From Thermincola ferriacetica (GTDB lineage Bacteria > Bacillota > Thermincolia > Thermincolales > Thermincolaceae): a DNA stretch of 58,477 nucleotides. Position numbers and translations under genes: made by a program. The first letter of the stretch is position 1; the number at the start of each line of letters is the position of its first letter. The DNA is taken from contig NZ_LGTE01000020.1 in assembly GCF_001263415.1 (NCBI RefSeq), positions 1 to 58,477 on the forward strand, read 5' to 3'. The notes beneath the pieces are model-generated. The model saw nothing but the letters and a program-made list of their open reading frames with translations, was not told the DNA's origin and searched no databases. Shown here in pieces: positions 1 to 58,477 of the stretch.

Positions 1-522
1 ACTTCTTCTCCCGCACCGGCTCTCAACCAGCCGCGGAATTCCATACTACCATAACTGGCTGCTTTTCGTCAACCGGTAGTTTTTGGAGGCAAACATTAAT
101 TTAACAACATATTCACAAACTGGAATTTCATTTTACCATGTAAACCATTAGCTTGTCAAGTCCGGCATCAGATATTTATTTGCCTTCACTGCCCGAAATA
201 TCTAGCTTGAGCAATATTTTCCGGGCAATTCCAAACGACAATAACAAATATACCATGGGCTTTATTTTTCGTCAAACGAGAAATATTTTAAGGAATGGGG
301 TTTATGAGTAATTAATCTCTTTTTACTGCTAAATTCTTTATTTCGGTGCAATTTACTTTATTTTAATTTTTCATTTTGTTACCCAAACCGCGCGGTATCT
401 GAAAACCCACCGTTTCGACAAAATGGGGGGCATATCCGACGTTCAGGATTGCAGCGAAGCGCATAACGTAGCGAGGGGGAGTTTTTCTTAACTTACACCT
501 GGGCTACACTTTTTTATCCACT
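1..522. other. Non-coding stretch downstream of lysS
   Basis: No convincing open reading frame, tRNA or rRNA is visible here. The first 400 bases are AT-rich. The stretch from about 390 to 490 is more GC-rich and contains a ten-base match to a Spo0A box in reverse orientation (TTTCGACAAA, 413-422). What it would control lies outside the window. The left edge may be the flank of a neighbouring gene or operon, but nothing identifiable is present. Confidence 0.4.
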
Positions 523-550
523 AAAAAAGACTCTTTTTCAAGAGTCTTTT
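523..550 (-). terminator. Rho-independent terminator of lysS
   Basis: Read on the minus strand, directly after the lysS stop codon, there is a hairpin with arms AAAAGACTCTT and AAGAGTCTTTT, a short GAAA-type loop and a run of T residues. This is a standard intrinsic terminator and ends the greA-lysS transcription unit. Confidence 0.85.
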
Positions 551-2041
<1,491 letters not shown>

Positions 2042-2043
2042 CT

Positions 2044-2090
2044 AAAAAGGCTATTGCTGCAGTTGCTAATTGCTCTGCCCAAGCCTTTTT
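2044..2090 (-). terminator. Probable terminator or attenuator between greA and lysS
   Basis: On the minus strand AAAAAGGCT and AGCCTTTTT form nine-base arms around a 29-base loop that can itself form a small GCAG/CTGC stem. The distal arm ends in a T run. It could end greA transcription partially; the large loop makes it weaker than the other terminators in the window. Confidence 0.45.
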
Positions 2091-2110
2091 TAAGAATTTA
2101 CTGTTTTCTG

Positions 2111-2587
2111 CTACTTACTAATTCCCATAATCTGGTATTTTAACGTACCGGCCGGTACGTTTACTTCAATTATTTCACCTGTTTTTTGTCCTAATAGGGC
2201 TTTCCCAACAGGCGATTCGTTAGAGATTTTATTGGCGGAAGGGTCTGCTTCTGCCGAACCCACTATTGTATATGCTATTTCATCACCAAATTCCAAATCT
2301 TTTAACAGTACGGTGGAACCAATAGAAACCACATCAGTGTGGACATCTCCTTCATCGATTACCCTGGCGTTGCGCAGCATTTTCTCCAGCGTTAATATGC
2401 GGCCTTCTATAAAAGCCTGCTCGTTTTTGGCATCCTCATACTCTGAGTTCTCGGAAATATCGCCGAATTCAATGGCTTGTTTTATCCTTTCGGCAACTTC
2501 CCGTCTCTTGACCGTTTTTAATTGTTCTAATTCATGCTCTAGTTTTTTCAACCCGTCCAGGGTAAGTATAACTTCCTTTTCCACCAT
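2111..2587 (-). CDS. greA: Transcription elongation factor GreA
   Basis: Binds the RNA polymerase secondary channel and stimulates transcript cleavage, rescuing backtracked complexes. The 158-residue length matches the family. An N-terminal antiparallel coiled coil (about residues 8-75) carries the acidic tip region [13 protein letters not shown]. The C-terminal FKBP-like domain contains [20 protein letters not shown] and ends in the typical [11 protein letters not shown] strand. The ATG has AGGGGAG seven bases upstream. It precedes lysS on the same strand and is probably co-transcribed with it at least in part. Confidence 0.97.
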
Positions 2588-2887
2588 TACTTCGCTCCCC
2601 TTTATATTTTTTAACTATACTTTTGCCAATCAAGTATATGCAGAATAATGAACTATCATTCACATTCAGGATAACCAAAAAGGCTTCTTGGAATAGTAAA
2701 AATAGTGTCAAGACCAATCTTGACACTTCAGTATAATGCAAAAATCCGGCTACCAAAACTGTTATCGCCCAAAGCGCAAACATAAGTAAATCACTGTATG
2801 TATATTTCGTATCAAATTTCAATTTATACTGCTCTTTTTACACTGTCCTTTGTGATAAAAAGGCATTATATATCATGCTCTTCCGTC
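2588..2887. other. Intergenic region upstream of greA
   Basis: About 300 bases separate greA from the next upstream gene. The main feature is a perfect ten-base-pair hairpin, annotated separately at 2696-2727. A hydrophobic reading frame with a TTG start (2532-2822) crosses this hairpin and runs into greA; it lacks a ribosome-binding site and I do not treat it as a gene. The greA promoter must lie here but no clear -35/-10 pair stands out. Confidence 0.4.
2696..2727 (-). terminator. Hairpin terminator after the 2888-3805 gene
   Basis: AGTGTCAAGA and its exact complement TCTTGACACT form a ten-base-pair stem with a four-base loop (2704-2727). On the minus strand the stem is followed by ATTTTTA. 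The position is 160 bases past the stop of the upstream gene, so it is either that gene's terminator or an operator or hairpin ahead of greA. Confidence 0.5.
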
Positions 2888-3805
2888 TCATGCAACTATT
2901 ATAAAGATATTGCTACTTTTTGTCAAGGATGGGCCTAAAGCATTTTCAAAAAGCTCCGTTAGGCCCATGTTAAAACCTATTTTGCCAATTTCCTTCACCA
3001 TTACTTTATAATCATGCCATATATCCTGACCACGTATATCTGCCAAAGCATGGAGTATTCCCTCCGCCAAATAAAAATCCCAAACAAATCTAAAATTCTT
3101 TCTGGCAGTATTTATTTTAATTTTTGGTCCTTCCAACAAAGAAGCATCAATGCGAATGGGTATGCATCCATTGAGTTCATCAATGCCGATGTCCATTGAA
3201 ATTACGACATCAGCCAGCCTCCAATTAATATATGGCTTTTGCATAATTTTTACTGCCGTCCCCGTTTCATATAAAATAGAATGAGCCAAATGGTTTAAGT
3301 TTCCCCAATCCTCCCCGGCTATAATAATTTTTTTCCACTCCGCCGCTAAAATACGCGCCAGTCTGGCTCCCGTCTCTTTATCAGCGCCCCAGATCATAAT
3401 TTTCGGGTGGTCTGCTTCCTTCCATGCCACTTGAATTAATTCTTTAAAAGCCTTATTCAGTAATAGTATTTTGAGCTGCTGCCCCGAGAAACCATTAAGC
3501 AATTTTCCCGGTCCTAACTTTTCCGCTAAAGCCGGAGATGCCTCCGTTCCGGTAATAATTACATCAGGATTAATCATTTTAATTCTTTTATCCAGATTAT
3601 ACGGTATTCTCTGCGTAGGATAAGCTAAAATATATCCTTCCACCAAATTATCCGCTGTTTTTAGCTCTATTTCTGCTATTGTAAGACAGGGCATGTAAGA
3701 GACGATTTTTTTACGCAAAGGTGTGGGCGCGAACTTTAAAAATGAAAAGTACTGCACCCAGTCATTAATTTCAAACTGTTTTAGGAAAACAACTCTTTTT
3801 TTCAT
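2888..3805 (-). CDS. Conserved protein of unknown function, Rossmann-like
   Basis: I do not recognise a named family for this 305-residue protein. Residues from about 135 (KIMIWGADKETGARLARIL) have a beta strand, glycine turn and helix pattern with a G-x5-G spacing, as in nucleotide-binding Rossmann domains of shikimate-dehydrogenase type. Further beta-alpha units follow (KIIIAGEDW, ADVVISMDIG). No signal peptide or membrane segment is seen. It starts 22 bases after the stop of the 3828-4730 gene and has CAGGAG ahead of its ATG, so the two genes form an operon and may act together. Confidence 0.7.
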   Translation of the reverse strand: MKKRVVFLKQFEINDWVQYFSFLKFAPTPLRKKIVSYMPCLTIAEIELKTADNLVEGYILAYPTQRIPYNLDKRIKMINPDVIITGTEASPALAEKLGPGKLLNGFSGQQLKILLLNKAFKELIQVAWKEADHPKIMIWGADKETGARLARILAAEWKKIIIAGEDWGNLNHLAHSILYETGTAVKIMQKPYINWRLADVVISMDIGIDELNGCIPIRIDASLLEGPKIKINTARKNFRFVWDFYLAEGILHALADIRGQDIWHDYKVMVKEIGKIGFNMGLTELFENALGPSLTKSSNIFIIVA

Positions 3806-3827
3806 AAAAAATCTCCTGGTCTAAGGG

Positions 3828-4730
3828 CTAATTGAGATATTCAACCCGCGGCCCGAATCCTGTTTGGGCTAATAAATCGCTGTATTCATCTTCTGTCATA
3901 TTTTCCGGTCGCTTTCCTGCCAGTGCCAATAAAACTCCTTCCATAACATTGGTACCAAAAGAACGGCCGTTCAATTCCGGGGTGGTAGTAACAAGTACTT
4001 TTACTCCCCTCCTTTTTAAATCTTCCACATCATCTTTTGTTACTGTGTTTGTAATAACTATTTTATTCGGCATTTCTTCTGGCATGTATTTTTTTATATA
4101 ATGATAGTCACCGGCTATAATGTCAGCTTTGTAATAAAGGTAACGGTGACGTGAACTGTTCTTTTCCTGTTTTTTTCCGGTGGGATAAATAAATTTAAAG
4201 GGCAGACGACACACTACCGGCGCTACCACCTTTGCCGTTCGCTCCAGAGATTTTAAAGATTTTAACGGGACGGGTAAACCAAGCCCAAAAACCAAATCCC
4301 CAAAAGTAACGATTGCCCCGGCATCGACAAAAGACTGCGCCATACCAAAACGGTCTACGCCGCAGACCATTAACACCGGCTTTCCCCTTAAGTCAAACCC
4401 GTGGTTTTTTTGCAAAAATGTTATCACATTCCTCTCCAGGGTATTTTTCAAACCGCTCCCGTCTACTACAGGAGACATTTTAGCCTGCCTGGCTATCTTA
4501 TAAGCATCCCTGATGATATATCGCCGGTCGCCGGCATACAGATATAAATCTATGCCGCCAAGCCCAAAAGCATCAACTTTGCCATCCAGTTCTCTGACAA
4601 TCTGCATCGCCTTGTTTAAATCACCATCTGTCCCGATTCGTTCGATTCGGAACGGCACTCCCAAAAAACTTGTTTCCACACAATGATTTCTCTTAGAAGA
4701 ACCCAAACTTACACTTAATACAGTTTTCAT
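3828..4730 (-). CDS. Conserved protein, often labelled quinate/shikimate dehydrogenase-like
   Basis: A 300-residue soluble protein beginning MKTVLSVSLGSSKRNH. Conserved-looking blocks are VSLGSSKRNH, FRIERIGTDGD, AFGLGGIDLYLYAGDRRYIIRDA, VDGSGLKNTLER and VMVCGVDRFGMAQ; several have the glycine-rich look of a nucleotide-binding fold. From memory, homologues in Clostridia carry a quinate 5-dehydrogenase label, but nothing here proves that reaction. The ATG at 4730 is chosen because AGGAGG lies eight bases upstream; an upstream in-frame start at 4787 lacks one. It is the first gene of a two-gene unit. Confidence 0.7.
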   Translation of the reverse strand: MKTVLSVSLGSSKRNHCVETSFLGVPFRIERIGTDGDLNKAMQIVRELDGKVDAFGLGGIDLYLYAGDRRYIIRDAYKIARQAKMSPVVDGSGLKNTLERNVITFLQKNHGFDLRGKPVLMVCGVDRFGMAQSFVDAGAIVTFGDLVFGLGLPVPLKSLKSLERTAKVVAPVVCRLPFKFIYPTGKKQEKNSSRHRYLYYKADIIAGDYHYIKKYMPEEMPNKIVITNTVTKDDVEDLKRRGVKVLVTTTPELNGRSFGTNVMEGVLLALAGKRPENMTEDEYSDLLAQTGFGPRVEYLN

Positions 4731-4837
4731 GCTCCAAGCCTCCTGAAAATTAAACCTGATTTCCAATCTAGAGCATAGTTTACCCATTTTCAGGAAATTT
4801 TAACTGTTCAACACGGGTTGCTTTCTGAAAAAGCAAT

Positions 4838-4898
4838 CCCTTTTCCTACTCCTTTGGGTACAGGTTAAACACCTATCCCCAAAGGAGTAGGAAAAGGG
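4838..4898. repeat. Perfect 21-bp inverted repeat with 19-base loop
   Basis: Positions 4838-4858 are the exact reverse complement of 4878-4898 (arm begins CCCTTTTCCTACTCC). The loop is 4859-4877. There is no T tail on either strand, so it is not a classic terminator. It sits about 110-170 bases upstream of the 3828-4730 coding start. Confidence 0.8.
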
Positions 4899-5049
4899 AA
4901 AGTTACGATCGCGCCCCGCAAAACCGCAGACTGGAAGGCAGGGGGTTCCCGCATGTTTGAAGATGGCGAAGGGCGCTGTGCCAAGAAAAAGAAGCTGCCG
5001 CTGTGGAGGTAAAACAACCGTTGCTCCGAGGTTACGGGCGGAAACGATT

Positions 5050-5200
5050 TACCACAGAGAAGTCATTAATACCACAGAGAGTTCAGAGAACACAGAGAAA
5101 ACACAGAGAAAAAATTGAACGAAAAAATTACTAAGAAGCTAATTAAAATTTCATTGTTAGATAAGTTATATACCTTGCTTTTACCATTAATTCTCCGTGT
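5050..5200 (+). repeat. Dispersed non-coding repeat, copy A
   Basis: Contains TACCACAGAGA, TCAGAGAACACAGAGAAAAC and GCTTTTACCATTAATTCTCC in order. The same blocks recur in the same order at 22530-22640, and the last block occurs inverted at 53633-53650. The copies lie only in intergenic DNA and differ by substitutions and small indels, which suggests an old dispersed element. Boundaries are approximate. Confidence 0.6.
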
Positions 5201-5296
5201 CCGTGCCGGAAACAGCTATTTCAAGCCCTCACTATCGTTAACACTGTCTACCCGCCCTCCACCAAGTCGCAACTTATTGTTTTTCCTCCACAGCGG

Positions 5297-6319
5297 CTAT
5301 TTGTTTTCCTGGCAAGGTTTTGCAGATTCCTTATATTGGTCCAGTAATCTGACCAGTTCCTCAACACTTATGGCTTGATTAACCTTTTCCCTCACTCTGG
5401 CAGCTTCCCTTAGTCCCTTGATGTACCAGGCAATATGTTTGCGCATTTCGCGCACAGCCCTGTATTCTCCTTTAAAGGCGACAGCCAATTGCAAGTGCTT
5501 TTTCGCCATTTCCAGCCGCTCGTCTATTGACGGTTCCGGTGGTATCTCACCCGTTTCTAACAGTTTTACAGTTCTGGAAAACAGCCAGGGGTTTCCTAAA
5601 GCCCCCCGTCCAATCATAACAGCATCGCAGCCGGTTTGTTCCATCATGGCCAGGGCGTGAACCGGTTCAAAAATATCGCCGTTACCTATTACGGGTATTT
5701 GCACCGCTTCCTTAACCCGGGCTATAATATCCCAATCGGCTTTGCCGGAATAAAACTGTCCTCGGGTCCTTCCATGGACCGTCACCGCCGCAATCCCTGC
5801 TTCCTGCGCTATCTTAGCAAGCTCAACGGCATTAACAGATTCTTCATCCCACCCTTTGCGCATCTTTACAGTGACGGGAATTTGGACTGCCTTCACCACC
5901 GCCGACATTATTTCCCGTGCCAGCGGTAAATCCCTCATCAGCGCACAACCTTCAAAATTTTTGACTACTTTGGGCGCAGGGCAGCCCATATTTATATCAA
6001 TGATGGCGGCCCCCTGGGTTTCAGCAAATTTTGCTGCTCTACTCATAAGTTCAGGTTGATTACCAAATATTTGCACACTTATGGGACCTTTTTCGCCAGA
6101 CAAGTCAAGCATCGTTTTAGTGCGTTCACTGTTGTAACGGAGAGCAGTAGCGCTAACCATTTCCGTACATACTAATCCACTGCCTGCCAATTCGGCGATT
6201 AACCTGTATGCCTTGTCAGTAACGCCGGCCATTGGAGCAGAAACGACGCGATTGGCCAAACGCAGGTTACCGATGGTAAACCCGCAATCGGGGGGGACAT
6301 TATCCTTTGTTGCGCTCAT
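5297..6319 (-). CDS. dusB: tRNA-dihydrouridine synthase, DusB type
   Basis: Reduces specific uridines in tRNA to dihydrouridine using FMN. The 340-residue protein begins its TIM barrel with [17 protein letters not shown]. It contains VQIFGNQPE, the catalytic-cysteine motif [31 protein letters not shown] and the phosphate-binding end [14 protein letters not shown], all typical of DusB. A helical RNA-binding domain follows ([14 protein letters not shown]). Its ATG lies 20 bases inside the end of coaX, so the two are translationally coupled. Confidence 0.95.
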
Positions 6320-7067
6320 AAATAATCCTGAGACCCTCCAGCGTTAAATTCTTGTTGACCACATCTATCATTCGCGATTCGCGGCCAATTAATTCAGCTA
6401 ACCCTCCGGTTGCCACTACATAAGCATCGGCACCCATCTCTTCCTTGATTCTTTTAATAATACCGTCAACCTGTCCTACAAAACCGTAAAAAATACCGGA
6501 TTGCATACTGGAAACGGTATTTTTACCTATAACATTTTTCGGGCGGATCAATTCCACCCTGGGAAGTTTAGCCGCCCTGGTGAACAACGCTTCCATGGAA
6601 ATGCCTACTCCGGGGGCTATGGCACCGCCAAGGTATTCTCCGGCTTCGGATATGGCGCAAAAAGTGGTAGCCGTACCAAAATCAACAACTATCAATGGCC
6701 CCTTATAAAGGGCTCTGGCAGCAACAGCATTAACAATTCTGTCCGCTCCTACTTCCCTGGGATTGTCATATTTAATAGATATGGAAGTCTTAATTCCCGG
6801 TCCCACTACCATAGGTTTAACGTTAAAATATTTTTTAGCCATTCCTTCCAGGATAGGCGTTACCGGAGGAACTACAGAAGATATTATTACATCTTTAATT
6901 TTCTGGGGTTTAACACCGGAATAATCAAATAATACGCGGATCTGTACCCCGTACTCGTCAACGGTCTTTTGCTTATCGGTAGCTATTCGCCAACTGTTTA
7001 ATAAGTTCGCTCCCTCGAATACCCCCAGCACAATATTTGTGTTTCCTACATCCAATACCAGTAACAT
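6300..7067 (-). CDS. coaX: Type III pantothenate kinase
   Basis: Phosphorylates pantothenate in the first step of coenzyme A synthesis, without feedback inhibition by CoA (known for type III enzymes). The 255-residue protein starts [11 protein letters not shown], the phosphate-1 motif of the ASKHA fold, followed by [41 protein letters not shown] and the C-terminal [12 protein letters not shown] chose the ATG at 7067, preceded by GGTGGTG, over the TTG at 7091. It links functionally to the panGBCD operon at 16-19 kb. Confidence 0.95.
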
Positions 7068-7102
7068 CTCCAATTCACCACCACGTTTCAATTCCTTTGG
7101 TC

Positions 7103-7118
7103 CGGGGCAACAACCCCG
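7103..7118 (-). other. Leader hairpin ahead of coaX
   Basis: CGGGG and CCCCG pair around a six-base loop about 35 bases upstream of the coaX start. There is no T run after it on the minus strand, so it would be a 5' leader stem rather than a terminator. No regulatory role can be shown from sequence. Confidence 0.35.
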
Positions 7119-7174
7119 TTATCAACAAATTAGCTTTTAAAATTATACCATAAACAAAAGCACTATAATATAAG

Positions 7175-7200
7175 TCAAAAAAAAACCCCGTAGAAGGGTT
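7175..7200 (-). terminator. Terminator of the CheX-like gene
   Basis: On the minus strand the stop codon of the CheX-like gene overlaps a short hairpin (AACCC...GGGTT) followed by nine T residues. The stem is short but the T run is strong. Confidence 0.65.
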
Positions 7201-7678
7201 ATCTTTTCTCTCTCAAGGCAATGCCTATTTCAATTTCACCGAAATCGGTTATCAGAGGAATTTGCAGTCTTTTAATATCAATGGTGGAAATAACTACGCC
7301 ACGACCCGTAATCACTGTCGGAGGCGCCAGGGTAGATGGATACCCCGCCTTTTCCAAATCTGCACTGGCAATACCTGTAATAACATTGCCTAACTCGGCA
7401 ATGGCACTTTCTCCCATTTCGTCAAAAACAACAATCCTCTGGCCCAGCATCTCGGAAATAATATTTTTGGCCGTTCGTTCCGACATACCATACATAACGA
7501 TACCCTGAACGCGCCCTATAACGCCGATTAAAACGGTTACATCCTGTCCTGTATAAGAAGACGATTCTATAGACAATTGCCCCTTTTCCACAGAAATTGG
7601 GCGTCCCAATTCCGACTCCAAAACCTTAATAGTTGCTGTAACAAATGGGGAGACGAATTCAACCTTCAACCCTTTCAC
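7199..7678 (-). CDS. cheX: CheX/CheC-family chemotaxis protein
   Basis: CheC/CheX/FliY phosphatases remove phosphate from CheY-P. The 159-residue protein has the family layout and one copy of the active-site pattern: SAIAELGNVITGIASADLEK, giving E-x2-N on the first helix, then a proline at APPTV about 20 residues later. The N-terminal VSPFVTATIKVLESELG matches CheX-like proteins. No other che gene is adjacent; the divergent neighbour is an AAA+ ATPase, so this may be a stand-alone signalling phosphatase. Specificity for CheY is inferred. Confidence 0.8.
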   Translation of the reverse strand: MKGLKVEFVSPFVTATIKVLESELGRPISVEKGQLSIESSSYTGQDVTVLIGVIGRVQGIVMYGMSERTAKNIISEMLGQRIVVFDEMGESAIAELGNVITGIASADLEKAGYPSTLAPPTVITGRGVVISTIDIKRLQIPLITDFGEIEIGIALREKR

Positions 7679-7700
7679 TCCCTTCGTAATACAAAGGTAA

Positions 7701-7710
7701 TTTCGACAAA
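7701..7710 (-). promoter_or_regulatory. Spo0A-box-like site upstream of cheX
   Basis: The minus strand reads TTTGTCGAAA, which contains the seven-base Spo0A box TGTCGAA. It lies 23-32 bases upstream of the cheX start codon, where a bound regulator would overlap the leader or promoter. A seven-base match can occur by chance. Confidence 0.3.
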
Positions 7711-7926
7711 TCCGGCCGATTCCCTGCTATTACATGGTACATTTTTCTATTTTTTTCTACCCATAAAAAGCAAAAACTATCGTAAAAACAATTTAGATAC
7801 ATAAAAAGAAACCTATATTAATTATCATACTACAGCATGTCTAAACAGTTAAGTAGTAATTGCAACCGGGAACCTGGCTTTTTGGACCTATAATCCGCCT
7901 TTTTAGCCCTGACAGTATTTTAGTAG

Positions 7927-7956
7927 TTGCATTAGGCAAACAATTTTCGCTATAAT
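7927..7956 (+). promoter_or_regulatory. Probable sigma-A promoter of the AAA+/VWA operon
   Basis: TATAAT at 7951-7956 is a perfect -10. A weak -35 (TTGCAT, 7927-7932) lies 18 bases upstream. Transcription would start about 60 bases before the ATG at 8022. Confidence 0.5.
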
Positions 7957-8021
7957 AAGATGTAAATATGTAAATTTTTTTTAAAAATATTAAATATTAG
8001 CGTAAGTAAGGAAGTGTTCAT

Positions 8022-9368
8022 ATGCGCTCTTATACTCAACTAACAAGGCACGACGGAAATGCAATTCTTTTTGAAGTCGTGGAAATGGGCATTATATCGA
8101 CACTTTGGGAAGTTCCTTTACACATACATGCCGAAGGCCTAAGGGGAACAGGCAAGACTACTATCATGAGAGCGGCCCGCCAAATTATGCCCCCCATAGT
8201 GCGCATAAAAAACTGCCTCTACAATTGCGACCCGGAAAAACCGCATTGTCCGAATCATAAACATTTATCCAGAGAAGAAATTGAACAGTTGGGAACAGAG
8301 ATTGTGCCCAGACCGTTTTTGGAAATTTCCCATTCGGCAAAAATCGGTACTATTGCCGGAAGTATTGACCTGGCGAAAATTACAAATGCTGCCAACCCGG
8401 AAGCAGCTTTGCTGCCGGGCATTATTCCCCAGGCACACCGGGGTATAATATTTATAGACGAGATTAACCGGTTGGCTGATACGTCACCGGAAATTACTGA
8501 CGTACTGTTGGACTTGATGGGAACAAAACCCGGCAGGGTTCAGATTGAAGAAACAGGATTACCCCTGGTGGAAATCCCGGTTCAGGCATCGGTATGGGCC
8601 GCTTCTAACCCCGATGAAGAACCCGGACCGCTGCAGGAAATTCGCCGGCAGCTTTCTGACCGGTTCGATTTAGTAGTTGAAATGGGGCGTTCCCATAACC
8701 AGGAATCAATAGCAGAAATCCTGCAGCAGAGCGAACAACGGCGTTTATCAAAGAACAGGGTATCCCAAGAAACTATTGAGCACAATGAAAAATTGCAAAA
8801 AGAAATGGAACGGATAGCTAAAAAATATGAAACCCTGCAAATGCCTGATTACCTGAGAAACTACATCGCCCGGTTATATGTCAAATATAACCTGGAAAGT
8901 TTCCGGGCTATTGAAGCAATTCAACACGCCGCTGTCCTGCACTGCGCTTTACGGCAGCGGGATAAAGTCCTGGTCAGTGATATTGTAAAGGTGATTCCCC
9001 TTGCTTTAAGACACAGGGTTGATATGGACACACTGACTAAAATCATGAATTCAAGCGCTGATAAAGTGCCGAACGATGGTACCCCCCCAATGTCTTTTGC
9101 CAATTCGGTAAAAAAAAAAGAACCAGGGATTTTTTCTTCAGAGCCTGATAGAGAAAACGAGCTGAATTACGCTGACGGAGACAAAGAGGTAGCCCAGGAC
9201 ACAGCGGGCTCCCTTTTTTCTCCATTGAAGAACCTTTTTTCAAGAAAGGATAAAGGACCTAAAGTCGAAGAATCAGACAGCATTAAAGCAGCACCCCTAA
9301 ATAAGGCCAAGAAGATTCACGACCTGAACCTGGATGAACTTCTCAACTCCGAAGAAGATCTTAAATAA
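8022..9368 (+). CDS. AAA+ ATPase, magnesium chelatase ChlI/MoxR type
   Basis: A 448-residue ATPase of the BchI/ChlI/MoxR clade, usually partnered with a VWA protein to remodel a client or insert a metal. Walker A is GLRGTGKT (39-46) and Walker B is GIIFIDEIN (141-149); sensor-type VWAASNPDE and arginine-rich RRQLSDRFDL follow. Between the Walker motifs lies a cysteine/histidine cluster (C65-x3-C69-x6-C76-x2-H79), similar to the cysteine insert of some ChlI-like ATPases and likely metal-binding. The last 90 residues are low in predicted structure. No porphyrin gene is nearby, so a chelatase role is unlikely; the client is unknown. It is 14 bases from the VWA gene. Confidence 0.85.
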   Translation: MRSYTQLTRHDGNAILFEVVEMGIISTLWEVPLHIHAEGLRGTGKTTIMRAARQIMPPIVRIKNCLYNCDPEKPHCPNHKHLSREEIEQLGTEIVPRPFLEISHSAKIGTIAGSIDLAKITNAANPEAALLPGIIPQAHRGIIFIDEINRLADTSPEITDVLLDLMGTKPGRVQIEETGLPLVEIPVQASVWAASNPDEEPGPLQEIRRQLSDRFDLVVEMGRSHNQESIAEILQQSEQRRLSKNRVSQETIEHNEKLQKEMERIAKKYETLQMPDYLRNYIARLYVKYNLESFRAIEAIQHAAVLHCALRQRDKVLVSDIVKVIPLALRHRVDMDTLTKIMNSSADKVPNDGTPPMSFANSVKKKEPGIFSSEPDRENELNYADGDKEVAQDTAGSLFSPLKNLFSRKDKGPKVEESDSIKAAPLNKAKKIHDLNLDELLNSEEDLK

Positions 9369-9382
9369 AAGGGGGTCTGAAA

Positions 9383-11137
9383 ATGGAAAGTAGAGAACGG
9401 CATCAACGAATGACCCTGGAACATTATTTATCATATTATTTTTCACAGAACAAAGGAGTACGGCTTGGTGAAACAACAGTTGTCAGCAACAAAGTTCATT
9501 CCAACCACCCTGCTACTCCAGGGCACATCAAGATATATATCGACCAAGATGCCGGGCAGACTTACCTGGGACGTGAAGAAGCAAACCAGATCCTGCACAT
9601 CGACGTTTTTCATGAACCGGCCCGCCTTGACCCCGTATATGTAGCCCGCAGAATTTGGGGCGCTCTGGAAACTTACTTTAACCAATTGCGGGATGAAAGA
9701 CGTTCTGAATTAACCAAAGATGAGTGCAGGCAAATCGTCAAAGAACTTTCCGAAAAAATCCACGTCAAGACTGCCGGCGGCCAAGGCACTGTTTTCCAAC
9801 TGGCCAGCAGAAAAGGGGAAATCTCGACCTCAAAAAATATAATTCAAAACCACGTCCACGTGCTTGCGGAATTAGAATGTAAATATTACGACAGCCTTAT
9901 ATTTATGGTAGATGCCATTGAAGCAGCCATTATCAACCAAGGCTTTGAAATTCGCCGGGTGGAAGCCCTGGACCACTGTAAAAAAGAAATTGTCACCGAA
10001 AAGGGAACGGGCGTAGGGGTAAGCTTACCGGGTTTTAACTCGCCGGAAGCAAAGGCCCATATAGCCCAACAAAACAGGCTGCAAATTATCCTGGACCTCG
10101 CCTCTGCTTTCGGCACCATTGAAGAAGCGAAAAACTTTTTGGAGTCCCTGACTGCTACCGGGAATATTTTCCTTGGTTCCTTCGCCAAAAAGCACGGGGA
10201 CGGCGATTTAAAACAAACCCTCCTGGACTTGTGCAACCATAACCTTGTCAAAAAAGGCAGATTCACCCATACCCTTACTGACGAAGGAAAAGAACTCCTG
10301 GAATTCATAAAATATCATCAAAAAGAACTGGAAGCCCAGGTCAGGAAATCCATCAGAAAGTACCAGATTGTTCGCCACAACTACCAAACTTATCATAACT
10401 CGGAACTCAAATCCCGTAAAAGCCAGCTAACCGACGAAAGAAGAGTTGTCGGCTTAGACAGCCACGCCTGGCTGGGCGAACTGGCCATTCCGGAAACAGT
10501 AGTAGCAGCCACTGCCCGCAGTTTTCTGCAAGGACAGAGACATATGTCCATTAAACGAGAAGACATCAAGCAGTATGGGCGAAAATCTTTTGCTCCCATT
10601 GATACCTGTCTGGCCATAGACTGCAGCGGCAGTATGGTTGGCGAAAAAATAAGGGCTGTAGCTTACCTGGCCCAGCATTTTCTCCTGACTTCCAGGGAAA
10701 AAGTTAGCGTGGTAACCTTTCAGGAAACAAGTTCGAAGGTAGTCATTCCTTTTACCAAAAGTTACCAAAAACTAGTAGAGGGTTTGCGGTCTATCCAACC
10801 CGAAGGTATGACTCCTCTAGCCAAAGGTATTCTGGAAGCAGTAGAACTGGTCAAGAAAAAACGGGCCAGGAACCCTTTGCTGGTGTTAATCACCGATGGT
10901 ATTCCCAACTACCCGCTATGGACTACCGATGCCCAGGCTGATGCCTTAAAAGCAGCGGAAATGATCGCCCAAAATAAGATTCGCCTGGTTTGCATTGGTG
11001 TGCTGCCGAACGAATCTTTCTTGAAGGAACTTGCCAAAATCGGCAAGGGCAACCTGTATATCGTCGATGAACTGGATAAAAACAGCCTTCTTGACGTAGT
11101 AACCCAGGAATGGCAGAGATATAAATATAGTAAATGA
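9383..11137 (+). CDS. VWA-domain protein, ChlD/CoxE-like partner of the AAA+ ATPase
   Basis: A 584-residue soluble protein. The N-terminal 400 residues are largely helical and unrecognised. The C-terminal von Willebrand A domain has a complete MIDAS: DCSGSM (D413, S415, S417), the threonine in GMTPLAKG and the aspartate in LITDGIPN. This layout is that of the D subunit in Mg/Co-chelatases and MoxR-VWA chaperone pairs, where the MIDAS contacts the ATPase ring or a client. GGGGGTCTG-type spacing and the 14-base gap after the ATPase show an operon. It ends at a strong bidirectional terminator. Confidence 0.85.
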   Translation: MESRERHQRMTLEHYLSYYFSQNKGVRLGETTVVSNKVHSNHPATPGHIKIYIDQDAGQTYLGREEANQILHIDVFHEPARLDPVYVARRIWGALETYFNQLRDERRSELTKDECRQIVKELSEKIHVKTAGGQGTVFQLASRKGEISTSKNIIQNHVHVLAELECKYYDSLIFMVDAIEAAIINQGFEIRRVEALDHCKKEIVTEKGTGVGVSLPGFNSPEAKAHIAQQNRLQIILDLASAFGTIEEAKNFLESLTATGNIFLGSFAKKHGDGDLKQTLLDLCNHNLVKKGRFTHTLTDEGKELLEFIKYHQKELEAQVRKSIRKYQIVRHNYQTYHNSELKSRKSQLTDERRVVGLDSHAWLGELAIPETVVAATARSFLQGQRHMSIKREDIKQYGRKSFAPIDTCLAIDCSGSMVGEKIRAVAYLAQHFLLTSREKVSVVTFQETSSKVVIPFTKSYQKLVEGLRSIQPEGMTPLAKGILEAVELVKKKRARNPLLVLITDGIPNYPLWTTDAQADALKAAEMIAQNKIRLVCIGVLPNESFLKELAKIGKGNLYIVDELDKNSLLDVVTQEWQRYKYSK

Positions 11138-11145
11138 AGTATATC

Positions 11146-11190
11146 AAAACCCTCTATCTTTCAAAAGGCTTTGAGATAGAGGGTTTTTTT
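11146..11190. terminator. Bidirectional terminator between the VWA gene and bioY
   Basis: AACCCTCTATCT (11148-11159) and AGATAGAGGGTT (11174-11185) form a perfect 12-base-pair stem. Seven T residues follow on the plus strand and a four- to five-base T run follows on the minus strand. It serves the two convergent genes. Confidence 0.9.
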
Positions 11191-11195
11191 ATGAA

Positions 11196-11768
11196 TCAGC
11201 TTCTGGAAATGCGGGCCGTACGTACCTGTTCGGCAACCGGGCGTGCTATTAAGGCAGTCACAACAGCTTTGGCCAAATCAAACAATATAAAGGGCAAAAA
11301 ACCTATTTTTAAAGCCTGCATAACAGAAACGGCCTTACCCAGGTAGAAATTAAGAATTATATATAAATAAGGTATACCTATTATGTATATTACTACTATC
11401 CCTACAACAGAAGCCAAAAAATAGGACAAAAATGATTTTTGTTCCTTCCGTTCCAGGATTCGGCCTATAACATATGCTGCAGCAACAAAACCAGGTAAAA
11501 AACCAAAGGAAGGCTGTAAAATATAAGTTAGCCCACCATAAGGCGGTTTCGCAAAAACAGGGACCCCCACCAATCCCAACAGAATATAAACTATCATACT
11601 TAATGCGCCTAAGCGGGCCCCCAGCAACGAACCGGCAAGCATAACAACTAAAGGTAGCAGACTAAAGGGTACCACTGCCTCTCCACCGAACCGCAGTACC
11701 AAAGCCGCTGAAACGGCCAAAGCGGTAAACAGAGAAACAAAAGCCATGTCACGAATTGTTAGCCGCAT
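11196..11768 (-). CDS. bioY: Biotin transporter BioY (ECF S component)
   Basis: Membrane substrate-binding subunit for biotin uptake, working alone or with the shared ECF energising module. The 190-residue protein has about six hydrophobic segments. It carries BioY signatures: FTALAVSAALVLRF near the N-terminus, VPFSLLPLVVMLAGSLLGARLGALSM, and GLVGVPVFAKPPYGGLTYILQPSFGFLPGF. AAGGAGG precedes the ATG. A BirA-type operator overlaps its promoter, which independently supports biotin as the substrate. No ecfA or ecfT gene is nearby. Confidence 0.95.
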   Translation of the reverse strand: MRLTIRDMAFVSLFTALAVSAALVLRFGGEAVVPFSLLPLVVMLAGSLLGARLGALSMIVYILLGLVGVPVFAKPPYGGLTYILQPSFGFLPGFVAAAYVIGRILERKEQKSFLSYFLASVVGIVVIYIIGIPYLYIILNFYLGKAVSVMQALKIGFLPFILFDLAKAVVTALIARPVAEQVRTARISRS

Positions 11769-11800
11769 TTCTTGATTCCTCCTTATACTTAGTATATAGT

Positions 11801-11832
11801 TTGTTAACCTTGGGACATTATATGGTTAACAT
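11801..11832 (-). promoter_or_regulatory. BirA operator and promoter of bioY
   Basis: TTGTTAACC (11801-11809) and GGTTAACAT (11824-11832) form an inverted repeat with a 14-base spacer, matching the known BirA operator form of Firmicutes. A minus-strand TATAAT (11817-11822) lies between the arms, so bound BirA would block transcription of bioY when biotin is plentiful. Confidence 0.88.
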
Positions 11833-11850
11833 TTAATTGACAAAAAAACC

Positions 11851-12825
11851 TTACCTAGAAGCAAATGTTATTTCCCCCGCCACGACCCTTTTCAGCGACC
11901 CATCCCGGGTTCTTACTATCAATGCTCCGTCATCATCAAGGTCCACAGCAGTTCCTTCCAAAGCAACTCCGGGGGAGGTCACTTTTATTTTTTTATTTAA
12001 AGTAACGGAATACTTTTTCCATTCTTCCACCACTGCTGCATATTCTCCCATTTTAAAAGACAGGTATAACGCTTCCAATTCCTCCAGGAGCTTAGTTAAA
12101 AAGTCTTTCCTGCTCCATGATTTACCCGTTTCTATGTACAGGGATGTGGCGATGTTTTCAATTTCAGGAGGCAACTCAGCCCTGGAAGTGTTGACATTTA
12201 CCCCAATTCCCACAACAACGTAGTTAATGCGTTCCAGCTCAGCATTCATCTCCGTGAGTACCCCGGCTATTTTTTTTCCTTTTATAAACACGTCATTGGG
12301 CCATTTAATGCCGGGTTGAATGCCCGGATAGGAATCAAATGTTCTAGCCAAAGCCACAGCCGTTAACAGAGTAAGTTTGGGTGCATCCATAGGATTAATT
12401 TCAGGCCGTAGAATAACGGACATCCATATACCCCGTCCTTTTGGAGAACTCCAGGTCCTACCAAGACGACCTCTGCCGGTGGTCTGTTCCTCGGCCACTA
12501 TAACCAAACCTTCCGGCGCCCCGTTGGCAGCCAACTCTTTGCCTTTATCGTTGGTGGAACCAATAGTATCAAAATGAACAATCCTACTGCCGATGACCCT
12601 GGTCTTTAACCCGGCTGTTATTTCGCCGGGATATAACCTGTCAGGCACTGTAACCAAACGGTAGCCCACTTTGGACCTTGATTCGATGGTATAACCATCC
12701 TCCCGCAATGCCTGAATGTGTTTCCATACGGCTGTCCGGGATACCTGCAGCCGGCTACTGATCTCCTCGCCTGATAAAAAACTACGCTCGCTTTTTTTCA
12801 GCAGGTTTAAGATTTCGTCCTTCAT
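11851..12825 (-). CDS. birA: Bifunctional biotin ligase / biotin operon repressor
   Basis: Activates biotin to biotinyl-5'-AMP, transfers it to carboxylase carrier proteins and, as a dimer, represses biotin genes. The 324-residue protein has an N-terminal winged helix (about residues 1-65, GEEISSRLQVSRTAVWKHIQAL), so the repressor function is present. The catalytic core has TTGRGRLGRTWSS, IKWPNDVFIKGKKIAGVL and VVVGIGVNVN, and a C-terminal SH3-like cap. I prefer the ATG at 12825, which has GGGTG upstream; an in-frame ATG exists at 12837. Operators occur both before birA and before bioY. Confidence 0.95.
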   Translation of the reverse strand: MKDEILNLLKKSERSFLSGEEISSRLQVSRTAVWKHIQALREDGYTIESRSKVGYRLVTVPDRLYPGEITAGLKTRVIGSRIVHFDTIGSTNDKGKELAANGAPEGLVIVAEEQTTGRGRLGRTWSSPKGRGIWMSVILRPEINPMDAPKLTLLTAVALARTFDSYPGIQPGIKWPNDVFIKGKKIAGVLTEMNAELERINYVVVGIGVNVNTSRAELPPEIENIATSLYIETGKSWSRKDFLTKLLEELEALYLSFKMGEYAAVVEEWKKYSVTLNKKIKVTSPGVALEGTAVDLDDDGALIVRTRDGSLKRVVAGEITFASR

Positions 12826-12860
12826 GGTTTCACCCATTTCGGCAAAAACTTGACGTTACC

Positions 12861-12889
12861 ATTTTATCCCCTGAAAAAGCAAATGTCAA
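12861..12889 (-). promoter_or_regulatory. Sigma-A promoter of birA
   Basis: On the minus strand TTGACA (12884-12889) and TAAAAT (12861-12866) are separated by exactly 17 bases. The -35 lies inside one arm of the BirA-type operator, so repressor binding would directly occlude it. Confidence 0.82.
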
Positions 12890-12916
12890 CCCAAACAAAA
12901 CTATAGGTTGACATTT
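12881..12916. promoter_or_regulatory. BirA-type operator controlling birA
   Basis: AAATGTCAACC (12881-12891) and GGTTGACATTT (12906-12916) are perfect 11-base arms with a 14-base spacer, the same spacing as the bioY operator. Each half-site differs from the bioY form by one base in the core (TGTCAACC versus TGTTAACC), which also creates the TTGACA -35 of the birA promoter. Autoregulation of birA is inferred. Confidence 0.75.
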
Positions 12917-12975
12917 ATACTGTATACATGTTTTTAACTCATTTTCATCTCCAAGTAAAAAATTTCCCGTTCTTT

Positions 12976-13830
12976 CTATTTTCTGGTTTTTATCCCGCCG
13001 ACATCCAAACTGATGTCCAGAGCTTTAACTGAATGAGTCAGGGCGCCCATGGAAATAATATCTACCCCCAGCTCAGCCAGTTTCGGAACCTTATCTTCAG
13101 ACAAACCGCCCGACACTTCCACCAGGGCTTGCCCGTTAATCATAACCAGGGCTTGCTTGACAGTTTCAATATCCATATTATCCAACATAATAATATCCGC
13201 GCCGGCTTCCAGAGCCTCTTTAACACCTGCAAGGGTTTCTACTTCCACTTCAATTTTTATTGTATGAGGGGCGTAGGCGCGAGCCATCTCCACCGCTTCT
13301 TTGATTCCTCCGGCAACTTTTATGTGGTTGTCTTTTATCAGTACACCGTCATATAGCCCAAAACGGTGATTTTTTCCACCCCCGATATATACCGCGTACT
13401 TTTCCAACGCCCTAAGGCCAGGGGTGGTTTTCCGCGTATCAACAACTGCGGTCCCGGAATCAGACAAAAGACCGGCTATTCTCCGGGTCTTGGTGGCAAT
13501 TCCTGACATCCGCTGTAGAAAATTTAACGCCACTCTTTCCCCGGTTAAAATAACTCTGGCCGGTCCATATAATTCTGCCAGTATATCTCCGGCTTGCAAA
13601 ATGTCTCCATCCTGTTTTATCCTTTTGAAGTCTACTTCGCTGCTTAGCAAGGAAAAAACCCGCTCCGCTATAAAAATGCCGGCCAAAACACCGTCTTCCT
13701 TAGTATGAATAAAGGCTTTCGTGAAATGGTCCCGGGGGACAATAGCATCTGTTGTAATATCTCCCGTTCCTATATCCTCTTGCAGAGCCCGGCGAATTAT
13801 CTCGTCAACAATAAAAGTATTGAGCTCCAT
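12976..13830 (-). CDS. nadC: Nicotinate-nucleotide pyrophosphorylase (carboxylating)
   Basis: Converts quinolinate and PRPP to nicotinate mononucleotide, the last step of the de novo NAD branch. The 284-residue protein has the QPRTase blocks LNFLQRMSGIATKTRR, VVDTRKTTPGLRALEKYAVYIGGGKNHRFGLYDGVLIKDNHI, IEVEVE and IMLDNM. The ATG at 13830 is preceded by GAAGGGG; earlier in-frame starts lie within nadB. It follows nadB by 19 bases in a nadA-nadB-nadC operon. Confidence 0.97.
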   Translation of the reverse strand: MELNTFIVDEIIRRALQEDIGTGDITTDAIVPRDHFTKAFIHTKEDGVLAGIFIAERVFSLLSSEVDFKRIKQDGDILQAGDILAELYGPARVILTGERVALNFLQRMSGIATKTRRIAGLLSDSGTAVVDTRKTTPGLRALEKYAVYIGGGKNHRFGLYDGVLIKDNHIKVAGGIKEAVEMARAYAPHTIKIEVEVETLAGVKEALEAGADIIMLDNMDIETVKQALVMINGQALVEVSGGLSEDKVPKLAELGVDIISMGALTHSVKALDISLDVGGIKTRK

Positions 13831-13849
13831 AAAAATACCCCTTCTTTGG

Positions 13850-15442
13850 CTATAAATCTTCTTTGCAAAGGTCAATATGCCGCTTCCAATGTTCATCGTC
13901 AGGGCAGGGATAATCTTCGCGAAAATGGCCTCCCCTGCTCTCCTTTCGCTGTAAAGCTGCATTGGCAATCAGTTTGCCTAAAACGAGCATGTTGACAACA
14001 GGTACATAGCAAATGTCTTTAATCTGCTGCTCCAGTATATGTTCACTTTTTTCAAACCAATCTAACGCCTGCCTCAGACCACTTTCGTTCCTGATGATCC
14101 CGACGTTGTCCCACATTACTTCCCTGATTTGTTGGCGCAGCCATTCGTAATCTATTGTTACATCCCCCGGCTTAAGCCGGTCAAAAACCACGTCGACCTT
14201 ATTAGGTATAGGCTTATTTAAAACGCGAATTATATGCTCAGCAATCCGGGCACCAAAAACCAAACCGTCCAGTAATGAATTGCTGGCCAGCCGGTTAGCG
14301 CCGTGAACCCCCTCGCAGGCAACTTCCCCGCAGGCATACAGCCCGTGGATATTAGTCTCGCCATTCAGGTTGGTTTTCACCCCACCCATCATGTAATGGG
14401 CGGCAGGGGCAACGGGAATCATTTCCCGGGCAATATCTATGCCATATAACCCGCAGGTTTTTGCAATATTCGGGAAACGTTTCTTCACTTTTTCCGCGTC
14501 TATCGGGGATAGATCAAGAAATACGTTGTTGCTGCCGGTCCGCACCATTTCACTGGTAATAGCTCGGGCCACTATATCCCTGGACGCGAGTTCAGCGTTA
14601 GGGTGATAATTAGGCATAAACCTTTCGCCATGGATATTCCTAAGTATGGCTCCTTCGCCTCGTACCGCTTCTGATATTAAAAATCGGGGAGCACCCGGCA
14701 ATAAAAGGGCCGTGGGGTGAAACTGGATAAATTCCATATCCGTCACTACGGCTCCCGCCCGATAAGCGATAGAAACACCGTCTCCCGTGGCCACTTCCGG
14801 GTTGGTGGTATGTTTGAAAATTTGGCCGGCCCCACCGGTAGCCAAAACTACCGCCCGGGCGTATATGATTTCAAGAGATTCCTCTTTTTCACTCCAAACC
14901 AAAGCGCCAAGACATTCCCCGCCAACAGTGATCAGGTCAATGACGCTATGGTCTTCTAACAGCGTTATCCTGGTGTTTTCCTCTGCTTTTCTGTTCAGGG
15001 TGCGTTGAATTTCTTCACCTGTGGAGTCACCGGCATGTAAAATTCGCCTGCGGCTATGGGCTGCTTCCCTGGTAAAGGCCAGTTCTTTCCCGTGCCTGTC
15101 GAAGTTAGCCCCCATTTCAATTAATTCACGGACCCGGTCAGGGCCTTCAGTAACCAGAATTTCTACGGCTTCTTCGTTGCATAACCCTGCTCCGGCTTCC
15201 AGGGTATCCATTCTATGCAATGCGGGAGAATCAGCATCATGAATGGCCGCGGCTATACCGCCCTGAGCTAATTCCGTGTTGCTGTCCCCGCGCTTTTTTT
15301 TCGTTACGACTGTAACAGCCATTTTTTTACTGGCCCTGATGGCAGTATACAGTCCGGCAATACCGCTGCCAATCACAAGGCATTCCGTAAATTGGCAGGG
15401 AAGTTCCCGCGAATCAAAATTTACAATATACCTGGGAATCAA
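13850..15442 (-). CDS. nadB: L-aspartate oxidase
   Basis: FAD enzyme oxidising L-aspartate to iminoaspartate for quinolinate synthesis, in the cytosol. The 530-residue protein starts its FAD fold with CLVIGSGIAGLYTAIRA and has NTELAQGGIAAA, RRILHAGD, ATGGAGQIF, FIQFHPTAL, the succinate-dehydrogenase-like ISEAVRGEGA, and MGGVKTNLNGETNIHGLYACGE. The helical C-terminal domain ends with HFREDYP. The start is a TTG with GGAGG nine bases upstream. It lies between nadA and nadC. Confidence 0.97.
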   Translation of the reverse strand: MIPRYIVNFDSRELPCQFTECLVIGSGIAGLYTAIRASKKMAVTVVTKKKRGDSNTELAQGGIAAAIHDADSPALHRMDTLEAGAGLCNEEAVEILVTEGPDRVRELIEMGANFDRHGKELAFTREAAHSRRRILHAGDSTGEEIQRTLNRKAEENTRITLLEDHSVIDLITVGGECLGALVWSEKEESLEIIYARAVVLATGGAGQIFKHTTNPEVATGDGVSIAYRAGAVVTDMEFIQFHPTALLLPGAPRFLISEAVRGEGAILRNIHGERFMPNYHPNAELASRDIVARAITSEMVRTGSNNVFLDLSPIDAEKVKKRFPNIAKTCGLYGIDIAREMIPVAPAAHYMMGGVKTNLNGETNIHGLYACGEVACEGVHGANRLASNSLLDGLVFGARIAEHIIRVLNKPIPNKVDVVFDRLKPGDVTIDYEWLRQQIREVMWDNVGIIRNESGLRQALDWFEKSEHILEQQIKDICYVPVVNMLVLGKLIANAALQRKESRGGHFREDYPCPDDEHWKRHIDLCKEDL

Positions 15443-15470
15443 AATTATTTCCTCCCAACTTTAGCGCTGA

Positions 15471-16394
15471 TTATTTTATTTCCAACATCCTGTCCAACGC
15501 GCGAATGGCTTTCGTTCTAATCTCTTCATCAACAGTAATCCTGGGTATTTCCGTCTCCAAAGCCCATTTCACTTTTTGCAAGCTGGTCAGTTTCATATTA
15601 GGGCAAATCAGTTTCTCGGAAGCTAAATAAAACTTTTTATCCGGGCATTCTTTGCGCAGTTGATGCATAATTCCAATTTCCGTAGCAATGATAAACTCTT
15701 CCTGAGGATTTTCTTTAGCATATTTAATCATCCCTGAAGTACTGAAAACCCCATCAGCCTTGGCCACCACTTCCGGCTTACACTCGGGATGCACAAGTAC
15801 TTCTGCTGCCGGGTGTTCTTGCTTGGCTTTTTCAATATCTGCCTCAGTTAAACGGTCATGCGTATTGCAGTAACCTTCCCATAAAATTACCTTCCGGTTG
15901 GCCTTTAACCCGACATAATGACCTAAGTTGCGGTCAGGCACAAACAATATGGGCTTATCTGCGGGAACAGATTGGACAACCTTCACGGCATTGGCTGAAG
16001 TACAGCAAATATCGCTTTCTGCTTTGACCTCGGCAGAGGAATTCACATAGCATACTACAACAGCATCCGGGTGCTCCTCTTTCTTCTTGCGCAATGCCTC
16101 AGCCGTGACCATATCCGCCATTGGGCATCCGGCATTGGGGTCGGGCAGCAGAACCGTTTTATCAGGCGATAGGATATAAGCGCTTTCTGCCATAAAATGA
16201 ACACCGCAAAAGACAATAATATCAGCATTGGTCCCGGCCGCCTGCTGAGCCAACCCCAGGGAATCACCCACAAAGTCGGCTATATCCTGAACTTCCGGCC
16301 TTTGATAAAGGTGGGCCAAAATTACAGCATTCTTTTTTTCTTTCAATTCTAAAATTTCCTGTGACAACTTTTGAACATACTGTGACATATCCAC
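15471..16394 (-). CDS. nadA: Quinolinate synthase A
   Basis: Condenses iminoaspartate with dihydroxyacetone phosphate to quinolinate using an oxygen-sensitive [4Fe-4S] cluster. The 307-residue protein shows the three ligand cysteines in [20 protein letters not shown] and [11 protein letters not shown], together with [20 protein letters not shown] and HPEC. The start is a GTG at 16394 with AAGGAG nine bases upstream. It is the first gene of the nad operon, behind its own promoter. Confidence 0.97.
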
Positions 16395-16439
16395 TTGAAT
16401 CAGCTCCTTATTTTCCTGTAACTTTACCGGGTTATCCTC

Positions 16440-16469
16440 ATTCTATCTATATTTAAATAAACTTGTCAA
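16440..16469 (-). promoter_or_regulatory. Sigma-A promoter of nadABC
   Basis: On the minus strand TTGACA (16464-16469) and TAGAAT (16440-16445) are separated by 18 bases. Transcription would begin about 40 bases before the nadA start. No clear NAD-repressor operator was recognised. Confidence 0.7.
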
Positions 16470-16475
16470 TAGATT

Positions 16476-16859
16476 CTAACCAATCCTGCCTGCTTCTTCA
16501 CAGTTATGAATCTCATTAACCCGGTTGTTATCATCCAAAAAAATAATTTTGGGCCGATAACTCCTGGCTTCTTTGTCCTCCAGCAAAGCGTACGAAATAA
16601 TGATAACCTTGTCCCCCGGCTGAACTAACCTTGCCGCCGCCCCGTTCAGGCAGATAACCCCTGATTTGCGAGGACCTTCAATTACATAAGTTTCAAACCG
16701 GGCTCCATTATTATTATTTACCACCTGCACTTTTTCATTGGGGAGAATATCTGCGTTCTCCATCAAGTCCTTATCAATGGTGATACTGCCAATATAATTT
16801 AAATTGGCTTCTGTTACAGTGGCCCGATGGAGCTTGGATTTCATCATCATCCGAAACAT
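16476..16859 (-). CDS. panD: Aspartate 1-decarboxylase precursor
   Basis: Makes beta-alanine for pantothenate. The 127-residue proenzyme begins [21 protein letters not shown] and contains YIGSITID, where self-cleavage between the glycine and serine generates the pyruvoyl group. LNGAAARL and IISYALL, typical of the family, follow. It begins four bases after panC and ends the panG-panB-panC-panD operon. Confidence 0.97.
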
Positions 16860-16862
16860 CGC

Positions 16863-17708
16863 TTACACCTCCAGCATAAAGTTGTCAATCAGCCGGGTAT
16901 TTCCGATATAGACAGCCAGAGCAATAAGTATCTCACCCTTTAATTCCTCAATATCACGCAAGTCCGGAATACTCAAGATATCCACATAGTCTATCCTGGC
17001 CAAAGGCTCAGCTTTAATCAGCGCCTCCATCGCCGCTATAACCCTGGATTTTTGTCTCTCTCCCGCCCGAATCATGTCCCTGGCCTTCTGCAAGCTTTTA
17101 TACAATACCAGAGCAGCCTGGCGTTCCTCTTTATTCAGGTACGTATTGCGCGAGCTCATGGCCAACCCGTCTGCTTCACGCACCGTCTCTACCGTTTTAA
17201 CAGTCAGATTCATGTTCAGGTCAGCAACCATCTTTTTGATTACCAGAACCTGCTGGGCATCTTTTTGTCCAAAATAAGCAATATCCGGCTGAACAATGTT
17301 AAATAATTTAGTAACTACGGTGGTAACTCCGCGAAAATGGCCCGGTCGGGATAAGCCACAGAGTTTCTCCGTCAGGCCTTCTACCTCTAGAAAAGTAGCG
17401 TACCCGGAAGGATACATTTCTGCCGCAGTAGGAGCAAAAACAGCATCAACGCCAACCGACGCGGCCAGTTCACAATCCCTTGTAAGGTCCCTTGGGTATT
17501 TATCATAATCTTCATTCACACCAAATTGGATAGGGTTTACAAAAATACTGATTATCACCGTGTCACATTCCCGTCTGGCGACCTTCATCAGTTGCAGGTG
17601 CCCCTCATGCAGGTATCCCATAGTCGGCACAAAACCCACCGATCTTCCGGCGGTTTTAACCTCTTTAATATAAGCCTTCGCCTCTTCAATCGTTTTCAGC
17701 AACCGCAT
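16863..17708 (-). CDS. panC: Pantothenate synthetase
   Basis: Ligates pantoate and beta-alanine with ATP. The 281-residue protein has the HIGH-type motif in VPTMGYLHEGHLQL, then SIFVNPIQFGVNEDYDKYPR, YFGQKDAQQ and the KMSKS-like GLAMSSRNTYL. The end ALAVYIGNTRLIDN is characteristic. It starts 11 bases after panB. Confidence 0.97.
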   Translation of the reverse strand: MRLLKTIEEAKAYIKEVKTAGRSVGFVPTMGYLHEGHLQLMKVARRECDTVIISIFVNPIQFGVNEDYDKYPRDLTRDCELAASVGVDAVFAPTAAEMYPSGYATFLEVEGLTEKLCGLSRPGHFRGVTTVVTKLFNIVQPDIAYFGQKDAQQVLVIKKMVADLNMNLTVKTVETVREADGLAMSSRNTYLNKEERQAALVLYKSLQKARDMIRAGERQKSRVIAAMEALIKAEPLARIDYVDILSIPDLRDIEELKGEILIALAVYIGNTRLIDNFMLEV

Positions 17709-17719
17709 GTTGAACTCCT

Positions 17720-18556
17720 CTACGATAATTTATTTAATTCTTCCGCTGCCATCTGGAAACTATGTTCTTCGGCCGGGAATACTCCCGTTTCTACTTCCTT
17801 TTTGTATCTGGCCACCGCGTCAACAATAATAGGTTTTAAAGAAGCATACTGTTTAGCCATTTTGGGCACAAAATCAGAATACAGGCCAAGTATATCATGG
17901 CTGACTAAAACCTGCCCGTCACAATCTTTACCTGCACCAATCCCAATGGTCGGTATATCCAGCCGCTCAGTAACCATTTTGGCCAGGGGAGCAGGCACAC
18001 ACTCGAGAACAATGGCAAACACTCCGGCATCCTGTAATGCCAAAGCATTGTTGATTATCGCTCTGGCAGCGGCCTCGTCCTTTCCCTGCACCCGGTAACC
18101 GCCTAATTGGTTAATTGACTGCGGCGTAAGACCTAAGTGGCCCATTACAGGTATGCCTGCTGCAATAATTGCTTTCACGGTATCGGCAACTTCTCTGCCA
18201 CCCTCAAGCTTGACCGCATTTGCTCCGGCTTCCTGCAAAAACCGACCGGCATTCCGTACGCTTTCACCCACGGAAACATGGTAAGACATAAAGGGCATGT
18301 CCGCCACAACCATGGCATTTGTAGTACCCCTGGAAACTGCCTTAACATGGTGCAACATGTCCTCCATGGTTACGGGTAGTGTCGATTCGTAACCCAATAC
18401 CACCATGCCCAGGGAATCTCCGACAAGAAGCACATCAATACCTACCTCATCAAATATTTTGGCAGCAGAATAATCGTACGCGGTTAACATTGTAATTTTC
18501 TCGCCTTTTTGTTTTTTCTGTTTTAAAGTTAAAGTTGTTACTTTTTTACCACTCAT
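17720..18556 (-). CDS. panB: 3-methyl-2-oxobutanoate hydroxymethyltransferase
   Basis: Forms ketopantoate from ketoisovalerate and methylene-tetrahydrofolate. The 278-residue TIM-barrel protein shows [64 protein letters not shown] and [14 protein letters not shown]. Its ATG overlaps the stop codon of the upstream gene by one base (TAATG), showing translational coupling to the putative ketopantoate reductase. Confidence 0.97.
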
Positions 18557-19431
18557 TAATTAATACCTCCTTTAAAGAGTTGAATCATCCGGTTATAAGC
18601 TGTATCGTCAATAGACCCCTTTTCTCTGGCAATACGGGCCGTATATAGACCCAAAACTTTATATAATACCTCGTTTTCGGGCTGGTAGTCACTCAAAGCC
18701 TGTAAATGCTTTTTCAGAGTAGATAGGTCTCCCCTGGCTATTGGGCCAGTCAAGGCCTGCACGGGCCCTAAAGCGGAAATATTTTTTAGCGAGCCGTTCA
18801 CTAACGGCCACAAAGCGTTAATAGCTTCTTTTTGCGTCATACCCAATTGCTGATAGATTTTTATGGCCCAGTGTAACACTGCTACCAGAAAGTTGGATGC
18901 CACAGCCGCCCCCATATGGTACATTGGCTTATGCTTGGTTTCCAGCAGAAAGTATTCTCCCCCCACAGCTTTGACAATTTCCATCCCCACCGGCAAAGCT
19001 TCCCGGTCGCCCTCCAACGCGAAAAAGGAACCGGGCAAATTCCTGATAGCCTGCTCCACATCGGCAAATGACTGGAGTGGATGCACTGACAAAACATAAG
19101 CCCCCGCTTCTTTGGCCGGGCCGAGGACCCCGGCAGGCATAGCCCCGCTCATATGTACCACAACCTGACCGGGCCCAAAACCGTTGTCCTGACGAATCTG
19201 GAGACAAACCTTTTCTATTAGCCTGTCCGGCGTAGTGATAAAAATAAGGTCGGCTATTTTGGTAATTTGTGCCGGAACCAATGTTCCGCAGGTTCCCAAC
19301 CTTTTTGCCGTCTCCTGAACCGTTGTAGGATTTCTACCGGCAATACCGCAAATCTCAAAACCCTTTGCCTGTAACAAAAGCGCCATAGCAGTCCCTACTT
19401 TTCCTGCTCCAACCACGGCAACTTTTTTCAC
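18556..19431 (-). CDS. panG: Rossmann/DUF2520-type oxidoreductase, probable ketopantoate reductase PanG
   Basis: A 291-residue NAD(P)-binding protein: the N-terminal dinucleotide motif is [17 protein letters not shown], followed by [13 protein letters not shown] and [11 protein letters not shown] helical C-terminal half contains [18 protein letters not shown]. This is the DUF2520 layout, not the classical PanE/ApbA layout. From memory, PanG of Francisella is an alternative ketopantoate reductase of this type. The gene starts the operon, overlaps panB, and no panE is present, so conversion of ketopantoate to pantoate is the best inference. The start is a GTG behind AGGGGG. Confidence 0.8.
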
Positions 19432-19518
19432 TCTTCAAACCCCCTTTTTCCGAAAATTGCGAAAAGAGCAAAAACTGCAACGGGCTTGGAGTTTACGGCA
19501 AGGTTATTGGAAATATAA

Positions 19519-19684
19519 AAACCTTTCAGACTAAATCCGAAAGGTTTCAGATATCGATATATACCTTCCGTCTCGGTCCGATTAGGCTCCAAGCGGGTCG
19601 CATGACACCAATATGAAACACTGTCTTTAAATAATAATTCCGTCGGCGGTGCAGTTCCCGAAAAGAGATACTACCCACCCGTTT
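19519..19684 (-). promoter_or_regulatory. Structured leader with terminator ahead of the pan operon; candidate riboswitch or attenuator
   Basis: Between folK and panG a 165-base transcribed leader is predicted. It contains a stem CTTGG...CCGAG (19572-19593) with small A/AG bulges. It ends in an intrinsic terminator: nine-base arms AAACCTTTC/GAAAGGTTT (19519-19547), with TTTTTAT after it on the minus strand. The panG start is 88 bases further. Leader, terminator and gene in that order suggest conditional termination. The pan RNA motif, described upstream of pantothenate genes in Firmicutes as a stem with bulged adenosines, is the obvious candidate, but I cannot match its consensus here. Alternatively the hairpin simply ends the fol operon. 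Confidence 0.45.
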
Positions 19685-19690
19685 AAGCTT

Positions 19691-19719
19691 ATTTTACCAT
19701 ATTTTCTGGTCTATGCAAA
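19691..19719 (-). promoter_or_regulatory. Possible promoter of the pan leader, within the end of folK
   Basis: On the minus strand TTTGCA (19714-19719) and TAAAAT (19691-19696) are 17 bases apart. This would start a transcript just past the folK stop, feeding the leader and the pan operon. The -35 is weak. Confidence 0.4.
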
Positions 19720-20185
19720 CGAATTTTTTGTCTGTCAGCCGTTTCAGGGCTTCGCCAATCTTATTTCCGGAAGGAAGAATCATATCAGGCGCCAGGTCCT
19801 TGAGCGGCGCAAGCACAAAAGCCCTCTCCTCAAAGCGTGGATGGGGAATCTGAAGGTCCTCTTCCAGAATTTTTTCATCTCCATAAAGAATTATATCCAG
19901 GTCAATGGTTCTCGGCCCCCACCTAACGGTTCTAACCCGCCCCAAATGATTTTCAATCTTCTGCAGGGCAGCAAGCAGTTCCGACGGAGGTAAAGCAGTC
20001 TCTATTTCCGCTACCGTATTATAAAACCATTCCTGTTCTTCATACCCTACTGGTTCTGTGAGGTAAAGGGGAGCCACTTTCCGTACGGTAATTCCATCCA
20101 CTTCATGCATCCTTTGCAGCGCTGTCCTTATCTTTTCCCTTGGGTTGTCCTGGTTAGAACCAAGTGCAATATATGCACGAACCAT
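19694..20185 (-). CDS. folK: 6-hydroxymethyl-7,8-dihydropterin pyrophosphokinase
   Basis: Transfers pyrophosphate from ATP to hydroxymethyl-dihydropterin in folate synthesis. The 163-residue protein starts AYIALGSNQDNPREKI and has APLYLTEPVGYEEQEWFYN and the family signature RWGPRTIDLDIILY followed by IPHPRFEERAFVLAPL. Length is typical. It follows folB directly; folP, folB and folK are consecutive pathway genes. Confidence 0.97.
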   Translation of the reverse strand: MVRAYIALGSNQDNPREKIRTALQRMHEVDGITVRKVAPLYLTEPVGYEEQEWFYNTVAEIETALPPSELLAALQKIENHLGRVRTVRWGPRTIDLDIILYGDEKILEEDLQIPHPRFEERAFVLAPLKDLAPDMILPSGNKIGEALKRLTDKKFVCIDQKIW

Positions 20186-20186
20186 A

Positions 20187-20549
20187 TCAATGTTTCTCCC
20201 TTTTTATTTCAACAGCCATATAATCGAAAATGCCGCTAATAGGGGCCTGTGGTTTTTCTACCCTTACTTTGACCTTTTTTACCTGGTAATTTTGAAGAAT
20301 AGCCTGAGCAATATTTTCGGCCAATGCTTCTAGCAGGTTAAAGCTCTTCCCGGTAACAATTCCTTTTACGAGGCCGTATATATCGGCGTAATTCAGTGTA
20401 TGGGCCAGATCGTCAGTCTGGCCGGCCTTTTTTAAGTCCGCAGATAATTCCAGATCAACAACAAATTTTTGCCCCATGGCTTTCTCTCCGGGGAAAACCC
20501 CGTGGCGACCATGGAACTGCATGCCCTTTAAAATTATCTTGTCACCCAT
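20187..20549 (-). CDS. folB: Dihydroneopterin aldolase
   Basis: Cleaves dihydroneopterin to hydroxymethyl-dihydropterin and glycolaldehyde. The 120-residue protein has IILKGMQFHGRHGVFPGEKAMGQKF, TLNYADIY, FNLLEALAENIA and VEKPQAPI, all typical of the tunnelling-fold family. It lies between folP and folK with gaps of 10 and 1 bases. Confidence 0.97.
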   Translation of the reverse strand: MGDKIILKGMQFHGRHGVFPGEKAMGQKFVVDLELSADLKKAGQTDDLAHTLNYADIYGLVKGIVTGKSFNLLEALAENIAQAILQNYQVKKVKVRVEKPQAPISGIFDYMAVEIKREKH

Positions 20550-20559
20550 AGCTTGCTAC

Positions 20560-21741
20560 CTACCTTCTTACCATAGCATCGGTCATACGGGCCACCCTGA
20601 CCATTTCCTTGACATCGTGAATGCGGACTATATCCACTCCCTGGGCAATACCGAAAGCTACCGTTGCCGCCGTTCCCTCAACCCTTTCTGTTACAGGCAG
20701 CCCCAAAGTATTTCCTATCATGGACTTTCGGGAAGTGCCCAAAAGAACCGGGTAGCCCAGTGTCTTGAATTCCCAAAGGCGGTTCATTACCTCCAGGTTC
20801 TGGTCAGTGTCCTTGCCGAAACCTATACCGGGGTCAATAATAATATTTTCCTCTTTTACGCCGGCATCTAAAGCTAGCTGGATACTTTGCCTTAAGGATG
20901 CCAGAATGTCGTCCATCATACTTTTGTATTCTGTTCCTCTTTGATTATGCATCAAAATAAGGGGTACATCGTATTCCGCCGCCACTTTGGCCAAATCCGG
21001 GTCAGCCTGCAGGCCCCATACGTCGTTAAGTATATGGGCCCCCACCTCAAGGGCTCTCCTGGCCACCTGGGACTTATAAGTGTCAACGGAAATCGGCACC
21101 GGCACTTCCTTCACCAGTCTTTCCAGGACCGGAATTACCCGTTCCAACTCCTCTTCCGCCCCGACCGGATCATAATTTGGCCTGGTGGACTCTCCACCTA
21201 TATCAATGATATCTGCTCCCTGTTCAACCATTTCCTTCGCATGCTCTATGGCTTTGTCCAGCTCAAAGAACTTGCCCCCGTCCGAAAATGAATCGGGGGT
21301 TACATTGAGAATACCCATCACCAAAGTCTTTTCCCCAAGGGGCAGCGTATGTTCACGGCAGCGCAAAAATTTGCGGCCATGGCCTTCCAGGTTCTTTAAG
21401 ACCACAGATATCTCTTCAGCAAGTTGCGCCATCCCAAAAGGCTGCATCTTTAGCTTCGCTGTCAAATCGGCAAATTGCCGCACCGTCCCCATGACCAGAA
21501 TATCACAGGTGTCAACAGTATTATTCCCTGCTTGTCTGGGTAAAACTACTTCGCCCCCTTTGGACAGCATTTCTTGTTTGATTATGTTGGCCACCGCTGT
21601 TCTAATGCCTTCAATTTTAAGCGTCCGGTGGACAGCCTTCGGTTTCATCCACTTCAAGCCGAATTCATCCGGCCCGATAGCAGATATTTCTTTGGTTGCC
21701 TTTTCCGAGTCATTTATGTCAATAGCCCTTACTCTTATCAT
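20560..21741 (-). CDS. folP: Dihydropteroate synthase with N-terminal extension
   Basis: Joins hydroxymethyl-dihydropterin pyrophosphate and p-aminobenzoate; the sulfonamide target. The catalytic TIM barrel (about residues 130-393) has VMGILNVTPDSFSDGG, DIIDIGGESTRP, SVDTYKSQVA, LILMHNQRG and IIDPGIGFGKD. About 130 residues precede it, including a domain with the sequence VHRTLKIEGIRTAVANIIKQEM, so the protein is longer than the usual 270-280. Related long forms are known in Clostridia; the role of the extension is not known to me. The ATG at 21741 follows AGGAGGG. Confidence 0.95.
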   Translation of the reverse strand: MIRVRAIDINDSEKATKEISAIGPDEFGLKWMKPKAVHRTLKIEGIRTAVANIIKQEMLSKGGEVVLPRQAGNNTVDTCDILVMGTVRQFADLTAKLKMQPFGMAQLAEEISVVLKNLEGHGRKFLRCREHTLPLGEKTLVMGILNVTPDSFSDGGKFFELDKAIEHAKEMVEQGADIIDIGGESTRPNYDPVGAEEELERVIPVLERLVKEVPVPISVDTYKSQVARRALEVGAHILNDVWGLQADPDLAKVAAEYDVPLILMHNQRGTEYKSMMDDILASLRQSIQLALDAGVKEENIIIDPGIGFGKDTDQNLEVMNRLWEFKTLGYPVLLGTSRKSMIGNTLGLPVTERVEGTAATVAFGIAQGVDIVRIHDVKEMVRVARMTDAMVRR

Positions 21742-21771
21742 AATACCCTCCTGCAAATTGACCAAATTGAT

Positions 21772-22299
21772 TTAATAGAGTATTGCTTTAACTCCTGTTT
21801 CCATATCGTCAAACTTGTAACATTCCGCTTTGGCCGGGCAAAAATAACAGCTTCTGGACAGGTTATCCGCACGGTGTAAATATTCGCCCAACAGACTCAT
21901 GTTTTCTGTAAAACTACCCCGGTGCTCTTTAATTGCTTGGCAAATAATAGTTATTTCTCTATTATCGAACCCTGCCCTCTTCAATATATCTTCAGCTATT
22001 TCAGCGCCTTTTACCGCGTGGTCCTCACCCGTTTCATATTCATGCCACCGGGCGATGTCATGCAGTAAGGCTGCAGCATAAATCACTTCCCGGGCTTTTT
22101 CCCGAATACCGAGGTTATTCTGTATGATAAAATTCTTTAGTTCCTTTGCTTCCATAATCAGGATATAAGCGACCCTTGCTACATCCACCATATGCTGAAA
22201 GGCGTGCTTGCAAAACTTACGTTTTGCCTCCTTTACTTCGTTCTTGGCTATACATTCCTGGTAAAACGGGTCTTTCAGTATTTTTTCCACCCTGTCCAT
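21772..22299 (-). CDS. HD-domain phosphohydrolase with C-terminal cysteine cluster
   Basis: A 175-residue HD-superfamily protein: metal-site residues are visible in HAFQHMVDVARVA, LLHDIARWHEYETGEDHA, KEHRG and HRADNLSR. The C-terminus has SCYFCPAKAECYKF (C-x2-C-x5-C), a possible metal or Fe-S site. Such proteins hydrolyse nucleotides or phosphoesters. It is 30 bases upstream of folP and so heads the folate operon; removal of a pterin phosphate is a possible but unproven role. The start at 22299 follows GAGGGGG. Confidence 0.75.
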   Translation of the reverse strand: MDRVEKILKDPFYQECIAKNEVKEAKRKFCKHAFQHMVDVARVAYILIMEAKELKNFIIQNNLGIREKAREVIYAAALLHDIARWHEYETGEDHAVKGAEIAEDILKRAGFDNREITIICQAIKEHRGSFTENMSLLGEYLHRADNLSRSCYFCPAKAECYKFDDMETGVKAILY

Positions 22300-22529
22300 T
22301 CCAGATGCCCCCTCACATATTCCTGGCATAGATTGAACATATGCCGTTTACCTTTACTTTGACATACTGCGCAAAAAATCCTTTTTCTTTTGCCTAAATA
22401 AAGTCATGTTTAGCATCTGCAAAGTTATTAAATTTAATAAGTGGAGTTGCTGCGTAAAGGTTAAGCAATCGTTTCTCCAAAGCTGCAGGGGGAACCCTTT
22501 AACACAGAGAATTCATTACTTGAAAATTT

Positions 22530-22640
22530 CTGTTTCCTCGGTATAATTTATGGTTTTAACAAAGTACCACAGAGGACTCAGAGAGCACAGAGAAAACACA
22601 ACAAGCATCAACTTTGCTTTTACAATTAATTCTCCGTATA
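22530..22640 (+). repeat. Dispersed non-coding repeat, copy B
   Basis: TACCACAGAGG, CTCAGAGAGCACAGAGAAAA and GCTTTTACAATTAATTCTCC appear in the same order and spacing class as copy A at 5050-5200. A related CACAGAGAATTCATTA block precedes it near 22503, as in copy A. Boundaries are approximate. Confidence 0.6.
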
Positions 22641-22754
22641 CTACCCCGAAAATAAATATTTCATTCTCTGTTGGTGCCGCGTTAGCGGCATGAAAATCTC
22701 TGTGGTTTAAGAAATTACGACCGGTACACACATCGTTACCATGCAAAAGGTACA

Positions 22755-22786
22755 AAAGAGGCAGGTTCGTATGAACCTGCCTCTTT
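22755..22786 (-). terminator. Terminator of fhs
   Basis: Fourteen-base perfect arms (AAAGAGGCAGGTTC and its complement) with a four-base loop lie eight bases past the fhs stop. The T tail is short (TTTTG), but the stem is very strong. Confidence 0.75.
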
Positions 22787-22793
22787 AAAACTT

Positions 22794-24569
22794 TTAGAAC
22801 AAACCACTTACTTCGCCGGTGTTTACATCCACGTCGATTCTCCTGTAAGCAGGGTCGGAAGCGGTACCAGGCATTAAGCTGATATCGCCGGCCATCGGGC
22901 AAAGGAACTTCGCACCGCTGTAAACGAGAACGTCGCGGATAGGCAGAACCCAACCTTTGGGCACTCCCTTCAGAGTAGGATCGTGGGACAGACTCAGGTG
23001 AGTCTTAACCATCATGGTCTGGAAGTCAGCAAACTGTGGGTCTGCTTCAAACTTCTTAGCCTTCGCTTCAGCTACCGGCGACCATGATACACCGTCAGCA
23101 CCGTAAACTTCCTTAGCTATCATTTCAACGCGCTGACGCAACGGCATTTCAAGCGGATAGAGCGGTTTGTAATTGGAGGGCTCGTTGCAGGCGTCCAGAA
23201 CAACGTCTGCCAGTTCAGCAGCGCCTTCGCCGCCGTACATCCAGTGGTTGGATACGGCACAGCGTACGCCCTCTTCTTCACAAAGCCTTCTGACAAGGTC
23301 ATGCTCAGCCTTGGTGTCAGTGTAGAAAGCGTTGATGCAGACAACAGGTACAATACCGGACTTCTTGACAATGCCGATCATGTGGCGCAGGTTCTCGAAG
23401 CCCTTCTCGACCAGGCCAAGGTTTTCTTCGGTATACTCTGCGGGCAGAGGACGACCAGGAGCAACAGCCGGACCGCCACCATGCATTTTAAGGGCACGAA
23501 TGGTAGCAACGATAACGGATACGTTGGGAATATTGCCACTTAAACGGCACTTAACATTCCAGAACTTCTCAAAACCGATATCGGCGGCAAATCCGGACTC
23601 GGTTACAACGTAATCAAAGAGTTTCAAGCCAAGGCGGTCGGAGATAATGGAGTTCTGACCGATAGCAATGTTAGCAAAAGGACCTGCATGGATCAATACA
23701 GGCTGGCCTTCTACAGAGTAGCAGAGAGTCGGGTTAATGGTGTTACGCATCCAGGCAGTCATAGCGCCGGCTACATCAAGATCGCTGGTTGTAATCGGTT
23801 TGCCTGTTCTGTCATAGGCAACAGTAATCTTGCCAATACGCTCCCTCATGTCAGCAAGGTCTCTGGAAACGGCCAAAATAGCCATTAATTCAGAACTTAC
23901 GGAAATACCGAACCTGGACTGCATGGGGTAACCGTCTTTCTTACCACCGAGACCGATAATGATATTGCGGAGGGCCTGAGCAGCAAAGTCCATTACCCAG
24001 CCCATTTCTACGTTTTTGGGGTCAATATCCAGCCGGCGCAGGCCGCGCTTGGCCAGTTCTTCATCTGTATAATTGCATTCATGCTGATACCTGGAAGTAA
24101 GAGCAACCATAGCCAGGTTATGAGCGTTAGTGATGTCATTAATATCACCGGTCAGACCCAGCGAAAACTCGGTCATAGGAATAAGCAGAGCATTACCGCC
24201 ACCGGCAGCGGTTCCTTTAACGTTCATGGTAGGTCCACCGGAAGGCTGACGTAATGCGCCGCCAACGTTTTTTCCTTTTACCCCAAGACCCTGGATAAGA
24301 CCCATGGAAACAGTGGTCTTACCTTCGCCAAGGGGCGTAGGGGTAATGGCGGTAACCTCTATGTATTTGCCATCCGGCTTATCCTTCAAGCGGTTCATTA
24401 TTTTTAAAAAGTTGAGCTTAGGAGTTTTTCCGTAAGGAATCAGTTCATCCTTTTCCAGTCCCAGCTTTTCAACCCATTCCTCCACACTGGGCAGATACTT
24501 TTCAGCCTCCTGGGCTATTTCCCAATCTTTGTACTTGGTCGGGTCCATTGACCTTGGATTGTAAGGCAT
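22794..24569 (-). CDS. fhs: Formate--tetrahydrofolate ligase
   Basis: ATP-dependent formation of 10-formyl-THF, the entry step of the methyl branch of the Wood-Ljungdahl pathway and of one-carbon metabolism. The 591-residue protein carries the P-loop [80 protein letters not shown] and [17 protein letters not shown]. It is longer than the roughly 556 residues of the Moorella enzyme, with an extended N-terminus and internal insertions. AAGGAGAGG precedes the ATG. No other pathway gene is adjacent. Confidence 0.96.
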
Positions 24570-24936
24570 TCTTATCCTCTCCTTTTTTATTTAAATTTTT
24601 TAAGTGTGTAATAAACTTGGGTCCCTCTCCCTATTCAGAAACTAAAAAACATCATCCCCCCTTAATACTTGCTGGCGTTGTTAGAGCAAGCTAGAACTCT
24701 AGTTTTGTTAAAGACCACCCGTCTCCTCAAAGGCAGGCTATCAAATATGCATAATTAAGGGTATCCTTGATATTATTCGAGACTTTTAAATAAACTCCTG
24801 CCAGCGTAGACAAAATATTTTAAAAATTGCTAATGTTTCCTATTGCAAGAACCCAAAAGGCATAAAATCTCCTGTTTTTTTATATCTACAGCCCTATAAA
24901 TAATATGCCTTTTGTCCCCTTTTTAATCATCAGAAT
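24570..24936. other. Non-coding leader/promoter region of fhs
   Basis: A 367-base AT-rich gap. Ten-base arms AAAAGGCATA (24855-24864) and TATGCCTTTT (24904-24913) could pair across 39 bases, and short GCTGGC/GCCAGC arms lie at 24671 and 24800. No known riboswitch pattern was recognised. A long fhs leader is possible but unsupported beyond its length. Confidence 0.35.
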
Positions 24937-25338
24937 TTATCCGCTTTGCTTTTTACCTTCGCACTTGGCCATAAATTTTTCCCGGTTAATGATAAATCGT
25001 TCGTGTATTCCTTCCCCGATTTTATCTTTTTCATCATAGGCTTCTACTTTAAAAACCAGTTTCTTGCCTTCTATCCGAATCAGTTCCGACCTTGCAACAA
25101 CTTCCATACCAACCGGTGTAGCCGCCAAATGAGTTGACTGAATATTGATCCCCACAGTGGTATGACCAGGAGGCAGGAATTTTTCTACTGAATTAAGGGC
25201 TGCATTTTCCATGAGCGCTATCATGGCAGGAGTGGCAAATACTTCTACCCCTCCGCTCCCATAAGCAATAGCCGTATTGTTTTCCGATACCACAACCTTA
25301 CTTTCCCCTTTGATACCCGTTTGCAGGTTGATGTCCAT
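24937..25338 (-). CDS. Hotdog-fold thioesterase, FlK-like
   Basis: A 133-residue single hotdog-domain protein of the family that includes fluoroacetyl-CoA thioesterase FlK. The catalytic trio known in FlK is visible: T36 in FATPAMIALMENAA, E44 in the same helix and H70 in QSTHLAATPVG. It would hydrolyse a short acyl-CoA in the cytosol; these relatives in anaerobes are usually unstudied and a fluoroacetate role is not implied. It stands alone between fhs and ndk, with its own GGGGG-containing ribosome-binding site. Confidence 0.82.
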   Translation of the reverse strand: MDINLQTGIKGESKVVVSENNTAIAYGSGGVEVFATPAMIALMENAALNSVEKFLPPGHTTVGINIQSTHLAATPVGMEVVARSELIRIEGKKLVFKVEAYDEKDKIGEGIHERFIINREKFMAKCEGKKQSG

Positions 25339-25486
25339 TTTATCACCCCCCTCTTTTTTTCAAATGGTAATACATAGACTTCGTTAAAATTAATATTTTT
25401 CCTGCCTTCCCTTTAGCGTTCTACAAAAATAAGCAAAAAAATTCCTTCGGAATGAAAAAATTCAAAAACAAGTAGATAAGCTCAAT

Positions 25487-25510
25487 TAAAAAAGCAGGCA
25501 TTTGCCTGCT
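25487..25510 (-). terminator. Terminator of ndk
   Basis: AGCAGGC and GCCTGCT form a seven-base-pair stem around a four-base loop just past the ndk stop, followed by six T residues on the minus strand. Confidence 0.88.
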
Positions 25511-25516
25511 CTATAT

Positions 25517-25966
25517 TTACTCGTAAATCCAATCATCAAGCACCTTTTTATATTCACATAATTCGCTCTCGGTAAAGTAAATGGCGATTTCCCTGTTGGC
25601 GCTATCTATTGAATCTGACGCATGAATTACATTGCGCCCCACTTCAATGGCATAGTCGCCGCGAATCGTCCCAGGTCCGGCATTGGCTGGGTTGGTTGCC
25701 CCATTCATGGCACGGGCAGTAGCCACGACGTCTTTTCCCTCTAAAACCATAGCCACTACCGGGCCGGAAGTAATGTAACTTACTAACCCTTCAAAGAAAG
25801 GTTTTCCTGTATGTTCGGCATAATGTTTTTCAGCCATGGCCCGGTCCATCTGCAGCATTTTAAGGCCCACAATCTTTAAGCCTTTCCTCTCGAAACGGGT
25901 AATAATCTCGCCAATTAAATTGCGCTGAACTCCATCAGGTTTAATCATTACATAGGTTCTTTCCAT
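25517..25966 (-). CDS. ndk: Nucleoside diphosphate kinase
   Basis: Transfers the gamma phosphate between nucleoside triphosphates and diphosphates through a phosphohistidine. The 149-residue protein starts [20 protein letters not shown] and has the active-site histidine in [40 protein letters not shown] is typical. GGAGGAG precedes the ATG. It lies 30 bases after ftsH. Confidence 0.97.
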
Positions 25967-25996
25967 AATCTGATCTCCTCCCGGGTATCAATTTTC

Positions 25997-27934
25997 TTAC
26001 TCCGTTCTGTCCGGCGGCAACTTATCAGCAGGTTCTTCGGTTTTCTCAATCGAATTGAAGGCATTTTTTTCATCTTCCGCCGGAGGAACGGCCTTATCTT
26101 CGACTTTGGGCGTGCCGTTAATGTTTTTACCCTCTATCAGGTTGGCAAACTCTTCTGCATCCAGCGTTTCTTTTTCGATGAGAGTATTGGCAATCAAATG
26201 CAGCTTATCCATGTTTGCCATGATAATCTTCTTGGCTTTTTCATAGCAGTCCTCAATAATATGCCGTACCTCTTTATCAATTTTGAAAGCAATTTCTTCA
26301 CTGTAATTACGGTCTCTGGCGATATCCCGGCCCAGGAAAACCTGTTCCTGGCGCCTGCCCAAAGTCAATGGACCTATTTCCTCGCTCATTCCCAATTCCA
26401 TGATCATTCTACGTGCTATTTCCGTAGCCCTTTCCAAATCGTTTTGGGCGCCGGTACTGATTTCGTGCAGAACCAGTTCTTCAGCCACTCTACCGGCCAA
26501 AAGCATAGCAATCTGGTCAAGCAACTGGGATTTAGTCATGTAGTAACGGTCTTCCTTGGGGAGCAACAGTGTATAACCGCCGGCTCTTCCCCTTGGAATA
26601 ATCGATACTTTATGCACAGGGTCTGTATTGGGCAGCAGGTAACCAACCAGTGCATGGCCGGCTTCGTGAAAAGCAACCAGTTTTTTCTCTTTATCGCTAA
26701 TAACTTTGGATTTCTTCTCAGGACCTGCCACTACCCTTTCGATGGAATCCTCCAGTTCTTCCATCCCTATTTTCTTTTTATTGCGCCTTGCGGAAAGCAG
26801 GGCAGCCTCGTTCACAAGGTTAGCCAGGTCGGCTCCGGTAAAACCTGGCGTTCTTCTGGCCAGAACGCCGAGGTTAACACTTTCATCCAGGGGTTTACCC
26901 CTTACATGCACCTGCAGTATTTCTTCCCGGCCCTTAACATCAGGGGAGTCAACCACAATCTGCCTATCAAAACGTCCCGGTCTTAAGAGCGCCGGGTCCA
27001 GGATGTCGGGCCTGTTAGTAGCCGCAATAATTATAATTCCTTCGTTGGGACTAAAGCCGTCCATCTCAACCAACAACTGGTTAAGAGTTTGTTCTCTTTC
27101 GTCGTGGCCGCCTCCCAGGCCTGCGCCTCTTTGCCGGCCTACAGCGTCAATTTCGTCAATAAATACTATACAGGGAGCGTTTTTTTTGGCCTGTTCAAAC
27201 AAATCCCGAACACGGGAAGCGCCCACACCAACGAACATTTCCACAAAATCAGAACCACTGATGGTGAAAAAAGGCACTCCGGCCTCGCCGGCAACAGCCC
27301 TGGCCAATAATGTCTTGCCGGTACCGGGCGGGCCGTACAATAATACTCCTTTAGGAATCTTAGCCCCTAATTCGTTAAACTTCTTGGGGTATTTTAAAAA
27401 TTCAACCACTTCCTGCAGTTCTTCCTTAACCTCGTCAGCGCCTGCCACGTCGTCAAAAGTCACCCGTTTTTTCTCATCAGTATGTAAACGGGCCCGGCTT
27501 TTCCCAAAAGACATAACCCGGTTGCCTCCGCCCTGGGTTTGGTTCAGCATAAAAAAAATCAAACCGATAACCAGCAGGATAGGTAAAAAATTAATAAACA
27601 GACTGGACCACCAGGGGGGTTTGGGAGCTGGAATTACCTTTACAGAAATTCCTTTATCTCTAAGAAGCTTCGTTAGTTCCGGAACTTCAAAAACCGAAAC
27701 GGTGGAAGAATACTCTTTTTTGTTATCTTTGGCCAGCTTGCCCTTAACACGGGCTATTTCCTCCTCGGACTGAATTTCTGCAGTCAGAATATTGCCACGG
27801 GCAATCTCCGTGTAAAGCTGGTCGTTGGTGAGCTCTTTGATCTCATCTTGCGTTGGTTGTGTATACTTGATGATGGCTACAGCAAGTACCACTATAAGCA
27901 GATATATACTAAGGTTCTTGAAAATCCTGTTCAA
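25997..27934 (-). CDS. ftsH: ATP-dependent zinc metalloprotease FtsH
   Basis: Membrane AAA+ protease that degrades unassembled membrane proteins and regulators. The 645-residue protein has an N-terminal membrane segment ([15 protein letters not shown]), a second near residue 115 ([18 protein letters not shown]), Walker A GPPGTGKT, Walker B FIDEID, the second region of homology and the zinc motif HEAGH. The acidic C-terminal tail is unconserved. I favour the TTG at 27934, giving [11 protein letters not shown], with AGAGGAG eight bases upstream; a GTG at 27943 sits against the ribosome-binding site. It follows tilS, as in many Firmicutes. Confidence 0.97.
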
Positions 27935-28015
27935 CAAGTTCACTCCTCTCGGCCGATACAGTCAAGGGGACACGATACCTAATAATTTTAGCATAATTTT
28001 TCAGCCATTTCAATT

Positions 28016-29431
28016 TTATGAATCCATTTCATCAATAATTTTTATAATTAATACTGTTCGGGTAGACTCCGTTATCTTCCATCTTTCGTCAATCCGCAGA
28101 CGACCTACGCATACAATATCGTCGCCCGCTGTAATTACGGGATACCTGTCCCTCTCTGCAACAGGAATTTTCAAATCAATAAAAAAATCCTTCAGCTTTT
28201 TGGTACCTTTCATGCCCAGGGGCTGAAACCTGTCACCCGGTCGCCGGTTCCTCACCCGCACGTCGCCATGCAGCCTGTCATAATCAACTGCATGGGCCTT
28301 TAAACCCTTATCAATTCCATGGGCTTTTGCGTCCATGTTGTATGCGGCAATTTGTTTGACATCCGTGATAATTGTCAACCCTGCTTCAGGAATTATCGTC
28401 CGGCCGGGTACTTTAAGTTCGTGGTCATATTCGATTTGCGCGGGCTCATATTTGGCGGTAATAATTGCCGAATTATAGGTTTTTTGGGCCACAACACCTT
28501 TGGGCAATTCGATGTAACCCGAAGCAGGCCCGGTCTTTAAAAACTCCAGCAAGTTTTCAATATTTGTGTACATGATGTCCCGCGCGGAACCCGTTACGGC
28601 TTCCCACGCCTTTATCAGTATTCTTCTCTGAACAGCCCTGGGCCATTCCCAAAACCTATCAAGTTCAAACCGGATTTCTTCAGTTCTTTCCCCCACACCA
28701 AGCAATTGCCATGCTTTTTCTGCTTCCCGGCAAATAAATTCATTATCATCCCGGGCAATCTCGCTGAAGCGGGCTATAGTTTGCACAATTTTCGGATTAA
28801 ATTCCTTTTGCAAGAAAGGAATAAGCTGATTTCTAACCCTATTGCGCAGGTAAATATTTTTCGCGTTGGAAGCATCGAACCGTACCGGCAAGTCAAAATA
28901 CCGGCAATAGTTTTCTATTTCCTGCCGGGAAACTTCTATCAACGGCCTGATGTATTTACCTTGTCTTACAGGCGGTATGCCCGTTAACCCCGATACCCCG
29001 CTCCCCCGGAGAAAATTCATTAAAACCGTTTCCGCCTGATCATCGGCATGATGCCCGGTGGCTATCCGATTGGCGCCTACCTCATCCGCAAGTTTTTCAA
29101 AAAAAGCGTAACGTATATACCGGGCCCCCGCCTGGGCGGAAACGCGGTGTTCCGACAGGTAAGCCGGCACATCTATCCTTTCTACCGTACAGGGTAAACC
29201 AAGCTTCTCCGCCAGGCGGGCCACACTGTTCGCATCAAGCTCAGCCTCCTTACCCCGAAACATGTGGTTGAGGTGGCCGATATGTATGGTCAACCCGAAT
29301 TCTTTTGCCAGCCGGGTCAATATATGAGCCAAAGCCACAGAATCGGGGCCGCCGGAAACACCAACCACAACTTTGTCACCGGGCTCAAGCATTTTGTATT
29401 TGATAACAGTGGCTTTTACCTTTTCGTACAT
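28016..29431 (-). CDS. tilS: tRNA(Ile)-lysidine synthase
   Basis: Modifies the wobble cytidine of tRNA-Ile(CAU) to lysidine using ATP and lysine. The 471-residue protein has the PP-loop VVGVSGGPDSVALAHIL, then HIGHLNHMFRGKEAELDA, ATGHHADDQAETVLMNFLRGSG and RPLIEVSR. C-terminal substrate-binding domains end with RPGDRFQPLGMKGTKKLKDFFIDLKIP. It sits between the kinase-like gene and ftsH; hpt, present here in B. subtilis, is absent. Confidence 0.96.
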   Translation of the reverse strand: MYEKVKATVIKYKMLEPGDKVVVGVSGGPDSVALAHILTRLAKEFGLTIHIGHLNHMFRGKEAELDANSVARLAEKLGLPCTVERIDVPAYLSEHRVSAQAGARYIRYAFFEKLADEVGANRIATGHHADDQAETVLMNFLRGSGVSGLTGIPPVRQGKYIRPLIEVSRQEIENYCRYFDLPVRFDASNAKNIYLRNRVRNQLIPFLQKEFNPKIVQTIARFSEIARDDNEFICREAEKAWQLLGVGERTEEIRFELDRFWEWPRAVQRRILIKAWEAVTGSARDIMYTNIENLLEFLKTGPASGYIELPKGVVAQKTYNSAIITAKYEPAQIEYDHELKVPGRTIIPEAGLTIITDVKQIAAYNMDAKAHGIDKGLKAHAVDYDRLHGDVRVRNRRPGDRFQPLGMKGTKKLKDFFIDLKIPVAERDRYPVITAGDDIVCVGRLRIDERWKITESTRTVLIIKIIDEMDS

Positions 29432-29551
29432 CCGGAATACTCCTCATCCCCAGATCATCCTTTAAGTTAACCGTGTTCTGATACATCCATTGAATTTCGA
29501 CACCATAAAGGTTTTTCCTGCCTACGTAAAGGCCGAAAATCACGTAAAAAT

Positions 29552-30238
29552 CTAAAAATAAGTGTATATTATACTACCGAGAAAAAGTAAAAAGGAAAAA
29601 ATCCCAACAGCATTGACAACAATTTGAGTCTTCGCAGTTTCCAGGGACGTATCCTGTTTCAGCCCGTCTTTGCCGGAATCATAGTTCAACAGCCACCTGG
29701 TTTGTTCATTTTCCAATCTCGCCAGGTTCTTACATGGCTGCAATTCTGTAAAATCCACAACTACTAATTTTGCCTGCCCGGAGTCAACAAATATACTGGC
29801 CGGGTGCAGGTTTGTAAATTCCCATCCGGCAGATTGTAGTTTATGCAAAAAAGAACTTAATTGGTAAAAAAGCCAGCCCATCTCCCGCTCCCGCAAAAAG
29901 GGCAGTAAACTGCAAAGTCTTTCGCCGCAAGGCACGTCCATGACATAAAACCGGTAATGCCTTTTCGCCAGCAAAAAATCGTCCAGAATATAAACTTGAG
30001 GGATAAGCCCTGTTTGCCGGATATTTTCCTTCTTGTTTAAATCCCGGATTATCTTGAATTCATAGGAAAGATCAGGTATAAAGCCAGAAACTTTCAGGGC
30101 AAAAAAAAGACCCGTTGGCAATGCCTGTACCTTGTACAATTCCCACTTCGTATTTACTTCTATAATGGCTTTAACGATAAATCTGTTTCCCGTCCACCGG
30201 CCTCTAACTATATCACCGGGCTTAAGAATACTGTCCAC
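29552..30238 (-). CDS. Degenerate YabT-like protein kinase, membrane-anchored
   Basis: Position between spoIIE and tilS matches B. subtilis yabT, a sporulation Ser/Thr kinase. The 228-residue product has a kinase-like layout with ALKVS in the position of the ATP lysine, LSSFLHKLQSAGWEFTNLHPASIFVD where the HRDxxxxN loop should be, and VVVDFTEL in place of DFG. The glycine-rich loop is not apparent and the HRD aspartate is missing, so it may be a pseudokinase. A C-terminal membrane segment (VVNAVGIFSFLLFLGSIIYTYF) agrees with YabT. The GTG at 30238 follows GGAGG. Confidence 0.65.
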   Translation of the reverse strand: MDSILKPGDIVRGRWTGNRFIVKAIIEVNTKWELYKVQALPTGLFFALKVSGFIPDLSYEFKIIRDLNKKENIRQTGLIPQVYILDDFLLAKRHYRFYVMDVPCGERLCSLLPFLREREMGWLFYQLSSFLHKLQSAGWEFTNLHPASIFVDSGQAKLVVVDFTELQPCKNLARLENEQTRWLLNYDSGKDGLKQDTSLETAKTQIVVNAVGIFSFLLFLGSIIYTYF

Positions 30239-30299
30239 TTTTGTTCCTCCAAAATTCTTGCTATGTCTATTTTTCCCATATTTTGGTTGCGTATACGGT

Positions 30300-30343
30300 A
30301 AAAAAGGTGCAAACCACTCAATCGTCCGGTGGTTTGCACCTTT
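30300..30343 (-). terminator. Terminator of spoIIE
   Basis: Fifteen-base perfect arms (30303-30317 and 30329-30343, AAAGGTGCAAACCAC) with an 11-base loop begin 18 bases past the spoIIE stop, and six T residues follow on the minus strand. It separates spoIIE from the kinase-like gene. Confidence 0.93.
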
Positions 30344-30360
30344 CAAAAATTTGCTGCAGT

Positions 30361-32793
30361 TCACTGAACGGGTCCGGCGGCAACCTCGGCTACCAGAACA
30401 GTCATATCATCATCACTTAACCCGCCGGCATTTTTTATGGCCCGGTTTAAAATCAGGTCTGCAATATTCTGGGGGTCGGTGGTAATAACAGACTGCACAA
30501 GGGTCACTATCCATTCTTCTTTATTGGCGCTGTCTTTATGAGAATCAAGAATACCATCGGAAACCATTATTACCACCTCCCCGGGTTGCAAATGATGTTC
30601 AATACATTCTACTTCAATGTTATTTAAAATACCTATCGGCAAGGAGGAGTGCCTGACCACATCTACCCGGTCAGCTCTCTTTATGAAACTTGGCGCCGCG
30701 CCGATTTTTATAAACTCTGCTTTACCCGTATACTGGTCCAAAATCGCCAGGTCAACTGTGGAAAAAGTCTCTTCCGGTGTTCTGAGCACCAATATGGAGT
30801 TTACAGTTTTCACCGCCAGATTTTTATCGAACCCCGTTTCCAATAACTGTTCCAAGAGATCTATAGTGGCGCTGCTCTCCATGGCGGCTTTTGCGCCTAC
30901 TCCCATACCGTCGCTTAACACGAGCGCCAATTTGCCATCCCGTAATTCAACCGTCGAACAGTTATCGCCGGAAACGATGCCGCCGTTCTTAGCCGCTTTG
31001 GCCATACCAATATTGACATCAAATGTTCTGGCCGGGTGCAGTTTAAACTCGCAAATTGACTCTCCCGTTTTCCTGGCGCAATAGTTGTTATTGAATACTG
31101 TCATACGCTGGCCCAATATTTTAGAAATAATAGGGTTAATTTTTTTTGAACAATGCATCTTGCCGCCACAGGAAGGGCACCATACATTAACTTCCAGCCG
31201 GCCGTCCCCAAGGGAAACAACTGTTAAATCCATCACCGACTGTCCGCTCTTAGCTAATTCACTCTTTAAAATAGCTTCAATGTCTTCCTGCATCTGTACG
31301 TCCAGCCGCACTTCATTCGCCAGGTTGCTTAAAATGGTGGCTATACCTTGCAGTTGGCCCGATACAACTTCTCTGCTCTCCGCCATTTTTCGTTTCCAAT
31401 AATGGTTGGTTTTATAGTTTTCATACAGGCAATTGATGGTTATAGCCAGTTCCTTAAGCCGGATACACCTCTTTTGCAAGTCCGTGGGTATGTGTTCTTC
31501 AGTCACCCTGGACTTTAACTCCAAAACAGCCAGCAAATCCATTATATTTTTGTAAGTTTTATAAAACTCCGATTCCCAGCAAATTCGGTAAAGGGAGCAA
31601 TCAGCACAAACTTTTCCGGTAATTCCGTTAAATAACTGCTGCAAATCATCTTCACCGGAGGTTTGCAGGTCACTGGATACCTGTTCGATAGTCTTGGCAA
31701 CTTCGGAAAACACCCGGCCAAAATCTCTTATTTTCCGCGCGCTGTAATTTCTAATACGTTGGTCCCTGGCGCTTTTCACCGGTTCCCCAAAACTTACCCG
31801 GGCAATAGTACGCAGCCGGTGCAACCCTTTAACGGGGAAAACCAAAAGCAAGGCTACCGCCGCTAAACCTTCGGCCAAAGCAGATGTTATGGAAGCAGGT
31901 CCATTAAAATATACAGATAAAAGTATGTTTCCCAGCAAAAAACCCAGGGCAATGCCAATGCGGCCAAAATGGCGAAAAATTCCCGCTAATAGCCCGGAAA
32001 AAGCATAATACCCCATTAAGCCCGGCACAACCAGGGACGTTAAACTGGGAACGGCGCCGGCCAATGTACCTGCTGCGGCGCCCCACCCCGGCCCACCGAT
32101 AAAAACAGCCACCAGAACAATGAAAGAACTAAAGGCCCTCTGCACATTTACATAGGCCGCCTGCCATCCGTTGAGACCTGCCAGAATACCTACCAATGCG
32201 CAAACAATAAAGAGCCGTTCTTCCCGCTTAAAAGTCCGCACCGTTTTCAATTTCAGTAACGGAGCTGCCCTAAAAAATATATAAGTTAAACCTGCGGCCA
32301 GAGCAGCCTCAAAAAATATGGTTAAATACCTGTATAAATCGGCCCCTTGGTAGGCAAAAACACCTGTTTTGATTATGGTTGTGAGGCCCAGGACTACCGC
32401 TGAAGGACCGTACCGCAACTGGCGGAACCTCAGGTGGTATTTTCCCAACAAAAGGTAAATTAATGCCGTAGCCCCGAAGGTGGCCGCCAGGTTACTGCCC
32501 TGTAATACAGTTGTGTAACCTGCCAGGGCCAGGATAGCGCTCAAGAGCCCGTATTCAGGGAACACAGCGGTAATACCGGCCGCAAAAGCGATACCAAAGG
32601 GAGACAATTCTCCAAATAAAAGGGTACGACCGCACAAGAAAGCCATAATAATAATAGGCAGGGTTTCCACAGAACAGAGATACCGGGCCCTGTTCGCAAA
32701 TACCTTCAACGATGGTACTGAAATTTTAAGGGGCTTGTTTACAGACTTTTTGTTATCTGCCCTTTGGAAAGGGTAAATATCTATTTTTTCCAT
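30361..32793 (-). CDS. spoIIE: Stage II sporulation protein E
   Basis: PP2C phosphatase that dephosphorylates SpoIIAA to activate sigma-F in the forespore and interacts with FtsZ at the polar septum. The 810-residue protein has an N-terminal set of about ten membrane segments (residues 50-330). A central regulatory region with CxxC-type clusters (VCADCSLYRICWE, CPSCGGKMHC) follows, then a C-terminal PPM domain with metal-site aspartates in VLSDGMGVGAKAAMESS and VSDGILDS. The ATG at 32793 follows AGGTGGG; a GTG at 32802 lies in that site. The promoter is of Spo0A-controlled type. Confidence 0.97.
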   Translation of the reverse strand: MEKIDIYPFQRADNKKSVNKPLKISVPSLKVFANRARYLCSVETLPIIIMAFLCGRTLLFGELSPFGIAFAAGITAVFPEYGLLSAILALAGYTTVLQGSNLAATFGATALIYLLLGKYHLRFRQLRYGPSAVVLGLTTIIKTGVFAYQGADLYRYLTIFFEAALAAGLTYIFFRAAPLLKLKTVRTFKREERLFIVCALVGILAGLNGWQAAYVNVQRAFSSFIVLVAVFIGGPGWGAAAGTLAGAVPSLTSLVVPGLMGYYAFSGLLAGIFRHFGRIGIALGFLLGNILLSVYFNGPASITSALAEGLAAVALLLVFPVKGLHRLRTIARVSFGEPVKSARDQRIRNYSARKIRDFGRVFSEVAKTIEQVSSDLQTSGEDDLQQLFNGITGKVCADCSLYRICWESEFYKTYKNIMDLLAVLELKSRVTEEHIPTDLQKRCIRLKELAITINCLYENYKTNHYWKRKMAESREVVSGQLQGIATILSNLANEVRLDVQMQEDIEAILKSELAKSGQSVMDLTVVSLGDGRLEVNVWCPSCGGKMHCSKKINPIISKILGQRMTVFNNNYCARKTGESICEFKLHPARTFDVNIGMAKAAKNGGIVSGDNCSTVELRDGKLALVLSDGMGVGAKAAMESSATIDLLEQLLETGFDKNLAVKTVNSILVLRTPEETFSTVDLAILDQYTGKAEFIKIGAAPSFIKRADRVDVVRHSSLPIGILNNIEVECIEHHLQPGEVVIMVSDGILDSHKDSANKEEWIVTLVQSVITTDPQNIADLILNRAIKNAGGLSDDDMTVLVAEVAAGPVQ

Positions 32794-32821
32794 GGTTCCC
32801 ACCTGATGTACTTTTTCTATT

Positions 32822-32854
32822 ATTATACAAAAGGTTGCTGCAGAAGCTTGTCAG
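32822..32854 (-). promoter_or_regulatory. spoIIE promoter with 21-base spacer
   Basis: On the minus strand a perfect -10 TATAAT (32822-32827) is preceded by CTGACA (32849-32854), one base from the -35 consensus, with a 21-base spacer. The B. subtilis spoIIE and spoIIG promoters are known for the same overlong spacing, which makes sigma-A RNA polymerase depend on Spo0A-P. Confidence 0.82.
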
Positions 32855-32879
32855 CATTGGTAGAAACAAAAAAAAATTG

Positions 32880-32889
32880 TTTCGACAAG
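32880..32889 (-). promoter_or_regulatory. Spo0A box upstream of spoIIE
   Basis: The minus strand reads CTTGTCGAAA, containing an exact TGTCGAA Spo0A box, about 70 bases upstream of the expected transcription start. A weaker TGACAAG overlaps the -35 and may be a second half-site. Confidence 0.75.
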
Positions 32890-32926
32890 ATACAATTTTT
32901 CTCTCACCCAGGCATCAAAAAAGGCC

Positions 32927-33484
32927 CTAATATAACGGGCCCGTATTGCCATGTTGCCACTTTGTGTCTTTTGCTGTCATTTCAGAGGCAGACCGGGCAT
33001 CAAGCATTAACACAAGAAAGCCTTTAACAGTCCGCTCGTTGACAGCTTTCAACTCACAATCGTGCACTTTTAAAATCAACGGCATGGAACTGTAGTTGCC
33101 CCGGTCAGTCTGCACAAAGGTGTGAATCGAATCTTCCCATGACCAACTGTATTCCCAGCCGGTCTCGCTATTTCGGTCAAGCTTTTGCTTTTCCTCGCAC
33201 TCCTCAAGAAAACCTCCGTTTAAAAATTGCAAACTTTCAAAGAAACAGCAAGAAGAAACCCGTTCGTCTTCGTTCAAGCTCATCGGACTGTCTACATCGG
33301 CCCCACAATAGTTCAGGCAAATCCGGTAAGTCCCTTCTATTTCAATTTCCTCCTTATGATAGACCACCGAACTTAAAGTGGGCTCCACGGAAAAACTTGC
33401 AATTTCTTTTATACCAGGTAAATTGTCAGGAACTCTTAACGTCAGAGGAATACGGGGAAACGGCTGCTTCAGCGGATAGGCCAA
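32927..33484 (-). CDS. Unknown protein, weakly similar to spore-coat SPOCS-type sequences
   Basis: Not recognised with certainty. The 185-residue protein is rich in beta strand and acidic, without signal peptide or membrane segment. The stretch EEIEIEGTYRICLNYCG resembles the V-E-I-E-G-T-Y-x-I strand of CotE and SPOCS-type spore proteins, followed by a cysteine pair (SSCCFFESL). It starts with TTG behind AAGGAGG, 16 bases after the 33501-34100 gene, so the two form an operon. Its place directly upstream of spoIIE fits a spore-envelope role, which remains inference. Confidence 0.6.
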   Translation of the reverse strand: MAYPLKQPFPRIPLTLRVPDNLPGIKEIASFSVEPTLSSVVYHKEEIEIEGTYRICLNYCGADVDSPMSLNEDERVSSCCFFESLQFLNGGFLEECEEKQKLDRNSETGWEYSWSWEDSIHTFVQTDRGNYSSMPLILKVHDCELKAVNERTVKGFLVLMLDARSASEMTAKDTKWQHGNTGPLY

Positions 33485-33500
33485 AAAAGATTCCTCCTTT

Positions 33501-34100
33501 TTAAATACTGATTTGCCACCACTTATAATTGGGGAGAGACGGTGTAAACGGCTCCACCCTTCTTATAGCTGCCGACCTGCTTTGCAAGGCTCTTTTTTTT
33601 TGCAAAACTTGCACTTTTTCTGTGAGAGCTTCAACTTTTTGCATCATCTCGTTTAAAAGCACAGGAAAGTCTTTGATATCAGTTTTCCACAAGTAATCTC
33701 CCGGCCTTTCTTCAAGGGCGGTTTTCTCGTTGCTCACCCCATAATGAAGAAGTTGAAATTTTCCTGCCCGCCTTTGAAAGCGGTTTCTTCCAAGAACTTT
33801 TACCTGAATCTTTTTCTGAAACAGGTCAACTTTATCTGTTTTTAAATAATAAACACCCTGACCTCTCTTTCCCGGTTGTAGTTTTCCTACCAGTTCCTCT
33901 TCGCCTTCCAAAGTCTGCACGGCCAGCCACCGTTCCAATATCATACCATTCCTGTTGTAGGTTCGATATATAATTTCCCCCGTCACTCCATCTAAGTGAA
34001 CATCCAGTTTTCCTTCCGGCGCCGAACCTGCGGTCTTAGCTTCGGGGCTCGTCAGGAAAATTCTACGAAAGGAGTAACCCGGTCGTGTACTATTTTCCAT
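33501..34100 (-). CDS. Unknown protein with C-terminal VEPF...PN..WW motif
   Basis: Not recognised. The 199-residue protein has a beta-rich N-terminal domain (GKLDVHLDGVTGEI...VGKLQPGKRGQGVYYL) and a coiled-coil-like segment (LLNEMMQKVEALTEKVQVLQ). It ends RVEPFTPSLPNYKWWQISI. The 36078-36986 protein has the same domain pattern and VEPFGTAMPNHHWWKF, so the two are related. The ATG at 34100 follows GGAAGG. It is divergent from the 34282 gene and leads the 32927-33484 gene. Confidence 0.65.
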   Translation of the reverse strand: MENSTRPGYSFRRIFLTSPEAKTAGSAPEGKLDVHLDGVTGEIIYRTYNRNGMILERWLAVQTLEGEEELVGKLQPGKRGQGVYYLKTDKVDLFQKKIQVKVLGRNRFQRRAGKFQLLHYGVSNEKTALEERPGDYLWKTDIKDFPVLLNEMMQKVEALTEKVQVLQKKRALQSRSAAIRRVEPFTPSLPNYKWWQISI

Positions 34101-34222
34101 ATCCACCTTCCTTTCAATTCCGCTTGGTCGTTTCATCTACTCAGTTTATTACTAATATATTTTTTTCCATAAAAATACGTGCCTGTCAAATCCCTGCAAA
34201 CACAGAACGGTTCAAAGCAATC

Positions 34223-34250
34223 CAATACCTTCTCGTTTGCTTCATACATA
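34223..34250 (+). promoter_or_regulatory. Possible sigma-E-like promoter of the 34282 gene
   Basis: CATACATA (34243-34250) resembles the sigma-E -10 consensus CATACANT, with a poor -35 (CAATACC) 13 bases upstream. It lies 32 bases before the start codon. This is a weak match. Confidence 0.25.
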
Positions 34251-34281
34251 TAATGAAACAGCCACAAAGGAGGAATCATAA

Positions 34282-34620
34282 ATGGGACTTTTCACCTGGC
34301 TGCAAAAACTGGCATCCCGCCCTATACGCAGTTATGATAGGGCTGGGCCTTCCGCAACAAACAAGGATAAGGCAACAGTTACTCTACCCTGTTTAGAAAT
34401 CAGTCTGGAAAGGAATTATAAATCCGTTGTGCCGCATGAAGTTTCCATATTTGTTCCCCGGGCCGAATTTCGGAAAGTAACCGAAGAAGCAGGAAAAAAA
34501 ACCAGTTGGGAAGTAATATTAAACAGTATCACCATAGTACACGCACCGAGGCACATTCCCTTAGGGGGAAGCCCTCAACATGCAAAAGCGAAAGAAAAAC
34601 CGACTAGTCAAGGAGGCTAA
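34282..34620 (+). CDS. Small unknown protein upstream of the phosphohexomutase
   Basis: A 112-residue protein with no recognised domain. The N-terminus MGLFTWLQKLASRPIRSY could be an amphipathic helix. The middle, LPCLEISLERNYKSVVPHEVSIFVPRAEF, is beta-rich, and the C-terminal 25 residues look disordered. AAAGGAGG precedes the ATG, and the stop lies three bases before the phosphohexomutase ATG, so expression of the two is coupled. Translation is well supported; function is not. Confidence 0.6.
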   Translation: MGLFTWLQKLASRPIRSYDRAGPSATNKDKATVTLPCLEISLERNYKSVVPHEVSIFVPRAEFRKVTEEAGKKTSWEVILNSITIVHAPRHIPLGGSPQHAKAKEKPTSQGG

Positions 34621-34623
34621 CCT

Positions 34624-36024
34624 ATGGAAATTAAATTTGGCACCGATGGATGGCGGGGAGTAATTGGATACGATTTTACTGCTGTCAATGTTTCCCTGGT
34701 TGCCCAGGCGCTGGCAGATTACCTGCTTTCCCGGCACACGCAACCTTTGTGCGTAATAGGCTATGATACTCGGTTTATGTCCGATATTTTTGCCAGGGAA
34801 ATAGCCCAGGTACTGGCAGGGAACGGGATAAAGGTGCTGTTGGCGGAAAAACCCGTTACCTCGCCTGTTCTTTCTTTTGCAACCAGGGAACTGGGAGCAG
34901 CAGGCGGCGTAATGGTTACTGCCAGTCACAACCCACCCGTTTATAACGGCATCAAGTTCAAAGGTCCTTACGGAGGCTCGGCTTTGCCGGAAACAGTAGC
35001 CGCCATAGAAGATAAGCTTTCAGCCCGCGTGATTAGCCGGGCCCCTGCAAATACCTCTAATATTGAAACCTTTAACCCTGAAGAAAAATATATAAATCAC
35101 CTCATGACCCTTGTAGATATTAATAAAATTATAAACTCCGGAATAACGTTTGCCGTTGACCCTATGTACGGTTCGGCACAGGGTTATTTCCAACAGATTT
35201 TCGCAGCCTGCCCCACCCTGGTGCAGGAGATCCACAGTGAAATCAACCCTTCTTTTGGAGGAATAAATCCTGAACCTATCTCTAAAAACCTCGGGGAATT
35301 GTCCAACCTGGTCAGCTCACAAGGCTATACTTCCGGTCTGGCGCTGGACGGTGATGGGGACAGATTGGGTGTAATTTGTTCCAACGGAATGTTTATGAAC
35401 TCCCATCAAATATTTGCTTTGTTACTAAAATACCTGGTTGAGTTTAAGAATCTTAAGGGAGCTGTAGTGAAGACCTTCTCTACATCCGGCATGATTGATT
35501 TATTGGCTGCATCATATGGCCTGGCTGTACACGAAACCCCAATCGGCTTTAAATATATCTGTGATTTATTTTTATCGAAAGATATATTAATTGGCGGAGA
35601 AGAAAGTGGAGGTATCGGCATTAAAGGTCATTTACCGGAACGCGATGGAATACTTTGCGGTTTGCTGCTCTTGGAATACATAGCCGAAACAGGCCAACTC
35701 CCGGAACAATTGTTACAAACTCTTTTTAACCATATCGGGTCCTATTATTACGACCGCAGGGACGTGCCGGTAACTCCCCAGGCTAAAGCCAGGTTCAATG
35801 ATGCAGTATTGAACAATCCCCCTGAAACGATAGCCGGTTTGGCAGTTACGGAAATAAAAACCTTGGACGGTATTAAATTCTGTTTTGCTGATAAGGGCTG
35901 GCTGCTCTTCAGGTTTTCAGGCACCGAACCCCTGTTAAGGCTATACGCCGAAGCCAGTTGCCCGGCACAGGTTCAAAAGCTTTTACACGAAGCCCAATTA
36001 TTAATTGATAACATAGAAAAATAA
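34624..36024 (+). CDS. Phosphoglucomutase/phosphomannomutase family protein
   Basis: Alpha-D-phosphohexomutase converting hexose 6-phosphate to 1-phosphate for sugar-nucleotide synthesis. The 466-residue protein has all four family blocks: FGTDGWRG at the start, the phosphoserine loop VTASHNPPVYNGIKFKG, the metal loop DGDGDRLGV, the sugar loop GGEESGGIGI and the phosphate site RFSGTEPLLRLY. Substrate (glucose, mannose or glucosamine) cannot be told. It is the only sugar enzyme in this block and is surrounded by unknown genes, suggesting surface or spore polysaccharide work. Confidence 0.92.
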   Translation: MEIKFGTDGWRGVIGYDFTAVNVSLVAQALADYLLSRHTQPLCVIGYDTRFMSDIFAREIAQVLAGNGIKVLLAEKPVTSPVLSFATRELGAAGGVMVTASHNPPVYNGIKFKGPYGGSALPETVAAIEDKLSARVISRAPANTSNIETFNPEEKYINHLMTLVDINKIINSGITFAVDPMYGSAQGYFQQIFAACPTLVQEIHSEINPSFGGINPEPISKNLGELSNLVSSQGYTSGLALDGDGDRLGVICSNGMFMNSHQIFALLLKYLVEFKNLKGAVVKTFSTSGMIDLLAASYGLAVHETPIGFKYICDLFLSKDILIGGEESGGIGIKGHLPERDGILCGLLLLEYIAETGQLPEQLLQTLFNHIGSYYYDRRDVPVTPQAKARFNDAVLNNPPETIAGLAVTEIKTLDGIKFCFADKGWLLFRFSGTEPLLRLYAEASCPAQVQKLLHEAQLLIDNIEK

Positions 36025-36041
36025 TCACCGGCAATTAAAGC

Positions 36042-36070
36042 AGGCGCCAGGTATAATCGCCCTGACGCCT
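36042..36070. terminator. Weak hairpin between convergent genes
   Basis: AGGCG-C-CAGG and CCTG-A-CGCCT form a nine-base-pair stem with one mismatch around a short loop. T tails are poor on both strands (TAAATTTTC and TTTAATTG). It probably separates the phosphohexomutase from the 36078 gene. Confidence 0.4.
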
Positions 36071-36077
36071 TAAATTT

Positions 36078-36986
36078 TCAGCTCCCTTCTTCATTTTTGC
36101 CGGTCTCTTGTTTGTCCGGCGGGATTGTTTGTTTTTTCGGAAAAACCACCTCCCCGCTTTCAGGGTCTATATGTACCAACCAGTAACCATAATGGCCTTT
36201 TTCATATTTCTGGCCCGGGAGCGGCTGCCAGTAAACATATCCGCTGCTCCCCCCGTCTGGTTGGTCCTCCGCACAGAACCTGCCTGGTATACCGTGCACC
36301 AGGTAGTCTACTGTCCCGTCCGCATCGTAATGCAGCCCAATTAGCTGGTGGCCCCGGAAAACCGGACCTGTCTCCAACCCCGGTGGGTAAAAAGGCTTTT
36401 CAGTTTTCTTACCCGGGTTATCGGCTTTCGGTTTATATGCCTCTTCAGCTTCTCCTTCATTAAAAAAATGGCTGGGATAAAACTTCCACCAATGATGGTT
36501 TGGCATGGCGGTTCCGAAGGGCTCCACTTTTTCTATGTTCAGTCCGTCAAAAGACTCTGCTATATGCAGTTCCAAATCCCCAGCCAATATTATTTGCCTG
36601 TCTTTGGCAGCGTTCCCCACACTTACCAACAGCACCTGCGAAAAAGCATCGATCTTTAACCCAGTTCCTTTGACGTTTTCGGCGTTAAACTCCCAGCAGC
36701 CTTCTCCGTCACCCTGGCTATCCACCTGCAACGTACCAATTTTAACTGGTTTTCGCCGGCCCCTGCCAATAGAATGGAGCCATAGCTCATATAATTTGGG
36801 GAAATCTTCTCCCACCTGTTCTGATTTCAGATTTTTTAACTGCACCGACAGCCTTCCCCGATTGCCGGAAACGTCAATCTGTACATAGCCCTGCGGCTTC
36901 CTCCGGCGGCTTACAGCAGCCCCCTCTCGTTTCCTTTTCAAGATACTGATGTATTGGCTGAACCTGGATTCAGGGAGGCCCCTCAT
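36078..36986 (-). CDS. Unknown protein, paralogous to the 33501 gene, with extra C-terminal domain
   Basis: Not recognised by name. The 302-residue protein starts with a basic segment (SILKRKREGAAVSRRRKPQG). A beta-rich domain follows (GRLSVQLKNL...KIGTLQVDSQGDGEGCWEF...LLVSVG), then the motif VEPFGTAMPNHHWWKF shared with the 33501 protein. The C-terminal 110 residues form a second conserved-looking unit (IGLHYDADGTVDYLVHGIPGRFCAEDQPDGGSSGYVYWQP) ending in GYWLVHIDPESGEVVF. No signal peptide is seen. AAAGGAGG lies six bases before the ATG at 36986. A spore-associated role is inferred from neighbours only. Confidence 0.65.
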   Translation of the reverse strand: MRGLPESRFSQYISILKRKREGAAVSRRRKPQGYVQIDVSGNRGRLSVQLKNLKSEQVGEDFPKLYELWLHSIGRGRRKPVKIGTLQVDSQGDGEGCWEFNAENVKGTGLKIDAFSQVLLVSVGNAAKDRQIILAGDLELHIAESFDGLNIEKVEPFGTAMPNHHWWKFYPSHFFNEGEAEEAYKPKADNPGKKTEKPFYPPGLETGPVFRGHQLIGLHYDADGTVDYLVHGIPGRFCAEDQPDGGSSGYVYWQPLPGQKYEKGHYGYWLVHIDPESGEVVFPKKQTIPPDKQETGKNEEGS

Positions 36987-37148
36987 GAACATCCTCCTTT
37001 ATCAAGGTGAATCCCTTACCTACTTAATCCTTTTTTAAATATATGCACGGAAAACATAAATCTTAACAATCTTTATAAAAAAGTACAAGTCCGACTCCAT
37101 TTTGATACTGCCAAGGACCAGCCAAATTTTGAGGTTAGTTGGATAGTT

Positions 37149-38030
37149 CTAAGGGTCGGAATAAAAGTAATCATATGCCAACCCGTACATTATATCGGTT
37201 TCACTAATAACAATTTCCGGAAGTCGGAGTTCAGACAATATAACCTCCAAAATAGCGATACCGGCCAAAATAATATCCGCTCTTTCGGGCTGTAGACCTT
37301 TTACCTGCCGTCTGGCATGCAAGTCCATAGCAGCTAGCCACTCCCCAATTTCTGTTATTCTTTCCAAAGACAGCCGGTATCCGTGGACCTTTTCCGGAGA
37401 ATAAACGGCCAGTTTCTGGTCTATAGCCGCCAAAGTAGTAGCTGTCCCCCCTATACCCACAGTATTGGAAGGTAAGTCCTCTTTTACTTTGTCTAAAACT
37501 GGCTGTAAAATTCTATATATCACACCTTTCGTACTCTTCATTTCTGTCATACGTACGGCTCCGACCTTGGAACTGGTATAATTAACCCCGTTCTGCGATT
37601 CCCAGATAAGTTCCGTACTCCCGCCGCCGATGTCGATAACCAGGGGATGTGCTAGTTTTTGTGGCAGTCCTTTAACTACCCCCAGGTACCCCAGGCGAGC
37701 CTCTTCTTCACCGGAAATTACTCTGATTTGCCATCCCAGTTCCCTTTTCACTTTATCCAGGAAATACTCTTTGTTGGAAGCTTCTCTGACAGCGCTTGTA
37801 GCTATTAAAATAACTTTTTCTACGCCCTGTCCGGAGCAAATATCTTGAAATTCCCGCAGCGCCTTGACGGTCCTGACAATTGCTTCCTCCTGCAAGCAGG
37901 TAGAAGCCGCCATCCCCTGGCCCATGCGGGTAGTAACCAGGTAGGACCCTCTGACCAGCAGTTCCTGTTCTTTTGTTACTATTAACATGCGTACAGAATT
38001 GGTTCCAATGTCAATAACCCCTAATTTCAA
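37149..38030 (-). CDS. Exopolyphosphatase/guanosine pentaphosphatase family protein
   Basis: Ppx/GppA-family ASKHA phosphatase acting on polyphosphate or pppGpp. The 293-residue protein has LGVIDIGTNSVRMLIV, IATSAVREASN, VISGEEEARLGYLGV, VIDIGGGSTELIWE and IGGTATTLAA. It is the short form without the C-terminal HD domain. The start is probably the TTG at 38030 (MKLGVIDIG), with GGGGGTG upstream. It follows the S1-domain gene. Which substrate is used cannot be decided from sequence. Confidence 0.92.
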   Translation of the reverse strand: MKLGVIDIGTNSVRMLIVTKEQELLVRGSYLVTTRMGQGMAASTCLQEEAIVRTVKALREFQDICSGQGVEKVILIATSAVREASNKEYFLDKVKRELGWQIRVISGEEEARLGYLGVVKGLPQKLAHPLVIDIGGGSTELIWESQNGVNYTSSKVGAVRMTEMKSTKGVIYRILQPVLDKVKEDLPSNTVGIGGTATTLAAIDQKLAVYSPEKVHGYRLSLERITEIGEWLAAMDLHARRQVKGLQPERADIILAGIAILEVILSELRLPEIVISETDIMYGLAYDYFYSDP

Positions 38031-38061
38031 AAGAAAACACCCCCGCAAAAATCGCCAAAAT

Positions 38062-38085
38062 ATAAAAGCATCCTTGCGGATGCTT
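38062..38085 (-). terminator. Terminator of the S1-domain gene
   Basis: AAGCATCC and GGATGCTT form an eight-base-pair stem with a four-base loop directly after the stop codon, followed by TTTATA on the minus strand. Confidence 0.65.
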
Positions 38086-38086
38086 C

Positions 38087-38455
38087 TTATCTTCTCCTGC
38101 CACGGCCACCCCTTTTGGAGTCAAGGCTGCGCCTAAGGTCCTGCTGCCGTTCATCGCTATCCTTCATAAATTTGGTAATCATATCTTCAAAAGACGCGCT
38201 GTATCGTTTTTCATGCTTTGGCTTGGGATTGGCCTGTTTGATGGACAAACCGATCTTTCCGTTTTCAATGGCAATAACCTTAACTTTCACTTTGTCTTTG
38301 TCTTTAAGATAATCCTTGACATCCTTAACGTAAGCCTCGGCCACTTCGGAAATGTGCACCAGGCCCGTTTCTCCTCCGGGTAGTTCCACAAAAGCTCCAA
38401 AGTTAGTAATGCCCGTTACAACTCCTTCTAAAATGCTACCAACCTCGATGGCCAT
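38087..38455 (-). CDS. yabR: S1 RNA-binding domain protein, YabR/GSP13 type
   Basis: A 122-residue protein with one S1 domain (residues 1-75): VGSILEGVVTGITNFGAFVELPGGETGLVHISEVAEAYV, then KVKVKVIAIENGKIGLSIKQA. A basic C-terminal tail (RRSLDSKRGGRGRRR) follows. B. subtilis YabR lies in the same position beside divIC and is ribosome- or RNA-associated. The start at 38455 gives MAIEVGSILEG; AAGGAGG lies 12 bases upstream. Confidence 0.92.
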   Translation of the reverse strand: MAIEVGSILEGVVTGITNFGAFVELPGGETGLVHISEVAEAYVKDVKDYLKDKDKVKVKVIAIENGKIGLSIKQANPKPKHEKRYSASFEDMITKFMKDSDERQQDLRRSLDSKRGGRGRRR

Positions 38456-38573
38456 TAATACGCAATGCCTCCTTAAGTTATAACAACAGTTAAAAAAGCA
38501 GTCATCGAGTAACCATACTCCACACATATAGTAGAATTATAAACTCAAGTTGAACCTTAGTCAAGATGACTTT

Positions 38574-38978
38574 TTAATGAACTTCAATATTTTTTCTTTC
38601 TTCTTCTGTTATCTGTTTCATATCCTTGGGTTTTACCTCCAGAATAAGCTTTTCACCCGGTTTTACCAAACCCAGCTTTTCTCTTGCCGCATGTTCTACC
38701 CAGGATTGAGATTCCAATTTATTAATCTGTTTTTTCAACTCCTCATTTTTCTTTTTCAATTGTTCCATTTCCTGCTGAATCTCTTTTACTTCCCGCTGGA
38801 CATTATAAGTTTCGGCCATTTGTCCGCCAAAAGAGTAAACGGCAAAACCCAAAGTAATCATTAATACTATTCCCGGCCCACCAAGTTTAAAATGTTTTTT
38901 CTTCTTTTTCAGAGGCGGGTTGTGTACGGGCAAACTTACTACCCTGGCCTGTCTTTTTGCTTTTGCCGATAATACCAT
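38574..38978 (-). CDS. divIC: Cell division protein DivIC (FtsB-like)
   Basis: Bitopic divisome protein that partners FtsL and DivIB. The 134-residue protein has a basic cytoplasmic N-terminus (PPLKKKKKHFK), one membrane segment (GPGIVLMITLGFAVYSFGG) and an external coiled coil (REVKEIQQEMEQLKKKNEEL), then WVEHAAREKLGLVKPGEK, typical of the family. Its ATG overlaps the stop of the small HTH gene by one base. Order yabP, yabQ, divIC, S1 protein agrees with B. subtilis. Confidence 0.93.
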   Translation of the reverse strand: MVLSAKAKRQARVVSLPVHNPPLKKKKKHFKLGGPGIVLMITLGFAVYSFGGQMAETYNVQREVKEIQQEMEQLKKKNEELKKQINKLESQSWVEHAAREKLGLVKPGEKLILEVKPKDMKQITEEERKNIEVH

Positions 38979-39211
38979 TAAGCTTCACTCTCCTCTTCAT
39001 CAGAACCAAAAAGCCCCAATGAATCCCCCGGAATAACAATAACTACCTGATAACCTTTATTCCTGGCACGGTTCAAAAGAGTGGCCACTGTACTACTGGT
39101 CAGACCCAATTTAGCCCCAATCTTTTCATTCGAGTAGCCCATCTCTTTTAAAGTAACAACTTGCCGTTCTCTAAAGCTTAACTTTTCGGCGCCTCTTATT
39201 TCAATTTGCAT
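38978..39211 (-). CDS. Small helix-turn-helix protein coupled to divIC
   Basis: A 77-residue protein: LSFRERQVVTLKEMGYSNEKIGAKLGLTSSTVATLLNRARNKG is a sigma-70 region 4/LuxR-type HTH, with the expected E-R-Q-V and G-x-S-x-x-x-I pattern. An acidic tail follows (SDEEESEA). It lacks any sensor domain. The stop codon overlaps the divIC start, so the two are translationally coupled. Upstream lies a promoter and a DnaA-box-like array. A regulatory role over its own operon is possible; it is not in the B. subtilis cluster. Confidence 0.8.
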   Translation of the reverse strand: MQIEIRGAEKLSFRERQVVTLKEMGYSNEKIGAKLGLTSSTVATLLNRARNKGYQVVIVIPGDSLGLFGSDEEESEA

Positions 39212-39237
39212 AAACTCACCTATTCCAGCCGACCCGG

Positions 39238-39300
39238 TTATCGACAGGTTATCGACAAGTTATCGACTAGCTATATTTATTTATCCACAGTTTGTCCACA
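39238..39300. promoter_or_regulatory. Array of DnaA-box-like nonamers with 11-base period
   Basis: TTATCGACA (39238), TTATCGACA (39249) and TTATCGACT (39260) repeat every 11 bases. After 21 bases there is the perfect DnaA box TTATCCACA (39281), then TTGTCCACA (39292), again 11 bases on. All point the same way. The array lies downstream of the promoter at 39306-39334 and upstream of the HTH-divIC genes, so a DnaA filament here could block transcription. The first three boxes carry G in place of the usual C at position 6. Confidence 0.6.
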
Positions 39301-39305
39301 ATATG

Positions 39306-39334
39306 TGTATAATTTTAGTACAAGATTTGTACAA
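39306..39334 (-). promoter_or_regulatory. Promoter with palindromic operator ahead of HTH-divIC-S1
   Basis: On the minus strand TTGTAC (39329-39334) and TATACA (39306-39311) are 17 bases apart. The -35 is part of the palindrome GTACAA-N3-TTGTAC (39318-39332), a plausible operator, perhaps for the small HTH protein itself. Confidence 0.5.
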
Positions 39335-39417
39335 GTTTAGTATTAGCGTTTGTTATTCTACATTTAGCTAATTTTTCCTGCCTGGTTATATAAAATTTAG
39401 TAAACTTAATAAAATTT

Positions 39418-39924
39418 TTACGGAGGGGGATCCTTTTTTTCACCTTTAATCGTCAGTCTGGATAAAATACGCCGGATACCTGTTTTTATAGAAATTAGAA
39501 GAGAACCAATTAATCCTACAGGTATAAGCACTACTCTCCTAATTAAATTTACTGGGTAACCGACTATCCGGTACAAAAAAAGAACCACTTTAACTATTTC
39601 TAGTTTTATGGTTCTTATTGCCTTAATTATCAGGAGGATAGTTTTAATGACCCTTGAACTGAATATTTTCAGATATATGGTACTACCCAGCAGCAATCCA
39701 ATAAAAACATATAGCCGTATTTCTCCCCAGTTTCCCAACAGCAGAAAAAGGAAAATAATAAACGTGCTAATTATCCAAAATATCAGGTCTCCCAAATGAG
39801 TAATTATCTTTTTGGGCCTGATTACCCCCCGGGCCACTCTGTAAAAATCAAACAATAACCCTAACAAAAAGCCCCCACAAACAGTGACTCCGAAAGCGAA
39901 TAATTGGGTTGAAAGATTCTGCAT
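39418..39924 (-). CDS. yabQ: Spore cortex protein YabQ
   Basis: Membrane protein needed for spore cortex formation in B. subtilis. The 168-residue protein starts with LFAFGVTVCGGFLLGLLFDFYRVARG and has further hydrophobic segments (LIFWIISTFIIFLFLLLGNWGEIRLYVFIGLLLGS), with a basic C-terminal region. The FDFYRV-R motif is typical of the family. It is 42 bases downstream of yabP. Confidence 0.92.
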   Translation of the reverse strand: MQNLSTQLFAFGVTVCGGFLLGLLFDFYRVARGVIRPKKIITHLGDLIFWIISTFIIFLFLLLGNWGEIRLYVFIGLLLGSTIYLKIFSSRVIKTILLIIKAIRTIKLEIVKVVLFLYRIVGYPVNLIRRVVLIPVGLIGSLLISIKTGIRRILSRLTIKGEKKDPPP

Positions 39925-39966
39925 TTCTCCACCCTTTCAAATTTTTATGCTCTAAGCCATAACTTT

Positions 39967-40254
39967 TTACTTTAAAATCCGGTCCAAAAGGCCTTTACTC
40001 CACCCGCGGCTGCGGCCAGCCTTTTCTTCATCGTAATCCACCGATTTAATCAACCCAGCTACTTCCAGCCTTCCTTCATCTAAGTTTAACTGGGTTATAT
40101 GCAGGTTCTGCCCTTTCAGCAGCAGTTGGCCCATTTTGGTATCCAATACAATTTCTTCTTCGTCAAAACTGGCCACGTGCTCTACTCCTTCGACCACAAG
40201 CTGTTCTCTGTTGATCATCGTCATTTGGTATTTAGTTCCTCTGTCGGCGTTCAT
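39967..40254 (-). CDS. yabP: Sporulation protein YabP
   Basis: YabP/YqfC-family protein required for sporulation and probably acting in the mother cell. The 95-residue product contains VVEGVEHVASFDEEEIVLDTKMGQLLLKGQNLHITQLNLDEGRLEVAGLIKSVDY, the near-complete family pattern. The ATG at 40254 follows GGGGAGG; longer in-frame starts would place the promoter inside the gene. It leads yabQ. Confidence 0.93.
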   Translation of the reverse strand: MNADRGTKYQMTMINREQLVVEGVEHVASFDEEEIVLDTKMGQLLLKGQNLHITQLNLDEGRLEVAGLIKSVDYDEEKAGRSRGWSKGLLDRILK

Positions 40255-40291
40255 CCGAAAACCTCCCCACAGCATTTCTAAACTACTTCCA

Positions 40292-40320
40292 TAATTATGC
40301 TGCGGCGTCCACAATTATAC
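40292..40320 (-). promoter_or_regulatory. Candidate sigma-E promoter of yabP-yabQ
   Basis: On the minus strand GTATAAT (40314-40320) fits the sigma-E -35 and CATAATTA (40292-40299) partly fits the -10 CATACANT, with a 14-base spacer. yabP and yabQ are mother-cell genes in B. subtilis, which supports the reading. Confidence 0.5.
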
Positions 40321-40332
40321 CCAAAAAACGCT

Positions 40333-40366
40333 AAAAGAGCATGTTATTCAAATAACATGCTCTTTT
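40333..40366 (-). terminator. Terminator of the spoIID-like gene
   Basis: Arms AAAAGAGCATGTTATT (40333-40348) and the exact complement (40351-40366) form a 15- to 16-base-pair stem nine bases past the stop, followed by AGCGTTTTTT on the minus strand. Confidence 0.85.
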
Positions 40367-40374
40367 AGGTACTC

Positions 40375-41334
40375 CTACTTCCACATTTTATCAATAGTTA
40401 TGTCCCGGAAGTAAAACCTGATAATATCTTCCGGGCTTTTACCCTGCTCGGCAAATTTCCTGGCCCCCCACTGGCACATACCGACACCGTGGCCATAACC
40501 CTTGCCGGAAACTACCAGGTTATTACCCTCTACTGTGAATTTGTTCAGGAAAATAGACCTCATTTTATCGTTACCCAAGGCCAAACGAAGCGCAGGGCCA
40601 CTGACCACTGTATTACCTATCCTGAGAGACTCAGCCCGCCCTGACGGCCCCCATTTGATAATTTTTACATTACTGCTGTTCAGCGGGCCCGGGTCTTTCC
40701 CGGTAACTTCTTTTACTGCCCCCCTTACTGACGCTAAAGGGAACCGGATAGTCCATGATTTATTTTCTGGGACGGTGATATTTATACAACCGTCTTTTAC
40801 GCCGGCCTTTATATATGGAGTTTTTTCTTTATGATAGGCCAATCCTTCAGCGGCGGAAGCTGATTCTCCCCCGTCACAGGCGCTGAACCAGGCATTGATA
40901 TATTCTCCTTTATACCTGATTACTTCACCTCTCGTCATTGCCACCGCTTTTCTTACATTATCATTGATCTTGCTTGCATCATAGGCCTGGAATTCCTCCA
41001 CGCTGGTAGAAGCATCAGCTTTATGCTGCGGTACCCCGCCTTTCGTTTTTATCTGTTTCATGGTGAAGGTTCTGGCTAAAATGGCCTGGGCGGCAAGGGC
41101 ATTAACCGGCCAGGATGTATCCATTTCAGCTGCCACTACCCCCTGGATATATTCTTCTATGGGGATTCGTTTCCTTTCGCCGGTTTCATTTATATATAGC
41201 GTAATTGTCGGTTCCTTGCCCACTTTTTTAGGTTCAAAGGGTTTTTTAGCTTTTGGCGGACAGCCGGAAAAAAGCAGAGTAATTATAATGCCTAAAACTA
41301 AACATAAACCTTTTTTATTTTTCGGCAGTTTCAT
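40375..41334 (-). CDS. SpoIID/LytB-domain lipoprotein, probable spore-cortex peptidoglycan lytic enzyme
   Basis: SpoIID is a lytic transglycosylase needed for forespore engulfment. The 319-residue protein has a signal peptide with lipobox (LFSGC). The SpoIID domain follows: IPIEEYIQGVVAAEMDTSWPVNALAAQAILARTF, where the glutamate of AAEM is the catalytic residue; WFSACDGGES, the conserved Cys/Gly region; and SGKGYGHGVGMCQWGARKFAEQG near the end. An ATTCAGTA/TACTGAAT hairpin (41349-41368) lies in the leader. It sits between rqcP and yabP, an unusual position for spoIID itself, so it may be a paralogue. Confidence 0.9.
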   Translation of the reverse strand: MKLPKNKKGLCLVLGIIITLLFSGCPPKAKKPFEPKKVGKEPTITLYINETGERKRIPIEEYIQGVVAAEMDTSWPVNALAAQAILARTFTMKQIKTKGGVPQHKADASTSVEEFQAYDASKINDNVRKAVAMTRGEVIRYKGEYINAWFSACDGGESASAAEGLAYHKEKTPYIKAGVKDGCINITVPENKSWTIRFPLASVRGAVKEVTGKDPGPLNSSNVKIIKWGPSGRAESLRIGNTVVSGPALRLALGNDKMRSIFLNKFTVEGNNLVVSGKGYGHGVGMCQWGARKFAEQGKSPEDIIRFYFRDITIDKMWK

Positions 41335-41449
41335 AAAACCCCTCCAGTATTCAGTATTTTTACTGAATTATTGTTTTCTGGAGTGGGGATTTTATAAGTG
41401 GAAAGATATGACAAAAATTTTTAGGTATAGGTAAGTAGGCGCCAAAAAG

Positions 41450-41713
41450 CTATTGAATTATTCTGATTTCCTCGAGAACCTTGTAAATTTCTTTGGCCTG
41501 GTATGCCCTGACGTTTTCAGGGGTATCCAAAATTTCCACCTTTATTCTTTTGGCGCCAAAATCCAAGTCCAAGATATCTCCCGGTTTAACATCGGTACCG
41601 GGTTTGGCCAAACGTTCGTTTACCTTGGCCCGCCCGCTGTCACATACTTCCTTGGCCAACGTCCGGCGTTTTATAATCCGGGATATCTTTAGAAACTTAT
41701 CCAGCCGCACCAA
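41450..41713 (-). CDS. rqcP: S4-domain protein RqcP (YabO)
   Basis: Ribosome-quality-control factor that stabilises tRNA during RqcH alanine tailing (known for B. subtilis YabO). The 87-residue protein is a single S4 domain: VRLDKFLKISRIIKRRTLAKEVCDSGRAKVNERLAKPGTDVKPGDILDL. The start is TTG or the adjacent GTG behind GGGAGATG. Location near hup, mazG and yabP matches B. subtilis. Confidence 0.92.
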   Translation of the reverse strand: MVRLDKFLKISRIIKRRTLAKEVCDSGRAKVNERLAKPGTDVKPGDILDLDFGAKRIKVEILDTPENVRAYQAKEIYKVLEEIRIIQ

Positions 41714-41731
41714 ATCATCTCCCTGATGCAG

Positions 41732-43954
41732 TTAAAATTTGAACTTCGTTATCAGTCTTTTAAGTTCATCGGACATTCCCGCCAGCTTTTCCGCTACGGT
41801 GGAAAGTTCGCCGGCAGAAGCAGTCATTTCTTCGGTAGAGGCGGTAACCTCTTCGGCAGCAGCCGAACTTTCTTCTGTGATGGCCACAATATTTTCCATA
41901 ACCTGAGCCACCTGGTGACTTGTTTCAGAAACACTTGCTATAGCCGTTGAAGCCTCCTCGTTTACAGTGCTGACATTATTAACGGCATTTACGACCTTCT
42001 GGCTGCTGGTCGACATTTGTTCAGCGGCTACCAATATTTTCTGGGTCTGCTGATATGTATCTATAACAGTTTGCAGAATTTCTTGCAAAGCTTTCCGGGC
42101 ATCAGATGCCAAACCAACTCCGCGTTCTACTTCTACCGTTCCCTGCTCCATAGCAGATACTGAGGCCGCCGTCAGTTTTTGAATATCCGTGATTAATTTA
42201 GCAATTTCTTTGGTAGCATTCCCGCTTCTTTCAGCCAGTTTCCTTACTTCGTCGGCAACTACCGCAAAACCTTTGCCGTGTTCCCCCGCCCGGGCCGCCT
42301 CAATGGCTGCATTTAAGGCCAAAAGGTTGGTTTGTTCCGCTATATCATCAATAACCTGAATTATTTCTCCAATATGTTGCGAATGCTCCCCTAATTCTTT
42401 TATTTTACTGGAGGCTTCGAAGGTCTTTTCCTTAATACTGTCCATGCCCTCAGTAGTCAATTTAACAGCGTGATCTCCTTTTTCAGCCGCTTCTTTGGTT
42501 TTTTCTGCCGACTTGGCAACAGCATGCGCGCAGGACGTGACTTCGTCGATTGAAGCGGTCATCTGATTGACAAAATCATTTGTCCCCTTTATATTTCTAA
42601 TTTGTTCCTGGGACCCTGCCGCCAATCCTTCCAGTATCTTATCAAGCTGGGCCACATCTTTCATTGTTTCCGTAATTAACTTGGTCTGTTCCAAGGTGCC
42701 TTTGGCTACCTCCTGAATTGCATTAGCCACCTGCTGCGTAGATTTCTCCGTTTCATTAGAATTTACGGCCAATATTTGGCTTGTGGAAGCTATATTATCT
42801 GCAGACTGGTTAATATGTAAGATGAGCTGACGAAGTTGCCCAACCATGGTGTTAAAGGATTTTCTTAAAATGCCTATCTCATCCTTCCGGCCTGTCTCTT
42901 CCGATGTTAGATTGGTCAGGTCTCCACCGGCAATCCTTTCAGCTTCATTACTCAGGTTTTTCAAAGGTTGAATTACTTTCTTTTTAATCAGGATTGACAG
43001 TAAAATACCATAAACTGCTATAGCCACAATAAATAACCCGGCGTTTTTTACAAAAAAAGCGGTTAAATTAAAGCCAGAGGTTGTTTCGTTGGTGGGCATA
43101 AACATTACCAGCTTTAAACCTGTATCTCCGATTGGGGCATAAACTGCATACTGGTTGACCCCATCAATTACTGTGGTAAGGATTCCCGATTTAGTATCAT
43201 TTACTATAGTATTTCCCAGATTTTTCAGGTTTGCATCTTTTTCGTCCGTAATTTTGGCCTTTAAGTTCTTCTTTGCATCTCTATGGGCCATATAAAATCC
43301 TTGTTTGGTAATTATAAATGCGTATCCGGTTTGTCCGACCTTAATTTTGGAAACAGCTTCCGCTAACACGTCCAGATTTATATCAGTAGTAGTAACACCA
43401 ATGGGAACCCCGTTCTTAACTATGGCGCTGGATGACGTAATCATATCCAAATTCAAGACAGGGTCATGATAAGGTTCCGTCCAGGCAACTTTGCCGACAG
43501 CTTGTAAACCGTTTTTATACCAATCGTACTGAAAATAGTTATATTGGGCGTTACTGTAATCCCAGGTAACCTGTATATTCCCCTTATCTTTATAAACATA
43601 GGGGCCATAAAACTCTTTTTGAGGGTCATATTTCCCCGGCTCCAACCAAAATCCCGAACCTAAAACCATAGGGTCAAGCTGAATATAACCGGCAATTGTT
43701 TTCAATATGTTATTTGTGTCAATAGTGGCCGAAACTTCAATATTTTTTGCACAAAGGATATTCTCCTTCGCTATTTCCCGCAACCTGCTATCAAATTTAT
43801 TTGCTTCCTTTTCCGCCTGGGTCTTTAGCTGATTCTGCACCTCACCGGCTATTATGTCATCAAATTGAAACAGGTTATATGCTGTCAAAGCAGCAAAGAT
43901 TACGAATGTTATGCCTAATGACATGCTAATAAAAAAGGTCCGTAAACTTTTCAT
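41732..43954 (-). CDS. Methyl-accepting chemotaxis protein with extracellular dCache-like sensor
   Basis: Transmembrane chemoreceptor signalling to CheA. The 740-residue protein has a membrane segment at 8-30. An external double-Cache-type domain follows, with SGFWLEPGKYDPQKEFYGPYVYK, AWTEPYHDPVLNLDMITSSS and GVTTTDINLD, typical of small-molecule sensing. A second membrane segment (LFIVAIAVYGILLSIL), a HAMP domain and a long signalling domain with the hairpin tip AARAGEHGKGFAVVADEVRKLAERS complete it. It lies between rqcP and hup, breaking the otherwise conserved sporulation/housekeeping order. Confidence 0.95.
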   Translation of the reverse strand: MKSLRTFFISMSLGITFVIFAALTAYNLFQFDDIIAGEVQNQLKTQAEKEANKFDSRLREIAKENILCAKNIEVSATIDTNNILKTIAGYIQLDPMVLGSGFWLEPGKYDPQKEFYGPYVYKDKGNIQVTWDYSNAQYNYFQYDWYKNGLQAVGKVAWTEPYHDPVLNLDMITSSSAIVKNGVPIGVTTTDINLDVLAEAVSKIKVGQTGYAFIITKQGFYMAHRDAKKNLKAKITDEKDANLKNLGNTIVNDTKSGILTTVIDGVNQYAVYAPIGDTGLKLVMFMPTNETTSGFNLTAFFVKNAGLFIVAIAVYGILLSILIKKKVIQPLKNLSNEAERIAGGDLTNLTSEETGRKDEIGILRKSFNTMVGQLRQLILHINQSADNIASTSQILAVNSNETEKSTQQVANAIQEVAKGTLEQTKLITETMKDVAQLDKILEGLAAGSQEQIRNIKGTNDFVNQMTASIDEVTSCAHAVAKSAEKTKEAAEKGDHAVKLTTEGMDSIKEKTFEASSKIKELGEHSQHIGEIIQVIDDIAEQTNLLALNAAIEAARAGEHGKGFAVVADEVRKLAERSGNATKEIAKLITDIQKLTAASVSAMEQGTVEVERGVGLASDARKALQEILQTVIDTYQQTQKILVAAEQMSTSSQKVVNAVNNVSTVNEEASTAIASVSETSHQVAQVMENIVAITEESSAAAEEVTASTEEMTASAGELSTVAEKLAGMSDELKRLITKFKF

Positions 43955-44097
43955 AGTATCACTCCCGAAATTATGGTTTTTTTAAGTTTCACCCTTTAGC
44001 TCCTTTTCTCCATAATTCGGCAGTTTTATCTGTTTTTTTTTGGCCGGTTTTCCTTCTTTAAACTTAGAAATAAATTTAACACAAATTGTAAATTAAT

Positions 44098-44129
44098 AAA
44101 AAATCAGGCTCGCCGGAACCTGATTTTTT
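44098..44129. terminator. Terminator of hup
   Basis: AAAAAATCAGG and CCTGATTTTTT pair over 11 bases around a ten-base loop, 15 bases past the hup stop, with T runs on both strands. Confidence 0.85.
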
Positions 44130-44143
44130 TAGTACTTTTTTAA

Positions 44144-44416
44144 TTAGGAAACGGCATCTTTTAAAGCCTTGCCAGCCTTAAAAGCAGGAACCTTGGCCGC
44201 AGCAATCTCGATAACAGCTCCGGTCTGAGGATTACGGCCCTTACGGGCGGCCCTTTCACGCACTTCAAAAGTACCGAAGCCAACCAGTTGTACTTTGTCA
44301 CCTTTAGCCAAAGCTTCTTCAATGCTGGCAAAAACTGCGCTAACAGCTTTGTCGGCATCTTTTTTTGTCAAACCGGCTTTTTCTGCTACACTGCTTACTA
44401 AATCTTGTTTGTTCAC
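44144..44416 (-). CDS. hup: DNA-binding protein HU
   Basis: Abundant nucleoid protein that bends DNA. The 90-residue protein is complete: [25 protein letters not shown], then [25 protein letters not shown], the DNA-binding arm with the intercalating proline, and [14 protein letters not shown]. The start is GTG with AGGAGGG six bases upstream. Position after mazG matches many Firmicutes. Confidence 0.97.
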
Positions 44417-44535
44417 AAAAATCCCTCCTAGAATATTTTATATTTGGTGTTTGATTTTCATATAAAAGCATTATTCGCTATAACCCTTTAATTTCCTGCT
44501 TTGCAACCAACTTTTTCTGCTAAAACACCTATAAT

Positions 44536-46017
44536 TTACTGGTTTAGGACAATTTTGGCCTCCTCCCATAATTGATCTAGTTGGTCTAAATTCAGGTCTG
44601 CCAGCTTCTTTCCGGTTTCCCAAGCCTTTTTTTCCATGAGCTTAAACCTTTTGATAAATTTATCAACAGTAGCCTGTAAGGCTTCTTCCGGGTCAACACT
44701 CAAGAAACGCGCCAGATTTACCAGGGCAAAGAAAAGGTCACCCATTTCTTCCGCTGCATTGGAACGATTGCCCCGGTCAAGGGCTTCTTTAAGCTCCTCT
44801 AGTTCCTCGTAAATCTTATCCAGTGCACCTCTGTAATCAGGCCAGTCAAAGCCAACCTTCGCTGCCCGTTTCTGGACCTTCTCTGCTTTCAGCAAAGCAG
44901 GTAAAGCCTTGGGAATAGAGTCCAGGATAGATGCTTCCTCCATTCCTTCCTTTCGCTTTTCCATTTCTTTTATTTTATCCCAGTTATAACTTACCTCACT
45001 ACTGTTTTTTACGCGCGTATTTCCAAAAACATGGGGATGCCGGCGCACCAGTTTTTCAGCGATGCTCTTAACCACATCATTGATGTCAAAGAAACCTTCC
45101 TCATCAGCTATCTGTGCGTGAAAGGCTATCTGTAGTAATAAGTCTCCCAATTCTTCGCAAAATTTATTCATATTTCCATTATCTATAGCATCCAGAACTT
45201 CGTATGTTTCCTCAATCAAATACTTTTTTAAGGATTCATGAGTTTGTTCTCTGTCCCAGGGGCACCCCTCAGGACTTCTCAATTGCTGCATAATTTTTAC
45301 CAAAGGGTCCATGGGGTATTTAACAGGCCCCTTTTCAGCTCCCGGCAGCGGCGGAATAAAGACACTTGTCAGGTAGTCAATCCAGGGCAGCCTGTCCAAT
45401 TCATATAGGGGGACTTCAGCTACCTGTTCCATGCCGGGAACCCCGACTGCTCTAGCCACAAAAATTTTATGTTCGTCAGGATAATAATCCATCAAGGAAA
45501 TTTTCACGTCCTGAGCCACCAGTTGACTGTAAACCTGGACCACCACATTGGCCGAAGCCGGCAATGGGAAATGCTTGTCCAACTGGAGCGCATCAATAAT
45601 ATTCAATCCCTTTATAGGATCATAACCTACCACTTGAAACAATGGTTCTAAAAAAGACATGGCCGGTATGATCTCCACTTTAATGCCTTTTTCCCGGGCC
45701 ATTTCCTGCAACAGGTGCACTGAATCTTCCGCCACCAGGGGATGGCCCGGCACAGCATATACTACCGGACCTTTTTCTGCTTCTTCCAGTAATGTCACAG
45801 CAATTCGCCGGTACACTTCACCAAAATCAACAATTTCTTCGTAAAAATGATCAAAAGAATCGCCTTTTATAAGGCCCTGTTCCATAAGCAATGGAACAAC
45901 AGGGTGTTTGGTAGTGCGGAGAAAAACCCGTTCGTTTCCTTTGAGAATTTTTATGGTTGCTTCCGTTAGAGCCCCAATACTTCCGGGGCCCAAACCAATC
46001 ACCGTAATATCTCCCAT
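44536..46017 (-). CDS. mazG: MazG/YabN-type fusion: tetrapyrrole methylase domain plus nucleotide pyrophosphohydrolase
   Basis: The N-terminal half (1-220) is a SAM-dependent tetrapyrrole-methylase-like domain: ITVIGLGPGSIGALTEATIKIL, VVYAVPGHPLVAEDSV. The C-terminal half has two MazG repeats: CPWDREQTHESLKKYLIEETYEVLDAI, EELGDLLLQIAFHAQ and KVGFDWPDYRGALDKIYEELEELKEAL, EEMGDLFFALVNLARFL, with the E-E-x-x-E and E-x-x-D metal ligands. It hydrolyses non-canonical NTPs. The fusion is standard in B. subtilis YabN. GGGAGG precedes the ATG; it follows spoVB by 29 bases. Confidence 0.95.
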   Translation of the reverse strand: MGDITVIGLGPGSIGALTEATIKILKGNERVFLRTTKHPVVPLLMEQGLIKGDSFDHFYEEIVDFGEVYRRIAVTLLEEAEKGPVVYAVPGHPLVAEDSVHLLQEMAREKGIKVEIIPAMSFLEPLFQVVGYDPIKGLNIIDALQLDKHFPLPASANVVVQVYSQLVAQDVKISLMDYYPDEHKIFVARAVGVPGMEQVAEVPLYELDRLPWIDYLTSVFIPPLPGAEKGPVKYPMDPLVKIMQQLRSPEGCPWDREQTHESLKKYLIEETYEVLDAIDNGNMNKFCEELGDLLLQIAFHAQIADEEGFFDINDVVKSIAEKLVRRHPHVFGNTRVKNSSEVSYNWDKIKEMEKRKEGMEEASILDSIPKALPALLKAEKVQKRAAKVGFDWPDYRGALDKIYEELEELKEALDRGNRSNAAEEMGDLFFALVNLARFLSVDPEEALQATVDKFIKRFKLMEKKAWETGKKLADLNLDQLDQLWEEAKIVLNQ

Positions 46018-46046
46018 TAAATTCCTCCCTACAATGGCCTATTTCC

Positions 46047-47609
46047 CTATGAGCGTTTCCTGAACACATTGACAAGCAACATTATCGTAGAATCGTTGCC
46101 TCTGTCTATTAATGCCAAAACTACAAAATAGATTCCCGCCCCGAAAAGCACTGTTAAAACAGTGGCCAAATGCATGTTATAAGTTAGTTTCAAAAATCCA
46201 AAGGTCAAATATACGCCTACCGCCATAATTGTAGCAGCTACTGCCGGTTTTGACAATACCTGCCTGCTTAAGCGCCAATCCGTCACTCTGCGTAAATCTG
46301 CCAGGTTCAAAACAGAGGAAATACAAAAACCGGCCAATGTCCCCAAGGCAGGGCCTCTTATTCCGAAAACAGGAAGACCTGTTAAATAATAATTTAACCC
46401 TAACTTCACTACCACACCGACCAATAAGTTTTTTACCGGTAAATGGGTTCTGCCTAACCCTTGCAAAACACCGGAAGTAGTCTGGTGTAATCCCAAAAAT
46501 ACAGCGGCGGGAGCTAAAATAGACAAAGGTATACCTGCTTCGGGACAGTTGAAAAGAAGGTCAGCGATAGGTTCGGCCAACAAATACAGGCCCATTGCTG
46601 CAGGCAGGCATATAGATACGGCTGCTTTTACAGCGGCATTTAAATTACGGTAAATCTGAAATTTATTTTTTCTTGCATCGAGTTCTGATATAACAGGAAC
46701 CAAAGAAGTAGCCAGGGCTAGAGTAAAAATAGTCGGTACATTCACCAAGGTAACCGCTCCACCTGTTAGCTCCCCATATAACTCCGCCGCTTTGGCCACG
46801 GAATAGCCGGCCTGTTGCAGCCTTAAGGGTACAGTAACAGCATCAAGAATCTGCACCATAGGCAGTACCAGGCCCCCAAAAGAGATCGGCAGTGACAAGG
46901 CTAATATACGGTAGCCCGTCATAAACAGAGACAGCGATTTGCCCCCCATACCCTTAGTCCATACCGGGGGCAGAATTGCAGATTTCCAGACATAGCAAAC
47001 CAGGAGGACCCCCAAACCCGCTACAGCTCCGGCTACAGCTCCTGAGGTTGCTGCGGCGGCAGCATACTCAATTCCCCGCGGCAAAAAGAGATAAGCCCCT
47101 ATCAAAACTGTCGCCACCCTTACCGCCTGCTCAATAATCTGCGATATGGCAGTAGGATACATTTGCTGGAAACCCTGGAAGTACCCGCGGAAAACGGACA
47201 TCAGCCCAACAAAAAAAACTGCTGGCGCTATGGCCACGATAGAATAATACGCTCTTTCATCTTTTAATACTTCCCGGGATAAAAAGCCGGCCAATATGTA
47301 AAGCGCTGTAGTGCATAAAGCGCCAATCAAAGATAGCATAACCAGACTTACCAATAAGATATCCCGGGTTCCTTGCCGGTCGTTCAGTACTACCCGCTCC
47401 GCCACGAGCTTGGAAACGGCCACCGGTATGCCGGCGCTGGATATGGTTAAAAGCAAAGTATACAAAGGGTAAGCCATTTGATAAATGCCCATACCCTCCG
47501 CGCCGATCAGCCGAAAAAGCGGAATCCGATACCCGGCACCGATAATTTTGCTAATAAACCCGGCAATACTTAATATAACTGCTCCCTTCGCCAATGCCCC
47601 TTTTGTCAT
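46047..47609 (-). CDS. spoVB: Stage V sporulation protein B, MATE/MOP-family lipid flippase
   Basis: Polytopic membrane protein of the MOP exporter superfamily needed for cortex peptidoglycan precursors. The 520-residue protein has about 14 hydrophobic segments, beginning KGAVILSIAGFISKIIGAGYRIPLFRLIGAEGMGIYQMAYPLY. It continues with SAGIPVAVSKLVAE and GYFQGFQQMYPTAISQIIEQAVRV, all typical of SpoVB. Order spoVT, spoVB, mazG is conserved with B. subtilis. Confidence 0.95.
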   Translation of the reverse strand: MTKGALAKGAVILSIAGFISKIIGAGYRIPLFRLIGAEGMGIYQMAYPLYTLLLTISSAGIPVAVSKLVAERVVLNDRQGTRDILLVSLVMLSLIGALCTTALYILAGFLSREVLKDERAYYSIVAIAPAVFFVGLMSVFRGYFQGFQQMYPTAISQIIEQAVRVATVLIGAYLFLPRGIEYAAAAATSGAVAGAVAGLGVLLVCYVWKSAILPPVWTKGMGGKSLSLFMTGYRILALSLPISFGGLVLPMVQILDAVTVPLRLQQAGYSVAKAAELYGELTGGAVTLVNVPTIFTLALATSLVPVISELDARKNKFQIYRNLNAAVKAAVSICLPAAMGLYLLAEPIADLLFNCPEAGIPLSILAPAAVFLGLHQTTSGVLQGLGRTHLPVKNLLVGVVVKLGLNYYLTGLPVFGIRGPALGTLAGFCISSVLNLADLRRVTDWRLSRQVLSKPAVAATIMAVGVYLTFGFLKLTYNMHLATVLTVLFGAGIYFVVLALIDRGNDSTIMLLVNVFRKRS

Positions 47610-47680
47610 TTTATCACCGTCGTCCAGTTATGATAATTATGTTTATGGCTGACGATGACATTTTATTAATATTTGACAAT

Positions 47681-47707
47681 AAAAAAGGTAGCACCTTGTG
47701 TGCTACC
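47681..47707 (-). terminator. Terminator of spoVT
   Basis: GGTAGCAC and GTGCTACC form an eight-base-pair stem with a five-base loop starting eight bases past the spoVT stop, followed by six T residues on the minus strand. Confidence 0.92.
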
Positions 47708-47714
47708 TAGCCAG

Positions 47715-48278
47715 TTATTGTTCCATTTGCTTCGCCAAGAACCCGGCTGCTGTTTCAGCCAGTTTCATTTCCAGGTCACCCATTTCAACTCCTTCTTCTT
47801 TGGAGAGCAATATTACCGCCCCGATAGGATCGCCCTCAGCGATTATAGGAGCAATAACATGAGCGCTGTATCTGTCTTCTTCCTCACCCTCGATAATGGG
47901 GCAGTCCTTACAGGTAGGATCGGCTGCCGGGTTGTTCACCAAAACCGCCCTGCGATCCTCCATAACTTTTTCAACAGCAGGCCCAATATGCTTGTTCAGA
48001 AATTCTTTTTTAGAAGCACCGGCTACGGCAATTATGGTATCCCTGTCAGCAATGCAAGCAATATGGCCAATAGCTTCATATAAAGAATCAGCATATTCCT
48101 TAGCAAAATCACCTAATTCACCTATAGGTGAGTATTTTTTTAAGATAACTTCTCCTTCTCTGTCAACGAAAATTTCCAAAGGATCGCCTTCACGAATACG
48201 TAAAGTTCTCCTTATTTCTTTGGGAATTACTACTCTTCCTAGGTCATCTATTCTGCGTACAATACCTGTAGCTTTCAC
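47715..48278 (-). CDS. spoVT: Stage V sporulation protein T
   Basis: AbrB-type regulator of sigma-G dependent forespore genes. The 187-residue protein has an N-terminal swapped-hairpin domain (MKATGIVRRIDDLGRVVIPKEIRRTLRIREGDPLEIFVDREGEVILKKYSPIGEL). A C-terminal GAF-like domain follows (FAKEYADSLYEAIGHIACIADRDTIIAVAGASKKEFL). The start is a GTG six bases after GGAGGG. It has its own terminator and is separate from spoVB. Confidence 0.97.
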   Translation of the reverse strand: MKATGIVRRIDDLGRVVIPKEIRRTLRIREGDPLEIFVDREGEVILKKYSPIGELGDFAKEYADSLYEAIGHIACIADRDTIIAVAGASKKEFLNKHIGPAVEKVMEDRRAVLVNNPAADPTCKDCPIIEGEEEDRYSAHVIAPIIAEGDPIGAVILLSKEEGVEMGDLEMKLAETAAGFLAKQMEQ

Positions 48279-48396
48279 TGTTTTCCCTCCTTTTTCGTCT
48301 GCTTAAATTTACTACTATTCTTTTACTGATAGTATATATCGCAGTGGAGGGAATTATTCATTTTTTTCCTTTTAAGGGTTTAAGCTTGAATGACAG

Positions 48397-49455
48397 TTAT
48401 TTATTTTCGTTAATAGGTGGATGGCCCTGCGGCAGCTTAGAAGCAGCCGGTTCATTCTTGGTTAACTCATTGGTAATTTTAGCCTTTTGCTTCAAACCTT
48501 CGATATATTTGTTGAAAACCTCTTGTTTCCGGGTATTCGGCAGGTCTTTTTTGATTTGTTCTTTAGCTTCTTCGTAAGTTTTTTGCTTTTCCGGTTTTTT
48601 ATCTTCTACTTTAATAATATGATACCCGAACTGGGTTTTTACAGGCTTTTTGGTAATTTCCCCTTTTTTCAGAGCAAAAGCGGCATCGTCAAATTCTTTG
48701 ACCATTACGCCCCGGGCGAAATAATCACTACCCATGGGATCTTTCAACAAACCACCATCGTTTTTGCTGCCGGGGTCTTCGGATTTTTCTTTGGCCAGTT
48801 CAGCAAAGTCAGCGCCGTTGTTTAACTTGGCAATGAGTTCTTCAGCCATTTTCTTGGCCTCTTCCTCTTTCCGACCGACTTTTTCATTTGCCGTATCAAA
48901 CTTAATTAAGATATGGCGGGCTTTAATTTTTTCCGGCTCCTTAAAGGAGTCTTTCCGCTCCTCATAATATTTTTTCATATCCTCTTCGGTAACTTTCACG
49001 TCCTTCGTTACCTTTTGGAAAAGAGCGTCGGTCATCGCCTGTTGCGCAATATATTCTTTTAATTCTTCTTCTGTATAGTTATAATTTTTCAGGGCATCTT
49101 CAAATTCTTTTTCGGATTTAAAACGCTTTTTAATCTCGTCAAAACGCTTTTGAACTTCGGCATCTGAAGGCGCAACGCCTTCTTTCTCGGCTGCCTGTTT
49201 AATTAATAACTGGTCAATCATCTGGTCAAGCGTCTGCTTTTTAATGGCCTCGAGCATCTGCTTACCCTGCTCTCCTTCAAAGGAAGCTCCCTGCTGCTCA
49301 TAAGCCAGCTTCATTTTGTTCACACGCTTGTCCAACTGTTCCTGAGTAATTTTTTCGCCGTTTACTTCCGCAACTGTTTTGGCTCCACAACCGGCTACAA
49401 CGACCGCAAAAACCAATATAAGCGCCAGACCTAAAATTTTTCTGAATTTTGACAT
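48397..49455 (-). CDS. prsA: Foldase PrsA-like lipoprotein, parvulin peptidyl-prolyl isomerase
   Basis: Extracytoplasmic folding factor. The 352-residue protein has a signal peptide with lipobox (VVVAGC). A SurA-like chaperone region follows (LDKRVNKMKLAYEQQG...QTLDQMIDQLLIKQAAEKEGV). The parvulin domain contains IKARHILIKFD, ADFAELAKEKSEDPGSKNDGGLL and VKTQFGYHIIKVEDK. The C-terminal tail is charged. The ATG at 49455 is chosen because it starts the signal peptide, with GGGGAGGG ten bases upstream. It lies just after mfd. Confidence 0.93.
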   Translation of the reverse strand: MSKFRKILGLALILVFAVVVAGCGAKTVAEVNGEKITQEQLDKRVNKMKLAYEQQGASFEGEQGKQMLEAIKKQTLDQMIDQLLIKQAAEKEGVAPSDAEVQKRFDEIKKRFKSEKEFEDALKNYNYTEEELKEYIAQQAMTDALFQKVTKDVKVTEEDMKKYYEERKDSFKEPEKIKARHILIKFDTANEKVGRKEEEAKKMAEELIAKLNNGADFAELAKEKSEDPGSKNDGGLLKDPMGSDYFARGVMVKEFDDAAFALKKGEITKKPVKTQFGYHIIKVEDKKPEKQKTYEEAKEQIKKDLPNTRKQEVFNKYIEGLKQKAKITNELTKNEPAASKLPQGHPPINENK

Positions 49456-49516
49456 TAATTCGTGACCCTCCCCTTTTATAATCATAACCATATTATACTG
49501 CCGATGCCTACAAACT

Positions 49517-52500
49517 TCAAGTTCTTAATTTTCCCTCGTCTAGTAGATAGAGCAACAATTCCTCTACTTTAGCCAGCGCTTGTTCCCGAGACAGACCCTT
49601 CACCTTCAGGTTAATTTGCAAGGCCTGCGTGCCGGTAAACACCAGACGGTGGCGGTATCTTTGCGCCAATCCTGCTAACTGTTCTCCCTGCACCGTATTG
49701 CTGGGATGGAACTTAATGTGGACCATATCTTTAATCTGGGTAACTGCCTGAACTTTAAGCCGCGTACACAAAGCCTTAATTCGCGCAATAGCCAACAGGT
49801 TTGTGACCGATTGAGGCACAGGGCCGTAACGGTCTTCCAACTCTTCTCCCACATCCCTGGCATCCTCCGCAGATTGTATGCGCATAATTTTTTGATAAAT
49901 TTCTATTTTCATTCCGGCGTCAGGGATATAATCATTACCTATATGCGCATCAATATTTAAATCTATCGTAGGCTCCTGAATTTCTTCAATCAGGTCGCCT
50001 TTCAGCTCTTTGACCGCTTCCTCGAGTAGCCTGCAGTACATATCAAAACCCACGGCCATCATGTGCCCGTGCTGCTCCGGCCCCAGAAAGTTGCCGGCGC
50101 CGCGGATCTCCAGGTCACGCATAGCAATCTTAAAGCCGGAGCCGAATTCGGTGAACTCACGAATAGCCTGGAGACGTTTTTCCGCAACTTCTGTCAGCAC
50201 CTTGTCACGCCGGTAGGTAAAATAAGCATAGGCCAGGCGATGTGAACGCCCGACACGTCCCCGTAGTTGGTATAATTGCGACAGTCCCATTCGGTCCGCT
50301 TCATCCACAATAAGAGTATTCACGTTGGGGATATCCAGGCCCGTTTCGATTATAGTCGTACAAAGAAGCACGTCGTACTCACCCTCAAGAAACTCCAGCA
50401 TTACCTGCTCCAACTGGTCCTCTTTCATTTGCCCATGGGCCACGGCTACCCTGGCTTCAGGAACGGCTGCCCTAAGCTGAGCCGCTATCTGGTCTATATC
50501 CATAATCCGGTTATGAACAAAATAAACCTGGCCTCCCCTGTCCATTTCTTTCCTGACGGCATCACCGATAACGTCCCAATTAAATTCCAGCACATAAGTT
50601 TGTACCGGCCACCTGTCTTCGGGGGGAGTTTCTAAAATACTCATATCCCGCACCCCGACCAGGGACATATGCAATGTCCGCGGAATAGGTGTGGCGGTAA
50701 GGGTGAGAACGTCAACATTTTTTCGCAATTGTTTTAAGCGCTCTTTATGGGCAACGCCAAAACGCTGCTCCTCATCCACAATGACCAACCCAAGCTTTTT
50801 AAACTGTACATCGTTTTGTACCAAACGATGCGTTCCGATTACTATATCCACGCCGCCGGTTTTTAGGTTCTTTAAAATTTCCTGCTGTTCTTTGGGTGAG
50901 CGGAAGCGGCTTAACATCTCGATTTTGATGGGGTAGCCTGAAAAACGTTCCACAAAGGTATTATAATGCTGCTGAGCCAGTATGGTAGTAGGAACTAAAA
51001 CAGCTACCTGCCGGCTGTCCATAACAGCTTTAAAAGCGGCCCGGATAGCCACTTCGGTTTTGCCGTATCCTACATCTCCGCACAATAACCTATCCATAGG
51101 TTTAGGACGTTCCATGTCTTCTTTGATTTCTTTGATGGCCCGCAGTTGGTCCGGTGTTTCTTCGTATGGAAATGCTTCTTCAAATTCTTTCTGCCATACT
51201 GTGTCGGGCGGGTAAGCATGCCCAACCACTTTTTCCCGGGTCGCGTAAAGATTTAGTAGTTCCTGGGCCATTTCCCGGACCGATTCCTTAACCCTTTTCT
51301 TAACTTTGTTCCAGTCCTGGCCCCCTAACCTGGACAGTTTGGGAGCAGCTCCTTCGGCACCCAGGTACTTCTGCACCAAGCTTATTTGGTCAGTAGGGAC
51401 ATAAAGTTTATCTTCACCCGTATACTGGATAACCAGGTAGTCTTTGGTAACCCCACCGACCTCTAGCTTTTGCAGGCCCAGGTACCGCCCAATCCCATGA
51501 TTTACATGGACAACGTAATCACCTACGGACAAATCCGTAAAATGACTTATGAGTGCCCCTTCCTGGTGTCTTAAGGTGGCCTTCTTGCCGCTTTTTCTTT
51601 TTCCGTATATTTCCAGGTCCGTAATAAGGGCAAATTTAATTTGCCCGATCTCAAATCCGGCTTCAATCCTGCCTTCGGTAATAATCACGTTGCCGGGTTT
51701 AAGTTCGCCCGTTATTCGGGATACGTAAAAAGCATCAACTTTACTGTCCCTTAGTAAGTCGCGGATTTTCTCCGCCCTGTTGGAAGTACTGGCCATTATG
51801 GCAATGGCATAACCTTTTTTTCTGCGATTGCGAATTTCCTCTACAAGCAAATCGGTTTTACTCATGAAAAAGGGGATGGATTTCCCGGCAAAGCTGACTA
51901 TGTTGCCAGGTCTTATTCCGGCGGGCTGCTTGGGCAGCAAGGAAAAACCGACCTGAGAAAAATCTTTGGCTGATTTCTGCAGGTCACCAGGATTAAAGTA
52001 GGCTCTTCCCTGTTTGGGCAGGGCCAGGCCTGTTTCCAGATAATGAGTATGGCTCTCGGCCATTTCATTGATACGGTTCTGCAGGTATTCCTTCTGCCTG
52101 GAAGGTTCTTCAACAAAAAGTACCGTCTTCCTGTCTAAGTAATCCAGCAAACTGGCCCCTTCAGGATAAAAATAGGAAAAATAATATTCCATCCCTTCAA
52201 TATAAAGGCCGCTTCTCAGTTTTTCAATTATCTCTTTCGTTTTTTCCTGCAACTTATTAAAAGCTTCATACTTGCCTATTTTTTTCAGCCTTTTTCCGTG
52301 TTCGGCAAAATCGGCTGCAATCAGGTCGGCAGCCTTTACAAAATTTTCCCGTTCTACGACCAGTTCGACAGCGGGATAAATAACTGCTTCCTGAAGCCTA
52401 TTCAGCGACCTTTGGCTATCTACTTTAAATTCCCTGATGGAATCAATTTCATCGTCGAACAGCTCTATGCGTAGAGGACGCTCCCTGGTTTGCGGAAAGA

Positions 52501-53053
52501 TGTCTATAATACCGCCCCGCACACTAAACTGGCCGGGGCCCTCCACCATCTCAACTCTTTCGTATCCCTGCGCCAAAAATACTTCAATCATTTTTTCCTG
52601 GGAAATAATCTGGCCCACGGAAAGGCATAAACTGAACTTTTCAAATACAGACCTGGGAATCAATTGCTGATAAAGAGCTTCAACAGGCGCCACAATAATA
52701 AGGTTGTCCTGCTGCACCAACTTGGCAAGAACAGCCAGGCGCTGAGCAGCCAGCTCTTTACTTTGGGCAATGGAACCAAAGGGCACATGCTCCAGTTCCG
52801 GATAATACAATATTTCCCTGTTTGGTAAAAAATTCCTCAAATCATCGAGCCTTTTCTTAGCCGCAATACCATTGGGCGCCATAATAAGGGCCGGCACGTT
52901 TAACTTCTCTATAATACCGGCTATCAGGTAGCTATTCTGCGCACCTGACAACCCATAAACCATCTGATATGCCAGACCCCGCTTTAAACCGGCAGTCAGT
53001 GAATTGAATTCGGCTGATTCTATTAGTGGAGTAAATAACCCATTAGTACCCAT
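49517..53053 (-). CDS. mfd: Transcription-repair coupling factor Mfd
   Basis: Removes RNA polymerase stalled at DNA lesions and recruits UvrA. The 1178-residue protein has the UvrB-like N-terminus (YGLSGAQNSYLIAGI, RGGIIDIFPQTRERPLRIELF). The polymerase-interaction domain is VGDYVVHVNHGIGRYLGLQKLEV. The RecG-like motor follows with Walker A CGDVGYGKTEVA, DEEQ box VIVDEEQRFGVAHKE, TLTATPIPRTLHMS and the translocation region RIMDIDQIAAQLRAAVPEARVAVAHGQM. Length is normal. It is the longest gene in the window. Confidence 0.98.
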   Translation of the reverse strand: MGTNGLFTPLIESAEFNSLTAGLKRGLAYQMVYGLSGAQNSYLIAGIIEKLNVPALIMAPNGIAAKKRLDDLRNFLPNREILYYPELEHVPFGSIAQSKELAAQRLAVLAKLVQQDNLIIVAPVEALYQQLIPRSVFEKFSLCLSVGQIISQEKMIEVFLAQGYERVEMVEGPGQFSVRGGIIDIFPQTRERPLRIELFDDEIDSIREFKVDSQRSLNRLQEAVIYPAVELVVERENFVKAADLIAADFAEHGKRLKKIGKYEAFNKLQEKTKEIIEKLRSGLYIEGMEYYFSYFYPEGASLLDYLDRKTVLFVEEPSRQKEYLQNRINEMAESHTHYLETGLALPKQGRAYFNPGDLQKSAKDFSQVGFSLLPKQPAGIRPGNIVSFAGKSIPFFMSKTDLLVEEIRNRRKKGYAIAIMASTSNRAEKIRDLLRDSKVDAFYVSRITGELKPGNVIITEGRIEAGFEIGQIKFALITDLEIYGKRKSGKKATLRHQEGALISHFTDLSVGDYVVHVNHGIGRYLGLQKLEVGGVTKDYLVIQYTGEDKLYVPTDQISLVQKYLGAEGAAPKLSRLGGQDWNKVKKRVKESVREMAQELLNLYATREKVVGHAYPPDTVWQKEFEEAFPYEETPDQLRAIKEIKEDMERPKPMDRLLCGDVGYGKTEVAIRAAFKAVMDSRQVAVLVPTTILAQQHYNTFVERFSGYPIKIEMLSRFRSPKEQQEILKNLKTGGVDIVIGTHRLVQNDVQFKKLGLVIVDEEQRFGVAHKERLKQLRKNVDVLTLTATPIPRTLHMSLVGVRDMSILETPPEDRWPVQTYVLEFNWDVIGDAVRKEMDRGGQVYFVHNRIMDIDQIAAQLRAAVPEARVAVAHGQMKEDQLEQVMLEFLEGEYDVLLCTTIIETGLDIPNVNTLIVDEADRMGLSQLYQLRGRVGRSHRLAYAYFTYRRDKVLTEVAEKRLQAIREFTEFGSGFKIAMRDLEIRGAGNFLGPEQHGHMMAVGFDMYCRLLEEAVKELKGDLIEEIQEPTIDLNIDAHIGNDYIPDAGMKIEIYQKIMRIQSAEDARDVGEELEDRYGPVPQSVTNLLAIARIKALCTRLKVQAVTQIKDMVHIKFHPSNTVQGEQLAGLAQRYRHRLVFTGTQALQINLKVKGLSREQALAKVEELLLYLLDEGKLRT

Positions 53054-53104
53054 AATCTTTTGCTCCCGATGGTTATTAACTGCAATTCATTTTTTCCGAA
53101 CGCC

Positions 53105-53133
53105 AAAAAAGCCTTAGCAGGAAAAGCTAAAGC
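53105..53133 (-). terminator. Terminator between the PrsW-like gene and mfd
   Basis: On the minus strand GCTTTAGC and GCTAAGGC form an eight-base-pair stem with one G-U wobble and a seven-base loop, followed by a run of six T residues. Confidence 0.75.
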
Positions 53134-53215
53134 CGGTCTGCAACTTCTTCTATATTTTTACAGTTATATTCATTATAGCTGCCCAATATGCCTGCGTCAA
53201 GGACTGGGCTTTCTT

Positions 53216-53611
53216 TCAGGATACCTGCCTATCCCGTAAAGCTTTTAAAATAAAAACATTCCAAAATGTATGGGCGGCATAGGCAAGCATAATTCCAGGC
53301 CAGGTTCCCCATTTCATGAAACCGAGTAATGTAATGATTCCATAAAAAAGGTGCCCTAAAAGGCTTACCAAGGCTGCTATCGGACTGGTCTGCTTTTTTA
53401 TTGTTAAGTCATAGCCAGCCTCAATTACCCCAAAAGCACCATGCACCAACACAACAGACTGTTGTAGCAATACAGCCGATAAAGTTTTGGCCGTCTCTTC
53501 AAGTAAAGGAGTGATAAACATAATTCCTTCGGTTTTCCATAGTCTGGTCAAGATTTTATTTCCCGACCAGGAAACAGCAGCAGCCGCAACTGCCGCCACA
53601 GCGACAAGCAT
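53216..53611 (-). CDS. Small PrsW/CPBP-like putative intramembrane metalloprotease
   Basis: A 131-residue membrane protein with about four hydrophobic segments. It carries the motif set of PrsW-type intramembrane proteases: EETAK (E-E-x-x-K), FGVIEAGYD (F-x-x-x-E), GHLFYG and HTFWN (H-x-x-x-N). It is much shorter than B. subtilis PrsW, the site-1 protease for the anti-sigma factor RsiW, so it may be a minimal member or a related family. AAGGAGG lies ten bases upstream of the ATG. It stands between pth and mfd; the substrate is unknown. Confidence 0.65.
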   Translation of the reverse strand: MLVAVAAVAAAAVSWSGNKILTRLWKTEGIMFITPLLEETAKTLSAVLLQQSVVLVHGAFGVIEAGYDLTIKKQTSPIAALVSLLGHLFYGIITLLGFMKWGTWPGIMLAYAAHTFWNVFILKALRDRQVS

Positions 53612-53632
53612 TAACCTTTTACCTCCTTAAAT

Positions 53633-53650
53633 GGAGAATTAATTGTAAAA
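53633..53650 (-). repeat. Fragment of the dispersed repeat, copy C (inverted)
   Basis: GGAGAATTAATTGTAAAA is the exact reverse complement of an 18-base block in copy B (22618-22635) and differs by one base from copy A. Only this block is recognisable here. Confidence 0.5.
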
Positions 53651-53682
53651 ACCGGGTTGGATTATCCTTATTTGAAGAGGCG

Positions 53683-54246
53683 TTAGTTTCTGTTAACTGT
53701 GTTCATTGCTTTTTCCACGCCTTCTTTCAAAACCAGTTCTACGGCCGCCACCGCTTTGGAAACGGCTGCAACCACCCTTTCCCGCTCTTCTTCACCAAAC
53801 CTTCCCAACACATGCTGGACCGCATCTTTATCCGGTCCGGGTTTTCCTATGCCTATTCGCAAACGAGGAAAATTTTCAGTGTTTAGCAGGTAAATAATGG
53901 ACTCCATTCCCCTATGTCCTCCAGCGCCACCGCTCTTCCGCAAACGAAGGCGACCGGTGGGAAGGTCCATATCATCGTAAATTACCAGGATGTCAGTGGA
54001 TTCCAGCTTATAAAACCGAACCGCATCCAAAACCGCCTGGCCGCTTAAATTCATGAAGGTCTGGGGTTTCAGCAGGACAATCTTGTCTTCCTGAAAAATC
54101 CCTTCGCCGAAAAGGGATTTAAACCTATTTTTGTTTACTGCTATTCCCCACTTTTCGGCTAACTGCTCCAGCACCAAAAAACCTATGTTATGCCTTGTAA
54201 ACTCATATTCTTTCCCCGGATTTCCCAACCCTACTATAAGTTTCAA
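53683..54246 (-). CDS. pth: Peptidyl-tRNA hydrolase
   Basis: Releases peptides from drop-off peptidyl-tRNA. The 187-residue protein starts MKLIVGLGNPGKEYEFTRHNIGFLVLEQLA, with the catalytic histidine in TRHNIGF, then LLKPQTFMNLSGQAV, ILVIYDDMDLPTGRLRLRKSGGAGGHRGMESI and RLRIGIGKP. It follows the L25/Ctc gene, a common bacterial pairing. Confidence 0.97.
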   Translation of the reverse strand: MKLIVGLGNPGKEYEFTRHNIGFLVLEQLAEKWGIAVNKNRFKSLFGEGIFQEDKIVLLKPQTFMNLSGQAVLDAVRFYKLESTDILVIYDDMDLPTGRLRLRKSGGAGGHRGMESIIYLLNTENFPRLRIGIGKPGPDKDAVQHVLGRFGEEERERVVAAVSKAVAAVELVLKEGVEKAMNTVNRN

Positions 54247-54345
54247 CGGTCTGGCCTCCCTAATAATTCTTATGAACTATTCGCTGAAATTCCTATTTTT
54301 CCTGCGAAAAATTTTTCGGGGAAAGAATTTTACTCAGCAGTAGCG

Positions 54346-54999
54346 TTATTCCTCTTTTTTATCTCCATTCCCTGCTTCCCCATTGGCCGGTTCGGTTTTA
54401 GCAGGTTCCACCGCTTTATCTTCTATAGCTTCTGCCCGGCGTGGAGACACTATACTAACAATAACTGTAGCCGGGTCATTCTTAACCGTAAATCCATCCT
54501 GCCCGGCAATATCAGCTACTGTCAGGCTATCGCCGATATCCAGGCCAGATATATCTACACTGATATGGTCCGGTATGTTTGCCGGTACACATTCTATTTC
54601 GAGTTCCCGCAAACCGGACTGTAAAATTCCGCCTTTTTTAATCCCTTCCGCTTCACCGGTTAAATGAATAGGCACAGTGGTATGTATCTTGTCAGTGAGC
54701 GAAATCTTCTGCAAATCTACATGCATTAAATCGCCCTTTACAGGGTCACGCTGCAAGTCTTTGATCATTACAGTCAGTTTGTGGGGCTTTGCTTCTTCAA
54801 CCGTTAAATTAATAATTGCATTCTTTCCGGCGCCGTTCCGCAAAATGCTCTCCAGGTTCCGCACATCAACTTCAACTAATTTGTTAGGCAAATCTTTACC
54901 GTAAATGACGGCTGGAATTTTCCCGTGATTTCTAAGCCAATGTTTATAACTTCTGGTTTTATTTGGCCTTGGTTGGACCCTCAGTTTTACTTCTACCAT
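54346..54999 (-). CDS. ctc: Ribosomal protein bL25, general stress protein Ctc type
   Basis: Binds 5S rRNA in the large subunit. The 217-residue protein is the long TL5/Ctc form: an N-terminal L25 domain (VEVKLRVQPRPNKTRSYKHWLRNHGKIPAVIYGKDLPNKLVEV) and a beta-rich C-terminal domain (IHTTVPIHLTGEAEGIKKGGILQSGLRELEIECVPANIPDHISVDIS). A charged tail (EPAKTEPANGEAGNGDKKEE) ends it. It lies 99 bases upstream of pth, with a CGAAAAATTTTTCG palindrome (54304-54317) between them. Confidence 0.96.
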   Translation of the reverse strand: MVEVKLRVQPRPNKTRSYKHWLRNHGKIPAVIYGKDLPNKLVEVDVRNLESILRNGAGKNAIINLTVEEAKPHKLTVMIKDLQRDPVKGDLMHVDLQKISLTDKIHTTVPIHLTGEAEGIKKGGILQSGLRELEIECVPANIPDHISVDISGLDIGDSLTVADIAGQDGFTVKNDPATVIVSIVSPRRAEAIEDKAVEPAKTEPANGEAGNGDKKEE

Positions 55000-55145
55000 T
55001 TTCGTACTCCCCCTCTTCGTTTGGTTTCCAATAATTTGTCTATATTATTTCCCTTTTTATGGCATATAAACCTAAGTGGAGGAATATTATTTTATAAAAA
55101 TCCGTTCCAAATTAAGTGGTTAGTTTAAATAATGGAGGGTTAGCC

Positions 55146-56072
55146 ATGCGAAAAAGCCGTAAAATAATGGCCATGCCAATAATAAGCATCGCAGAAGGAA
55201 TTCAAATAGGGACCGTTAAATCACTGGTCGTGGACCCGGAACAAAAAGAAATAGCCGCCCTGGTTATAGACCAGAAAGGTTGGTTTAGAGAGCAAAAAAT
55301 CATTCCTTACAGTAAGGTATCCAATGTCGGCGACGACGCTATTACCATCGACCAGTCCAGTAACGTGGAAAAATCGACCAACCTGCCTGAAATCCTCAAA
55401 CTGCTGCGGGAAAAAACTGACCCTATCGGGTTGAAAGTGATTTCAGAAACAGGCAAAGTTCTCGGCCATGTAGACGAATATTATATCGACGAAAAATCCG
55501 GGCAGATTGTCTCCCTGGAAATATCGGGCAAGCTTATGGAAAGCCTGCTGAAAGGAAAAGGCCTGCTGCCCGCATCCCAGATAATAACCATGGGAGCCGA
55601 TGCTATTGTTGTTAAAGCCAATACCGAGGACGAAATTACAAAAGTGGACGGAGGCCTGCAGGAAACCCTGGCCAACCTCAAGGACAGCACTTCCGGTCTA
55701 TGGAACGTAACCAGGAAAAAAACCCTTGAACTGAGCAAAACCATCAAAGAAAAAACCAAAGAAAAAGTCAAAAATTCCGGCCATGCAACAGCAGAATCCA
55801 CTAAAGACCTACCAACGGTTACCGGGACCGGATCAGCGAAAGAAATTCCGGTGCCTCCTGAGGAAGAAGAAACACCGCTTGCAGAAACAGCAACAGAAGC
55901 AGTTGCACAACCCAATAACTTAGTACCTAACTCCCAACCTGCCCAAACAGGCACTGACATGGATGCCGGCTTAGCTGATGAACAAACAGTGCCTTCCGGA
56001 CCCGAAACCACCGTGGACGAAGCCCCCGCTGCCAAAGAAAACAAAGAAAAAGAAATAGAGAAAACCGGCTAA
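55146..56072 (+). CDS. PRC-barrel domain protein with acidic disordered tail
   Basis: A 308-residue soluble protein. Two PRC-barrel units are visible: IISIAEGIQIGTVKSLVVDPEQKEIAALVIDQKGWFREQKIIPYSKV (about 10-60) and LKVISETGKVLGHVDEYYIDEKSGQIVSLEISG (about 95-135). After about residue 180 the sequence is a charged, proline- and glutamate-rich tail. PRC barrels mediate protein interaction in varied processes, and the function here is unknown. The ATG at 55146 follows GGAGGG. It is divergent from ctc and one of few plus-strand genes. Confidence 0.8.
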   Translation: MRKSRKIMAMPIISIAEGIQIGTVKSLVVDPEQKEIAALVIDQKGWFREQKIIPYSKVSNVGDDAITIDQSSNVEKSTNLPEILKLLREKTDPIGLKVISETGKVLGHVDEYYIDEKSGQIVSLEISGKLMESLLKGKGLLPASQIITMGADAIVVKANTEDEITKVDGGLQETLANLKDSTSGLWNVTRKKTLELSKTIKEKTKEKVKNSGHATAESTKDLPTVTGTGSAKEIPVPPEEEETPLAETATEAVAQPNNLVPNSQPAQTGTDMDAGLADEQTVPSGPETTVDEAPAAKENKEKEIEKTG

Positions 56073-56132
56073 TTCTACTTTCTCCATCCCGTCATCCCCG
56101 TCTAAAAAAGCAGCCTTTATTTTTTGAAGTAC

Positions 56133-56369
56133 AGGGAGTGTCCCATAAGTAAAAATCTTATGGGGCGCTCCCGTCATTTTTTGACCGTAAATTCAGGGAG
56201 TGGCAGATATGTTCCGGAACGACGAGTCTGATATCCGCTTGTCGGCGATCCGCGTATGCGGGAGCCGGTAACAAGCTGAATTGTTGCCGTCGTGGAGGAA
56301 TATGTCTGCCGCTCCCTATGCTTTCATGGCTAAAAAAAGGGGGTCCCATTTACTTATGGGACACTCCCT
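56133..56369. mobile_element. MITE-like palindromic element, about 237 bp
   Basis: Positions 56133-56153 and 56349-56369 are perfect 21-base inverted repeats starting AGGGAGTGTCCC. The left end also pairs with 56157-56172 in a 16-base-pair hairpin with two G-U pairs. Inside, 56196-56215 pairs with 56297-56316, ACGACG with CGTCGT, and 56237-56246 with 56264-56276, capped by CCGC-GTAT-GCGG. There is no coding capacity and I see no target-site duplication. It looks like a non-autonomous insertion element or a derivative of an insertion sequence with GTGTCCC-type ends. Confidence 0.6.
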
Positions 56370-56379
56370 TTCGTTGATG

Positions 56380-56410
56380 AAAAGGGGCTGCCTTTTTATA
56401 GACAGCCCCT
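56380..56410 (-). terminator. Terminator of htrA
   Basis: AGGGGCTG and CAGCCCCT form an eight-base-pair stem around a 12-base loop just past the htrA stop, followed by TTTTC on the minus strand. Confidence 0.75.
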
Positions 56411-56413
56411 ATT

Positions 56414-57580
56414 TTAGAATTCTGCCGGCATTTCCCCTAACACGACAGTAACCTTACGGGTTGATTTGTCCTTTGTGCTGTAAACTTCAATGGTAATCTT
56501 ACTACCTATTTTTTGTTTCTGAACAACATCTGTCAGCACATTAAATTCGGTAATTTGCTTTCCATTTACCTTTGTCAGAATGTCCCCCGGCCTGATACCT
56601 GCTTTGTCAGCAGGCCCGCCATTAACCACTTCTTCAATAACGACCCCCTGAGGAACATTATTGGCTTTTGCATCGATGGCATTCAAAGCCCAACCTTTAA
56701 TCCCAATCCAAGGTCTTTTTACATGGCCATAATTAATTATGTCCTCTATGATAGGCAACGCATCGTCAATGGGAATGGCAAAGCCCATGCCCTCAATACC
56801 AGGAGCGCTCAGTTTAACACTGTTTATGCCTACCACCTCGCCCCTGGAATTGACTAAGGCTCCCCCACTATTACCCGGATTGATAGCCGCATCGGTCTGA
56901 ATTAAAGAAAAAGTCCTCTCATCCAGTTCCAAAGTCCGGTTCAATCCGCTGATTACCCCGACAGTAACGGAACGGGCAAATTCCAGACCCGATGGACTGC
57001 CTATGGCAACTGCCAATTCCCCGACTTTTAGTCTCTTGGAACTGCCAAATTTGGCAATCGGCAGGTTCTTTTCATTTGTTTTTAACACAGCCAGGTCAGT
57101 CTGGGCATCATAACCAACCAACTTAACAGGCACCTGCCTGCCATCGGCCAAGCTGATGGCAATTTCATCGGCCAATTGGCCTGTTTTTTCTGAACTTATC
57201 ACATGGTAGTTAGTGACTATGTAACCTCTTTCATCAAAAATAACGCCTGAGCCAACTCCCTGAGCCACATCCTGAGAATGGAATCCGAAAAAATCAAAAC
57301 CACCGGCAACCTTCCAGCGGCTCTCCACACTGACAACGGCAGGTCCCACTTTTTCTGCTATTTCGACTACCGGTGATTTGCCTTCCGCCGTTACCTGGGG
57401 AGGAACGTCCGGCACATTAATATTGTACGGGTTCTTTGCTCCCGGCTGCTGGTATCTGACCGGCAGTAAAAAAGCAACCAACAGGCCCCCAATTATGGCG
57501 CTAATCAGAGCTACCGCCACGTACGGAAAGATACCGGGCCGGCGTGGCCGATCGTAGAAATCGCGGTCATGTTCGTACAT
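56414..57580 (-). CDS. htrA: HtrA/DegP-like serine protease with PDZ domain
   Basis: Membrane-anchored quality-control protease facing outside. The 388-residue protein has a short cytoplasmic segment and one membrane anchor (VAVALISAIIGGLLVAFLL). The trypsin-like domain shows the catalytic histidine in YIVTNYHVIS, the aspartate in AQTDLAVLKT and the serine in NPGNSGGALVN. One PDZ domain follows (VIEEVVNGGPADKAGIRPGDILTKVNGKQI). The ATG at 57580 follows AGAGGGG. It is monocistronic. Confidence 0.96.
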   Translation of the reverse strand: MYEHDRDFYDRPRRPGIFPYVAVALISAIIGGLLVAFLLPVRYQQPGAKNPYNINVPDVPPQVTAEGKSPVVEIAEKVGPAVVSVESRWKVAGGFDFFGFHSQDVAQGVGSGVIFDERGYIVTNYHVISSEKTGQLADEIAISLADGRQVPVKLVGYDAQTDLAVLKTNEKNLPIAKFGSSKRLKVGELAVAIGSPSGLEFARSVTVGVISGLNRTLELDERTFSLIQTDAAINPGNSGGALVNSRGEVVGINSVKLSAPGIEGMGFAIPIDDALPIIEDIINYGHVKRPWIGIKGWALNAIDAKANNVPQGVVIEEVVNGGPADKAGIRPGDILTKVNGKQITEFNVLTDVVQKQKIGSKITIEVYSTKDKSTRKVTVVLGEMPAEF

Positions 57581-57724
57581 TTCGATCCCCTCTTTTCGTA
57601 GAATATACACCAACATATTATTTAATATATATTATACCCCCGGTTATGAATTCTGAAAAGAAAAACCGACTGTTTATCCCACCACTTTTACAGACAGGGG
57701 ATTTCTGGCCGGTTTTACGTTAAA

Positions 57725-58477
57725 TTAAATCTGGTTACATGCACCTGTATAGCGGACACAGTTCCGCCCGGAAGACTTGGCTTGGTAAAGCATATTGTCA
57801 GCGCGCATAATGAAGGTGTCCACCGTATCGGATGGGCAGTAGCCAGCCACTCCAAAACTGGCAGTCACACTTTTTACACCCGGAATATCCAGGCGGCTTA
57901 AAGCTTCGCGAAGCTCTTCAGCCAAACCGGCGGCTTTTTCTACCGGTGTATTGGCAGAAGCATCACAAATTCTTTTCCACCCCAGCGGGCTAGACAGTCT
58001 GTTTTGCGGCTCCTTTGTTTAATCATGTTTACCAGGCTTTTCAGAACCTCATCGCCGACGGCATGTCCAAAACAGTCGTTTATATTCTTGAAATGGTCCA
58101 GGTTCACCAGAATTGCTGAAATGGGCAGTCCGGTTCGATTTGTACGCTCTATTTCCTGTTCCAGTATCTGCAGAAAATGGCGCCGGTTATAAGCTTTTGT
58201 CAGAGGATCGGTTATGGACAGACGGTAAAGCTGTTCTTCCATTTTTTACGTTCCGTTATATCTATAAAGGTTTCGATCAGTTTCTCTCCGCTATCCGTTT
58301 GAAGGCGTCTTACTGTTTTCAGCACGGGTATTTTGGCGCCGTCGGCCCTGTGTAAAATCCACTTCTCTGGTGCCCACCTGCATGGATTCTAAGGCCACCT
58401 TGGTCCCTTTCTGAATATTGGTTATCAGGTCGGCTATTTCCTTGGTGGCTTTACTGGACCTTTCGGCCAGTTTCCTT
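57725..58477 (-). pseudogene. Frameshifted remnant of MCP/PAS/GGDEF sequences, cut by the window edge
   Basis: Reading from the edge, one frame encodes the end of a chemoreceptor signalling domain (RKLAERSSKATKEIADLI). At GTREV it passes into the end of a PAS/PAC domain in another frame (WILHRADGAKIPVLKTVRRL...DITERKK). A one-base loss in an A run shifts into a GGDEF domain (LYRLSITDPLTKAYNRRHF...WGGKEFVMLLP). A further one-base loss at about 57930-57945 shifts into its last 66 residues (AEELREALSRLDIPG...MLYQAKSSGRNCVRY). The signature is GGKEF, not GGDEF. Several frameshifts point to decay; sequencing error in homopolymers is the alternative. Confidence 0.75.

Follow-up and report, generated by a model that had tools for sequence, protein, structure and literature searches.

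Which proteins read the leader of the HTH–divIC–S1 operon of Thermincola ferriacetica is the question raised by a row of DnaA-box-like nonamers at positions 39212–39417 of the window (the whole stretch of DNA analysed, 58 477 nucleotides). A first-pass annotation had proposed a DnaA road-block acting on a division gene. The nonamers were confirmed; of the interpretation, the reading of one box pair as DnaA sites gained support, and the proposed promoter and the direct link to divIC did not. The reading preferred here, held with middling confidence, is that the leader may carry a composite operator read by DnaA together with a second protein, probably the HTH protein.

The operon and its leader array in Thermincola

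The operon lies on the minus strand and has the gene content first annotated: a small HTH protein of 77 residues with a sigma-region-4/LuxR-type fold and flanking β-strands (38978–39211), the septum formation initiator DivIC (PF04977; 38574–38978) as second gene and a YabR-like S1-domain protein (38087–38527) as third. The neighbour on the upstream side is yabQ (39418–39924, minus strand). The HTH protein matched PF08281 (35.8 bits) and PF00196 (27.4 bits), both above the cut-offs, and is Sigma70_r4_2/GerE-like by these profiles. In its predicted structure (pLDDT 89) the HTH is placed between two β-strands, and the model aligns with NarL, GerE and sigma region 4 over ~45 residues at ~1 Å, with Foldseek E-values above 0.05. 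The predicted fold is consistent with DNA binding and is silent on the sequence bound.

All five nonamers were found where they had been reported, on the plus strand: TTATCGACA at 39238 and 39249, TTATCGACT (two mismatches) at 39260, the perfect DnaA box TTATCCACA at 39281 and TTGTCCACA at 39292. Successive distances are 11, 11, 21 and 11 bp. The spacing of one helical turn described at first pass therefore holds for three of the steps, but the slot said to be skipped spans 21 bp (2 × 10.5) and not 22 bp. Three same-direction pairs 11 bp apart (at most two mismatches) occur in the 206-bp intergenic region, and three such pairs were obtained in 0 of 5000 dinucleotide shuffles of it; the arrangement is not due to chance.

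The first pass had overlooked a further, sixth box that points the other way (TTATACACA, 39304–39312, minus strand), two more TTGTAC units in the 11-bp register (39313–39334) and, further upstream, the sigma-H-type promoter described below. On the coding (minus) strand the region reads as a single run of 11-mers from 39334 down to 39236, of which the first-pass annotation had noticed the downstream part. The run begins with TTGTACAAATC (39324–39334) and TTGTACTAAAA (39313–39323), both assigned to the TGTA class by the mixture model described below. It continues with TTATACACATA (39302–39312), which contains the box TTATACACA in coding-strand orientation, and with TTGTGGACAAA (39291–39301) and CTGTGGATAAA (39280–39290), which contain the plus-strand boxes TTGTCCACA (39292–39300) and TTATCCACA (39281–39289), in the same direction and separated by a 2-bp gap. 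After a degenerate slot, one base short, follow AGTCGATAACT (39258–39268; TTATCGACT on the plus strand), 21 bp from the perfect box, and two copies of TGTCGATAACC (39247–39257 and 39236–39246; TTATCGACA on the plus strand); these three units are lineage-specific and unconserved. The third unit can also be read as a possible sigma-A −10 element (TATACA), and slots of its type in relatives hold TTGTACACA or TTGTCCACA. An extra TTATCGACA within the ppx coding sequence (37631–37639 of the window, minus strand) is probably a chance occurrence.

Conservation of the leader and its promoter

At least part of the HTH gene was found in 23 of the 41 nearest genomes. Of 398 genomes sampled from the phylum, 155 had it, always as a single copy. 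divIC comes after it in 76 of 80 named loci, and the culturable genera among these loci include Moorella, Carboxydothermus, Desulforamulus and Pelotomaculum. In-frame stops flagged in four genomes (G279, G280, G087 and G054) are the normal stop codon. At locus L023 (G023) the HTH gene lacks its first half and the downstream divIC is intact; at L320 (G192) the HTH reading frame is broken, a case that is uninformative because the array is also weak in sister genomes whose HTH gene is intact.

For the main comparison, 149 non-redundant leaders of the HTH–divIC operon were used. Their design is strikingly conserved; their sequence is not. TGT recurs every 11 bp exactly, with at least three consecutive units in 128/149 leaders, a TTRTNCACA box in 107/149 and an exact TTATCCACA in 73/149. 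Among the first 89 non-redundant leaders, two TGT triplets lay exactly 11 bp apart 227 times, against 5.9 times in shuffles, and harmonics appeared at 22, 33 and 44 bp. The five nonamers are part of a longer, broadly conserved array, which is shared by a large group of spore-forming bacteria.

The first-pass annotation had asked that nonamers and spacing be kept in relatives, and had named their loss in close relatives as evidence against it. Consensus boxes proved to be conserved across many families. The three boxes of the TTATCGACA/TTATCGACT type are not kept in the nearest relatives: the nine genomes of the order have a single TGTCGATAA between them (in G006), and in 30 dnaA loci of relatives the C6-to-G change that gives TTATCGACA occurred once against 83 exact TTATCCACA; for these boxes the evidence thus falls on the side that the annotation had named as contrary. 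Their appearance suggests that the 11-bp unit was multiplied locally; DnaA binding to them alone seems doubtful, and beside a strong box possible. In a separate HTH gene leader (L103/L240) the 11-bp unit is expanded to a small satellite (TTGGGGTAACC ×4, TTGGGATAAGC ×4) that adjoins two exact DnaA boxes.

The predicted conserved promoter of the operon is of the sigma-H type and lies upstream of the array. In Thermincola it consists of a −35 element, GCAGGAAAA (39373–39381, minus strand), an 11-bp spacer and a −10 element, GTAGAATAA (39353–39361, minus strand), which fit both halves of the published consensus (RNAGGAWWW, ~11 bp, RNNGAATWW; PMC8510167). The strict form is present in 58/148 leaders against 0.33 expected by shuffle, and a looser form in most leaders. 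In many, the TGTAGAA of the −10 element is itself the first TGT slot of the array. The boxes do lie between promoter and genes, as first proposed, but it is the sigma-H-like promoter, at a greater distance upstream, that is conserved, and the palindromic −35 of the promoter first proposed at 39306–39334 is instead two TGTAC units of the array. That sigma-A-like promoter, TTGTAC-N17-TATACA, does occur in the Thermincola genome and may be used there; it is not the conserved promoter, its −10 element being unconserved and relatives having TGTACA in its place. A sigma-H-like promoter also precedes divIC at L192, L195, L199, L201, L202, L203 and L204, all of which lack HTH gene and array. Sigma-H control of divIC therefore looks independent of the HTH gene.

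Candidate readers of the array

Units were classified with a mixture model of 523 units, the class number being chosen by BIC. The best mixture has three classes, TGT[C/A]CACA (26%), TGTGGATAA (24%) and TGTA[G/C/A][T/A] (50%), in proportions that depend on the register rule demanding TGT in the unit. The first two represent DnaA boxes, one class for each orientation; the TGTA units are not DnaA boxes. Deviations from the box consensus are found at positions 1, 3 and 5 but are rare at 4 and 6, box positions inside the TGT being fixed by the unit-picking procedure.

At the Thermincola locus, TTATCCACA (39281), TTGTCCACA (39292) and TTATACACA (39304) conform to the DnaA consensus TTATNCACA; judged by 30 dnaA loci and the leaders of relatives, the TTATCGACA/T boxes do not. 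By sequence the pair 39281/39292 also has the other marks of a DnaA site, a second box 2–3 bp away in the same direction and a motif as at the organism's own origin; DnaA of Escherichia coli prefers pairs of boxes so spaced (PMC11317965). Tandem consensus pairs, searched at 2–3 bp, were found in 25 + 17 leaders, with a gap of 2 bp in 23/25 and 14/17, respectively, and facing pairs, searched at 1–4 bp, had a 3-bp gap in 46/46 cases. Among 41 genomes the tandem TGTGNAYAANNTGTGNAYAA gave 19 matches, nine at the HTH–divIC locus, six at dnaA and four elsewhere; the reversed control gave none. Pattern searches of the whole Thermincola genome (3.18 Mb, 78 contigs) found the tandem TTATCSACANNTTATCSAC, at no more than one mismatch, solely at the HTH–divIC locus and beside dnaA. 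The organism's own dnaA locus has a like tandem pair (TGTGTATAACCTGTGGATAA, G000:C29:26243), and such a pair also marks dnaA loci in genomes without the HTH gene (G019). That DnaA reads the consensus boxes is strongly, if indirectly, supported, and we infer that it binds them in vivo. The DnaA-box reading is thereby strengthened for the pair 39281/39292 and weakened for the three lineage-specific, off-consensus boxes.

Other DnaA-related features were noted in the survey. A cluster of DnaA boxes (TGTGAATAACCTGTGGATAATGTGGATAAGG and more) lies just downstream of tsaD/gcp, between it and lgt, in a genome without the HTH gene (L177, G018:C15:5118); in Bacillus subtilis one of the strongest DnaA regions is also downstream of gcp (PMC4447404). 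Isolated tandem pairs after rsfS (L173, G031:C9:38097) and at L176 (G024:C112:822) are possible further clusters. Shorter second DnaA-like open frames (G000:C1:28369–29376, G004:C100:1665–2633 and G005:C2:36807–37784) cover ~330–345 positions of the DnaA profile and so are without the C-terminal end; the one in the Thermincola genome (G000) shows an internal TAG.

Were DnaA the only reader, the array would be a graded filament site in which weak TGTA units are filled cooperatively from a strong gene-proximal anchor toward the promoter, with operon expression following ATP-DnaA; this is the road-block of the first-pass annotation, extended. Consensus boxes are indeed mostly gene-proximal (45/87 as TGTGNAYAA) and drop promoter-ward to 17, 3, 1 and 0. 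The tandem geometry resembles that of dnaA loci, and in E. coli weak neighbours of a strong box are bound (PMC11317965). Against this, 20 of 78 leaders, about a quarter, keep a TGT chain without any DnaA box, which argues that DnaA cannot be the sole reader. Two examples are L016 and L022, the latter with TGTACC units, and the dnaA loci of the same genomes carry a normal TTATCCACA. Action of DnaA by itself also leaves the one-orientation TGT register and the tie to the HTH gene, described below, unexplained, and we consider it an unlikely alternative.

The register shows at position 3 of the boxes. Boxes in coding orientation have G there (TTGT 84 : TTAT 22) and boxes in the opposite orientation have A (TTAT 103 : TTGT 23), a contrast with p = 3e-21 in a test that used no register rule and counted related genomes as independent. 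The corresponding counts for 30 dnaA loci are TTAT 127 : TTGT 8. G3 in coding orientation is exactly what keeps TGT in register. The bias shows a second constraint on the boxes, best explained by autoregulation through the HTH protein; alternatively, the G3 boxes could be deliberately weak DnaA sites.

The array also follows the HTH gene. Ten genomes with yabQ and no intact HTH gene, a small sample, had neither a three-unit chain nor a DnaA box at this place; most keep the sigma-H-like promoter, and all except G023 are simply yabQ–divIC. In G023, where half the gene is gone, the array is gone too. Where the HTH gene follows yabQ (18 genomes) a DnaA box was present in 16/18. The one-sided probability of this association, from the counts for the ten and 18 genomes taken as independent, is ~5e-6. 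An array in 0/10 genomes without an intact HTH gene is the distribution expected of an operator for HTH autoregulation. Because the array tracks the HTH gene and not divIC, any control of a division gene by DnaA, as first proposed, would be indirect at best and exerted by way of the operon. Most simply, the HTH protein would bind the TGT lattice and regulate its own operon, although regulation of the HTH gene by another factor may also explain why the array goes with it. No regulon beyond the operon was found, triple TGTANT and relaxed triple TGT arrays elsewhere being at about the control level. Action of the HTH protein at oriC was considered and rejected: dnaA loci have a similar 11-bp excess of TGT whether or not the genome carries the HTH gene, and DnaA boxes alone would produce it.

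A purely autoregulatory operator for the HTH protein, with the likeness to DnaA boxes coincidental or a by-product of its own preference, would account for this tie, for TGT being the sole element shared by all units and for the array being at no other locus. It is nevertheless rather improbable: TGTGGATAA occurs 53 times where independent positions predict 4.6, two distinct classes match DnaA boxes in both orientations, and in-register slots in which TGT has become TAT keep CACA more often (10/27 against 96/523, p = 0.02). The same pair, moreover, marks dnaA loci, including that of the HTH-less G019.

The composite operator draws on features shown by sequence statistics, namely the array with its register, the division of its units into three classes, the promoter and the co-occurrence with the HTH gene. 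A TGT triplet per 11 bp, or one helical turn, forms a lattice that runs from at or just after the −10 element toward the start codon. If transcription from the sigma-H promoter begins, as expected, a few bases below 39353, the array would occupy ~+10 to +110 of a ~130-nt leader. DnaA would bind the gene-proximal consensus boxes as close pairs (39281/39292, possibly with 39304). The second protein, which would need the TGT of each slot, would bind along the array and is most likely the HTH protein, regulating its own operon. Both would cover the transcription start itself or the DNA immediately beyond it. Since protein bound there is expected to repress by occlusion or as a roadblock, we infer repression as the direction of regulation, to be lifted when DnaA or the HTH protein runs low. 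The road-block first proposed is plausible as to its position downstream of a promoter; its link to the division gene is indirect.

Other regulators fit poorly. An operator for Spo0A (TGTCGAT units as its boxes) or WalR (TGTA units as its boxes) would suit a sigma-H promoter in early sporulation, and we regard it as highly improbable. The TGTCGAT units of Thermincola are one base off the Spo0A box TG[TA]CGAA, and Spo0A boxes overlap DnaA boxes at the B. subtilis oriC (PMC4285127). Spo0A was rejected, there being no strict TG[TA]CGAA in 39212–39417 and the CGA units being confined to the lineage (four GTCGATAA in 149 leaders). WalR boxes (TGTWAH-N5-TGTWAH; PMC9210968) share the TGT half-sites and the 11-bp period; here G or C predominates at position 5, strict pairs occur in 6/149 leaders, TGTWAH makes up 52/560 units, and the Thermincola units TGTACA, TGTACT and TGTGGA do not match, so that WalR was rejected as well. 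Neither regulator explains the tie to the HTH gene. An origin-proximal DnaA sink with an incidental effect on the operon is the least credible reading: the locus is 64–89 kb from dnaA on the same contig in three genomes (G017, G021 and G012) and so replicated early, and DnaA-box clusters outside oriC are known in B. subtilis, but a leader has just 2–3 consensus boxes, compared with 4–12 sites for the eight regions that are strongest in B. subtilis (PMC4447404), the register is fixed relative to promoter and gene, and the array is absent where the HTH gene is absent.

Relation to known systems and meaning

Double DnaA boxes at E. coli purH, polA and mutH/DARS2 (PMC11317965) are likewise two same-direction boxes 2–3 bp apart, in many cases a perfect box with an imperfect one, upstream of a gene or in its leader. 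In the present array, by contrast, the pair belongs to a more extended TGT lattice of 11-bp period that also has non-DnaA units and boxes of either orientation, and it lies downstream of a sigma-H-type promoter. The B. subtilis regions sda, ywlC, ywcI/vpr, yydA and gcp also have TTATNCACA boxes away from oriC, and some control a small regulatory gene (sda); here the boxes are fewer and in strict 11-bp register. The B. subtilis DnaA regions named in the text of PMC4447404 do not include divIC or yabQ. Spo0A, CtrA and AdpA resemble the proposed system in that a transcription factor and DnaA read overlapping sites (PMC4285127); here the overlap would be at the regulator's own promoter. No extra TGT register was seen at dnaA loci of genomes with the HTH gene.

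FtsL and DivIC are partners. DnaA binds the ftsL promoter in B. subtilis, according to the passage of PMC8203912 that cites Goranov (2005), which is again DnaA at the promoter of a gene for a divisome membrane protein. Here, in contrast, the first gene is a transcription regulator, divIC is second, and the array is lost without the HTH gene. DnaA as a regulator, double boxes and, from that same passage, DnaA at a divisome promoter are thus already known. In the open-licence literature no report was found of DnaA boxes, an 11-bp TGT operator or a function of the HTH family before divIC, nor of DnaA-box clusters with divIC or in the genera named above.

The putative TGT operator of the HTH gene is a larger finding than the DnaA part. 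It is also a first predicted operator for an uncharacterized 77-residue regulator. With its deep conservation and its DnaA geometry, it would precede an operon that has divIC as its second gene, and the culturable genera among the named loci make the question directly testable. A cell-cycle role is a more speculative matter. The HTH protein and DnaA, in sharing the lattice, might compete or cooperate on it, the operon sensing their balance and tying DivIC supply to the initiation of replication across a whole group of spore formers; we think this extension of the main reading unlikely. If true, it would be a previously undescribed device for coupling replication to division.
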